Positions 1 to 43,835 of a DNA stretch of 43,835 nucleotides are shown piece by piece. The stretch is from Crenothrix polyspora. GTDB taxonomy: Bacteria; Pseudomonadota; Gammaproteobacteria; Methylococcales; Methylomonadaceae. The DNA is taken from positions 1 to 43,835 of the forward strand of contig CAMDWT010000009.1 in NCBI GenBank assembly GCA_945877505.1, given 5' to 3'. The stretch's first letter is position 1; the number at the start of each line of letters is the position of its first letter. The notes under the pieces are model-generated. The model searched no databases and was not told where the DNA came from. It saw nothing but the letters and a program-made list of their open reading frames with translations. A program made the position numbers and the translations under genes.

Positions 1-615
1 ACCGTTTGTTTCATCAGTAACCAGAAGTATTTGGCCTTTTTGAAGTCCCGCTTGTTTAAATAACGCAACTGCTTTTTCTAAAACTATCTCGGTATTATTA
101 CCATCACTGGGCATAATATCAGTTGTAAGTGCAGATAATTGGCTATTTATAGTTTCTGTATCGTCAGTTAGGGGGGTAACAGTGAATGCATCGCCAGCGT
201 AAACTAGGAGAGCAGTTTGGCCATCTTTTCGATGCTTAAGGATATCGGCAATTTTAAAGCGGGCTCTAATCAATCTACTCGGTTTAATATCTTCTGCGTC
301 CATGGAACGAGATAAGTCTAAGGCGATAACTAAAGCAGATTCATTTCTAAATACCGGAGAAGGTACGCGCTGCCAAGTAGGTCCTGCTAAAGCGATAATA
401 ACTAATAAGCTAGTAATTGCCCCTATCGTTATTGGCCAGCGACTTTGATTAAGAGGTTTTTGTTGTAATAAATACGGTAGCAATTCAGCATCACATACTG
501 TGGACCAACTGTTTTGACTGAGTTTATTTTTTAATAATAAAATAATTAAAAAAATAAAAGGGATGATGGCTAGTAACCAATAAGGTCTGATGAAGTGAAA
601 TTCAGTTAGATTCAT
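1..615 (-). CDS. batB: BatB-type von Willebrand factor A protein (3' end outside window)
   Basis: The reading frame is open from an ATG at 615 to the left edge, giving the first 205 residues; the stop lies outside the window. Two hydrophobic segments (about residues 8-27 and 64-78) precede a VWA domain with the MIDAS motif DLSRS at 100-104, the PLT threonine near 148, and LLVTDET near 198. This is the membrane-anchored metal-binding VWA architecture of the Bat (Bacteroides aerotolerance) family. In gammaproteobacterial Bat operons the second VWA protein often carries C-terminal TPR repeats; that part would be beyond the edge. The start overlaps the batA stop as ATGA, so the two are translationally coupled. 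It probably acts at the inner membrane as a periplasmic-facing scaffold with BatA; the substrate is unknown. Confidence 0.93.
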   Translation of the reverse strand, partial: MNLTEFHFIRPYWLLAIIPFIFLIILLLKNKLSQNSWSTVCDAELLPYLLQQKPLNQSRWPITIGAITSLLVIIALAGPTWQRVPSPVFRNESALVIALDLSRSMDAEDIKPSRLIRARFKIADILKHRKDGQTALLVYAGDAFTVTPLTDDTETINSQLSALTTDIMPSDGNNTEIVLEKAVALFKQAGLQKGQILLVTDETNG

Positions 616-1592
616 GACAGCCTCAAACGCGACAAACAAATAAAAACCACTAAGCCTAGTGCTAGTGATAATGGCCAGTAATATAACTCACTCCTTGGGC
701 GGAAGTATTGTTTGTCTTTTTCAACCGGTTCAAGTTTATCAAGTAGCATGTAAATATTATTAAGTTCATCGGAGTTTCTTGCGCGAAAATAGCGCCCACC
801 AGTGCTTTCAGCGACTTTGACTAAAGTATTTTCATCTAGATCACGAGATGGATTAACTTTGCGGTTACCAAAAAAACTGCGAATGATCATTTCATCAGCA
901 CCCACACCAATAGTATAAATTTTTAATTGGTTTGCCGCGGCTAGTTCTGCAGCTTTTAGAGGTGAGACTTCACCTGCGGTATTTGCACCATCCGTTAAAA
1001 GTATTAAAACACGGCTATTGGCTGATTGATTTTTTAAGCGTTTTACCGCTAAACCAATAGCATCGCCTATTGCTGTATTATCACCTGCAAGTCCAATGAC
1101 AGATTCATCTAATAAAATTTGCACCGTTTTTCTATCAAAAGTTAAGGGCGTCTGTAAATAAGCTTGAGTACCAAATAGAATTAATCCAACTCTATCACCG
1201 ACGCGTCGGTTAATAAAATCACTGGCAACCCATTTAATGGCGGTTAACCGATCTACAGGATTTTTATTGATGATAAAGTCTTGCTCTTCCATACTCGCTG
1301 ATAAATCAACAGCTAACATTAAATCGCGTCCAGATACTGCTTGTTCAATAGGTTCGCCCAACCATTGAGGGCGAGCGCAGGCTATCAATAATAACAACCA
1401 AGCGAGGGTCGCCAACAATAATCGCCATTGTTGAGTTTGGGAAAACACCGGTATTTTTTCTGGGGAAAAATCATCTAAAAAAGGCACTTTTAAGGCTGAT
1501 TGTTCTACAAAGGGCGAAGAGGGGGCTAACCAACGAATTAACAAAGGTAAGGGTAAGCCACATAAGAGCCAAGGCCATTCAAAATGAATCAT
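612..1592 (-). CDS. batA: BatA, VWA-domain membrane protein
   Basis: This 326-residue protein has N-terminal membrane segments (about 7-22 and 57-72), a VWA domain and a C-terminal membrane segment near 307-324. The MIDAS residues are visible as DLSAS at 96-100, with QTPLT near 147-151 and LTDGAN near 199-204, so metal binding should be intact. This is the usual BatA length and layout. It lies five bases after the DUF4381 gene and overlaps batB by four bases, within one operon headed by a MoxR ATPase. Bat proteins are linked to oxidative and envelope stress tolerance in other bacteria; the molecular role here is inferred from family and context only. Confidence 0.95.
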   Translation of the reverse strand: MIHFEWPWLLCGLPLPLLIRWLAPSSPFVEQSALKVPFLDDFSPEKIPVFSQTQQWRLLLATLAWLLLLIACARPQWLGEPIEQAVSGRDLMLAVDLSASMEEQDFIINKNPVDRLTAIKWVASDFINRRVGDRVGLILFGTQAYLQTPLTFDRKTVQILLDESVIGLAGDNTAIGDAIGLAVKRLKNQSANSRVLILLTDGANTAGEVSPLKAAELAAANQLKIYTIGVGADEMIIRSFFGNRKVNPSRDLDENTLVKVAESTGGRYFRARNSDELNNIYMLLDKLEPVEKDKQYFRPRSELYYWPLSLALGLVVFICLSRLRLS

Positions 1593-1597
1593 GATTT

Positions 1598-2080
1598 TTA
1601 TTTTCTTTTGGCGTGTTTGGTTTGGGCATTAAGCCAGATTTCGCACAAGTTAAGGAGTTGCGATATTTCTAATTCAGTTGGTGGTTTTTTTCGATAAGCG
1701 GCATCAGCTAATAGTTGGCCATAACCGTCACTAAAAGGCGTTCCAGTAATTGATTTATCGAGAAAAGCCAACCATTCTCGCCCTGTTAAACTAGCCACTT
1801 CTGTTCTTGGTGAAATACTGATGGCAACTCGGCGTAGGAGTATAGAGAGTTCACGTAATTTTTTGTCATTATCGAGAAAGGAATATTGTTTGATAGTGGC
1901 TAGTTTTTGTAGTGCTGTTTTTATGGCAGACTTACGTGTTAGCCGTTTATAGAGCCAATATAATAGAACTATAAGTAGCGGAATTAAGATAACTAAAAGC
2001 CACCAGCCTAGTGCAGGCGGCCACCAACTAATGAGTTCAGGCAGATGTATGTCTTTAAGGGGAAGCTGATTTGTCGGCAT
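1598..2080 (-). CDS. DUF4381 domain-containing membrane protein
   Basis: The 160-residue product has a short N-terminal stretch, one strong membrane helix at about 22-43, then a basic cytoplasmic or periplasmic helical domain. The sequence around 'PLKDIHLPE' near the N terminus, followed by a W-rich membrane entry, is typical of DUF4381 proteins, which sit between DUF58 and the VWA genes in gammaproteobacterial Bat operons. The position here is exactly that. Its biochemical function is not known; it may help assemble the MoxR-DUF58-VWA complex at the membrane. Confidence 0.88.
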   Translation of the reverse strand: MPTNQLPLKDIHLPELISWWPPALGWWLLVILIPLLIVLLYWLYKRLTRKSAIKTALQKLATIKQYSFLDNDKKLRELSILLRRVAISISPRTEVASLTGREWLAFLDKSITGTPFSDGYGQLLADAAYRKKPPTELEISQLLNLCEIWLNAQTKHAKRK

Positions 2081-2150
2081 TTTTTGTAATAAAATAAAGG
2101 CTAAAGATGTCTAGTAAGTGAAAGATCTTAAACATTTTCGTTCATACGTA

Positions 2151-3092
2151 TCATCGTAAGCATTGCATTGGATCTTCGGTAGTGCAGCATTGGATGAGCT
2201 TTAATCGCATTTTTTTTGCTAAGAACTCCAATTTTTGTTTTCGTTGATTAAAGCGGTGTTGGTAAGTTAATTGTTGTAATTTGTCATTAGTATTTATGAC
2301 GACATCACGCTCATTATCAGTAAAACGATAGCGACCATTAGTGGGTAAGCTACTTTCAAGAGAGTCATATATAAAAATTAATACGACTTCACAATGCTGG
2401 GCTAGTTTTGTAATGTGCGCTTCAGATTGTTCATTGATGCCACGAAAATCACTAATAATATAAACGAGGCTTCCTGGTCGAGCATGTTGAGTTAATCGTC
2501 CTAAAGTTAATGCTAAAGTGATTTTTTGCGTAACCATAGGGGCAACTATGGTTAGGCTAGAATCCAAAGTAGATTTATCAGTTATCGCATTTAAAAAACG
2601 TAATACGGCATGCCGACCATTTTGTGGTTTTAACTCACGGCATGCTTGGTCAGAAAATATTTGTCCACCTATTCTGTCACTATGAAATTCAGCTGACCAA
2701 GCCAATAAAGCCGCTAATTTTGCGGCTAATACTGACTTGAAAACGCCACGTGTTGCAAATTGCATGGTGTGGCGATTGTCGAGTGAAATAAATACAGGTC
2801 TTTCACGCTCTTCTCTAAATACTTTAGTATGTGTTTTTCCAGTACGAGCAGTGACTCGCCAATCGATGCTACGAATATCATCACCAGGTTGATATAAACG
2901 GGCCTCATCAAACTCCATACCACGGCCTTTGAAGCGAGAGACATAGCCATCATTTTGCTGAGAACGATTATTACCATGATGTAAATTTATAGTGGTTGCT
3001 AACTTCGCTAAATCAATGAGTGTTTTTAATGAAACAGAAACCAGTTCATTTTTAGATTGCTGGCTCTGCTCAGTTTTTTTCTTGAACAGCAT
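2151..3092 (-). CDS. DUF58 domain-containing protein of the MoxR-Bat operon
   Basis: This 313-residue protein carries the DUF58 signature around residues 66-97, including YQPGDDIRSIDWR and a following VFREERERP stretch. DUF58 is a VWA-like fold and the standard partner of MoxR AAA+ ATPases. No signal peptide or membrane helix is evident. I start it at the ATG at 3092, which forms a TGATG overlap with the moxR stop; a TTG one codon upstream is possible but unnecessary. The overlap implies coupled translation with MoxR. About 70 bases separate its end from the DUF4381 gene, with no clear terminator in between. Confidence 0.94.
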   Translation of the reverse strand: MLFKKKTEQSQQSKNELVSVSLKTLIDLAKLATTINLHHGNNRSQQNDGYVSRFKGRGMEFDEARLYQPGDDIRSIDWRVTARTGKTHTKVFREERERPVFISLDNRHTMQFATRGVFKSVLAAKLAALLAWSAEFHSDRIGGQIFSDQACRELKPQNGRHAVLRFLNAITDKSTLDSSLTIVAPMVTQKITLALTLGRLTQHARPGSLVYIISDFRGINEQSEAHITKLAQHCEVVLIFIYDSLESSLPTNGRYRFTDNERDVVINTNDKLQQLTYQHRFNQRKQKLEFLAKKMRLKLIQCCTTEDPMQCLR

Positions 3093-4096
3093 CAAGGTAC
3101 AGCAATCCTAGAAACTAGTTCTTTAATAAAATGATCAGTCGTAATGCCTTCTGCTTCAGCTTCATAAGATAAAATTAGGCGGTGCCGCAAAACATCAAAA
3201 GCCATTTCCTGAATATCTTCTGGACTGACAAAATCTCGTTGAGATAACCAAGCTTTAGCTCTTGAACAGCGATCAAGAGCGATACTTGCTCTTGGGCTTG
3301 CGCCATATTGCAGCCACGAAGCAAGGTCTTGTCCATAGACTGATGGATTGCGTGTTGCAAGTATGATTTGTAGTAAATAATCCTCTAGGCTTTCTGCCAT
3401 GTGTATATCCAATACTTCATTACGTGCATCGAATAAGGTATTTTGACTAATAGGTTCAAATTTATCAGTATTTTGAATAAAACCTGAACGAGCCTCAGAG
3501 CGAGCGAGGTGCAAGATACTTTTTTCATGTTCAGCTTTAGGGTAATCCACTTTTACATGGAGTAAAAAACGATCTAATTGGGCTTCTGGTAAGGGATAAG
3601 TCCCTTCTTGTTCGATTGGGTTTTGAGTAGCCATTACCATAAATAACTTTGGTAAGGGGTAAGTTGCTTGCCCTACGGTGATTTGCCGCTCCGCCATAGC
3701 CTCTAATAATGCGGCCTGAACTTTTGCAGGAGAACGGTTAATTTCATCAGCCAATATTAAATTATGGAATAAAGGGCCTTTTTGAAATTCGAATGTGCCT
3801 TGTTGAGGACGATAAATTTCTGTCCCCGTTAAATCGGCAGGCAATAAATCAGGCGTGAATTGTACGCGATGAAAATCACCATGTATCCCTTTGCTTAAGA
3901 CGTTAATAGCTCTAGTTTTGGCTAGACCTGGCGCGCCTTCAACTAAGATATGTCCATCAGCTAATAAACCGATAAGCATTCTTTCAATAAGAACATCTTG
4001 TCCGATAATCTCTTTATTGATGTAATTTTTTAAACCAATTAATAAGGATTGAGTAGAAGCTTTGGATAGATTTTGTTTGTTGTTATGTTCTGACAT
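3092..4096 (-). CDS. MoxR family AAA+ ATPase
   Basis: The 334-residue product is a full-length MoxR ATPase. Walker A is GAPGLAKT at 54-61, Walker B is LILADEIN at 113-120, and the sensor-1 region ATQNPIEQEGTYPLPEAQ lies near 156-173. MoxR ATPases act as chaperone-like remodelers that work with the VWA proteins encoded beside them, for example in metal insertion or maturation of envelope and redox enzymes. This is the first gene of the operon, so its promoter should lie in the 309-base divergent gap 4097-4405. The client of this complex cannot be named from sequence. Confidence 0.96.
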   Translation of the reverse strand: MSEHNNKQNLSKASTQSLLIGLKNYINKEIIGQDVLIERMLIGLLADGHILVEGAPGLAKTRAINVLSKGIHGDFHRVQFTPDLLPADLTGTEIYRPQQGTFEFQKGPLFHNLILADEINRSPAKVQAALLEAMAERQITVGQATYPLPKLFMVMATQNPIEQEGTYPLPEAQLDRFLLHVKVDYPKAEHEKSILHLARSEARSGFIQNTDKFEPISQNTLFDARNEVLDIHMAESLEDYLLQIILATRNPSVYGQDLASWLQYGASPRASIALDRCSRAKAWLSQRDFVSPEDIQEMAFDVLRHRLILSYEAEAEGITTDHFIKELVSRIAVP

Positions 4097-4405
4097 GATG
4101 GGCGGTATAGTTAATCCATAGTATAAAAGCGATACATCTGAAATAGTTGTCGTATATTATTTCGATAACCTTGAGTTAATAAGCGTAAAGTGCCATTCGG
4201 TTGCCACGTAACGTTATAAACAATCTGTTTACTAAAAAGTTCCCTATTCTAACCGGATATTTGTTTATAAAATATAGAGTTATTGTCGATATTGCTAAAA
4301 CGCTATCGAAAAGACTAACCTTTTAAATAAGTTATATTTTATACCTTAGCGATTTATGAGGGGTGTTATGAACGACGAGCGCTTACTAAACATAATATAA
4401 ATAAC
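4097..4405. other. Divergent intergenic region, moxR / POT transporter
   Basis: This 309-base gap separates two divergent genes and must hold both promoters, but it is AT-rich and no single -35/-10 pair is convincing. The one structured item I see is a ten-codon open frame at 4368-4400 just before the transporter start, listed separately. No RNA gene, repeat or terminator was recognised. Confidence 0.5.
4368..4400 (+). CDS. Possible 10-residue leader peptide before the POT transporter
   Basis: An ATG at 4368 preceded by GAGGGG (4359-4364) opens a frame reading MNDERLLNII and stopping at 4400, five bases before the transporter ATG at 4406. It is in a different frame from the transporter. The transporter's own start has no recognisable Shine-Dalgarno, whereas this one does, so ribosomes may load here and reinitiate downstream. 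It could also be coincidence; nothing beyond the ribosome binding site and spacing supports expression. Confidence 0.3.
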   Translation: MNDERLLNII

Positions 4406-5737
4406 ATGAATAAGTATAAAATCCAACCTGATTTGACAAGTAAATTACCAGATGGCATAGCTTATATTGTTGGTAATGAAGCGGCTGAACGATTCAGTTA
4501 CTATGGTATGAGGGCAATATTAGTCGTCTTTATGACACAATATTTACTGAGTCCAACCGGCCAATTGGATGTCATGTCAGAAAATGAAGCGCAAAGCTAT
4601 TTTCACTTATTTGTATCTATTGTCTATTTTATGCCGTTGTTCGGGTCTATATTAGCGGATGGTTGGTTGGGTAAATATAGAACAATTCTTTTTTTATCGC
4701 TGATATATTGTCTAGGACATTTTGCGCTTGCTATTGATAACACGCGTATGGGTTTGTTGCTTGGACAAGCCCTTATTGCTATTGGCGCGGGTGGAATTAA
4801 ACCTTGTGTCTCAGCGCACATTGGTGATCAATTCGGTATCGCTAATAAGCATCTGATGAGTAAAGTTTATAGCTGGTTTTATTTTACTATTAATTTGGGT
4901 GCTTTTACTGCGATGTTGATGGTTCCTTGGTTACTGGAGCAATATGGGACTACTATTGCTTTTATTGTCCCCGGCGGTTTAATGTTATTAGCAACCATTA
5001 TTTTTTGGTCTGGGCGTTATCGCTTTGTGCATATCCAGCCAGCGGGTGTAAATTTTATAAAAGAAATATTCAGTCAAGTCGGTATGACTAGTTTGGGTAA
5101 ATTAGCCTCTATTTATGTGTTTATTGCAGTATTTTGGGCTTTGTTTGATCAAACTGGATCATCTTGGATAGTACAAGCTCAAAAAATGAATCGTGTAGTC
5201 CTAGGTTATGAAATATTACCTTCACAACTTCAAGCAGCAAATCCATTGCTTATAATGTTGTTAGTGCCGTTCTTTTCATATGTTGTTTATCCATTTTTGA
5301 ATCGATTTTTTGTTTTAACGGACTTACGGAAAATGGCTATCGGTTTATTTATGACGGTTTTTGCTTTTGTTGTACCGAGCATCATACAAATGCAGTTAGA
5401 TGTTGGCGTGGTGCCTCATATTTTCCTGCAGTTATTGGCTTATATCTTGTTAACAGCTGCAGAAATCATGGTATCTATAACCTGTCTTGAGTTTTCTTAT
5501 ACTCAGGCGCCTAAACATATGAAATCTTTTGTAATGGCTTTTTATTTTTTGTCAGTGGCGATAGGCAATCTTTTTACAAGTGCGGTTAATTTCTTTATTC
5601 AAAATGATAATGGTACTAGTAAGTTGGCAGGCGCAAGTTATTTTTGGTTTTTTACTGGATTAATGTTGATGACAGCGGTATTGTTTTTGTTGGTAAGTAG
5701 TCGTTTTCAAGAAGATGCATTGGATACAGTACGTTGA
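4406..5737 (+). CDS. POT/PTR2 family proton-dependent oligopeptide transporter
   Basis: The 443-residue product is a polytopic membrane protein of the major facilitator superfamily. The POT hallmark ExxERFxYY motif is present as EAAERFSYY at residues 25-33, including the charged residues used for proton coupling. A second family feature, FYFLSVAIGNLF, lies near the C terminus. It should import di- and tripeptides, possibly other substrates, with protons across the inner membrane. At 443 residues it is shorter than the usual E. coli members (around 490-500), consistent with a 12-helix form without the two extra helices. It stands first in a plus-strand run with a DUF4124 gene and an SDR gene, 61 bases before the former. 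Confidence 0.93.
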   Translation: MNKYKIQPDLTSKLPDGIAYIVGNEAAERFSYYGMRAILVVFMTQYLLSPTGQLDVMSENEAQSYFHLFVSIVYFMPLFGSILADGWLGKYRTILFLSLIYCLGHFALAIDNTRMGLLLGQALIAIGAGGIKPCVSAHIGDQFGIANKHLMSKVYSWFYFTINLGAFTAMLMVPWLLEQYGTTIAFIVPGGLMLLATIIFWSGRYRFVHIQPAGVNFIKEIFSQVGMTSLGKLASIYVFIAVFWALFDQTGSSWIVQAQKMNRVVLGYEILPSQLQAANPLLIMLLVPFFSYVVYPFLNRFFVLTDLRKMAIGLFMTVFAFVVPSIIQMQLDVGVVPHIFLQLLAYILLTAAEIMVSITCLEFSYTQAPKHMKSFVMAFYFLSVAIGNLFTSAVNFFIQNDNGTSKLAGASYFWFFTGLMLMTAVLFLLVSSRFQEDALDTVR

Positions 5738-5798
5738 TAAACCTAAACCACCTATAATATTCTAACCTTTTACTTTTATGCTTAGGACTTAAAAAGAT

Positions 5799-6386
5799 AT
5801 GAAATTAACATTATTTATTTTGGGTTGCCTTTTATCAACTTTTACTGTTGCCGGTGTTTATAAATGCACGGATGCTAACGACAATACCGAGTATCGATCT
5901 ACACCTTGTCAAGTGGGACGTCAAAATGTTGAACTTAACATTAAAACAGGCACCGGTGTTAATTTGGATGAGAAAAACAAACAGCAAATTTTAGAACAAA
6001 AAGAACAGCTAGCTAAGGTCGAACAACAAAAAATTGAACAAGATAAAATAGATAAGTTGCAGGCAGATATAAACAAGGACGCTATGAGTGAAAGCGCAAA
6101 AAACCAGTTATTGATTAAAAATAATCCAGATAAATTTTCAGCTTTTTCAATTCCACCCTATGTGCCAGAAAAGCTACCTAATTTAGTAAAGTCTTATCAG
6201 GGTAGATTAAACGTAATTGAACGTTTAAGAAGACAAGCAGCAGAGAAAGCGTTGGCGAGTAATCAATGTATTCGTGTTGAGTCGGATGAACTAAATAGTA
6301 AAAGCACTAAAGATGCATTAACGATTTTAATTAATTGTAGTACTGGTAAGTCTTTTTATTTTAATGAACAGGAATTAATAAAATAG
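5799..6386 (+). CDS. DUF4124 domain-containing secreted protein
   Basis: The 195-residue protein has a clear signal peptide (about 1-18, ending TVAG), then a DUF4124 domain beginning GVYKCTDANDNTEYRSTPC, which contains the usual Y-K/R-W/C-x-D-x-x-G-x-x-x-Y-x-x-x-P-C pattern with two cysteines. A glutamine- and lysine-rich coiled-coil segment follows at about 60-105, and a second cysteine pair lies in the C-terminal region. Predicted location is the periplasm. DUF4124 has no assigned biochemical function. It lies nine bases before the SDR gene, suggesting co-transcription. Confidence 0.88.
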   Translation: MKLTLFILGCLLSTFTVAGVYKCTDANDNTEYRSTPCQVGRQNVELNIKTGTGVNLDEKNKQQILEQKEQLAKVEQQKIEQDKIDKLQADINKDAMSESAKNQLLIKNNPDKFSAFSIPPYVPEKLPNLVKSYQGRLNVIERLRRQAAEKALASNQCIRVESDELNSKSTKDALTILINCSTGKSFYFNEQELIK

Positions 6387-6394
6387 TTGTTTAA

Positions 6395-7225
6395 ATGAAC
6401 GCATCAAAAATAATTTTAATTACAGGGTGTTCTTCCGGCATTGGTTACAGTGCAGCAATGGAATTGAAGAATAGAGGTCATCAGGTTATTGCGACAGCCA
6501 GAAAATCAGAGGATGTTGAGCGGTTACAAAGACAAGGATTTACTGCCTTACAATTGGATTTGGCGGATAGTTACAGTATACAAAAAGCAGTGATTGATAC
6601 GCTTGAGTTAACAGGTGGTCGTTGTGATGCGCTATTTAATAACGGGGCCTTTGGACAACCGGGCGCTGTTGAAGATTTAAGTCGTGATGTCCTGAGGCAT
6701 CAGTTTGAAACTAATTTATTTGGTACGCATGAGTTAACCAATCTACTGATACCTTCAATGCGCAAACAGGGGCACGGCCGCATAATTTATAACAGCTCAA
6801 TATTGGGGTTGGTAGCAATGCGTTATCGTGGGGCTTATAACGCGAGTAAGTTTGCTTTGGAAGGCTTGGCAGATACTCTTCGATTGGAGCTTTACGGCAC
6901 TAATATTCAGATATCTTTAATAGAGCCAGGACCTATTTTAAGCGACTTTAGAATAAATTCTTATACCTTGTTTCATAAGAATATTAATCATCTGCAAAGT
7001 CACCATAAGGATGCTTATGATGCCATGGAAAGTCGATTACAAAAAGAAGGTGCAGCCGTAGCATTTACTTTGCCCGCACAAGCAGTTGTCAATAAAGTAA
7101 CACATGCATTGGAATCAAAAAACCCTAAAATACGTTATTACGTTACCTTTCCAACGTATTTATTTGCTGTACTTAAACGTATTCTCCCTATGTTTATCCT
7201 TGATATATTACTTAGAAAGGTTTAG
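6395..7225 (+). CDS. Classical short-chain dehydrogenase/reductase
   Basis: This 276-residue SDR has the nucleotide-binding glycine motif TGCSSGIG at 10-17, an NNGA variant of the NNAG motif at 82-85, the catalytic serine at about 134-135, and YxxxK as Y148/K152. The TARK following the second strand fits NADP(H) preference. The C-terminal region is basic and ends in a hydrophobic segment (about 252-272), as in membrane-associated SDRs acting on lipophilic substrates. The substrate cannot be told. It is followed after two bases by the CPXCG gene, so the two are almost certainly co-translated. Confidence 0.92.
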   Translation: MNASKIILITGCSSGIGYSAAMELKNRGHQVIATARKSEDVERLQRQGFTALQLDLADSYSIQKAVIDTLELTGGRCDALFNNGAFGQPGAVEDLSRDVLRHQFETNLFGTHELTNLLIPSMRKQGHGRIIYNSSILGLVAMRYRGAYNASKFALEGLADTLRLELYGTNIQISLIEPGPILSDFRINSYTLFHKNINHLQSHHKDAYDAMESRLQKEGAAVAFTLPAQAVVNKVTHALESKNPKIRYYVTFPTYLFAVLKRILPMFILDILLRKV

Positions 7226-7227
7226 TT

Positions 7228-7419
7228 ATGAATGAGTTAGATGAGATTATTATTTATTGTCCTTATTGTGGTGAAGCACTAGACATATTAGTGGATACCT
7301 CAGCGGGCGCTCAGCAATACTATGAAGATTGTGCGGTTTGCTGTAGGCCGATTTTATTTGTGCTTTCAGAAGATGAGACGGGTGAAATGATAATTGATGT
7401 AAAGAGAGAGGATGAATGA
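7228..7419 (+). CDS. CPXCG-motif cysteine-rich small protein
   Basis: The 63-residue product has CPYC at 11-14 and a second cysteine cluster CAVCC at 35-39, the arrangement of the CPXCG zinc-ribbon-like family found across gammaproteobacteria. It probably binds one zinc ion with the two cysteine pairs. The rest is strongly acidic, ending in a DVKREDE tail. No function is established for the family. It sits two bases after the SDR gene. Confidence 0.9.
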   Translation: MNELDEIIIYCPYCGEALDILVDTSAGAQQYYEDCAVCCRPILFVLSEDETGEMIIDVKREDE

Positions 7420-7463
7420 TTTTTAGCCTAACGACTATGAATTATATTTAATTTATTTTTATG

Positions 7464-7472
7464 TGCTAAAAT
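7464..7472 (+). promoter_or_regulatory. Extended -10 promoter of the first small secreted protein
   Basis: TGCTAAAAT is a TGn extended -10 element with its hexamer TAAAAT at 7467-7472. The -35 region is AT-rich and weak, as is common with extended -10 promoters. The predicted start near 7479 would leave a leader of about 105 bases before the ATG at 7584. The related gene at 8191 has the same promoter type. Confidence 0.5.
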
Positions 7473-7583
7473 CCCACGCCGTAGCTGGGTAATTAATTTA
7501 ATTGTAGTGTTATTACATGAATTTTATTTAATGGTCGGCTCTAAAATATCTATCTATATATTAACTTTGAGGTTTAACAAGTA

Positions 7584-7970
7584 ATGCAAGCATTAAAAAA
7601 AGTCTTAGTATCTTTTATGATGACAGCATCATTAGCTGTCGTTTCTTCATCTGTTGCATTTGCTGAGCCTAAAGGCGAAGCTGCAGTAAAAGAAGCCATT
7701 GAAAGCACCATCTCTGGAATTGAAACAGCTCAAGCAGCTGTAAAGGGTGGTGATTTATCAACCGCTTCAAAAGATATTTTGGAAGCAGCTCAAGCATCGA
7801 AGGAATTTCGTTTTGAAATTACTGAGCGTCAACGTCAAAAAGCGACTGATACTTTAAAATCAGCTCGTAAATCTGTTGATGCCGGCGATACCGTTGCTGC
7901 AGAAGAAGGTTTGGCGAAAGCATTAGCATCATTCAAAGAAATGAAAGCTAAGTACGACTTAACGCATTAA
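7584..7970 (+). CDS. Small secreted helical protein, copy 1
   Basis: The 128-residue protein starts with a signal peptide (about 1-27, cleavage after AFA). The mature part is alanine-, lysine- and glutamate-rich and predicted to form long amphipathic helices, with a Gly-Gly-Asp turn near 55-57 and a Gly-Asp turn near 96-97 suggesting stacked helical hairpins. It has no cysteine and only one histidine, at the C terminus. I do not recognise a named family. It shares length, the MxxLKK signal-peptide start, helix pattern and promoter type with the gene at 8191, so the two look like a diverged tandem duplication. The periplasm is the likely location. A TTGAGG stretch about 15 bases upstream serves as ribosome binding site. 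Confidence 0.85.
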   Translation: MQALKKVLVSFMMTASLAVVSSSVAFAEPKGEAAVKEAIESTISGIETAQAAVKGGDLSTASKDILEAAQASKEFRFEITERQRQKATDTLKSARKSVDAGDTVAAEEGLAKALASFKEMKAKYDLTH

Positions 7971-7985
7971 TAAAAAGTCTTTATG

Positions 7986-8022
7986 ATCAGATTCTAATCT
8001 TTTAATGTGGATGGAATCTGAT
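7986..8022 (+). terminator. Weak hairpin after small secreted protein 1
   Basis: A 9-base inverted repeat, ATCAGATTC at 7986-7994 and GAATCTGAT at 8014-8022, lies 16 bases after the stop of the first small protein gene, with a 19-base loop and no U tract. It may stabilise the 3' end or attenuate read-through, but it is a weak terminator candidate. Confidence 0.35.
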
Positions 8023-8106
8023 TAAAGCATATAAAATAGAGACTACATTACTTAGTGTTTTTTTTAACTATCTTTTATTTAAGTTAAATTAAATACATGC
8101 TAAATG

Positions 8107-8115
8107 TGGTAGAAT
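8107..8115 (+). promoter_or_regulatory. Extended -10 promoter of the second small secreted protein
   Basis: TGGTAGAAT gives a TGn extended -10 with hexamer TAGAAT at 8110-8115 and predicted start near 8122. The -35 is poor. The predicted transcript begins directly with the 5' hairpin at 8124-8148, and the leader is about 70 bases long. Confidence 0.5.
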
Positions 8116-8123
8116 TATTTTTG

Positions 8124-8148
8124 GCAAATACTCTAAAAGTATATTTGC
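8124..8148 (+). promoter_or_regulatory. 5'-terminal mRNA stem-loop
   Basis: GCAAAT (8124-8129) pairs with ATTTGC (8143-8148), and ACT with AGT inside it, across a small bulge. Because the predicted start is at about 8122, this hairpin would be at the extreme 5' end of the mRNA, where stem-loops are known to protect abundant envelope-protein mRNAs from RNase E entry. Confidence 0.4.
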
Positions 8149-8190
8149 TTATATAACTATAAATAACAACAACTTGAGGACTAGTGGAAT

Positions 8191-8577
8191 ATGAAATCAT
8201 TGAAAAAAATCTTGCTATCTTTAGTCATTACAACTGCTGCAGGTGCGTTTTCAACTTCAGCTTTGGCTGAAAATGATCCAGGTAGAATTACTTATAAGCC
8301 TGAAGAAGCAATTGATTTGGTGGTTGGTAAAATACAAACTGCCATAGACGAAATTAGCAAGGGTGCAAGTGCTGATGAAGCGGCAGCTCTTATCAAACCA
8401 GCTATTGATTTAAGTAAAGAAATTAATGCTAATGATAAAGTAGATAATGCGCGTGCAAAAGCAAATAGAAAGCTTAAAGCTGCTATGGCGCATGCTAAAG
8501 AATCAGCTTTACAAGAATCAGAGCAAGAATTGAAAGCGGCTAAAAAAGATTTTGAAGCGTTAAAAAGCTTAATCTAA
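8191..8577 (+). CDS. Small secreted helical protein, copy 2
   Basis: The 128-residue product has a signal peptide (about 1-26, ending ALA) with the same MxxLKKxLxS start as the gene at 7584. The mature part is charged, alanine-rich and helical, with an EEAIDLVVGKIQTAIDEISKG segment matching in position the VKEAIESTISGIETAQAAVKGG segment of copy 1. It lacks cysteine. I cannot assign a family. It has its own extended -10 promoter and a strong 3' hairpin, so it is probably expressed as a single-gene, possibly abundant, periplasmic protein. Confidence 0.85.
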   Translation: MKSLKKILLSLVITTAAGAFSTSALAENDPGRITYKPEEAIDLVVGKIQTAIDEISKGASADEAAALIKPAIDLSKEINANDKVDNARAKANRKLKAAMAHAKESALQESEQELKAAKKDFEALKSLI

Positions 8578-8586
8578 TAGCAAACT

Positions 8587-8621
8587 GCCCTATCGGGATA
8601 CCTTTTATTTCCCGATAGGGC
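8587..8621. terminator. Strong hairpin terminator after the small secreted protein pair
   Basis: A perfect 12-base stem, GCCCTATCGGGA (8587-8598) with TCCCGATAGGGC (8610-8621), lies nine bases after the stop of the 8191 gene, with an 11-base loop. The following bases are T-rich only weakly (TATTTATG). It most likely ends the small-protein transcript. Confidence 0.65.
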
Positions 8622-8856
8622 TATTTATGCCGTTATAATGTTTTTTAAAGCATTAGTAGATTTATATTTCATCCTACCCCCTCCACCCTTCTTTTAACGC
8701 ATTCCTTCCTGAATAATTTTAGTTTCAATAGGGTGCATCTCAAATCCAAGTTGAAAAAATAACACGTGAAAGCTGCTAATTTTTTATCTCAACATTGTTA
8801 AATCAAATTAAATAACTTTCTTATTAGTTTTCTGAGATTTAAATATTCATTACGAT

Positions 8857-9951
8857 CTAAGAATTATCAACTTGGTTTGCTAGTGTGGTTAGTTTTTTAA
8901 TTAACGATTCTAATTCTTCCGTCGTTTTTGCCCTGACGCTGGCATGAGCAACTTTTCGCCCTTTACGCGGTTCTTTATCGTAAAGGTGTAAATGTGCATT
9001 AGGAATAGTTAACAGATCGTTAGTTAAGGGTAGTCCACCAATAAAATTAACCATTGCCGTTTTATCAACTGAGGTCGTATTGCCTAAAGGTAAATCAAGA
9101 ATTGCTCGTAAATGATTTTCAAATTGACTGGTTTCTGCCCCTTCTATCGTCCAGTGACCAGAGTTATGGACACGCGGAGCAAATTCATTAGCAATAAGTT
9201 TTCCATCAATTTCGAATAACTCTAATGCTAACACGCCTACATAGTCGAGTGCTTCCATTAATCGTGAGATGTATATTTCGGCTTCTTTCTGCATCGGGTC
9301 ATTGTCGCAGCTTTTTGAAACGCGCAGAATACCACCGCGATGTAAATTTTCTGATAGTGGATAGAAAACAGTTGCTCCTGAAACATTACGCGCAGCGATG
9401 ATGGATATTTCTCGATTAAACGGAACAAATGCTTCGACAACAGCAGATACACCATCTAACTGATCCCACGCGGGTTTCAAGTCTTCAGCTGATTTAAGCA
9501 ACGATTGTCCTTTACCGTCATAGCCCATGGTGCAGCTTTTTAAAATAGCCGGCCAACCAATAATTGACATGGCCTGTTCTAGGCTTTCAAAACTATCTAC
9601 TGCCGAATAAGCTGCAGTGGGTATACCAATATCATGAAAAAAAGCTTTTTCTATTAATCGATCTTGAGCAACCGCGAGTGCTTTGGGAGCCGGATGAACT
9701 TGAGTATGAGCCGCCAAAAACGCTGCCACATCAGCAGGAACATTTTCAAATTCATAAGTTACAACATCAGCCCGCTCTGCTAGTTGAGCCAATAAGCGTG
9801 GATCATTGTAATCACCGTGTAAATGTTCACCTAAACTATTAGCGCAAGCATCGGATGACGGATCAAGAAAAATAAAACGCAAGCCTAATGGATAGCCTGC
9901 TAAAGCGATCATTCTAGCAAGTTGCCCTGCACCCAATATGCCAACTATCAT
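8857..9951 (-). CDS. purK: N5-carboxyaminoimidazole ribonucleotide synthase PurK
   Basis: This 364-residue ATP-grasp enzyme converts AIR, ATP and bicarbonate to N5-CAIR in de novo purine synthesis. The N-terminal [11 protein letters not shown] nucleotide-binding-like motif, the central [13 protein letters not shown] and the late [14 protein letters not shown] metal and phosphate motif are typical of PurK, and the length is normal. The start overlaps the purE stop as ATGA, so the two steps are translationally coupled in the order purE-purK. No PurR-like operator was identified by eye upstream. Confidence 0.97.
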
Positions 9952-10445
9952 AAGATTTCCTCGCGAGGATCTGAATGTGCGAGCACTGTTTCGGTCTGTT
10001 CAGTTCTAAATACATTCAATGCATTACGATATTGCGTATGTTTATTACTGATTATTGATGCAGCCAATAATGCGGCGTTAATAGCTCCTGCTTTGCCAAT
10101 GGCTAAAGTGCCTACGGGAATGCCTGCAGGCATTTGTACGATAGATAATAAAGAGTCCATACCATTTAGGGCTTTTGATTGTACAGGAACGCCTAACACA
10201 GGAATGACTGTTTTAGCCGCGGTCATGCCTGGTAAGTGAGCGGCACCACCAGCGCCAGCGATGATAACCTCTAAACCGTTAGACTCTGCACTTTCTGCAT
10301 ATTGAAAAAGTTTATCAGGTGTTCTATGGGCTGAAATAACTTCAACGTGATGCGGGATTCCAAGGCGCTCGAGTGTTTCAGCCGCAAAGCGCATAGTTTC
10401 CCAGTCTGACGTTGAGCCCATGATAATGCCAACCAGTGCTGTCAT
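9948..10445 (-). CDS. purE: N5-CAIR mutase PurE (class I)
   Basis: The 165-residue protein carries [10 protein letters not shown] at 9-18, SAHRTPD at 38-44 and [11 protein letters not shown] at 64-74, which form the active site of class I PurE enzymes that move the carboxyl group of N5-CAIR to give CAIR. Presence of purK next door agrees with the bacterial N5-CAIR route rather than direct AIR carboxylation. It is the promoter-proximal gene of the pair; the 317-base gap upstream should contain the promoter. Confidence 0.97.
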
Positions 10446-10762
10446 GTATTAGTCCTTAAAGAGGGTATCAGTAAAATCTGGGTCATTTAAAAGTTGCGTA
10501 GTATCGCATAAATGAAGATATGATGTTTTCTTAGTTAAATAATTATGCTGATTAACGTTAGATGATTCAAGAAATTCATTAAGAAACAAAACAAAGTAGG
10601 ATTATTTTGAGGTGATAGTAGATTAATGGGATCGAAATGATTTTAAAGATTAACTAACACAAACTAAAACGAATATCAGTCAATATAAGTAGCTCACAAA
10701 GTCCAGTAGATTAAATCCAATGGACTTTGTGATAAGTCGTCGCTAATAAATCGTATCGGTTT
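10446..10762. other. Intergenic region upstream of purE
   Basis: This 317-base gap lies between the purE start and the 3' end of the small membrane protein gene. It must carry the purE promoter. The only clear structure is the hairpin at 10694-10732. I see no open frame worth reporting. Confidence 0.5.
10694..10732. terminator. Hairpin after the small membrane protein gene
   Basis: TCACAAAGTCCA (10694-10705) and TGGACTTTGTGA (10721-10732) form a perfect 12-base stem with a 15-base loop, about 30 bases past the stop of the gene ending at 10763. No U tract follows on either strand, so it may be a processing or stability hairpin rather than a true intrinsic terminator. Confidence 0.5.
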
Positions 10763-11053
10763 TTATTTAGCTTTTATTTTCTCAGGCGTGGGGACTGGAA
10801 CGGGAACGGGTACAGGGGCTTGCGTCGATGCCGTACTTTCAGTCACAGGCTGTTTAGCGAGTAGTTCCCGTTTTTCCTTCTTAAGTCCTTCACCATAAAG
10901 GGTAAAAGTGACCATAACCAATAAAGTTGTGATGACAACGATAAGGAATCTACTGGGGTTTTTCATAAAGAATAAGGGCCATTTAGGCTTGTACATTCCT
11001 AGGCAGAAAATAAGTAGTGTCCAAATTCCTAGATTAATTGCGCCGGTTATCAT
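10763..11053 (-). CDS. Small two-helix membrane protein with Pro-Val tail
   Basis: The 96-residue product has hydrophobic segments at about 4-20 and 35-52 and a short charged region (KKEKRE). It ends in a low-complexity tail of alternating proline and valine (PVPVPVPVPTP near 79-89), then a basic KIKAK end. No family was recognised with confidence. The tail may span periplasm or peptidoglycan, as such rigid PV/PT stretches often do, but that is inference. It stands alone between DUF1343 and purE, with a hairpin after it. Confidence 0.7.
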   Translation of the reverse strand: MITGAINLGIWTLLIFCLGMYKPKWPLFFMKNPSRFLIVVITTLLVMVTFTLYGEGLKKEKRELLAKQPVTESTASTQAPVPVPVPVPTPEKIKAK

Positions 11054-11203
11054 TATATTTACCTGTTAAACTTTTATTAAAGTGAATTAAATTAACATTA
11101 TTATTAAGTGAGTGACGGTTTGCAAGTATACGTTTTATTATTTTAGTGATTTAACTTAATTTTGTTTGAATATTTGCTATTCAATTTGTTATTCAGTATT
11201 TCA

Positions 11204-12406
11204 TTAATATAATAAAAAGGATGATTGTGTCTCTTTCCAAGCTGCTTCATCCGGTCTTGTAATAGTCTCTAGGTCTTCTGGTAATGCGCCTGTGTCATCC
11301 ACCCATTCACGTAACAAAGGTGAGCCATTAATCACATCAATAGCTAATCGATTTTGCTCATATTCGTAAGGAAAGTCGCGCCAAAGTGGATAGTCTGGAT
11401 TTTGTAAGCGGAGTGCTTTAAAAGCTAATGCTTGTAAGCGCCAAGGTTTGAAAGCCTCGTGATTATAAGTGTTATCTTCAACGTGAATTTGCACGCCAGC
11501 ACAAAGGAGTCCTGCATATTTATGAAACGTAGGCTCAAACCAACATTCACGCAAGCGGCAACCAGATAGCCATTGGGGGGCAATAGCATACATGGTTTTA
11601 ATTAAAGCCTTAGCGTCGATGTCTGGGGCGCCAAACAATTCTAATGGTCTTGTCGTGCCACGACCTTCGGAAAGCGTTGTGCCTTCTAGCATAACGGTTC
11701 CTGCGTAACAACGGGTCATCCATAGATTTGGTGCGTTGGGGCTGGGATTTATCCATGTTCGCTCACCTAATGGCCAGCCGTAGCCTGGTGCAGAATCTGG
11801 TAGCCAACCTTTTAGAGTCACAATTTGACAATCAAGGTCTAGCTTTAAGGTCTTAATAAACCAACCTGCCATTTCCCCCATTGTTAAGCCATGGCGCATC
11901 GGCATTGGGCCAGCACCGACAAAGCTTTCCCAACCTTGTCGTAACGTTAAGCCTTCTATGGGTCGACCCGCTGGATTGGGCCGATCAAGTATCCATACTG
12001 TTTTTTTGTGTGTTGCCGCAGCCTCTAAAACATAGAGCAAAGTTGTAATAAATGTGTAAATTCTACAGCCAAGATCTTGTAAATCAATCAGTAATACATC
12101 AAAAGTATCCATCATAGCCGCAGTGGGTCTTCGTACTTCGCCATATAAACTAAAAACAGGAATACCAAGAACCGGATCAATAAAATCTGCAGACTCCATC
12201 ATATTATCTTGTTTGTCTCCACGCAGTCCATGTTGTGGGCCAAAGGCCGCGCTAAGCTTTATGTCAGGCAAACTAGCCAGTGCATCAAGGGTATGGGTTA
12301 AATTATGGGTAACTGAGGCTGGATGCGCTAATAATGCGATACGTTTACCTGCTAAGGGTATACGTAATTTGTTGTCTTCAAGTAAACGGTCAATACCAAA
12401 TTTCAT
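11204..12406 (-). CDS. DUF1343 / NamZ-like exo-beta-N-acetylmuramidase family protein
   Basis: The 400-residue protein spans the whole DUF1343 family. FGPQHGLRGDKQD lies at 55-67, LIDLQDLGCRIYTF near 105-118, and LDRPNPAGR and EGRGTTRPLELFGAP further on, all strongly conserved in the group. Characterised members (NamZ) remove N-acetylmuramic acid from the non-reducing end of peptidoglycan fragments. Many are exported, but no signal peptide is visible from this start, so this copy may work in the cytosol on recycled muropeptide sugars. It lies 12 bases after the DOMON-like gene, in one unit with that gene and the GT2 gene. Confidence 0.93.
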   Translation of the reverse strand: MKFGIDRLLEDNKLRIPLAGKRIALLAHPASVTHNLTHTLDALASLPDIKLSAAFGPQHGLRGDKQDNMMESADFIDPVLGIPVFSLYGEVRRPTAAMMDTFDVLLIDLQDLGCRIYTFITTLLYVLEAAATHKKTVWILDRPNPAGRPIEGLTLRQGWESFVGAGPMPMRHGLTMGEMAGWFIKTLKLDLDCQIVTLKGWLPDSAPGYGWPLGERTWINPSPNAPNLWMTRCYAGTVMLEGTTLSEGRGTTRPLELFGAPDIDAKALIKTMYAIAPQWLSGCRLRECWFEPTFHKYAGLLCAGVQIHVEDNTYNHEAFKPWRLQALAFKALRLQNPDYPLWRDFPYEYEQNRLAIDVINGSPLLREWVDDTGALPEDLETITRPDEAAWKETQSSFLLY

Positions 12407-12418
12407 ATGATTTAAGGG

Positions 12419-12964
12419 TTAACTTAGGTTTAATGGCAAAATAAATCCCGCACGATGGTGAAAGTCGGGGTGTGTTAATGGATGGTGTAATGCCCAGTAA
12501 GAATGGTCACCATCTATAGCCTCGATGACAGCCGTTATACCCAATTGTATGAGCTTGCCTGATGGGTTTTGTGGTAAATCGGTCTGAGCGATAACAACAT
12601 CCAGTAATAAATGCGTATTTGTCTGAGCAAAATTAATCTGTTGAGTTGGGCTGAATGACCGTTCGCTTTGTATTCGATAGTCACTAAAAGCATACGCGGC
12701 CCATTGACCAGACGGCGAAAAATTAAACTCATGATAGTTAGATTCACCTTCCACAGCAATGAACAGTTCAAAACAAGTATGCTTCCAAAGCCCATCGATT
12801 ACAGTTGGTTTTTGTGGTTTAGGGATTAATAATTGAGCGACATTCCCGATTAATTGATAACGTAAGTGTAAGTCGCCAGTCGGAAGAAAACTAACGGTAG
12901 CCGTTATATTTTTTATATCGGTTGGTAAGGTTTTGTTATGACAAATAAGGGGTTTATGAATCAT
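12419..12964 (-). CDS. DOMON-like domain protein
   Basis: The 181-residue product is predicted mostly beta-strand, with conserved features of the bacterial DOMON-like group: LWKHTCFELFIA near 78-89, YHEFNFSPSGQWAAYAF near 97-113, and a C-terminal HHPLTHPDFHHRAGF stretch. DOMON folds bind sugars or haem, but the ligand is not established for this subgroup. There is no signal peptide. The start overlaps the GT2 stop as ATGA, and the gene is followed after 12 bases by the DUF1343 gene, so it is co-expressed with a glycosyltransferase and a muramidase-like protein. Confidence 0.85.
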   Translation of the reverse strand: MIHKPLICHNKTLPTDIKNITATVSFLPTGDLHLRYQLIGNVAQLLIPKPQKPTVIDGLWKHTCFELFIAVEGESNYHEFNFSPSGQWAAYAFSDYRIQSERSFSPTQQINFAQTNTHLLLDVVIAQTDLPQNPSGKLIQLGITAVIEAIDGDHSYWALHHPLTHPDFHHRAGFILPLNLS

Positions 12965-13800
12965 TTTATAGGGGGGGCTAGGTTTTGATAGCGCTTGATA
13001 AGTTGTTGATAATGATGTGCTTCATCTATTTTTTCATGCTTTATCGCACCATTGAAAAATATGGCTGCTTTTTTTAATAACATATCAAGTGCGGCTTGTT
13101 GATTCTTTGAAGACAATTGTCCAGAATCAATGATTTTTTTTAGGGCGGTTATTCTAAATCTATCCATACCCCAAAATTGTTGGGAAAGTTGGTCATCATG
13201 GCCACCGTATTTTTTTATTTGCGGTTCATCGATTAATAATACAGGATATTTGGCGGTTATTCTAAGCCATAAATCATAGTCTTCACAGCTAGGTAGTTGC
13301 GTGTCAAATTGCCCAATCTCGTCAAATACTGAACGATGTATTATTACTGTAGAGGGCGAAATTGCACATAATGGCAAGCAGTCAGTGAATATCCAACCAC
13401 CTTTTTTAGCATATTTTTTGGCAGAATTTACACGGATTCCATGGCGTATCCATATTTCTTCCGTATGACAAACTTTGTACTTTTCATCACTCGATAGAGC
13501 GGCCACTTGGCGACTTAATTTATGGGGCAACCATTCATCATCTGAATCTAAAAATGCAAGCCAATCACCAGTGGCATGGTCTATGCCAATATTTCGTGCA
13601 TTACTGACACCGGAGTTTTCTAAATGGTAGTAACGTACCGATGGAAACGCTTCATTTATCATAGTACTGGTGTCATCGGAAGAACCATCGTCTATAACTA
13701 TGACCTCAAAAGGACGTAAGGTTTGAGAAAAAACAGAGTTTAATGCACGCTTTAATAAGGCGCAGCGATTGTAAGTGGGGATAATAACTGAAATATTTAT
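12961..13800 (-). CDS. Family 2 glycosyltransferase with apparent ATA start codon
   Basis: The frame encodes a GT2 (GT-A fold) glycosyltransferase. From 13800 the in-frame translation reads INISVIIPTYNR, then VIVIDDGSSDD, LENSGVSNARN and FLDSDDEW, the last being the metal-binding DxD region; EDYDLWLR follows later. The first canonical ATG is at 13662, which would remove the whole nucleotide-binding N terminus including IDDGS. The codon where GT2 proteins normally start is ATA (13798-13800), preceded at six bases by AGGG, and an in-frame TGA closes the frame at 13815-13817. Either AUA is used at low efficiency, the start was lost by mutation, or this is a sequence error. The stop overlaps the next gene as ATGA. 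Full length would be 279 residues; the ATG version is 233. Confidence 0.8.
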   Translation of the reverse strand: MNISVIIPTYNRCALLKRALNSVFSQTLRPFEVIVIDDGSSDDTSTMINEAFPSVRYYHLENSGVSNARNIGIDHATGDWLAFLDSDDEWLPHKLSRQVAALSSDEKYKVCHTEEIWIRHGIRVNSAKKYAKKGGWIFTDCLPLCAISPSTVIIHRSVFDEIGQFDTQLPSCEDYDLWLRITAKYPVLLIDEPQIKKYGGHDDQLSQQFWGMDRFRITALKKIIDSGQLSSKNQQAALDMLLKKAAIFFNGAIKHEKIDEAHHYQQLIKRYQNLAPPIK

Positions 13801-13873
13801 AAAATACCCTGCTCAATATTTGAAGGACTTATTTGTAAATTGATGTCGTTGTTTTTTGGTGCTTTATATAAGC

Positions 13874-13928
13874 GAACCAGCGGATTATTCCACTGGTTCT
13901 AATGGTAACCCACTATTATTGGGTTACC
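13874..13928. terminator. Two tandem hairpins after the UPF0182 gene
   Basis: GAACCAGCGG (13874-13883) pairs with CCACTGGTTC (13890-13899) with one mismatch. GGTAACCCA (13904-13912) pairs perfectly with TGGGTTACC (13920-13928) and overlaps the UPF0182 stop codon. Lying between UPF0182 and the GT2 gene on the minus strand, they probably terminate or attenuate transcription entering the GT2 unit. No long U tract is present. Confidence 0.5.
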
Positions 13929-16558
13929 GTCGATTGAGGAGTTTCTATGCCATTACTGTCACGAGAGTTCTTGATGAAAACCTGCTTTAAACGATTAAAA
14001 GCTGACCATAATGTTGTATCCATAATCGTCTCGTCACCAATTGAAACTATAATTCGAGTTAATTGGGGCATTTTATCTTTGGTTGAAGCTATATAAATGG
14101 GTTGTACATAAAGAACGGTATTACCCATTGGAAGAATAATCATGCGGCCCATTTCAACAGAGGATCCACTTTGGCCCCATAAGGTAAATTGTGCTGATAT
14201 TTCAGGTTCTTGCTGAGTTAATGCTTCAATTTGAGCGGGACCATTAACTTGAATATCTTTACCAAATTTGTAAACGGTAATGCCGGGCTTGTAGTTTTGT
14301 CCACAAGTAGTTTTATCCATTGTACCCGCAACACCGATCATACTGAGATTGGTTCTATTAACAGGTGTCATGGGTTCAATTAAAACAAATTCTTCGGTAT
14401 CGTTACAATTACCGAAATCCATAGTTTGATAATACGGCTGTACTGGTTCACCACGAACATTCGCTTGAGCCCAAGTTTCAGCTTGTTCATAAAATAATTC
14501 AGGACTTTGTTGATGATATTTGGCGTACACTTTCATCTGAAGATAATACATATCTCGCGGGTAGCGTAAATGCTCTTTTAACTCTGCAGGCATAGTATCA
14601 AGATTTTTAAATAATCCTGGGTATGCCTTGTTATAGGCTTGAATAATGGCATCAGAGGGGTCTGAGATATAAAAATCGACATCACCATCATAGGCGTCAA
14701 CAACAATTTTTACTGAATTACGGATGTAGTTAAAATCCTTCTTGCCATCTAAAAAATCATCAGCGGCAGGTTTAGAAACGGGATATTTATTTGATAAAGT
14801 GTAAGCATCTAAAATCCAGTAGAACCTATCTTTATTGATAACGAGGTAAGGGTCTTTATCAAGGTGCAGAAAAGGCGCTAATTTAGTTATACGTTCAGTG
14901 ATGTTTCTGTGTATTTTGACTTTACTTTCTGTAGAAATATTTGTAGAAAAAAATATTTTTTCATCTTTAAAGTAAATTGAAAATAAAGCTTTTCTGAATA
15001 GTGATGGAATAGGAATTCCACCTTCACCATGATAGCTGAGCGTTACACTAGGATCAGAGCCTGCAATATCTTCTATCTTGAGTTTATTAGGTACTACAGC
15101 ATAATCGTATTGGCCTTGGCCATAATAGATGTCTGGATTTTTGACTTGAAAACCAACATCCGAATTCATACTTAAATCACGTAAATACCATGTTAAAGGT
15201 TTACCAGCATCTTGTGCCGCAGGTGTAACGACAGCGCCGTAACCATGCGTATAACGTAAATGGATATTCTCCCAGTTTTGAGCTTCAGGGGGTAATTTTG
15301 AGGTATTAACTTCTCTGGCAGCTAGATTAACCTGTCGTTTGTGATCAAGGATGAAATAACGATCTTCATCAACTGACCTTATTTTATAATAAGGCCTTAT
15401 TTCCTGTAGTTGCTTGTAGCTGTCGACAATGTATTCTCTGTCCCATACTGGAATGTTTTCAAAGCGTTTTTGAGTTCCCCAAGTAGCAATGTCTTGTGTC
15501 GCATTTAGCTTAATTGAGAGGTCAACTGTATTGATATTGTTTAAATCATAAGCATTTAGCGTCGCATCAATATTTTGTTGAATAAAAGATTTGTTCGTCT
15601 CAACGGGGTTGGGACTGACTATATATTTTTGTAGGGTATTTGGTATAAATTGTAAATTTGGTAAGCCTATGGCGCAGAGGAAAATAATAAAACTGATTAA
15701 AAAGGGAACTTTTATTCGATGTTTCTCTGAAAAAATGAATAAGCCGGCTGATAGGGCAGTTGCCAAAAAACTGATAATAGCAAGCCAAATGAGTGGTAAT
15801 TGATACCACATTTCAACAAATCCAGGCCCATAAAATATAGGCTCATTACTATCTGTATAAAGCAGGCTGAAACGATTCAGCATGAATCCCCAAACGATAA
15901 AAGCAACCACAAAACCAATTAGAATAGTGAGATGTGCTTTGGCGGCTAAAGGGTATTCTTTTTTTTGATTAGGTATAAAAAAATGTTCTAGCCAATAAAG
16001 AATACCCACTGAAGTAAAAATAAGAATGGCGGCTATTAGGAGTTCTTTCTGAATTAACAGGTAGATAGGATAAGACAGCATATAAAAGCTAACGTCATTC
16101 CCATAAACAGTTTCAGTTACACCGGAATCACGGCCAAAAAAGTACAGTAATGAGGTTTCCCATTGATTATAGAAAGGTATGGCGACAAATATGGCAAGCG
16201 CTAAAGAAAGGGGGGTGTATATTTTTGCTGAGCCATTCATGTATACATCAGCAAAGCGTTGATATCGTTTGCGTTTGTCTAAATCATCTAGGATTTCATT
16301 AGGTGGATTCAAGCCCAGATAACGGGACGCTATCCAGAAATGAAAAAAGAAGATAGAAAAGAACGCTAGGGTTACACCACCGGAAATAAAAAATTTATAC
16401 AGCAGTCTAAGCCAGAAGTATGATTCAAGTTTTAATGATTGATACCACCACAAATCAACAAATAGATCGAGAAATATGTAATGAAAGGTGATAAATATAA
16501 TGATGGCGATGACAACTGTCGCCCCAATTATCGCGGGTAAAAACTTCAATTTCCGCAT
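13916..16558 (-). CDS. UPF0182 family large membrane protein
   Basis: The 880-residue protein has about seven hydrophobic segments in its first 310 residues, followed by a large hydrophilic domain of about 560 residues probably outside the membrane. Conserved family stretches are visible: RPYYKIRSVDEDRYFI, LRYTHGYGAVVTPAA, the GGIPIPSLFRKALFSI region, and PYLVINKDRFYWILDAYT. Length and layout match UPF0182 proteins, which are common in actinobacteria, cyanobacteria and some proteobacteria and have no known function. It has a 460-base gap upstream and tandem hairpins downstream, so it is probably a single-gene transcript. Confidence 0.93.
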   Translation of the reverse strand: MRKLKFLPAIIGATVVIAIIIFITFHYIFLDLFVDLWWYQSLKLESYFWLRLLYKFFISGGVTLAFFSIFFFHFWIASRYLGLNPPNEILDDLDKRKRYQRFADVYMNGSAKIYTPLSLALAIFVAIPFYNQWETSLLYFFGRDSGVTETVYGNDVSFYMLSYPIYLLIQKELLIAAILIFTSVGILYWLEHFFIPNQKKEYPLAAKAHLTILIGFVVAFIVWGFMLNRFSLLYTDSNEPIFYGPGFVEMWYQLPLIWLAIISFLATALSAGLFIFSEKHRIKVPFLISFIIFLCAIGLPNLQFIPNTLQKYIVSPNPVETNKSFIQQNIDATLNAYDLNNINTVDLSIKLNATQDIATWGTQKRFENIPVWDREYIVDSYKQLQEIRPYYKIRSVDEDRYFILDHKRQVNLAAREVNTSKLPPEAQNWENIHLRYTHGYGAVVTPAAQDAGKPLTWYLRDLSMNSDVGFQVKNPDIYYGQGQYDYAVVPNKLKIEDIAGSDPSVTLSYHGEGGIPIPSLFRKALFSIYFKDEKIFFSTNISTESKVKIHRNITERITKLAPFLHLDKDPYLVINKDRFYWILDAYTLSNKYPVSKPAADDFLDGKKDFNYIRNSVKIVVDAYDGDVDFYISDPSDAIIQAYNKAYPGLFKNLDTMPAELKEHLRYPRDMYYLQMKVYAKYHQQSPELFYEQAETWAQANVRGEPVQPYYQTMDFGNCNDTEEFVLIEPMTPVNRTNLSMIGVAGTMDKTTCGQNYKPGITVYKFGKDIQVNGPAQIEALTQQEPEISAQFTLWGQSGSSVEMGRMIILPMGNTVLYVQPIYIASTKDKMPQLTRIIVSIGDETIMDTTLWSAFNRLKQVFIKNSRDSNGIETPQSTVTQ

Positions 16559-16775
16559 AGCGTCCTCAATATAAATAGTTTTGTTAATAATGTTGCGCTT
16601 GTCTTCATTGTTTTTAGCAATAGTTAACTAATACAGCCAATATTCTGGATTGTATTCTAACACCCAATAGTCAGTTAGTAATGATTAAGACGTTTTGCAG
16701 TTGAGACTAGTTAGCATTAGATGATTTTAAAGGGTACCTCTTATTTAAATTTCTTAACGCGTTGTTAATGCCTAT

Positions 16776-16787
16776 TGTTCCGAAACA
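16776..16787 (+). promoter_or_regulatory. Possible enhancer-binding-protein site
   Basis: TGTTCCGAAACA matches its own reverse complement at 10 of 12 positions and lies about 120-130 bases upstream of the -24/-12 element, the usual position for the upstream site of a sigma-54 activator. The activator cannot be named from this site. Confidence 0.3.
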
Positions 16788-16812
16788 GAAAATAATGCAC
16801 TAAATTGAGGCA

Positions 16813-16899
16813 ATGTCGGAGTTAATTTGTTTAAAAATGGGGCAAAAATTAGTGAGGTGTTTGGCTGCTGTTTTTGTGTGCTTATGGATTAGGGGGTAA
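16813..16899 (+). CDS. Possible 28-residue hydrophobic peptide
   Basis: An ATG at 16813, with GAGG two bases upstream of it, opens 28 codons ending in TAA at 16899. The product starts MSELICLKMGQK and has a hydrophobic core LAAVFVCLWI that could cross a membrane. The ribosome binding site is too close to the start to be ideal, and a frame this short can occur by chance, so this is only a candidate. Confidence 0.2.
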   Translation: MSELICLKMGQKLVRCLAAVFVCLWIRG

Positions 16900-16907
16900 T
16901 GAATAGT

Positions 16908-16923
16908 TGGCATGGTAAATGCT
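16908..16923 (+). promoter_or_regulatory. Sigma-54 (RpoN) -24/-12 promoter
   Basis: TGGCATGGTAAATGCT matches the published TGGCAYR-N4-TTGCW consensus at every defined position except one (A for the first T of TTGC). The invariant GG and GC are ten bases apart. Predicted transcription start is near 16934 on the plus strand. No plus-strand protein gene follows before 19786; a terminator follows at 16968. Confidence 0.55.
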
Positions 16924-16933
16924 TTTAATATTG

Positions 16934-17000
16934 TAAGCGTTTGACCTCTCCTGTGTGACGCCTCTAAAAGGCACTTATCCCATTAAGTGCCTTCTTTTTT
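16934..17000 (+). ncRNA. Candidate sigma-54-dependent small RNA with anti-Shine-Dalgarno loop
   Basis: Transcription from the RpoN-type promoter at 16908-16923 to the U tract at 16995-17000 would give an RNA of about 67 nt. A first short stem, GCGTT (16937-16941) with GACGC (16957-16961), would expose ACCTCTCC (16944-16951), complementary to Shine-Dalgarno sequences. A second CCTCT follows in the linker, and then the terminator hairpin. This is the layout of Hfq-type regulatory RNAs that block ribosome binding. No open frame fits in it. I know no named RNA family with this sequence; promoter, loop and terminator are seen directly, function is inferred. Confidence 0.4.
16968..17000. terminator. 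Intrinsic terminator, bidirectional
   Basis: AAGGCACTTA (16968-16977) and TAAGTGCCTT (16984-16993) form a perfect 10-base stem with a 6-base loop, followed on the plus strand by a T tract to 17000 and on the minus strand by a shorter one. On the minus strand it lies just past the rmuC stop. On the plus strand it would end the small RNA candidate. Confidence 0.8.
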
Positions 17001-17018
17001 AGCTTTAGCCTTAAGCAG

Positions 17019-18362
17019 TTAGTTATTCAAGTCTAGGCCTGAAGGGTCATCAGTTTCTATGCCTGCTAGGGAATTGATATGTTTAGGCATTGATTTCTTA
17101 ACTTTGACACCTAATTCTACAAAACTATTAGCCTGTCGAATTAAGTTGCCTTGGCCATGAGTTAGCTTATTCATAACATCATCATAAGTTGTGTGCGCTG
17201 TACTTAACTGTTTGCCAAGTTTATCTAATTCTTCTACAAAACCGCGTATTTTGTCATAAACAATGCCAGCTTTATCAGCAATCGCTTTGGCATTTTCGTT
17301 CTGGCGCTCGTAGCGCCAAATATTTTCGATAGTGCGCAACGTGGCCAATAAGGTCGTTGGGGTTACGACGATAATTTTATGTTCAAAGGCGTCGGTAAAT
17401 AAACGTTCATCAGCCTGAAAAGCTGTTATAAAAGCGGCTTCTATAGGCATAAATAACAATACAAAATCTAATGATCGTAAGCCTTTTAGACTGGAGTAAT
17501 CTTTGGTGCTTAGGTCTTTTATGTGTGAACGTACCGCTTCAGTATGTTGTTTTAAGGCCGTTAAACGCTCAATCTCATTATCTGTTGAGCAGTGTAATTC
17601 ATAAGCGACCAACGATACTTTTGAATCAATAATAATGTCTTTGTCTTCAGGCAAGCGGACAATTACATCAGGCTTGAACAGTTTATTGGCTTCGTCACGG
17701 AATGCACCTTGAGTTTCGTATTCTATGCCCTTTCGTAAACCTGACTTTTCTAACACCGTTTCTAGAATCATTTCACCCCAGTTGCCTTGGGTTTTTTTAT
17801 CGCCTTTTAATGCGCGCGTGAGGTTAAGTGCTTCCTGATTCATTTGCGCGGTGACACGGCTTAAGGAAACGATTTCAGCGCGTAGGGAACTACGATCTTT
17901 ATTTTCGTTATCATAAACTGTTTCTATACGCCGTTTAAATTCGCCTAATTGTTCACGTAACGGATTAACAATATGGTCAAGACTGGTTTTATTGTGCTCA
18001 GTAAACTGTCGGCTACGCTCATCAAAAATTTTACCCGCTAAATTTTCAAATTGATTGTTAAGTCTAAGTTCCGCATCTTTCAATAAGTTTAATTTTTCTT
18101 CAGCATGTTTTATCTGCTCAGTCATGCGTGTTTGCAATTCGACATTTTTTGTTTTGGTTTCTAGGTAGAGTTGCTGTAATTGATTGAATTCAATTTCCTT
18201 ATTTTGAGAATGTCTTAACTTTTCTTCTGAGACAGCGAGATTAGATGAAAGTAGTGTAATAGTGGTTTTATCGTGGTTATTGAGTAGGCGCATGATTATT
18301 GCGCCGACTAATAAGCCTAAAAAACCACTTAGTAAAGGAGATAAGTTATTAATAAAATCCAT
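17019..18362 (-). CDS. rmuC: DNA recombination protein RmuC
   Basis: The 447-residue protein has an N-terminal hydrophobic anchor (about 8-25), a long coiled coil to about residue 110, and a RmuC domain of the PD-(D/E)XK nuclease superfamily over roughly 150-400. The domain motifs KGDKKTQGNWGEMILE, FKPDVIVRLPEDKDIIIDSKVSL and the ENIWRYERQNENAK stretch are all present; the D-x-K pair in IIIDSKVS is the likely catalytic lysine region. RmuC limits recombination at inverted repeats and has been linked to stalled-fork and phage responses. It starts 12 bases after the hemL stop and is co-transcribed with it; the terminator at 16968-17000 ends the unit. Confidence 0.95.
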   Translation of the reverse strand: MDFINNLSPLLSGFLGLLVGAIIMRLLNNHDKTTITLLSSNLAVSEEKLRHSQNKEIEFNQLQQLYLETKTKNVELQTRMTEQIKHAEEKLNLLKDAELRLNNQFENLAGKIFDERSRQFTEHNKTSLDHIVNPLREQLGEFKRRIETVYDNENKDRSSLRAEIVSLSRVTAQMNQEALNLTRALKGDKKTQGNWGEMILETVLEKSGLRKGIEYETQGAFRDEANKLFKPDVIVRLPEDKDIIIDSKVSLVAYELHCSTDNEIERLTALKQHTEAVRSHIKDLSTKDYSSLKGLRSLDFVLLFMPIEAAFITAFQADERLFTDAFEHKIIVVTPTTLLATLRTIENIWRYERQNENAKAIADKAGIVYDKIRGFVEELDKLGKQLSTAHTTYDDVMNKLTHGQGNLIRQANSFVELGVKVKKSMPKHINSLAGIETDDPSGLDLNN

Positions 18363-18374
18363 TTTAAGCGTGAA

Positions 18375-19655
18375 TTATAGTTTTTTAAATACAGCTTCCG
18401 CACGATCCAGTGTTTTATCCAGATCATCATCAGTATGTGCCGCTGAGACAAAGCCAGCTTCAAAGGCTGAAGGTGCTAAATAAATGCCAGATTCAAGCAT
18501 GGCATGAAAAAAACGTTTAAATACAGTTTGATCGCATTTCATCGCTTGAGCGAATGAAGTGACTTGTTGTTCTGAACTGAAAAACAAACCAAACATACCA
18601 CCAACACTATTAGTGGTTAACGGGATGCCAGCCTGAGAGGCGCGATCTTTCAAGCCTTTAGTTAGTTTATTGGTTTTTGTGGCTAATGAATCATAGAAAC
18701 CAGGTTGGGCAATTAATTCTAACGTTTTTAATCCAGCCGCCATAGCAACAGGATTTCCAGATAAGGTGCCAGCTTGATATACAGGCCCTAATGGCGCAAG
18801 GTGTTCCATTATTTTACGCTGTCCTCCAAAAGCCCCAACAGGCATCCCGCCGCCAATAATTTTACCCAGTGTTGTTAAGTCTGGCTTGATGTTATAAACG
18901 CCTTGCGCTCCTTTAAGGCCGACTCTAAACCCCGTCATTACTTCGTCAAAAATAAGTACACTGTTATAGAGGTCACAGACTTCTCGTAAAGTTTCAAGAA
19001 AGCCTGGAATTGGCGGAATACAATTCATATTGCCGGCGACAGGCTCTACAATAATACAAGCGATTTGCTCGCCAATAGTGGCGAATAGGTCTTTAACCGA
19101 ATCACTATCGTTATAAGTTAAGGTGATCGTCTCGGCAGCAACTGAAGCAGGAACGCCTGGGGAACTTGGAACACCAAAAGTGAGCGCGCCAGAGCCAGCT
19201 TTAACTAATAGTGAATCAGAGTGACCATGATAACAACCTTCAAACTTAACGATTTTAGTTCGACCTGTATAGCCTCTAGCTAAACGTATGGCGCTCATAG
19301 TCGCTTCTGTACCAGAGCTAACCATTCGAACCATCTCAATGGATGGCATTAACTCACAAACCCGTTGGGCCATCTGTGTTTCTATTTCGGTGGGCGCGCC
19401 AAAGCTTAGGCCTTTTTCAGCGGCCAACTTAACAGCAGTAATGACGTCAGGATGTGCATGACCTAAAACCATTGGCCCCCAAGAACCTACATAATCAATG
19501 TATTGTTGGCCTGAGCTGTCATAAATATAAGGTCCATTGGCATGATCAATAAAAACGGGGGTGCCTCCTACACCGCTAAAAGATCGCACAGGTGAATTAA
19601 CTCCGCCTGGAATGACTTGTTTTGCGTCGGAAAATAAAACAGTTGCTTCGGTCAT
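18375..19655 (-). CDS. hemL: Glutamate-1-semialdehyde 2,1-aminomutase HemL
   Basis: This 426-residue PLP enzyme makes 5-aminolevulinate from glutamate-1-semialdehyde in the C5 pathway of tetrapyrrole synthesis. The PLP lysine is K265 in [18 protein letters not shown], with FDEVMTGFR at 236-244 and the [15 protein letters not shown] phosphate-binding region near 113-127. Length and motifs are normal for HemL. It is the first gene of the hemL-rmuC pair and is divergent from the cobalamin adenosyltransferase gene, so two tetrapyrrole genes share a 130-base divergent promoter region. Confidence 0.97.
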
Positions 19656-19785
19656 AATGTGTTTTTAAGGTTACAATGAATAGCATAAAGAATAAGGTAA
19701 CTTTATCATGATTGAAAGCGCTCAGTGCGTCCAGTTTAAAAAGTAGCCTGTTCTTTCTCCTTAATTAATTGATGGATATAAGCTC

Positions 19786-20322
19786 ATGAAATCGAGAGAT
19801 AGACGACGAGGCCTAGTCGTTGTAAATACGGGTGAAGGTAAAGGGAAATCGTCCAGTGCGTTAGGAATGGTTTTTCGAGCAGCGGGATGGAATATGAAAG
19901 TTTGTGTTATCCAATATATCAAGGGTCAATGGCAAACGGGTGAACAAAAAGCAGCCGAGCGTTTTGATAATATAGAATGGCATGCGCTGGGTGACGGCTT
20001 CACTTGGGATACTAAAAATCCTGAACAGGACATTAAAACGAGCCGTGATATTTGGGAGTTAAGTAAGGAAAAAATACTTTCCGAAGCGTTTGATATGGTT
20101 TTACTGGATGAAATTAATTATTGTTGTGGCTATGGCTGGATTTCAGGCCAAGAAATTGCCGATTTTATTCGCAATGAAAAACCTTCTTGGTGTCATTTAA
20201 TTATGACAGGAAGAAATGCAGCACCTGAAGTGATAGAGATTGCTGATACAGTCACTGAAATGACGATGATAAAACATGCCTTTACGCAGGGAATTAAAGC
20301 AGAACAGGGTATAGAGTTTTAA
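19786..20322 (+). CDS. cobO: Cob(I)yrinic acid a,c-diamide adenosyltransferase
   Basis: The 178-residue protein is a CobO/CobA/BtuR-type corrinoid adenosyltransferase. The P-loop is TGEGKGKSSSALG at 15-27, followed by AAGW, CVIQYIKGQW and DMVLLDEINYCCGYGW, all family signatures. It transfers the 5'-deoxyadenosyl group from ATP to cob(I)alamin, either in de novo synthesis or salvage. No other cobalamin gene lies in the window and no B12 riboswitch is recognisable in the 130 bases upstream, so a salvage or shared role is likely. The length is slightly short but normal for salvage-type enzymes. The start ATG at 19786 is the only sensible one. Confidence 0.95.
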   Translation: MKSRDRRRGLVVVNTGEGKGKSSSALGMVFRAAGWNMKVCVIQYIKGQWQTGEQKAAERFDNIEWHALGDGFTWDTKNPEQDIKTSRDIWELSKEKILSEAFDMVLLDEINYCCGYGWISGQEIADFIRNEKPSWCHLIMTGRNAAPEVIEIADTVTEMTMIKHAFTQGIKAEQGIEF

Positions 20323-20511
20323 GCTGGTCGCTACAGGCGTGGCTGATTTTTTATAGGGATGGGACGTTGGGGTCATAATATGTTATGACTTATTCAAAAA
20401 GTATAGCGATATATTTTTGCAATCATCTCAAGTTATTGTATAAGGATATACAGAAATTTTGTACAGATACCGATTTGTATACTACCGATATTTTTATTGA
20501 GAAACGTATTT

Positions 20512-21981
20512 ATGGAAACTTATTTACCTATTATTAACATGATGTTGTCTGACTGGATTGCATTGACGCTTGCAAATTTATATTATGCCGGCGCATTAAC
20601 ATTTGTAGTCTTCTTAATCACAGCCATTCTTTATAGTATTAGAATCGCTTCTTTGAAGAAAAAGAATGTTGCTAGTGAAAAAGCACGTATTGAAAGTGAA
20701 GCGAGTCTAAATGCAGCTTTAAATATTGCACAACAACAATTGCAGGCCATACAAGAGGAGTTGATTGTAAATATTGAGCAAATGAAGAAAGACCATCAAC
20801 TGGCTCAAAAGGAAGCTGAGAGAGCCATAAGATTTGAAGAGCAACTCTCTCAGCGTAATAAGCAGATTGCAGATGTTATTCAAACATTGGCAACTAGTTT
20901 TGATCTTGGTGAACGCCCATTACCTATTATGGGTGATATTAAGGCAGAAGGTTTGTGGCAACAACATGATAGGGTCATTACTTTATTAACAACGCGATTA
21001 TTTAATGAGCAACAAGCAAAAACACAGTTACAACAATCGTATCAGTTAGAAGCAGCAAAATGTGCAGAAAAAGAAACGCAGTTAATGGCGTTACAAGCTA
21101 CTTTAACAACTCAAAGTAATGACGTTTCTAGGTTGGAGAAAACACTTGAAGAGCGAACTTCTCAGTTGAATCAGCAACAGGTTGAGGCGCAACGTGTTTT
21201 AGCTGAAGCTTTGGAAAAACAGTTGTCTGAAACCGCCAATACTAAGCAGCAGTTAAATCTGTTGGAAGAAAAATTAAGCAATAAAGAGACGGCAATTAAT
21301 CAATTTGAAGAAACTAAACGATCGGATCAATTGAACGAAGGACCTCTGTTAGCAGAGAAAAAACAAAACGTAAGAGAAGAGCCTATTGAAACCCAACCGC
21401 TTGTTGAGGTTGATTTAGCGACTGTTTCTGTATCAAAAGAAGTCTTAGAGAGTCCGGCTAAAGATCAGTTGGGTGGGATTTCAGGTAAGTTTAAAAACAT
21501 TTTTGCTAAAACTATAGAAGAATCGATCACAAAAAAGCCACAGCAGCTTGATGCAAAAAAAGAGAGGGCAGTGATTCAGACGATAGCACCTGACGTGCCG
21601 TCTTCATCAGTGGCTTTAGTCAAAGAACAAATGGCCGGAATGACGGGTAAATTTAAAAATATGTTTGGGAAGGCCAAGCAAGAGTCTATTGCAGTAGAAT
21701 CCAATAGGGTTGAAATAAAAGCGCCAATGGTCGAAATCACGGACGTATTGCCTGAAGTAGCTAAGCCCTTAGTGAGCCCAGTTAAAGAAGAAGTTAGCGG
21801 GTTGACAGGAAGATTTAACAGTCTGTTTGTTAAAGCTAATCAAAAGTCGAGTGTAAAAGAGTCTGATGTTATTGCGGAAGTACCGTCAGTGAAAGTTGAG
21901 CAATTAGCAGACGTTTCGATTAAAACAGAAAAAGTTAGTGTGACTGGAAAGCTGAAAGGTTTATTTGGCAAGGCAAAGTAA
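20512..21981 (+). CDS. Membrane-anchored coiled-coil protein with four C-terminal repeats
   Basis: From the ATG at 20512 the product is 489 residues; a TTG at 20497 would add five. A hydrophobic helix at about 24-45 anchors it, followed by a long coiled coil rich in Gln, Glu and Ala over about 55-275, broken by a DLGERPLPIMGDIKAEGLW segment near 131-149. The last third is charged and low-complexity and carries four copies of a Gly-x-(T/S)-Gly-Lys/Arg-Phe/Leu-x-x-x-Phe-x-Lys motif, the last at the extreme C terminus. I recognise no family. The topology suggests an inner-membrane scaffold with a long cytoplasmic or periplasmic stalk. It lies between the adenosyltransferase and an RnfB-like gene, 56 bases before the latter. 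Confidence 0.82.
   Translation: METYLPIINMMLSDWIALTLANLYYAGALTFVVFLITAILYSIRIASLKKKNVASEKARIESEASLNAALNIAQQQLQAIQEELIVNIEQMKKDHQLAQKEAERAIRFEEQLSQRNKQIADVIQTLATSFDLGERPLPIMGDIKAEGLWQQHDRVITLLTTRLFNEQQAKTQLQQSYQLEAAKCAEKETQLMALQATLTTQSNDVSRLEKTLEERTSQLNQQQVEAQRVLAEALEKQLSETANTKQQLNLLEEKLSNKETAINQFEETKRSDQLNEGPLLAEKKQNVREEPIETQPLVEVDLATVSVSKEVLESPAKDQLGGISGKFKNIFAKTIEESITKKPQQLDAKKERAVIQTIAPDVPSSSVALVKEQMAGMTGKFKNMFGKAKQESIAVESNRVEIKAPMVEITDVLPEVAKPLVSPVKEEVSGLTGRFNSLFVKANQKSSVKESDVIAEVPSVKVEQLADVSIKTEKVSVTGKLKGLFGKAK
21472..21978 (+). repeat. Four-copy amphipathic motif repeat at protein C terminus
   Basis: Within the coiled-coil protein gene the encoded motif appears as GGISGKFKNIFAKT, AGMTGKFKNMFGKAK, SGLTGRFNSLFVKAN and VSVTGKLKGLFGKAK at about 21472, 21634, 21796 and 21934. 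The first three are 162 bases apart and the last 138 bases on. DNA between copies is not conserved, so selection acts on the short peptide. Confidence 0.75.
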
Positions 21982-22037
21982 CAGGGGATTTAGTTAGTTT
22001 ATATCTTCCTTTACCAGTCCTTTTTTAAAGGGCTAGG

Positions 22038-22643
22038 GTGTTCTTTTTACAAATTTTTTCAGCCAAATTTAAAATAATTCCTATTGTGATAGATCAAATA
22101 AATGCAATTTTGCCACAGACTCAATGTAGACAATGTGGCTTTCAAGGTTGTCGCCCCTATGCAGAAGCTATTGCAACCGGTATGGCGGACATTAATCAAT
22201 GTCCGCCTGGGGGTACTGAAGGTATTGTTGAGTTAGCACGTTTATTAAATACAAGTTTTAAACCACTTAATTTAACATTTGGTCAACATAAGCCTAAAAG
22301 TGTCGCTTTTATTATTGAGCAAGATTGTATCGGTTGCATTAAATGTATAGCGGCATGTCCGGTTGATGCTATTTTAGGTGCCGCTAAGTTTATGCATACG
22401 GTTATCGCTTCAGAATGTACCGGTTGTGAACTTTGTGTGGCACCTTGTCCGGTAGATTGTATTGTCATGAAGCCTTTAGCTGGGCAGTTACCCTATGATT
22501 CAGTACGAAAGTACGCCAGCGCTAAACATGCAAAGAGTCGTTATGAGGCTCGCTGTTTACGTAAAGAAAAAGAAAGCTTTGAAAAAGTAGAGCGTGCGAA
22601 ACAAAAAAGAGCTGAATTATTAAAGCAATTGCATAAAACTTAG
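22038..22643 (+). CDS. rnfB: RnfB-like iron-sulfur protein lacking the N-terminal anchor
   Basis: The 201-residue protein has a proximal cluster-binding domain with [15 protein letters not shown] and CPPGG (about 31-60), then two [4Fe-4S] ferredoxin motifs, [16 protein letters not shown] and [16 protein letters not shown] (about 97-141), and a basic coiled C-terminal tail. These are RnfB/RsxB features. RnfB proper begins with a membrane helix; here only about 16 residues precede the [12 protein letters not shown] segment, so this copy is probably soluble. The start is a GTG at 22038 behind AAAGGG; a GTG at 22086 is less likely for lack of a ribosome binding site. No other rnf gene is present. 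The gene precedes lnt by 22 bases. Confidence 0.85.
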
Positions 22644-22665
22644 AGTCAATTCAACCCTTAATGCC

Positions 22666-24168
22666 ATGAAAATCAAATCAAATATCATTGGGGATATGCT
22701 CGCAGCTATTGCGGGTATTTTATTCACACTGGCATTTGCGCCCTTCGACTATCCTTACCTAGCGCCATTGGCATTGAGTTTTCTATTTGCTTCATGGGAG
22801 GGTATCAGCCCTCAGCGAGCTTTATTAAGGGGTTTTTTATTTGGGTTGGGGTCGTTTGGCTTAGGAGTCTCTTGGGTTTATATCAGTATTCATGATTTTG
22901 GTGGGGTCAATGAATTAAGCGCTGGATTGTTAACTTGTTTTTTCTGCAGTTTCTGGGCTTTATTTCCAGCATTAGCGGGTTATATTTCTGTAAAAATACG
23001 ACCTAATAATAGAGGCCTTATCTCGATAGTAGTTATGCCTGTTGTTTGGTTATCGGTGGAATATTTTCGTGGTAATTTGTTTTTAAATGGCTTCCCTTGG
23101 TTGCAAAGCGCGAACTCCCAGCTAGACACACCCTTGGCAGGGTATATTGCAATTTTAGGCGCTTATGGAACTGGTTTTCTAGTCGCATTAACCGCCTCAG
23201 CTATCGTTTATATTGCTCAAGTAAAGTGCCATAAATTAATAGTAACCGCGGCTATTTTTAGTGTGTGGGGTATTGGGTTTGGTTTACAAAAGCTACATTG
23301 GACTCACTCAATTGGTGAGCCTATTAAGGTTTCTTTAATTCAAGGCAATATCACGCAAGATCAAAAGTGGCGACCAGAGAATAAACTTAAAACGCTACAA
23401 CTTTATAAAGGATTGACTGAAGCGCATTGGGATTCTGCTGTTATTGTATGGCCTGAAACATCCGTTCCTGCGTATCTTTCAGAGGTAAATGATTGGTTTT
23501 TATTGCCCTTAAGTAAGGCCGCTGAGCAGCATCATACTGATTTGATTGTCAGTCTTCCTGTGCAAGGTGATTCAATGGATGAAAAATATAACGCGGTTAT
23601 GACGTTAGGTAAAGAAATAGGCAGTTACCGAAAAAAACATTTATTACCTTTTGGCGAGTTTTTGCCTTGGCAACCCGTGTCAGGATTTATCTTAAATAGT
23701 TTAGGTTTAAAGTTAGGAAATTTTAAAGCAGGAAATAAAGACCAAGCCTTGATGAAAGCGGGTGGCTATCCTTTTATGACAACTATTTGTTATGAGGATG
23801 CTTTTGGCGATCTTGGGATTGAGGGTTTGTCCAATGCGGCTTATTTGGTAAATGCCACTAATGATGGTTGGTTTGGTAATTCAATAGAACCTTATCAGCA
23901 TTTACAAATGGCAAGAATGCGTGCAATGGAAGTGGGGCGTTTTATGTTACGAGCCACCAATACAGGCGTGACGGCCATTATTGGCCCGAATGGAAAAGTT
24001 TTAAATAAAGCACCTCTCTTTAAAGTTGCGGTACTCAATGAAAGAATTATTCCTATGGGAGGGCTGACACCTTATGCAAGATGGGGTGATTTGCCGTTTA
24101 GGGTGTTGATAGTCGTAGTTTTTAGTTTAATCTTTTATGAGAAATGGTTTTTTAAACGCCATGATTAA
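22666..24168 (+). CDS. lnt: Apolipoprotein N-acyltransferase Lnt
   Basis: The 500-residue inner-membrane enzyme adds the third acyl chain to the N-terminal cysteine of lipoproteins. About six to seven membrane helices cover the first 205 residues, followed by a periplasmic nitrilase-like domain and a C-terminal helix near 475-495. The catalytic triad is visible: E264 in VWPETSVPA, K323 in YRKKHLLPFGE and C375 in TICYEDAFG. NATNDGWFG and RATNTGVT near the end of the domain are also conserved. The usual neighbour corC/ybeX is absent; here it follows an rnfB-like gene. Confidence 0.97.
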   Translation: MKIKSNIIGDMLAAIAGILFTLAFAPFDYPYLAPLALSFLFASWEGISPQRALLRGFLFGLGSFGLGVSWVYISIHDFGGVNELSAGLLTCFFCSFWALFPALAGYISVKIRPNNRGLISIVVMPVVWLSVEYFRGNLFLNGFPWLQSANSQLDTPLAGYIAILGAYGTGFLVALTASAIVYIAQVKCHKLIVTAAIFSVWGIGFGLQKLHWTHSIGEPIKVSLIQGNITQDQKWRPENKLKTLQLYKGLTEAHWDSAVIVWPETSVPAYLSEVNDWFLLPLSKAAEQHHTDLIVSLPVQGDSMDEKYNAVMTLGKEIGSYRKKHLLPFGEFLPWQPVSGFILNSLGLKLGNFKAGNKDQALMKAGGYPFMTTICYEDAFGDLGIEGLSNAAYLVNATNDGWFGNSIEPYQHLQMARMRAMEVGRFMLRATNTGVTAIIGPNGKVLNKAPLFKVAVLNERIIPMGGLTPYARWGDLPFRVLIVVVFSLIFYEKWFFKRHD

Positions 24169-24330
24169 GAGCTAGAATATTGATGAATGACCTTGTTCGA
24201 AAAAGATCATATTGAAATGATGGCTAAACTTATGTGTTAAAATGACACCAGTATGGCTGTTAAATAGTTTATTTAATTAGATAGCTAAGGGCCTTAAGTA
24301 GAAGCAGAATAACGCAAGTAAGTCGTTAAG

Positions 24331-24336
24331 TATAAT
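24331..24336 (+). promoter_or_regulatory. Possible -10 element for the VTT-domain gene
   Basis: A perfect TATAAT lies 74 bases before the GTG start of the TVP38-like gene in the 241-base gap after lnt. The corresponding -35 region is poor, so the promoter assignment is tentative. Confidence 0.35.
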
Positions 24337-24409
24337 TGAGCTGCCGGATTATGGTCGCTTTCAAATGTTCTAATATTAATACGACGATAGTTAATTTTAT
24401 AGGTGAGTA

Positions 24410-25093
24410 GTGGCTAAATCAAAAAATAAGATGTCAAAAAAAATCGCGATGGTTTTACTTCTTATTGTCGTCGTCGGTTGTAGTTTTTTGGTTTTCTCTT
24501 TGCCTTTGAAAGAAGTGCTTAATCAGAGCCACCAAATTAAATTGTGGTTGGCTGGCACCGGTTATGCGGCCCCGGCTATATTCGCCTTTGTGGCTGCTTT
24601 ACTTACCGCTATTGGCATGCCAAGACTGCTTTTATGTTCATTGGCGGGGGTAGTCTTCGGTTTTACGTGGGGATTTGTCTTAAGCCACTTTGGAACAGTA
24701 CTAGGTGCTTATGGAACGTTTATTTTTGCACGCTGGAGTGGTCGTGAATTTGTTCAGCAAAAATTTCCTAAAATTATAGCCTTGTCTCAGTCCACTCAGA
24801 CCCGAGGTTGGCGCTCTGTATTATTTATGCGTCAATTGCCTATTAGTGGATTGTATAACGATATTTTGCTGGGTATGAGTTCTGTCAGTCATTGTGATTT
24901 TTGGATTGGCACGGCCTTGGGTTTTCTTCCGCTTGGTGTCACAGCAACGTTAGTCGGTGCAGGTGCTATACAAGCCGATGTATCTCATCTCGCTCAATAT
25001 TTAGGCATTGCTGCCTGTGCATTCTTTTTATTGACCTTGTCACTGAAGTGGATTCTAGCTCAGAGGCAACGTAAAAATATGAGCATAAGCTAG
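24410..25093 (+). CDS. VTT-domain (TVP38/TMEM64, DedA-like) membrane protein
   Basis: The 227-residue protein has about five to six hydrophobic segments and the VTT core: LTAIGMPRLLLCSLAGVVFGFTWG near 65-88, the charged ARWSGREFVQQKFP stretch, and RQLPISGLYNDILLGMSSV near 142-160 with the re-entrant-loop Arg and Pro. VTT proteins include lipid scramblases and DedA transporters; in bacteria undecaprenyl phosphate or phospholipid translocation is proposed. The start is a GTG at 24410 behind AGGTGAG. It is convergent with the amidotransferase gene, 16 bases away. Confidence 0.88.
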   Translation: MAKSKNKMSKKIAMVLLLIVVVGCSFLVFSLPLKEVLNQSHQIKLWLAGTGYAAPAIFAFVAALLTAIGMPRLLLCSLAGVVFGFTWGFVLSHFGTVLGAYGTFIFARWSGREFVQQKFPKIIALSQSTQTRGWRSVLFMRQLPISGLYNDILLGMSSVSHCDFWIGTALGFLPLGVTATLVGAGAIQADVSHLAQYLGIAACAFFLLTLSLKWILAQRQRKNMSIS

Positions 25094-25109
25094 ATTTTTC
25101 TTATCGTCT

Positions 25110-26963
25110 TTAGTTTGTTTCAGCAACCCACTCTAACCACTCACTAAGTACGCACAACGTCCAAATTGCTCGGGCATGATCAGCTTTGCGACGCATGTGT
25201 TCTTGTAATAAATTGACAGCAACGAGAGGATTAACACCAGCGTTTTCTAATAGTGGTGATGATAATTTTGTGTTAGCCCAGTCATATAAAGGTTCGCGTA
25301 ACCAACTACTTAAAGGCACCGAAAGCCCTCTTTTTTTACGATGCACAATATCTTTAGGTAGATAGCGGAGCGCATATTTCTTTAAAAAAACTTTGGTTTG
25401 TAAGCCATTAATGCGCTCTTTTTCGGGTAGCGATGCGGCAAATTCCATGACTTCTTGGTCCAGAAAGGGCGCACGAAGTTCTAATGCAGATTTCATGCTC
25501 GCTCTATCGGCTTTAGTTAATAAGCCTTCTGCCATTGAAGTTTCTAGGTCATGTTGTTGAAGTCTATCAAGCATTTCTGATGATAGATAATGGGCGCTTT
25601 TAATTAAGGGTTGTTTAACACCTAAACGGTTTAAAATTTCAGGTGAGATGCAAGATGTCCACAGTATGTGACGACCAAGAAAATCTAAGTCGTCACCCTG
25701 AATAAACCGCTTAAGCAAAAAAGGTATTGTGACTTTTTTATCGCTAACAGGCCAATTTTCTACGGTATGTCTAATCAACGACCTGATTGAGTTTGGGAGT
25801 CTGGCATAATGTCCAGCGAGCCCCGCACCAAAGTAGGTTGGATAGCCGCCGAACAGTTCATCGGCGCCTTCACCCACTAGGGCAACTCGAACGTCTTGTG
25901 CTGCACGCCTTGCTAAAAGGGCGCTAGGTACCCATGCAGGGTCAGCCAAGGGTTCGCCTACTTGTCGAACTAATTTAGCGATGGTGGGTGGAAAGTCCTC
26001 AGGACGAACCCAAACAGGCACAAAGTCTACGCCAAGTGTATTTGCCACTTGTTCAGCATAATGTCCTTCGTCATATGACGCTTCGGTAAAGCGGAGGCTG
26101 TAGGCTTTAAGTGTTTTTTCAGGGCGGATGGATTTGGTAACGGCGGTAATTAAAGAAGAATCAAGGCCACCACTTAAGAACAAGCCAAAATCAACATCAA
26201 CTTCGCTTTGTTTGTGTACGGCGGCTCTAAAAATCTCATCAAAGGCATCTACAGAGCCTGTTTTTTTTGTGGTTTCTACGGGACTCCATTGCCAATAGCG
26301 TTTGCGATCAACAATGCCAAGATTATTGATGGTTACCATTTCTCCGGGTGAGACTTTTTGAATTTCTGTAAAAGGTGTGTTTGGTGACACAAAAAAACCA
26401 GATTGCAAATAGCCTTGCACGGCATCAGCCTTGATATTAAAAGTATCGGGACTTGACGATACCAGTGCGGCAATGAGTGATGCAAAAGAAATAATACCCT
26501 CGTTGATTGAGAAAAAGAGTGGCCGCTCTCCCGCTCTATCTCGAAAAAGTAATAATTTATTAATGCGTGGATCCCAGATTGCAATAGCAAAAGCGCCTTT
26601 AAGCTTTTCAACGAAAGCCTCACCAAGCTCTAGGTATAAAGCTGGAATGACGGCAACATCCGTAGATTGTTCAACAGTACGCCCACGATTACGTAACCAA
26701 TCTCTTAGTTCAACATGATTGTCAATTTCACCATTGCAAGCCATCATCACGCCGGTATCATGATCAACAATGGGCTGTTTACCATCGCTTAAACCTCGAA
26801 TAGCCAAACGTGTCATCCCAAAAACAGCCGAATGATCACCGTCAATACCGGTATCATCAGGGCCTCGATGCATTAATGCATCAATCATGTGATTAACTTG
26901 TTGGGTAATGGCGATATCGTCTTTAATACCAGATGGAATGACTAAGCCACAAATTCCGCACAT
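25110..26963 (-). CDS. Class II glutamine amidotransferase, asparagine synthetase B-like
   Basis: The 617-residue product starts at the ATG at 26963, so that Cys2 of MCGICG becomes the N-terminal nucleophile of the glutaminase domain; a longer frame to 27047 would bury it. The synthetase domain shows the PP-loop SGGLDSSLITAV, GEGADELFGGYPTYF and RAPFLDQEVMEFA. This is the AsnB fold. Many AsnB-like enzymes next to glycosyltransferases amidate sugars or other carboxylates in surface polysaccharides rather than making free asparagine. The start is one base past the stop of the GT39 gene, so the two are coupled. Which carboxylate it amidates is unknown. Confidence 0.92.
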   Translation of the reverse strand: MCGICGLVIPSGIKDDIAITQQVNHMIDALMHRGPDDTGIDGDHSAVFGMTRLAIRGLSDGKQPIVDHDTGVMMACNGEIDNHVELRDWLRNRGRTVEQSTDVAVIPALYLELGEAFVEKLKGAFAIAIWDPRINKLLLFRDRAGERPLFFSINEGIISFASLIAALVSSSPDTFNIKADAVQGYLQSGFFVSPNTPFTEIQKVSPGEMVTINNLGIVDRKRYWQWSPVETTKKTGSVDAFDEIFRAAVHKQSEVDVDFGLFLSGGLDSSLITAVTKSIRPEKTLKAYSLRFTEASYDEGHYAEQVANTLGVDFVPVWVRPEDFPPTIAKLVRQVGEPLADPAWVPSALLARRAAQDVRVALVGEGADELFGGYPTYFGAGLAGHYARLPNSIRSLIRHTVENWPVSDKKVTIPFLLKRFIQGDDLDFLGRHILWTSCISPEILNRLGVKQPLIKSAHYLSSEMLDRLQQHDLETSMAEGLLTKADRASMKSALELRAPFLDQEVMEFAASLPEKERINGLQTKVFLKKYALRYLPKDIVHRKKRGLSVPLSSWLREPLYDWANTKLSSPLLENAGVNPLVAVNLLQEHMRRKADHARAIWTLCVLSEWLEWVAETN

Positions 26964-26964
26964 C

Positions 26965-28734
26965 TTAATTTCCCGCCGGGGTGGGTAATAATACCGCAGA
27001 GTATTTAGAATCCAGGTCGTTGACCGTAACATTCCGCTCAAGAGCAATTGAATTCAGTATTGATAAATGATTTTTATCGGCAATTAGATAGATTGGATGA
27101 TGACGTGTCGCTAACCAGTTTTGCGATTGTGTCATTGGAACGATACCTTCAGGCCAAGGTTTACCAGAATTTAAAGTAAATATTACATAATTGCTGGTTA
27201 GCTCATTACCGGCATTACTTAAGACAGTAATTAATTGTTTGCGATAAAAGGGCAGTCCATTGGGTAGGCATTCCATGCAAACCAGCTCAGTATCCTTTGG
27301 TAAAGTAGTCGGGATTTTTTTTGCCAAACTACGTGCTGAGCGAGACTCTGCGTAAAGTGATAAGACGTTAAAATTAACCGTCATTAACAGTACTGGAAAA
27401 ATAATGAATGCGGTAAAAATGAGTTTGATACTTCGATACCATAGGGCACAGATAGACAGTATTACAACAAGCCCAAAAGAAAGTGCCATAGGTATAATCG
27501 TAGGTAAAAAAAGATCAATAAGTTCTGGCTTAATTGATAACCTAGTTTTGAGCAAGTCAGGATTAACGGCGACACTTCCTAATAATAGCGCAGCGATAAT
27601 ACTTAACAAAAGTAATGCGACTGTTCCATGTCGTAATATTTTAGCTTCACGGCCAGCATTATTTTGAAGCGCTAGTGCAAAAATACGTGCGGTTAATACG
27701 CCAAGAGCCATGACGGCAGTAAGGATATAACCGGGTAGTTTTGATTGAGAGATTGAAAAAAACAAGACGACAACAATTGTCCAAACAATAAAAAGACGAT
27801 CAGCACGTGACCAATCTTTTCTGTTTCGTAAAGCGACAACAGCTGACTCGGGCAGTAAAAAGCTCCAAGCAAAAAAAGTACTGGCAATAATGGGGGCGTA
27901 ATAATAAAAGGGTGCTGTACGGTGAAATTCTGTGGTTGTAAAACGGGCGACGGATTCTCTCATAATGCCGTAATAAGGGAAGTCTGGGCAAATGAGTGAT
28001 AGTCCAACAAACCACGGTAAGACAATAGCAAAAAAAACAAGCCAATTACGCAGGGCAAAAACACGTTTCATGGCAATAAATCGGCCATCAATACCATTAA
28101 AAATAGCAATCACTAGCGTGGGAATAAGAAAGCCTACAGGCCCTTTAACCAGTGTGGCACAGCCAGCAGTTACTGCACCAATCAAGTACCAGCGGATACG
28201 TTGTTTTCCTTCGCATTCTTCAGCGAGAAAACAAGCAAAAATGGTTGAAGAGACGAAAAAGGCAAGCGTCATATCAAAAATGACAATCCGCGAAAATGCA
28301 ATGTAAAGGGGGGTCGACGATATAATCAATACCGCAAGCATAGCGGTGCGTAAGTCGTACATTTTTCGGCAAAAGAAAAACACGGCGACTACTAATGAAA
28401 AACCAAAAAAAGCGGAAGAAAGTCTGGCAACCGCTTCTGACTCGCCAAACATCGAAAAAGACAGGGCAACGGTCTTAAAGTAAAAAGCGGGTTTATCAAG
28501 GTAAGTCAGTCCGTCATAAGTGGGTACTAGCCAAGAGTGTGATTGACTCATTTCTCTTGCAACTTCAGCGTTGCGCCCTTCATCGGGTGAGATTAACGCT
28601 AATCCACCAAGGTGACCGAAAAGCATGTAGGCACTAAGAATAAAAGTAAACGTCAGCATCCATCGGTTAGATTTTAAAAAAAGCATTTTTTTGTTATCTG
28701 TAGAAGTGGTTGCTTGGGGGGAGGAAAAAGTCAT
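26965..28734 (-). CDS. GT39/ArnT-like lipid-linked glycosyltransferase
   Basis: This 589-residue integral membrane protein has about twelve hydrophobic segments and a periplasmic C-terminal domain. The first periplasmic loop reads SPDEGRNAEVAREM, matching the catalytic Asp-Glu of ArnT and protein O-mannosyltransferases, and LDKPAFYFK follows as in ArnT (usually Y-x-x-K-P-P). Such enzymes move a sugar from an undecaprenyl-phosphate donor to lipid A, protein or polysaccharide. No arn operon lies nearby, so aminoarabinose transfer is not implied. Its partner, immediately downstream, is an amidotransferase. Confidence 0.9.
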   Translation of the reverse strand: MTFSSPQATTSTDNKKMLFLKSNRWMLTFTFILSAYMLFGHLGGLALISPDEGRNAEVAREMSQSHSWLVPTYDGLTYLDKPAFYFKTVALSFSMFGESEAVARLSSAFFGFSLVVAVFFFCRKMYDLRTAMLAVLIISSTPLYIAFSRIVIFDMTLAFFVSSTIFACFLAEECEGKQRIRWYLIGAVTAGCATLVKGPVGFLIPTLVIAIFNGIDGRFIAMKRVFALRNWLVFFAIVLPWFVGLSLICPDFPYYGIMRESVARFTTTEFHRTAPFYYYAPIIASTFFAWSFLLPESAVVALRNRKDWSRADRLFIVWTIVVVLFFSISQSKLPGYILTAVMALGVLTARIFALALQNNAGREAKILRHGTVALLLLSIIAALLLGSVAVNPDLLKTRLSIKPELIDLFLPTIIPMALSFGLVVILSICALWYRSIKLIFTAFIIFPVLLMTVNFNVLSLYAESRSARSLAKKIPTTLPKDTELVCMECLPNGLPFYRKQLITVLSNAGNELTSNYVIFTLNSGKPWPEGIVPMTQSQNWLATRHHPIYLIADKNHLSILNSIALERNVTVNDLDSKYSAVLLPTPAGN

Positions 28735-29053
28735 TGTTTATTTAGTGCCTATGTAGGAAGGTTAAATAAGAATGGCAAGTAGTGGTGCTGATTTTCGTGT
28801 CGAGTAAACTGCTCAATTTATCGTAGATTGATGGGTTGTGAAACCCTGATCTGACGACCTCGCTCGAACAATTGCATTGTACTGAGCCAAACTAAATTAG
28901 GATAATATTATCATAGGCGACATAGGGCGTCGACTAACGGTTAATGTACAAAGACCGCACTGTATAAAAAGTTAGGGTGTCGTGGTTTAATTTAAATCCA
29001 CCGCTACACGTCACCAAAAAATAATAGGATTAAGCTATCTTTGCTAATTCTCT
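28735..29053. other. Intergenic region between the GT39 gene and pepN
   Basis: This 319-base gap holds the promoter region of the GT39-amidotransferase pair and the 3' end of pepN. I see a perfect 12-base palindrome GATAATATTATC at 28901-28912 and an imperfect hairpin around 28984-29003, neither convincing as a named element. No gene was recognised. Confidence 0.45.
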
Positions 29054-31699
29054 TCAAGCCAAACTTTTACTGGCCACCTCATAGACATCTTTAGAGATTG
29101 CTTCAGTGGACATTATTCGTTCTAATTGCGCCTTCATTAGCGTTTGTCTGTTGCTGTCATGGCGTCTCCAGGATGTTAAAGCACTTAACATGCGTGAGGC
29201 CACTTGTGGATTTAAGGTATTAAGTGCAATGATTTGATCAGCTAGAAATTGATAGCCTTGGCCATTATCTGCATGAAAATGTAATGGATTGGCTTGGCTG
29301 AAGGCACCGATTAGGGATCTGACCCGATTCGGGTTTTTTAAATCAAAAGCAGGGTGTTCCATTAAGGCTTGTACCACGCTAAAGGTGTCGGAATGATGGC
29401 TTGAAGCCTGGAGTGCAAACCATTTATCAATAACTAATGCTTCGTCTTGCCATTGTTGATAAAAACGCGCGAGGCAGTCTTGCTTGGCAGGATGTAAACT
29501 ATTAACAATAACGGCTAAAGCGGCCATTTGGTCCGTCATGTTTTTAGCGCTGATGAATTGATGTTGCGACCATTGCTGTATTTCAGACTCCTCAAGTCGG
29601 CCTAAATAAGCCAGGCAAATATTTTTAATACGTCTGCGGCCAATAGCGCCTGAATTAAATAGGCCAGATTCTTCTCGATTATTCTCTAGGTACAGATTTT
29701 TAAAATGAGCGTGTAATGCTTTTGCTAAGGATACTAAAACAAACTCCCTCGCTTTATGGATGGCCTCCACATCAATAATCGGCATTTGTTCAGCGAGATA
29801 AGTTTCCGAAGGTAGGCTTAATAATAAGGAAAAGTAAGATAAATCATCCCATGGCTGATCTAATACCTGTGCGAAGGCTTTGACAATAATAGGATTTATT
29901 TCTAATTTACGGCCATTTTGCACATCTGAAATCAAGCCAGCAATAATTTGTCCGGTAAGTTGCTGTCCCGCTTCCCAGCGATTAAAGGTATCGGTATCAA
30001 AGCTTAATAAAAAGGCTAGCTCTTCAAGACTCCGCTCCATGATCAATTTAACGGGAGCAGAGAAGCCCCTTAAAATTGAAACAATGGGTTGTTCTTTTAA
30101 ATCTTCGAATACAAAGCTTTGCTCGATCTCAGTAAGTTGCAAAATGACTTCATCAGCGGTGCCACCTTGCTGTTTACAAAGAGTTTTAGTGCCATTTTTA
30201 TTGAGTAAGCCGACCGTAATAGGAATGTGAAGTGGCTCTTTAATAGCTTGTCCTGGCGTTGCAGGGCAGTGTTGATTGATGGTTAACGTCAGCGTATAGG
30301 TGGCAGGATTGTATGCTTGTTTGATGGTTAATACGGGTGTGCCGGCTTGTTCATACCAGCGACGGAATTGTGTTAAATCAATAGCATTGGCGGCTTCCAT
30401 TGCATTGACAAAATCATCGCAAGTGACCGCTTGGCCGTCATGGCGGGCAAAATATAAATCACTGCCTTTGCGAAAACCCTCAGCGCCCAGTAAAGTATGA
30501 ATCATACGCACGACTTCTGCGCCTTTTTCATAAACCGTTAAGGTGTAAAAATTGTTAATTTCTATATAGGCATTAGGCCGTATAGGATGTGCCATAGGGC
30601 CGGCATCTTCAGAGAACTGGCGTGTGCGTAAATTAATGACATCTTCTATGCGTTTTACGGCTTTAGAGGTTTGGTCCCCTGTAAATTCTTGGTCACGAAA
30701 TACCGTAAAACCTTCTTTTAAGCTGAGCTGGAACCAATCTCTACAGGTAATCCGATTGCCCGTCCAATTGTGGAAGTATTCGTGGCCGATAACCCCTTCA
30801 ATATGCTCATAATCAGAGTCAGTTGCGGTATCAGGTCGCGCTAGAACAAATTTTGTATTAAAGACATTGAGGCCCTTGTTTTCCATTGCCCCCATATTAA
30901 AATGACCAACGGCAACAATCATATATAAATCTAGATCATATTCAAGGCCATAAACTTGCTCATCCCAGAGCATCGCATTTTTAAGCGATTGCATGGCATG
31001 AGCGCATTTATCTAAGTCATGGTTTTCAACAAAAATCTGTAAGCTGATGTTACGACCAGATTGAGTTATAAAATTATCTTCCACATAGTCTAATTGACCT
31101 GCAACAAGTGCAAATAAATAACAGGGTTTGTTGAAGGGATCTTCCCACGTGACCCAGTGGCGGTTATCGGTTAATTCACCTTGAGCAATTTTATTGCCGT
31201 TAGATAATAAAACGGGATAGCGGTTTTTGTCAGCTGTCAGGGTTGTGGTGAACTTTGCCATAACATCAGGTCTATCGAGAAAATAGGTGATTTTCCTAAA
31301 ACCTTCTGCTTCACATTGTGTACATAACATACCGTTAGAAAGATAGAGGCCTTCTAGGGCAGTATTGGCTTTTGGATTAATGCTATTTTCGATGGTGAGG
31401 ACAAAATTTCTATGTTGAGGGACTTCATGAATGATTAATGAGTCGACTGTCTGTAGGTAATCTTGTTCAGTTAATTCCGTGTCGTCATTTAGAATGACGC
31501 TGAGTAATGTTAGATTTTCACCCGCTAAAATTAAGGGCGCATCACCGGTTTGGCTGTTAGGATTTCTGTATAAAGTTAGCCGCGAGATAACCTTGGTATT
31601 TTCTTCAGACAGCAAAAAATTTAAATCGACATTCTGAATTAAATAATCAGGTACTGTGTAGTCCTTTAAATAAATAGTTTTTGGGCTAGTTTCGCGCAT
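29054..31699 (-). CDS. pepN: Aminopeptidase N (M1 metalloprotease)
   Basis: The 881-residue enzyme removes N-terminal amino acids from peptides in the cytosol. The M1 signatures are intact: GAMEN at about 270-274 and the zinc motif HEYFHNW at about 306-312, with the third ligand in LKEGFTVFRD. Size matches E. coli PepN. I start at the ATG at 31699, giving MRETSPKTIYLKDY, because CAGCAGG lies seven bases upstream; the frame could extend to 31735 but would overlap DUF423 more and match the family less. It overlaps the end of the DUF423 gene by 14 bases. Confidence 0.95.
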   Translation of the reverse strand: MRETSPKTIYLKDYTVPDYLIQNVDLNFLLSEENTKVISRLTLYRNPNSQTGDAPLILAGENLTLLSVILNDDTELTEQDYLQTVDSLIIHEVPQHRNFVLTIENSINPKANTALEGLYLSNGMLCTQCEAEGFRKITYFLDRPDVMAKFTTTLTADKNRYPVLLSNGNKIAQGELTDNRHWVTWEDPFNKPCYLFALVAGQLDYVEDNFITQSGRNISLQIFVENHDLDKCAHAMQSLKNAMLWDEQVYGLEYDLDLYMIVAVGHFNMGAMENKGLNVFNTKFVLARPDTATDSDYEHIEGVIGHEYFHNWTGNRITCRDWFQLSLKEGFTVFRDQEFTGDQTSKAVKRIEDVINLRTRQFSEDAGPMAHPIRPNAYIEINNFYTLTVYEKGAEVVRMIHTLLGAEGFRKGSDLYFARHDGQAVTCDDFVNAMEAANAIDLTQFRRWYEQAGTPVLTIKQAYNPATYTLTLTINQHCPATPGQAIKEPLHIPITVGLLNKNGTKTLCKQQGGTADEVILQLTEIEQSFVFEDLKEQPIVSILRGFSAPVKLIMERSLEELAFLLSFDTDTFNRWEAGQQLTGQIIAGLISDVQNGRKLEINPIIVKAFAQVLDQPWDDLSYFSLLLSLPSETYLAEQMPIIDVEAIHKAREFVLVSLAKALHAHFKNLYLENNREESGLFNSGAIGRRRIKNICLAYLGRLEESEIQQWSQHQFISAKNMTDQMAALAVIVNSLHPAKQDCLARFYQQWQDEALVIDKWFALQASSHHSDTFSVVQALMEHPAFDLKNPNRVRSLIGAFSQANPLHFHADNGQGYQFLADQIIALNTLNPQVASRMLSALTSWRRHDSNRQTLMKAQLERIMSTEAISKDVYEVASKSLA

Positions 31700-32090
31700 T
31701 TTCATACCTGCTGTGATGTTGTTTTTTGGATGCAAAAATAGCGATTAAAACCCAAGCCACAATAAAACTGACTCCGCCTATTGGGGTGAGCATGCCTAAC
31801 CATTTTAAATTGAGTATTGCTAGTAGATAGAGGCTGCCAGAAAATAGGAGTATGCCAAAAAGCATAAGCCAACCTGACCATATTAGTAATTTGGATTCAG
31901 AAAATTGCTGACGCATGAGAGCAATACCAATCAAGCCTAAGGCATGCCACATTTGATAGTTCACGCCAGTTTGATAGACGGCTAATAACTCGGGACTTAA
32001 GATATTTTTTAGGCCATGGGCACCAAAAGCACCCATACCAACACCGATTAATGCGCTTAGCGCACCGAAAAATAAAAAAACGGATTGCAT
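31686..32090 (-). CDS. DUF423 small membrane protein
   Basis: The 134-residue protein has four hydrophobic segments and the DUF423 signatures GAFGAHGLKN near 22-31, YQTGVNYQMWHALGL near 39-53 and the LLFSGSLYLLA stretch. The family (E. coli YgdD) has no firm function. The C terminus, about residues 122-134, is basic and runs into the pepN start. It is preceded by moaB after one base, so moaB-DUF423-pepN form one transcript. Confidence 0.93.
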   Translation of the reverse strand: MQSVFLFFGALSALIGVGMGAFGAHGLKNILSPELLAVYQTGVNYQMWHALGLIGIALMRQQFSESKLLIWSGWLMLFGILLFSGSLYLLAILNLKWLGMLTPIGGVSFIVAWVLIAIFASKKQHHSRYENARN

Positions 32091-32091
32091 A

Positions 32092-32613
32092 TTATTTTTC
32101 CATTAATCTAGGCATGAGTTGAACCAGATTACAAGGTTGGGTGCGGTAATCCAATTGTTCTTTAATTAAGCTATCCCACGCCGTTTTGCAGGCCCCTGAG
32201 GAGCCAGGAAGGCAAAAGAGGTAGGTTGCATTGGCAACTCCGGCAAGCGCTCTGGATTGGATGGTTGACGTTTTAATGTCTTGGTAAGATAACATTCTAA
32301 ATGTTTCTCCAAAACCATCGAGTACTTTATCTAACAAAGGCAAAATGGCTTCAGGCGTGCCGTCTCTGCCGGTTACGCCGGTTCCACCTGTACTTATTAC
32401 GACATTGATATTATCCGCAGCAATCCAGCCTGAAATAAGCGCTCTGATTTGATAAATATTATCAGGAACTATTTTTTTTTCGAGAACATGGTGCCCTGCT
32501 TCTATTGCGCGATCTACTAAGATTTTACCTGACGTATCATCGACATCGGTGCGCGTATCTGAAACGACTAAGATCGCAATAGTTAAGGGAATAAAACTTT
32601 TATCTGTACTCAA
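32092..32613 (-). CDS. moaB: Molybdopterin adenylyl-transferase family protein MoaB
   Basis: The 173-residue product is a MogA/MoaB fold protein, with VVSDTRT near 17-23, VISTGGTGVTGRDGTPEAI near 70-88 and LPGSSGACKTAWD near 136-148, matching MoaB. Enzymes of this fold adenylylate molybdopterin; E. coli MoaB itself lacks clear activity. No other molybdenum cofactor gene is in the window. It begins the moaB-DUF423-pepN run, 96 bases after the protease gene ends on the other side. Confidence 0.94.
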   Translation of the reverse strand: MSTDKSFIPLTIAILVVSDTRTDVDDTSGKILVDRAIEAGHHVLEKKIVPDNIYQIRALISGWIAADNINVVISTGGTGVTGRDGTPEAILPLLDKVLDGFGETFRMLSYQDIKTSTIQSRALAGVANATYLFCLPGSSGACKTAWDSLIKEQLDYRTQPCNLVQLMPRLMEK

Positions 32614-32709
32614 TGCTTAATTCTCAAGGTGTAAAAAATGTTACGGCCAACGTTAACCGAGGTAAGTCTAAAAGCTTGCCCAAGATAACCCTGCGGCATT
32701 GTTTTAGGG

Positions 32710-34074
32710 TTATCTTAACACAACAAAGAAACCTTCCTGCCCACGTTGAATATTAATTAATAAGGGATTGTTGGGGGCGATAACTTTTTGTAATTCAGTT
32801 AGATTGACAATGCGATAGCGATTTGCGGATACGATGATATCACCGGGACGTAACCCCATTTTCCAGGCATAAGATGTCGTTTGTATTTTCTCGATTAAAA
32901 CCCCTTCAAGCTGATCTTTTTGAGTTGAAGATAGTACGGTTCCTTTTAATAAACGATGCAGCTTTTCGCCTGCTAACTGGGGTTGTTCTTTTTTAGCGAT
33001 GGTCGCAACCACCGATTTTTTTTCATTACCGCGAAAATATTCAATATTAACATTGTCACCAATTTGCAATAAGCCAACGATGTTGCGGATATCTTGGCTG
33101 CTTTTAACGGCGCGACCATTAGCCAATACGATAATATCTCCGGGTTCTAGGCCTGCTTTTGCTGCGGGCGAATCACTTTCTATTCGACTGATGGCTGCGC
33201 CGTGTTTGTTATCTAAGTTAAAGGCATTAACTAATTCAGGCGTTAAGTCTTGAGTAGTAACACCCAGCAAGCCACGTTTTACTTCGCCATGCTTAACCAA
33301 TAAGTCTTTAATAGGCATAATCATATTGCTGGGTATCGCAAAACCTATTCCGACATTGCCACCTGTAGGCGCCAGAATGGCGGTATTCATACCAATTAAT
33401 TCACCACGAAGATTAACTAAGGCACCACCCGAATTGCCTGGATTAATGGAGGCATCGGTTTGGATGAAATCTTCATAGCCCTCGATACCAAGACCAGACC
33501 GGCCCAAAGCGCTGACAATACCGGAAGTGACGGTCTGCCCTAAACCGAAAGGATTACCAATGGCAACAACGAAATCACCCACCCGTAGCTGGCTGGAGTC
33601 TGCAATAGGCAGTTGCGTTAAATTTTCGGCGGTTACTTTAATAATGGCAATATCCGCTTCGGGATCAGTGCCTATTAATTCGGCATTAAGTTGCCGACCA
33701 TCATTGAGGGTAACCATGATTTTATCGGCTTTATCAATAACATGATTATTCGTGAGTACTAGACCTTGGCTACTATCTATAATTACGCCCGACCCCAAGC
33801 TGTTTTTTTGTTGCTGACGTGATTGATTGGGGGCCTTAAAAAATTGACGAAAATACGGATCCTGCATTAAGGGATTTTCGTTAACCTGAATATTGGTTGA
33901 CGTGGAAATATTGACCACGGCAGGCATACTATGTTCCAACATAGGCGCTAGAGATGGCAAGGGTTGGCCATCAACGTAAGGTGGTAAGCCAGCCGCTGAC
34001 ACGGTTAAGGAGATGAACAAACAAATGGAAAAGATAGGTGTCAAAAACCGTTGTTTTACTAAAGGTGTACTCAT
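32710..34074 (-). CDS. degQ: DegQ/DegP-type periplasmic serine protease
   Basis: The 454-residue Do-family protease has a signal peptide (about 1-28), a trypsin-like domain with the catalytic triad H111 (TNNHVID), D141 (EADIAII) and S215 (NPGNSGGAL), and two PDZ domains at about 255-345 and 365-450. The LA loop before the protease core is short, as in DegQ rather than DegP. It degrades or refolds damaged envelope proteins. Its promoter should be in the 364-base gap upstream. No sigma-E promoter was confirmed by eye. Confidence 0.93.
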   Translation of the reverse strand: MSTPLVKQRFLTPIFSICLFISLTVSAAGLPPYVDGQPLPSLAPMLEHSMPAVVNISTSTNIQVNENPLMQDPYFRQFFKAPNQSRQQQKNSLGSGVIIDSSQGLVLTNNHVIDKADKIMVTLNDGRQLNAELIGTDPEADIAIIKVTAENLTQLPIADSSQLRVGDFVVAIGNPFGLGQTVTSGIVSALGRSGLGIEGYEDFIQTDASINPGNSGGALVNLRGELIGMNTAILAPTGGNVGIGFAIPSNMIMPIKDLLVKHGEVKRGLLGVTTQDLTPELVNAFNLDNKHGAAISRIESDSPAAKAGLEPGDIIVLANGRAVKSSQDIRNIVGLLQIGDNVNIEYFRGNEKKSVVATIAKKEQPQLAGEKLHRLLKGTVLSSTQKDQLEGVLIEKIQTTSYAWKMGLRPGDIIVSANRYRIVNLTELQKVIAPNNPLLINIQRGQEGFFVVLR

Positions 34075-34258
34075 CAGGATTTCTCAGGAATTGTTAAGGA
34101 TGAACAACAGACAATATAAGGTTGAAAACGTTTAATACAAGAGTGGAAATAGAGAATTATATTTTGCACTGCTAATTGATATAGTTATTACGATTCACAT
34201 AATACTTTGATTTTTTACAGTAAAGATATGCGTTAGTGGATAACTTTAGTCGGTTTTT

Positions 34259-34308
34259 GTAGGAGCGGCTTTAGCCGCGTTTTTTTTCGCGGCTAAAATC
34301 GCTCCCAC
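34259..34308. repeat. REP-type palindromic element
   Basis: The arms GTAGGAGCGGCTTTAGCCGC and GCGGCTAAAATCGCTCCCAC pair over 21 bases each with three mismatches, separated by an eight-T loop. This is the widely scattered TAGGAGCGGCTTTAGCCGCGA palindrome known from Pseudomonas and other gammaproteobacteria. Only one copy is in this window. It is GC-rich against its neighbours. Confidence 0.8.
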
Positions 34309-34386
34309 TGTGTGGTGTTTTAGTGATCAAAAGCCATAGGACTTTTAAGCGTTCTGGTGATTACATTTTAAAAGCACACAAAAATA

Positions 34387-34419
34387 AAAAAGGGCGAGAT
34401 TAGAGGTCTCGCCCTTTTT
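34387..34419. terminator. Bidirectional intrinsic terminator
   Basis: AAAAAGGGCGAGA (34387-34399) and TCTCGCCCTTTTT (34407-34419) form a perfect 13-base stem with a seven-base loop and flanking A and T tracts. It lies 20 bases after the stop of the minus-strand dehydrogenase gene, which it most likely terminates. Confidence 0.9.
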
Positions 34420-34438
34420 ATTTAAGTTGAATAACTCG

Positions 34439-35545
34439 TTAAACTTTAGGCATTTGTCTGAGTTTTTCGACAACTTTGTCACCAAACTCTACGGTGCTAA
34501 TCATCACAACACCACTGCCTGGCTTGGAAAGATCGGCGGTTGAATAACCATCACCAAAAACCCCTTGCATGGCGGTCCAAACATTTTTGGCTTCTTCGGC
34601 CATATTAAAGCTGTTTTCCAGCATCATGGCCACTGAGCCGATCATTGAATAGGGGTTGGCGATATTTTTTCCAGCAATATCAGGAGCAGATCCATGTGAA
34701 GGCTCATAGTAAGCTTTGTCATCACCTAGGCAAGCAGAGGGCATAAGACCCAACGAGCCTAAAATGCCACCACCTTGATCGCTAAGAATGTCGCCAAACA
34801 TATTTTCCATGACCATGACATCAAATTGAGTTGGCTTGAGGCAAAGGTTTGTTGCCGCTGAGTCGACTAATTGGTGAATAACTTCAACATCTGGATACTC
34901 TACAGCCACTTCGTCGAGTATTTCATTCCATAATACACTGGACTTTAGAACATTACTTTTATGAATGTTATGCAGTATTTTTTTACGTTTACTTGCTAAT
35001 TTAAATGCTTGGTGCAAAATTCGGCTAATTTGTAATTCATCATATTCCAGTGTTTCTTTAACATAACGTAAGCCTTGTTCGTTGATCCCTGCTTCTTTAT
35101 GACCGAAGTAGAGGCCGCCTACTAATTCACGCACCATAATAATATCAATGCCTTCACCGATAATTTCGGGTTTTAAGGGCGAGAAATGGCCTAAAGCCTT
35201 GGGCAAAAAAACAGGTCTGAAATTGGCATAAGTATTATAACGTCGACGAAGTGGTAGCAACGCACCTCGTTCTGGCTGCTTATCAATAGGGATTTTTTTG
35301 GATTCTTCATGGCTTAAGCCGATAGTCCCTTTAAGAATGGCATCGGCTTGATCACAAATGTCGATGGTGGCTTGGGGAAAGGCATCACCAAATTCAAAGT
35401 AAGCGCAGGCGCCGAACGCAGCAGGCATGAGTTCAAAAGTAACATCATTGCGCTCTTCAATAACCTTTAGTACTTTAATAGCTTCCTTGGTGATTTCTGG
35501 GCCGATACCATCACCCGCTAAAATTGCGATTTTGTAATTTTTCAT
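34439..35545 (-). CDS. Isopropylmalate/isocitrate dehydrogenase family enzyme, LeuB-like
   Basis: The 368-residue product is a beta-decarboxylating dehydrogenase: GDGIGPEI at 12-19, PERGALLPLRRRYNTYANFRP (the LeuB-type substrate arm), ELVGGLYFG, the catalytic HKSNVLKSS lysine region, ENMFGDILSDQ and PSHGSAPDIAGKNIANP. The PERGALLPLR arm resembles 3-isopropylmalate dehydrogenase, but ELVGG for ELTGG, HKSNVL for DKANVL and the PSHGSAPD form deviate from standard LeuB. No leuC or leuD is adjacent. It might be LeuB, a homoisocitrate- or tartrate-like paralogue, or an NAD isocitrate dehydrogenase. It is a single gene with its own terminator. Confidence 0.88.
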   Translation of the reverse strand: MKNYKIAILAGDGIGPEITKEAIKVLKVIEERNDVTFELMPAAFGACAYFEFGDAFPQATIDICDQADAILKGTIGLSHEESKKIPIDKQPERGALLPLRRRYNTYANFRPVFLPKALGHFSPLKPEIIGEGIDIIMVRELVGGLYFGHKEAGINEQGLRYVKETLEYDELQISRILHQAFKLASKRKKILHNIHKSNVLKSSVLWNEILDEVAVEYPDVEVIHQLVDSAATNLCLKPTQFDVMVMENMFGDILSDQGGGILGSLGLMPSACLGDDKAYYEPSHGSAPDIAGKNIANPYSMIGSVAMMLENSFNMAEEAKNVWTAMQGVFGDGYSTADLSKPGSGVVMISTVEFGDKVVEKLRQMPKV

Positions 35546-35682
35546 GTCTTCCTATTAATGTCTGTTTAAAGATTAACGAACTGAGAGATTGTAATAGTGT
35601 TTATTTTACTTTATTTTTTATTTAAAACGGCAGGAAAAAGTTACCCTTGTGGCGAGGAGATCTTCTACAACCTAGTGTTAGG

Positions 35683-36405
35683 CTAAGTGCCACCTTTTTT
35701 AAATTTCACAACTTTATTCAAGGGGCTTAGATTGATCTCATCAATCACAATGTGATGTCGTGATGCTAATACATAAGCGACTGCAGTTGCCACATCGTCG
35801 GGTGAAATACTATTACTTTCATGATCGCCTGGTTCAAAATTTAATGACTCAAAAAAAGCCGTTTTAACCATGCCCGGATTAATCAAGCAAACTCTCACAT
35901 TACTTCCGCCACATTCTTCTCGTAATGCTTGAGTAAACCCTCGTAAAGCAAATTTACTTGCGCAGTAAATCGCACCTTTGCGGCTACCCTTTAAAGCGGC
36001 CTCAGAGCCGATGTAAATCAAGTCACTCTGCGCTTTTGATTTTAAAGCAGGTAACAATGCTTTAGTTAAAAAAACTTGGCTAGTGAAATTAAGGTTCATC
36101 AGGGCTTCAATTTGCGGATAAGAAAACTCTTCCAATGAGCCAAAGCGGCCAGCCCCAGCAGAAAAAACAACCGCATTAATATCAGGAAAGCGTTGTTGTA
36201 AGTGAGAAATCTTTGGGGCTAATTCGTTGAGACGACTTAAATCTATTTGTACAGGTTTAAAGGTGTCCATTTGCCGAGTAAATTTTTGGCAATCACGTGA
36301 CACGCCAATCACAGTATGACCTTGCTGCAATAGAGTTTGAGCGATAGCTCGGCCTATGCCCGAACTGGCACCTGTCACTAAAATAGTTCGTTTTATTATA
36401 GACAT
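35683..36405 (-). CDS. Short-chain dehydrogenase/reductase
   Basis: The 240-residue SDR has the cofactor motif TGASSGIG at 11-18, GVSRD after the second strand, a SAGAGRFG variant of NNAG, an active-site serine in LIYIGSEAAL, and YCASK as the catalytic YxxxK. The second-strand end suggests NADP(H). The substrate is unknown. Its first ten bases overlap the end of the SPL-like gene, so the two are translated together. This is unrelated in position to the SDR at 6395. Confidence 0.92.
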   Translation of the reverse strand: MSIIKRTILVTGASSGIGRAIAQTLLQQGHTVIGVSRDCQKFTRQMDTFKPVQIDLSRLNELAPKISHLQQRFPDINAVVFSAGAGRFGSLEEFSYPQIEALMNLNFTSQVFLTKALLPALKSKAQSDLIYIGSEAALKGSRKGAIYCASKFALRGFTQALREECGGSNVRVCLINPGMVKTAFFESLNFEPGDHESNSISPDDVATAVAYVLASRHHIVIDEINLSPLNKVVKFKKGGT

Positions 36406-37385
36406 GGGAAAAATGTCGATACTGGAATATAGTTTAATAATTGTTCTGTGCAGTACTGGATCATTTCATTTTCTAGCTCTTGCTTGTAGGAAATCATTCC
36501 TTGCCGGTTTTCTAAGGGGCTGGCAAACAATTTTTCATCCGGATAAAGTTTATGAACTTTTTTAAAATAGTTATCCGGCAGTCTGAAGACACCGAGACTT
36601 ACTGAATGTAGTTGATTCATGTTGATGACTGAGAAGACGTGTTCAAATAGTTCTTGGTATTGTTCTTGGTAGCCGGTTTGATAAATCAAAGGGTCAAAAC
36701 GCAGACCAATCTGCCAGCCATGAGCTTGTAATTTACAGAGCGCATCAAGGCGTCGTTGTAATGAGGGTGCTTTATCCTCAACTTTCATGGCGATGTCATT
36801 AGGATTCAGACTAAACGCTATAATACAGCGAGAAAATGGGTTGCGATTTAAAAGACTTCTTACTTGAGTGCTTTTGGTTCTGAGTTCTAGCCAAGCATTG
36901 GGTATTTTTTCAAAGTAGGGTAGGAATTGTTCTGCAAAGCGAGTGACTGGTTCTAAAGCAAGGCTGTCGCAATCATAACCAGAGAAAAAGTGAACGGGTT
37001 CATCAGGTGTTTCTAAGCATCGTTGTTTGATGTCATCCTGAAAATCTTCATAGTTGACAAACAGCACGTAATTAGCCGATTGATACATGCCCTGTAAAAA
37101 GCAATATCGGCAATCGTACAAACAATTAAGCATGTGAGAGAAATAATAATTGTTTTTAGCACCAATACCATATCCAGCGGGTGCAGCGAGCGTAAAGTGA
37201 TTAAATTTTTCTGCCAATATCAAGGCTGGCTTTTCTTTTTGGCGTCGAAAATTTTGTGCTTTAGGATTAAAAACCTCACCATAGCGGCCACAGTTAATTT
37301 TTTTGGCTTGTGGAAAGCGTGAAAGAATCTCTATAACACGGGGGTGTTCTAAGATAGCTTCTTCTATATAAATGGTTTCAATCAT
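36396..37385 (-). CDS. Spore photoproduct lyase-like radical SAM protein
   Basis: The 329-residue protein has the radical SAM CxxxCxxC motif as C88, C92 and C95 in NCLYDCRYCFLQ, then a TIM-barrel-like remainder and a C-terminal domain with YPDEKLFASP. The CLYDCRYC form and the overall order match the spore photoproduct lyase (SPL) family, here outside spore formers. By eye, the family position of the Bacillus SPL hydrogen-donor cysteine reads SGYDCDSLALEP, with a cysteine two residues displaced. It might repair DNA photoproducts or act on another substrate. It overlaps an SDR by ten bases. Confidence 0.85.
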   Translation of the reverse strand: MIETIYIEEAILEHPRVIEILSRFPQAKKINCGRYGEVFNPKAQNFRRQKEKPALILAEKFNHFTLAAPAGYGIGAKNNYYFSHMLNCLYDCRYCFLQGMYQSANYVLFVNYEDFQDDIKQRCLETPDEPVHFFSGYDCDSLALEPVTRFAEQFLPYFEKIPNAWLELRTKSTQVRSLLNRNPFSRCIIAFSLNPNDIAMKVEDKAPSLQRRLDALCKLQAHGWQIGLRFDPLIYQTGYQEQYQELFEHVFSVINMNQLHSVSLGVFRLPDNYFKKVHKLYPDEKLFASPLENRQGMISYKQELENEMIQYCTEQLLNYIPVSTFFPCL

Positions 37386-37506
37386 GAGCCTTGTTTATTA
37401 TTCTTAACGAGAATGTGCAGAGCATTTTATAGGAAAAGTCTTGTGAATTATTGCTCTGCCCTCATATAGGTTAAAATAGGTTTAACTTCAAACACGTGTA
37501 GCAAAA

Positions 37507-38334
37507 ATGAATATACAAAAAATTGGTTTTATTGGCGGTGGTAATATGGCCTCTAGCTTGATGAGTGGTTTGATTGCAAGTGGCCATTCACCTCGCCATC
37601 TCTGGGCATCTGATATTAATTCGGAGGCGCTGTTAGCACTGGAAAAAAATCTTAATATTAATACGTCAACAAGTAATGACGAGGTTGTTAGTGCGGTTGA
37701 TGTGGTTGTCTTGGCCGTTAAGCCTCAAATTCTTAGTTCAGTGGCAAAAAGTATTTCTGGTTTAATACAGCAAAAAAAACCCTTGGTGGTTTCTATTGCT
37801 GCAGGCATCGGTCAACAGAGTCTTAGTCAGTGGCTAGGTGATGAAACAGCCATTGTGCGATGTATGCCGAATACGCCTGCACTTGTATTAACCGGTGCTA
37901 CAGCTCTGCATGCTAATAAAAATGTAACAACTGAACAGCATGATTTAGCGGAAAATATTATGCGGTCGGTTGGTATTGCACTTTGGGTTGATGAAGAAGC
38001 CCAGTTAGATGCTGTTACCGCTGTTTCTGGTAGTGGCCCAGCTTATTATTTTCTTCTCATGGAGGCAATGGAAAAGGCAGCTATAGCGTTGGGTTTAGAT
38101 CAGGTAACCGCCAGTTTATTAGTTCAACAAACAGCATTAGGGGCGGCCAAAATAGCATTGGAATCATCTGAATCTCCAGAACAACTACGTAAACGAGTCA
38201 CATCGCCCGGCGGAACAACGCAACGAGCGATAGACGTTTTTGACGAAGGTGGCTTTACCGCTTTAGTCTCTAAAGCATTACACGCCGCTCGAGATCGCTC
38301 AATTGAAATGTCCAAACAATCGGAGAATACCTAA
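37507..38334 (+). CDS. proC: Pyrroline-5-carboxylate reductase ProC
   Basis: The 275-residue enzyme reduces 1-pyrroline-5-carboxylate to proline with NAD(P)H. The Rossmann motif GFIGGGNM lies at 7-14, VLAVKPQ near 70-76, RCMPNTPA near 119-126, and the signature VSGSGPAYYFLLMEAM and LRKRVTSPGGTTQ are intact. It is normal in length. The stop overlaps the yggT start, the common proC-yggT arrangement of gammaproteobacteria. Confidence 0.97.
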   Translation: MNIQKIGFIGGGNMASSLMSGLIASGHSPRHLWASDINSEALLALEKNLNINTSTSNDEVVSAVDVVVLAVKPQILSSVAKSISGLIQQKKPLVVSIAAGIGQQSLSQWLGDETAIVRCMPNTPALVLTGATALHANKNVTTEQHDLAENIMRSVGIALWVDEEAQLDAVTAVSGSGPAYYFLLMEAMEKAAIALGLDQVTASLLVQQTALGAAKIALESSESPEQLRKRVTSPGGTTQRAIDVFDEGGFTALVSKALHAARDRSIEMSKQSENT

Positions 38335-38909
38335 TGGGCTCTAGTTATATGACGGATCCAGTTATTTTTTTAATTGATAGCCTCTTTTCGCTTTATATTT
38401 TGGCGGCTTTGTTGCGCTTTTTATTGCAGTGGTGCGGCGGAGATTTTTATAATCCAATTTCTCAATTTTTGGTGAAGATAACCCATCCACCTTTAAAGAT
38501 TTTACGTCGGTTCGTGCCCTCTATCGGAAAAATAGATACGTCATCATTGGTACTGATACTTTCTCTACAGATGGTTGCTGATTTTTCAATATTGCTCCTT
38601 AAGGGTGTTACTCTTAATATTGGGGCTTTGGCAATTCTATCAATTACCCAGCTTATTTCTTTGCTCATTAATGTCTTTGTTTTTGCTATTTTTGCTAGAG
38701 CGATACTGAGTTGGATGAATCCTGGTGTTTTTAATGCGGCGGCTTCCATTTTAGCGACGTTATCTGAGCCTGTGCTTGGTATTTGTCGTAAGATTATACC
38801 TAACCTGGGTGGCATAGATTTATCACCTATGGCCGCACTATTGCTGTTGCAATTGGCAAAAATGGTTGTTTTGCCGCCATTACATGAGCTAGTTGGTTTG
38901 ATTAGTTAG
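38334..38909 (+). CDS. yggT: YggT family membrane protein
   Basis: The 191-residue protein has two YggT repeats, each with hydrophobic helices and a conserved loop: NPISQFLVKITHPPLKILRRFVPSIGKIDTS-type residues near 42-72, and EPVLGICRKIIPNLGGIDLSP near 144-164. YggT proteins are linked to osmotic tolerance and, in some bacteria, cell-division site organisation; the mechanism is unknown. Its ATG shares a base with the proC stop, behind CGGAG eight bases upstream. Confidence 0.95.
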   Translation: MGSSYMTDPVIFLIDSLFSLYILAALLRFLLQWCGGDFYNPISQFLVKITHPPLKILRRFVPSIGKIDTSSLVLILSLQMVADFSILLLKGVTLNIGALAILSITQLISLLINVFVFAIFARAILSWMNPGVFNAAASILATLSEPVLGICRKIIPNLGGIDLSPMAALLLLQLAKMVVLPPLHELVGLIS

Positions 38910-39005
38910 TTTAGGTAAAAAAGTAGTAGTAGATAAAAATTTTATATGTGTTGTTTTTACTTTATAATTTTAAAACTGTTAACCCATTGATTGATTAAAA
39001 AACCT

Positions 39006-40891
<1,886 letters not shown>

Positions 40892-40976
40892 TTACGTTCC
40901 ATTATTAAAAAGAAGTTATTAATAGGTTGTAATGACTATTTGAGGTTAATAGTAAATTATCCCTTATATAAACAAT

Positions 40977-41435
40977 TTAATGGCGGCCTGTATGGCCAAA
41001 ACCGCCATCGCCTCTATCGGTCATAGTAGTGAATGTCTCAACCAGTTTAAAAGCGACCTGTACGACCGGCATAAATAATAGTTGTGCAATTCTTTCGCCA
41101 GGTTGAACAATATAATCATTCAGACCGTCATTATGAAGGATAACGCCGATCTCGCCATGATAGTCTGAATCAATAATACCTAAGCCTTGCCCTACTCGAA
41201 TTTGACTGTTCAAACATAATCCACTTCTGCTGGCAACAACGGCGACTAAGCCAGGATCTTGTATGTTTACAGCTAAACCTGTGTCAATAAGAATGTTTTG
41301 GCCGCCGGCTATGGTGATTGATTCTTTAATGCAGGCAACCAAATCAACACCAGCTGATCCTTGTGTCTTATAGGCAGGTAGGCCATATTGCTCAAGCAAA
41401 GGATTTACTATTCTTGTTTCAATTAGTCTTTTCAT
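40977..41435 (-). CDS. dut: dUTP diphosphatase Dut
   Basis: The 152-residue trimeric dUTPase hydrolyses dUTP to dUMP, keeping uracil out of DNA and feeding thymidylate synthesis. The motifs are present in order: AGVDLVA (motif 1), SRSGL (motif 2), [13 protein letters not shown] (motif 3), GERIAQLLF (motif 4), and the C-terminal [10 protein letters not shown] (motif 5) with the Phe that stacks on the base. Length is normal. It is upstream of argB. Confidence 0.97.
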
Positions 41436-41609
41436 GCGATGAATACCTTTATAAAATTATTATTATACCTCAGGCTTTAGTTAACTTCTTTAAGCTTAAA
41501 ACACAATATAGCGTTTAGTTTTTGTTTCTAGTTTATAAAAGTTTATGGTGTGTTCTTTTAGCCTGCAGTCTCCTCGCTGGTTTTTTTAATCAAGCGTATC
41601 GCTAAAAAC

Positions 41610-41615
41610 TATAAT
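41610..41615 (+). promoter_or_regulatory. Probable -10 element for the DUF2782 gene
   Basis: A perfect TATAAT lies 37 bases before the ATG at 41653. The -35 region, TTAATC about 18 bases upstream, is a partial match. Predicted start near 41622 gives a short leader. Confidence 0.5.
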
Positions 41616-41652
41616 AAGATAGGCCCATTTTTACTATGAATAGGCCATTATC

Positions 41653-42006
41653 ATGCGTCGTTTAATTCTACTGAGTTTTCTTGCCTTTGCGGTATTTCCA
41701 GTATTTGCAGGTGAGGAACCGCCGCCGCCCATACTTGATGCGATGCCAGAAGTGCCAGATCCTCCATTACCTGTGCAAAGTGGAGAAACACTAGAGCCAG
41801 ATATCACTATTATTCGTAAAGGTAAAAAAACCATACAGGAGTATCGTAGGGGGGGGCGGCTTTATATGATTAAAGTCGTACCCGATATAGGTCCTCCTTA
41901 TTATTTTCTTGATAATGATGGTGACGGTAAAATGGATGTGCGTCGAGATGATTTGGATCATGGTGACAGCCAGGTCAATATGTGGAAAATATTAGAATGG
42001 GATTAA
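41653..42006 (+). CDS. DUF2782 domain-containing protein
   Basis: The 117-residue protein has a signal peptide (about 1-19, ending VFA), a proline-rich linker, and the DUF2782 core with ITIIRKGKKTIQEYR and PPYYFLDNDGDGKMDVRRDDL. The last stretch has the DxDGDGxxD spacing of a calcium-binding loop, although the usual final Glu of an EF-hand is absent. The final VNMWKILEWD is also family-typical. Function is unknown; periplasmic location is predicted. It is a single gene with its own promoter. Confidence 0.93.
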   Translation: MRRLILLSFLAFAVFPVFAGEEPPPPILDAMPEVPDPPLPVQSGETLEPDITIIRKGKKTIQEYRRGGRLYMIKVVPDIGPPYYFLDNDGDGKMDVRRDDLDHGDSQVNMWKILEWD

Positions 42007-42152
42007 GGTAATAAGTCTATTTCCCCCCCTTAAATAGATAGCACTGTAATAAAGTTATTTTAAAGAAAGATATTGTTTTATATAGATGTTTTTAGAATTA
42101 TTAACGGAGGAAGTTCGCGTTTTTGCTCTAATATAGAAAAGCCTATCTAAAT

Positions 42153-42171
42153 AATAATGATTTGCATTTAC
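42153..42171. promoter_or_regulatory. Possible Fur box upstream of the porin gene
   Basis: The 19 bases AATAATGATTTGCATTTAC match the GATAATGATAATCATTATC Fur consensus at 13 positions, with the AATGAT/CATT core intact. It lies about 50-65 bases before the porin start, a suitable place for an operator. AT-rich sequence gives such matches by chance fairly often. Confidence 0.3.
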
Positions 42172-42219
42172 ATATTCGTCACGTTAAAATTGTTTAACTG
42201 AAAATATGGGGATATGCAA

Positions 42220-43734
42220 ATGAAGTTTAAGAGTAACTCGTTAGTAAAAAGACTGTTGTTTACGGGATTAATCGCTGTAAGTGCGAGTGTTGAAGCCTTG
42301 GAAAAGCCGCAAACAATGGAAGATATGTGGAAGATTATCCAAGCGCAGCAAAAGCAAATCGATGACATGAAAGCTAGTATGAGTACCGGAGAGGATAAAA
42401 TTCAGGCTAGTAAGGGACAAAATCCAGACAATAAAGATCTCGCCGCAACTGAGCAAAAAACTGAAACCAAAGTTGCTAATAGTGATGTAAAAAATCTGGA
42501 ACGTAAGACTAATATTCTTAGTCAAGAGGTTGAGAAATTACGCACCAATTTGGCTATACCTGAAGAAAAGCAACTTAAAAGCTCTTATGGTATGGGGCCA
42601 GCGGCTTCTAAGGTTTATCAGATAGGTAAAGGCTTATCTATAGGTGGATATGGAGAGGCTTTTTATCAAGATGTGGTTAGTGATCAAGGGAAAATGAATG
42701 TTGATGGCACGCTTAAAAATCCAAGCAATGCCGATCTTGAACGTATCGTGATGTATTTAGGTTATAAATTTACGGATAATATATTATTTAATAGTGAGAT
42801 TGAATTTGAACATGGCACAACTGGAGAAGGCAGCGAATCAAAAGGTGAAGTTTCTGTTGAATTTGCTTCATTAGATTTTTTTATTGATCCAATTGCCAAT
42901 ATCCGTGCCGGATTAGTTCTAATGCCGATGGGTATGGTCAACCGTATTCATGAGCCATTATTTTTCTTTGGTAATCATAGACCTGTTGTTGAGCAAGTAA
43001 TAATACCTTCTACATGGCGAGAAATGGGGGCAGGTTTTTTTGGTGCCATAACTCCAGAACTAACTTATACAGCCTATGTTGTTAACGGGTTAAATGCGGA
43101 AGGTTTTAGTTCAGCAGGAATTCGTGAAGGTAGAGGGGGTGGAAGTCAGGCCCTTGCTGAAAACTTCGGTTATGTTGGGCAAGTCAATTATGATCCAGAG
43201 GCACTGCCGGGGGTTAATGTTGGTGGTTCTGCTTATGTTGGCAATTCCGGCCAAAATCAGGCGTTTGATGGTCAAAAGGTCAATGTGTTAACGCAAATTT
43301 ACGAATCACATGTGCAATGGAAATATCGAGGCTTAGAATTTAGGGCGTTGGGCTCATGGGGATTTATAAGCGATGCGGCAACGCTTAGTGCTGCCAATGC
43401 GGCCGCTAATGATGGTAAAGGCAACGGTCAAGGCGTGGTTGGTTCGCAAAACTACGGTTGGTATTCGGAAGTTGGTTACGATGTATTGCCTTGGCTGATT
43501 AAAGATACGCAACAATATTTGGCGCCTTTCTTCCGTTATGAAAAGCTGAATACTATGGCTGGAACACCCGATACTTTTAGCAATGACCCAACTTTGAATC
43601 AGCATATTGTTCAGTTTGGTTTGCAATACAAGCCTATTTCTCAGGTCGTAATTAAAGCAGATTATCGTAATTTTAGTGCTGCCTCCGGCGATTTGCCAGA
43701 TGATTTCAATTTAGGCTTTGGTTTTATTTTTTAG
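42220..43734 (+). CDS. Outer-membrane porin with N-terminal coiled coil
   Basis: From the ATG at 42220 the product is 504 residues; an ATG two codons earlier also exists, but GGGGA is well spaced only for this one. A signal peptide (about 1-26) leads to a coiled-coil segment (MWKIIQAQQKQIDDMK and NLERKTNILSQEVEKLRTNL, about 36-110), then a barrel-like region of alternating residues, with LSIGGYGEAFYQ as first strand and the last strand ending in Phe (FNLGFGFIF), the sorting signal for Omp85. The coiled coil could tie the trimer to peptidoglycan as in SLH-type or OprO/P-like porins. The substrate is not clear. It is probably a single gene; the sequence after 43734 shows no further gene. Confidence 0.88.
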   Translation: MKFKSNSLVKRLLFTGLIAVSASVEALEKPQTMEDMWKIIQAQQKQIDDMKASMSTGEDKIQASKGQNPDNKDLAATEQKTETKVANSDVKNLERKTNILSQEVEKLRTNLAIPEEKQLKSSYGMGPAASKVYQIGKGLSIGGYGEAFYQDVVSDQGKMNVDGTLKNPSNADLERIVMYLGYKFTDNILFNSEIEFEHGTTGEGSESKGEVSVEFASLDFFIDPIANIRAGLVLMPMGMVNRIHEPLFFFGNHRPVVEQVIIPSTWREMGAGFFGAITPELTYTAYVVNGLNAEGFSSAGIREGRGGGSQALAENFGYVGQVNYDPEALPGVNVGGSAYVGNSGQNQAFDGQKVNVLTQIYESHVQWKYRGLEFRALGSWGFISDAATLSAANAAANDGKGNGQGVVGSQNYGWYSEVGYDVLPWLIKDTQQYLAPFFRYEKLNTMAGTPDTFSNDPTLNQHIVQFGLQYKPISQVVIKADYRNFSAASGDLPDDFNLGFGFIF

Positions 43735-43835
43735 GTGCGAGGCATTTTATTGTTCTTAGCGTATGATATTTGCAATCGCGCTTTTTAGGTGGTCAATCTG
43801 TTACTTATCATTATTGTTTTGAGGTATTCTAAATA

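Follow-up and report, generated by a model that had tools for sequence, protein, structure and literature searches.

The window analysed here is a 43,835-nucleotide stretch of DNA, contig C9 of a 2.46 Mb assembly (G000). Between the genes for a UPF0182 membrane protein and for RmuC, both on the minus strand, it carries a gap (16559–17018) that is overlapped by six ORFs of 21–37 amino acids each and in which, in agreement with an earlier note on this DNA that saw no protein gene here, no ORF of at least 80 amino acids is found. On the plus strand the gap holds, in this order, two NtrC-type sites, a sigma-54 promoter, the stretch ACCUCUCCUGUGUG and a strong terminator (Table 1), the last, a stem with its T tract, being the intrinsic terminator that had been proposed to close an RNA of about 67 nt. 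The rmuC gene of the window is closest, among named records, to those of Methylobacter and other Methylococcaceae/Methylococcales.

Table 1. Positions of the features in and around the intergenic gap
Feature	Position	Strand	Basis
UPF0182 membrane protein gene, divergent neighbour	13916..16558	-	Pfam UPF0182, 4.2e-234
Palindrome TGTTCCGAAACA	16776..16787	+	Element of the earlier note; not conserved, outside the sRNA unit
NtrC-type site 1, TGCACTAAATTGAGGCA	16796..16812	+	10/12 defined positions of GCACYANNNTGGTGC; alignment A3
NtrC-type site 2 (weak), TGTTTAAAAATGGGGCA	16828..16844	+	32 bp after site 1; alignment A3
Sigma-54 promoter (-24/-12), TTGGCATGGTAAATGC	16907..16922	+	GG-N10-GC spacing exact; TGGCAY-N6-TGC kept across loci
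Predicted sRNA, ~67 nt	16934..17001	+	Start placed by inference 12 nt past the -12 GC; R1 and R2 matches; fold z
Seed, ACCUCUCCUGUGUG	16944..16957	+	Complementary to Shine-Dalgarno sequences
Intrinsic terminator stem-loop	16968..16993	+	T tract to about 17001
rmuC, convergent neighbour	17019..18362	-	Pfam RmuC, 1.5e-104

A blastn search with 16840–17010 as the query gave matches in 24 relatives of the same genus (E 1.7e-21 to 5.6e-3), 17 of which begin at query positions 66–68, position 68 being the first base of the promoter, and nearly all of which stop at the terminator. In the alignments the promoter, CTCTCCTGTGTG and the terminator are kept while the remainder drifts. Two models were used for wider searches, R1 built from the transcript alone and R2 with the promoter included; the training sets of both contain the window's own sequence among others, and within the window R1 matches 16930–16998 and R2 16907–16999. 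The sRNA unit, comprising sigma-54 promoter, ~67-nt RNA and terminator (16907–17001), is present with diverged flanks in 32 of the 35 genus genomes, each matching R1 at 7.3e-10 or better, with G023 and G028 giving no match and G022 a weak one at best (none with R1). This conservation across genomes makes the unit more than a chance arrangement. The refuting case named in the earlier note, a terminator conserved without promoter and loop, does not hold, promoter, anti-Shine-Dalgarno (anti-SD) segment and terminator being conserved together. At E ≤ 0.05, R1 matches 104 of 237 family genomes, many of the weak matches covering the terminator only, and R2 at E ≤ 0.01 matches 108 of 311 order genomes, among which a single weak match (G086, E 0.004) lies outside the family. 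Applied to 47 named rmuC records, R2 finds the unit in eight; nothing in the 3 kb around the rmuC of Ca. Methylobacter oryzae, Ca. M. favarea, M. luteus and M. marinus (L043, L044, L049, L054) matches R2 at E ≤ 0.01, and the unit is therefore not always beside rmuC, or is absent from these four isolates. In genomes of g12, which we take to be probably Methylomonas, a conserved GTTGCGTTATATTTCTTCCTATTGC plus terminator matches R1 (L181–L184, L186, L187, L193 and, similarly, L188) and has no sigma-54 promoter; this element is perhaps another RNA.

The exact GG-N10-GC spacing reported for the RpoN promoter is borne out, as is the assignment itself by conservation; the single mismatch counted in the earlier note becomes two differing positions when TTGGCATGGTAAATGC is compared with the fuller sigma-54 consensus, TGGCACG-N4-TTGC. 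The pattern TGGCAY-N6-TGC occurs five times in the window against 0.98 expected, a number reached in none of 100 shuffles, and such a pattern in one sequence would by itself be modest evidence. It is found in all 25 blastn loci (window included), even where the blastn match began 3' of the promoter, and in all five further genus loci retrieved with the promoter-free model R1, that is, in 30/30 genus loci examined. Twenty loci outside the genus were fetched, chosen from the full-length R1 matches and not strictly by E-value order; ten of these, from genera labelled g23, g24, g18, g27 and g42, have the pattern 6–31 bases upstream, and the ten without it were left out of the sRNA set, with G035 (g2) joining the outside-genus loci later. 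The invariance of the promoter in alignment A4 is partly selection, because the A4 loci were chosen with that very pattern. The alternative of a housekeeping promoter in this position (TTGGCA-16-TATTGT, 9/12) was considered and dropped, the sigma-54 positions being kept in every blastn locus. Proteins with a sigma-54 activator domain, NtrC included, are encoded in the window's own genome, and the promoter at 16907–16922 would be served by RpoN.

NtrC and NtrB are encoded beside the own genome's glnK-amtB (TIGR01818 for NtrC, 731.7 bits against a cutoff of 558.6), and this operon serves as an internal control, with sigma-54 promoter TTGGCACAATCTATGC and, upstream of it, similar NtrC-type sites GCACCATGATAGGTCATG and TGCTCTACTATGGTGCA. 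The consensus GCACYANNNTGGTGC, of E. coli type and derived from E. coli glnA, was scored against the 185 bases 5' of the promoter in 40 loci (G017 and G015 left out). The best score averages 9.4 out of 12 against 7.46 for shuffled sequences, the top of 200 shuffled means being 7.78. Individually, a site reaches p ≤ 0.05 in 24 of these loci and is absent at that threshold in 16, most clearly in G026, G060, G109 and the G051 copy at C21. The best match lies 110–124 bases 5' of the -24 element in 31/40 loci, window included, and in many relatives the second-best follows 31–43 bases past the first. Site 2 (alignment A3 consensus TGCTTAAnAATGGAGCA) scores poorly in the window and rests there on the alignment, because scoring put another place second. 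The likely enhancer is thus site 1 with site 2 as its weaker partner; both lie at enhancer distance, as would be expected of a member of the NtrC regulon, their binding by NtrC being predicted from resemblance to the consensus. The palindrome upstream exists as described earlier, but its proposed role as the enhancer was dropped, the aligned relatives showing by eye no counterpart. Of the two inputs that had been suggested to act through RpoN, nitrogen or carbon, the NtrC sites and the glnK-amtB control point to nitrogen, via NtrC.

For the predicted 68-nt RNA the calculated folding energy is −19.2 kcal/mol (z = −4.95 against shuffles), a stability mainly owed to the U-rich terminator. In the consensus fold the terminator is the one conserved hairpin of the transcript and no other pairs are present; four of its nine pairs keep pairing with both sides changed, which none of 500 shuffles reaches. 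A conserved 5' hairpin holding ACCTCTCC (16944–16951) in its loop, as put forward in the earlier note, was dropped, because the consensus fold leaves this segment single-stranded; the anti-SD segment as such is present and conserved, with changes in some genus genomes and sister genera. Across 25 genus loci TCTCCTGT is at least 90% conserved, and in most genus loci the conserved unpaired part is CUCUCCUGUGU, complementary to Shine-Dalgarno sequences, within a segment that reads UCUCCUGUGU followed by UGUUGCC or a variant. The seed is altered in G002, G019, G025 and G030. In G002 (L178) and G030 (L176) it reads CUCUCCGUCGUC. In g18, g42 and g2 the segment is about CUC(A/C)UCGUGUGUUGUACC, and some sister genera have an altered anti-SD core, CUCAUCGUGUG. 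Judged by base complementarity, the property common to these segments is the predicted ability to pair with Shine-Dalgarno sequences; it is most marked in the genus, and g18 shows it less strongly. The CU-rich core has a median unpaired value of 0.81 in the predicted folds and a value of at least 0.5 in 72/79 loci, figures that depend on a list of core motifs of our own choosing and on rough transcript ends.

The unit has siblings whose promoters follow a similar plan. Of the further R2 matches, 40 were fetched and looked at individually; weak ones among the rest may be chance. Many siblings form a second class (TTGGCAY..TGC ... GCTCTCTCCTGGGC ... GGTACC) with a different terminator, present as extra copies in the genus (G003, G004, G005, G013, G018, G020, G031) and in other genera, and G051 and G208 each have a second class I copy. 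Among the 40, L483 is without the TGGCA element and L504 without the CU core. Many siblings again show NtrC-type sites at about -109 and -77, the mean best score over the 40 being 8.75 against 7.45 shuffled (top shuffled mean 7.8), with 13/40 individually at p ≤ 0.05. CTCCT is found in 56 of 81 loci (7.1 expected) and TCCTG in 55 of 81 (9.3 expected), counts raised by the presence of that core in the search models themselves. The window's own genome gives a single R2 match at E ≤ 0.01. In G106, G107 and G047 (L484–L486) two sibling units lie a few hundred bases apart, and among the second-class sigma-54 units L505, L506, L481, L482, L488, L491 and L508 most show GCTCTCTCCTGGGC and NtrC-type sites.

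In 28/30 genus loci the sRNA unit faces a convergent rmuC or hemL, and in 14/30 the UPF0182 gene is divergent from it (within the fetched stretches). Outside the genus, the unit lies upstream of and on the same strand as a CP-ATP-grasp gene in nine of the 11 class I loci examined (G109, G056, G144, G143, G148, G146, G051, G208 and G035, with G214 and G060 as exceptions), the distance from promoter to ATP-grasp start being about 100–370 bases, or 909 in G109, where another ORF intervenes. The operon genes found encode ATP-grasp and alpha-E proteins, joined in one locus by a zinc-ribbon/peptidase protein; the ATP-grasp domain is Pfam-confirmed in two of the outside-genus loci, with alpha-E behind it in one, and assigned by sequence likeness in the others. 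We call this operon Anbu-type by likeness, there being no Anbu finding here. Published accounts of the Anbu operon describe such ATP-grasp and alpha-E genes together with transglutaminase and Anbu, and report Anbu to be up under nitrogen limitation (PMC5666114, PMC6376114), as in nitrogen-limited Pseudomonas putida (PMC5666114, citing Hervas 2008). In the genus the ATP-grasp gene stands elsewhere (own genome G000:C44, L437), not beside the sRNA unit, with its own sigma-54 promoter (TGGCAY-N6-TGC) 49–63 bases before the start in 24/24 genomes (L422–L445), at which we found no such RNA, nor room for one, in any of these 24; the gene may therefore itself be nitrogen-regulated.

The arrangement in the nine outside-genus loci would suit a cis-acting leader, now or by origin, with the sigma-54 promoter serving the downstream operon and the short RNA being its attenuated 5' end. 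We hold this to be improbable: the genes that follow in the window are on the opposite strand, leaving nothing to serve, and the genus ATP-grasp gene has a sigma-54 promoter of its own, yet the RNA keeps its seed elsewhere. The sibling copies moreover have several different neighbours (22 of the 40 looked at), and no complementarity between the seed and the operon start is seen by eye. That RNA and operon are apart in the genus, each with a sigma-54 promoter, favours a gene acting in trans, and the presence of the same unit in differing contexts argues for an independent gene.

Candidate targets of such a gene were sought with the patterns CACAGGAG or ACAGGAGA before ATG, in seven genus genomes each. 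Recurrent starts are those of pntA, pntAb, a glnB-type P-II gene, a 2Fe-2S ferredoxin gene, TerD, GvpA/GvpN, folP and fhcC (formylmethanofuran dehydrogenase subunit C, TIGR03122), NCBIfam confirming pntA and fhcC and the other names being our reading of the sequences. Duplexes between seed and start region were counted when better than 95% of 200 shuffled seeds. By this measure the pattern-chosen starts pass in 4/5 cases for fhcC, 5/5 for glnB, 2/2 for gvpA, 2/3 for fdx, 1/3 for terD and 1/3 for pntAb, all scored only where the seed complement is present and with other P-II loci left out; gap, chosen for its own-genome site, passes in 14/26 and pntA, chosen for sites in some genomes, in 8/24. 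Genes not chosen by pattern pass in 0/10 (hemL), 0/14 (UPF0182), 1/14 (rmuC) and 5/30 (ATP-grasp) cases. When 106 starts of the own genome are ranked, some of them from loci fetched for matching the seed, gap comes first, fhcC second and an amtB-like gene third, the gap duplex being the strongest at −27.1 kcal/mol and weaker in other genomes. The target prediction with the seed that the earlier note had called for yields recurrent starts but was for the most part unfruitful, and fhcC, glnB, gap and pntA are candidate leads only, since any GGAGA start scores well; candidates picked by complementarity are a biased set. Among five sister-genus genomes with an altered seed no orthologous group of compensating targets was seen, and the pntA leader stays unaltered where the sister-genus anti-SD core changes. 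In most genus genomes seen, the leader of pntA is strikingly conserved, reading about TATGCCCTAAATCACACCCACAGGAGACTGTATG (L240–L263). A block resembling a promoter, about TTGTATGTTGATNGATAATTCACTATNATG, is very well conserved upstream of the glnB-like P-II gene (L132, L134, L136, L138, L140, L142, L145, L146, L148, L361), where our script found no sigma-54 element.

From sequence and comparison, the intergenic gap most likely holds the gene for a regulatory RNA of methanotrophs, roughly 70 nt long and switched on when nitrogen is short. That a conserved small-RNA gene under NtrC/sigma-54 control exists here appears very probable. We have good, if lesser, confidence that its product is a trans-acting nitrogen-starvation sRNA that would block the Shine-Dalgarno regions of certain mRNAs, and repression via Shine-Dalgarno pairing appears likely. 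Thus, scarcity of fixed nitrogen would lead NtrB to phosphorylate NtrC, which would bind sites 1 and 2 and drive RNA polymerase–sigma-54 from the promoter, giving a 67-nt RNA that stops at the strong terminator. The unpaired CUCUCCUGUGU segment of this RNA would base-pair with (A)CACAGGAGA(G)-type Shine-Dalgarno regions of certain mRNAs and keep ribosomes from binding, with Hfq probably on the U-rich tail.

Alternatively, CUCUCCUGUGUGUUGCC in the same NtrC/sigma-54 sRNA could be a seed that recognises a single mRNA or a small specific set, whether at ribosome-binding sites or elsewhere, instead of a general anti-SD element. The siblings, however, share a CUCC(U)G core, the sole exact CACACAGGAGA in the own genome is the sRNA gene itself, and the seven-genome pattern searches showed no long seed complement common to orthologues, so that we regard this alternative as rather doubtful, even with most of the 17-nt stretch kept in many genus loci beyond the anti-SD core and UGUGUUG common to sister genera whose anti-SD part changed. 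Far less probable is that only the terminator matters, as the bidirectional end of rmuC, with the promoter a chance occurrence: the stem does match the minus strand too, beside the rmuC stop, and TGGCAY-N6-TGC is expected about once per window, but promoter, NtrC sites and seed are conserved alongside it, even where rmuC is not a neighbour, and already contradict this view. To a short mRNA encoding a tiny protein we give next to no credence, there being no plus-strand ORF of at least 20 amino acids within the predicted transcript.

Returning to a trans-acting nitrogen-starvation sRNA, a broader reading can be offered as speculation, which we consider rather unlikely to hold as a whole. Family-wide sibling sRNAs of methanotrophs, with their own NtrC/sigma-54 promoters and a shared anti-SD core, might act as a nitrogen brake on the translation of C1-oxidation and carbon genes (leads fhcC, gap and glnB). 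The unit might likewise be bound up with the Anbu-type CP-ATP-grasp/alpha-E operon, preceding it in sister genera and standing separate from it in Methylobacter-like genomes, each with a sigma-54 promoter. Methane oxidisers are said to be strongly affected by nitrogen supply. If the reading as a nitrogen-starvation sRNA is right, NtrC would be tied directly to post-transcriptional control in methanotrophs, a covariance model would be at hand for annotating their genomes, and a regulatory RNA would be linked to a poorly understood operon type (Anbu, with ATP-grasp and alpha-E as usual partners).

That the RNA has no known name, as the earlier note supposed, agrees with Rfam, which gave no family at cutoff in the window or in the loci of nine relatives and only chance-level matches below cutoff in 16700–17100 (E 0.52 and 3.3). 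Literature searches, judged by titles and abstract openings, returned no nitrogen-regulated sRNA and no such RNA described for methanotrophs. The RNA thus most likely belongs to a family without a description in Rfam or in the literature searched. A relationship to NcS25 of Burkholderia was considered and dropped, this RNA being described as unchanged under nitrogen depletion and as having no sigma-54 motif. Closest in regulation is NrsZ of Pseudomonas, an intergenic sRNA induced under nitrogen limitation via NtrB/C and RpoN, about 226 nt long, processed, located next to ntrC and activating rhlA translation (PMC8395346). Both are intergenic with an NtrC/sigma-54 plan, and the window RNA differs from NrsZ in its ~67 nt, its place away from ntrC and its conserved anti-SD core. 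Closest in pairing logic is NfeR1/alpha-r14 of alphaproteobacteria, a nitrogen-stress sRNA with unpaired anti-SD motifs, reported to silence the ntrBC mRNA around the start of ntrB; alpha-r14 carries CCUCCUCCC in each of its three hairpins, and NfeR1 is activated by LsrB and repressed by NtrC (PMC10746234). In place of three hairpins with unpaired CCUCCUCCC, the window RNA has one conserved hairpin and one anti-SD segment, CUCUCCUG, and, unlike NfeR1, an activator-type NtrC/sigma-54 promoter. Closest in purpose is GlnZ of enterobacteria, an sRNA under NtrC control that links carbon flow to nitrogen status through base-pairing; its processing out of the glnA 3'UTR involves Hfq and RNase E (PMC9731577). 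The window RNA differs from GlnZ in having its own promoter. The Qrr sRNAs of Vibrio also comprise several siblings, which are transcribed from separate sigma-54 promoters under a two-component activator and act in quorum sensing through LuxO as longer RNAs with a different seed. The window RNA family resembles them in its siblings, each with a sigma-54 promoter, and is unlike them in being shorter and carrying another seed.
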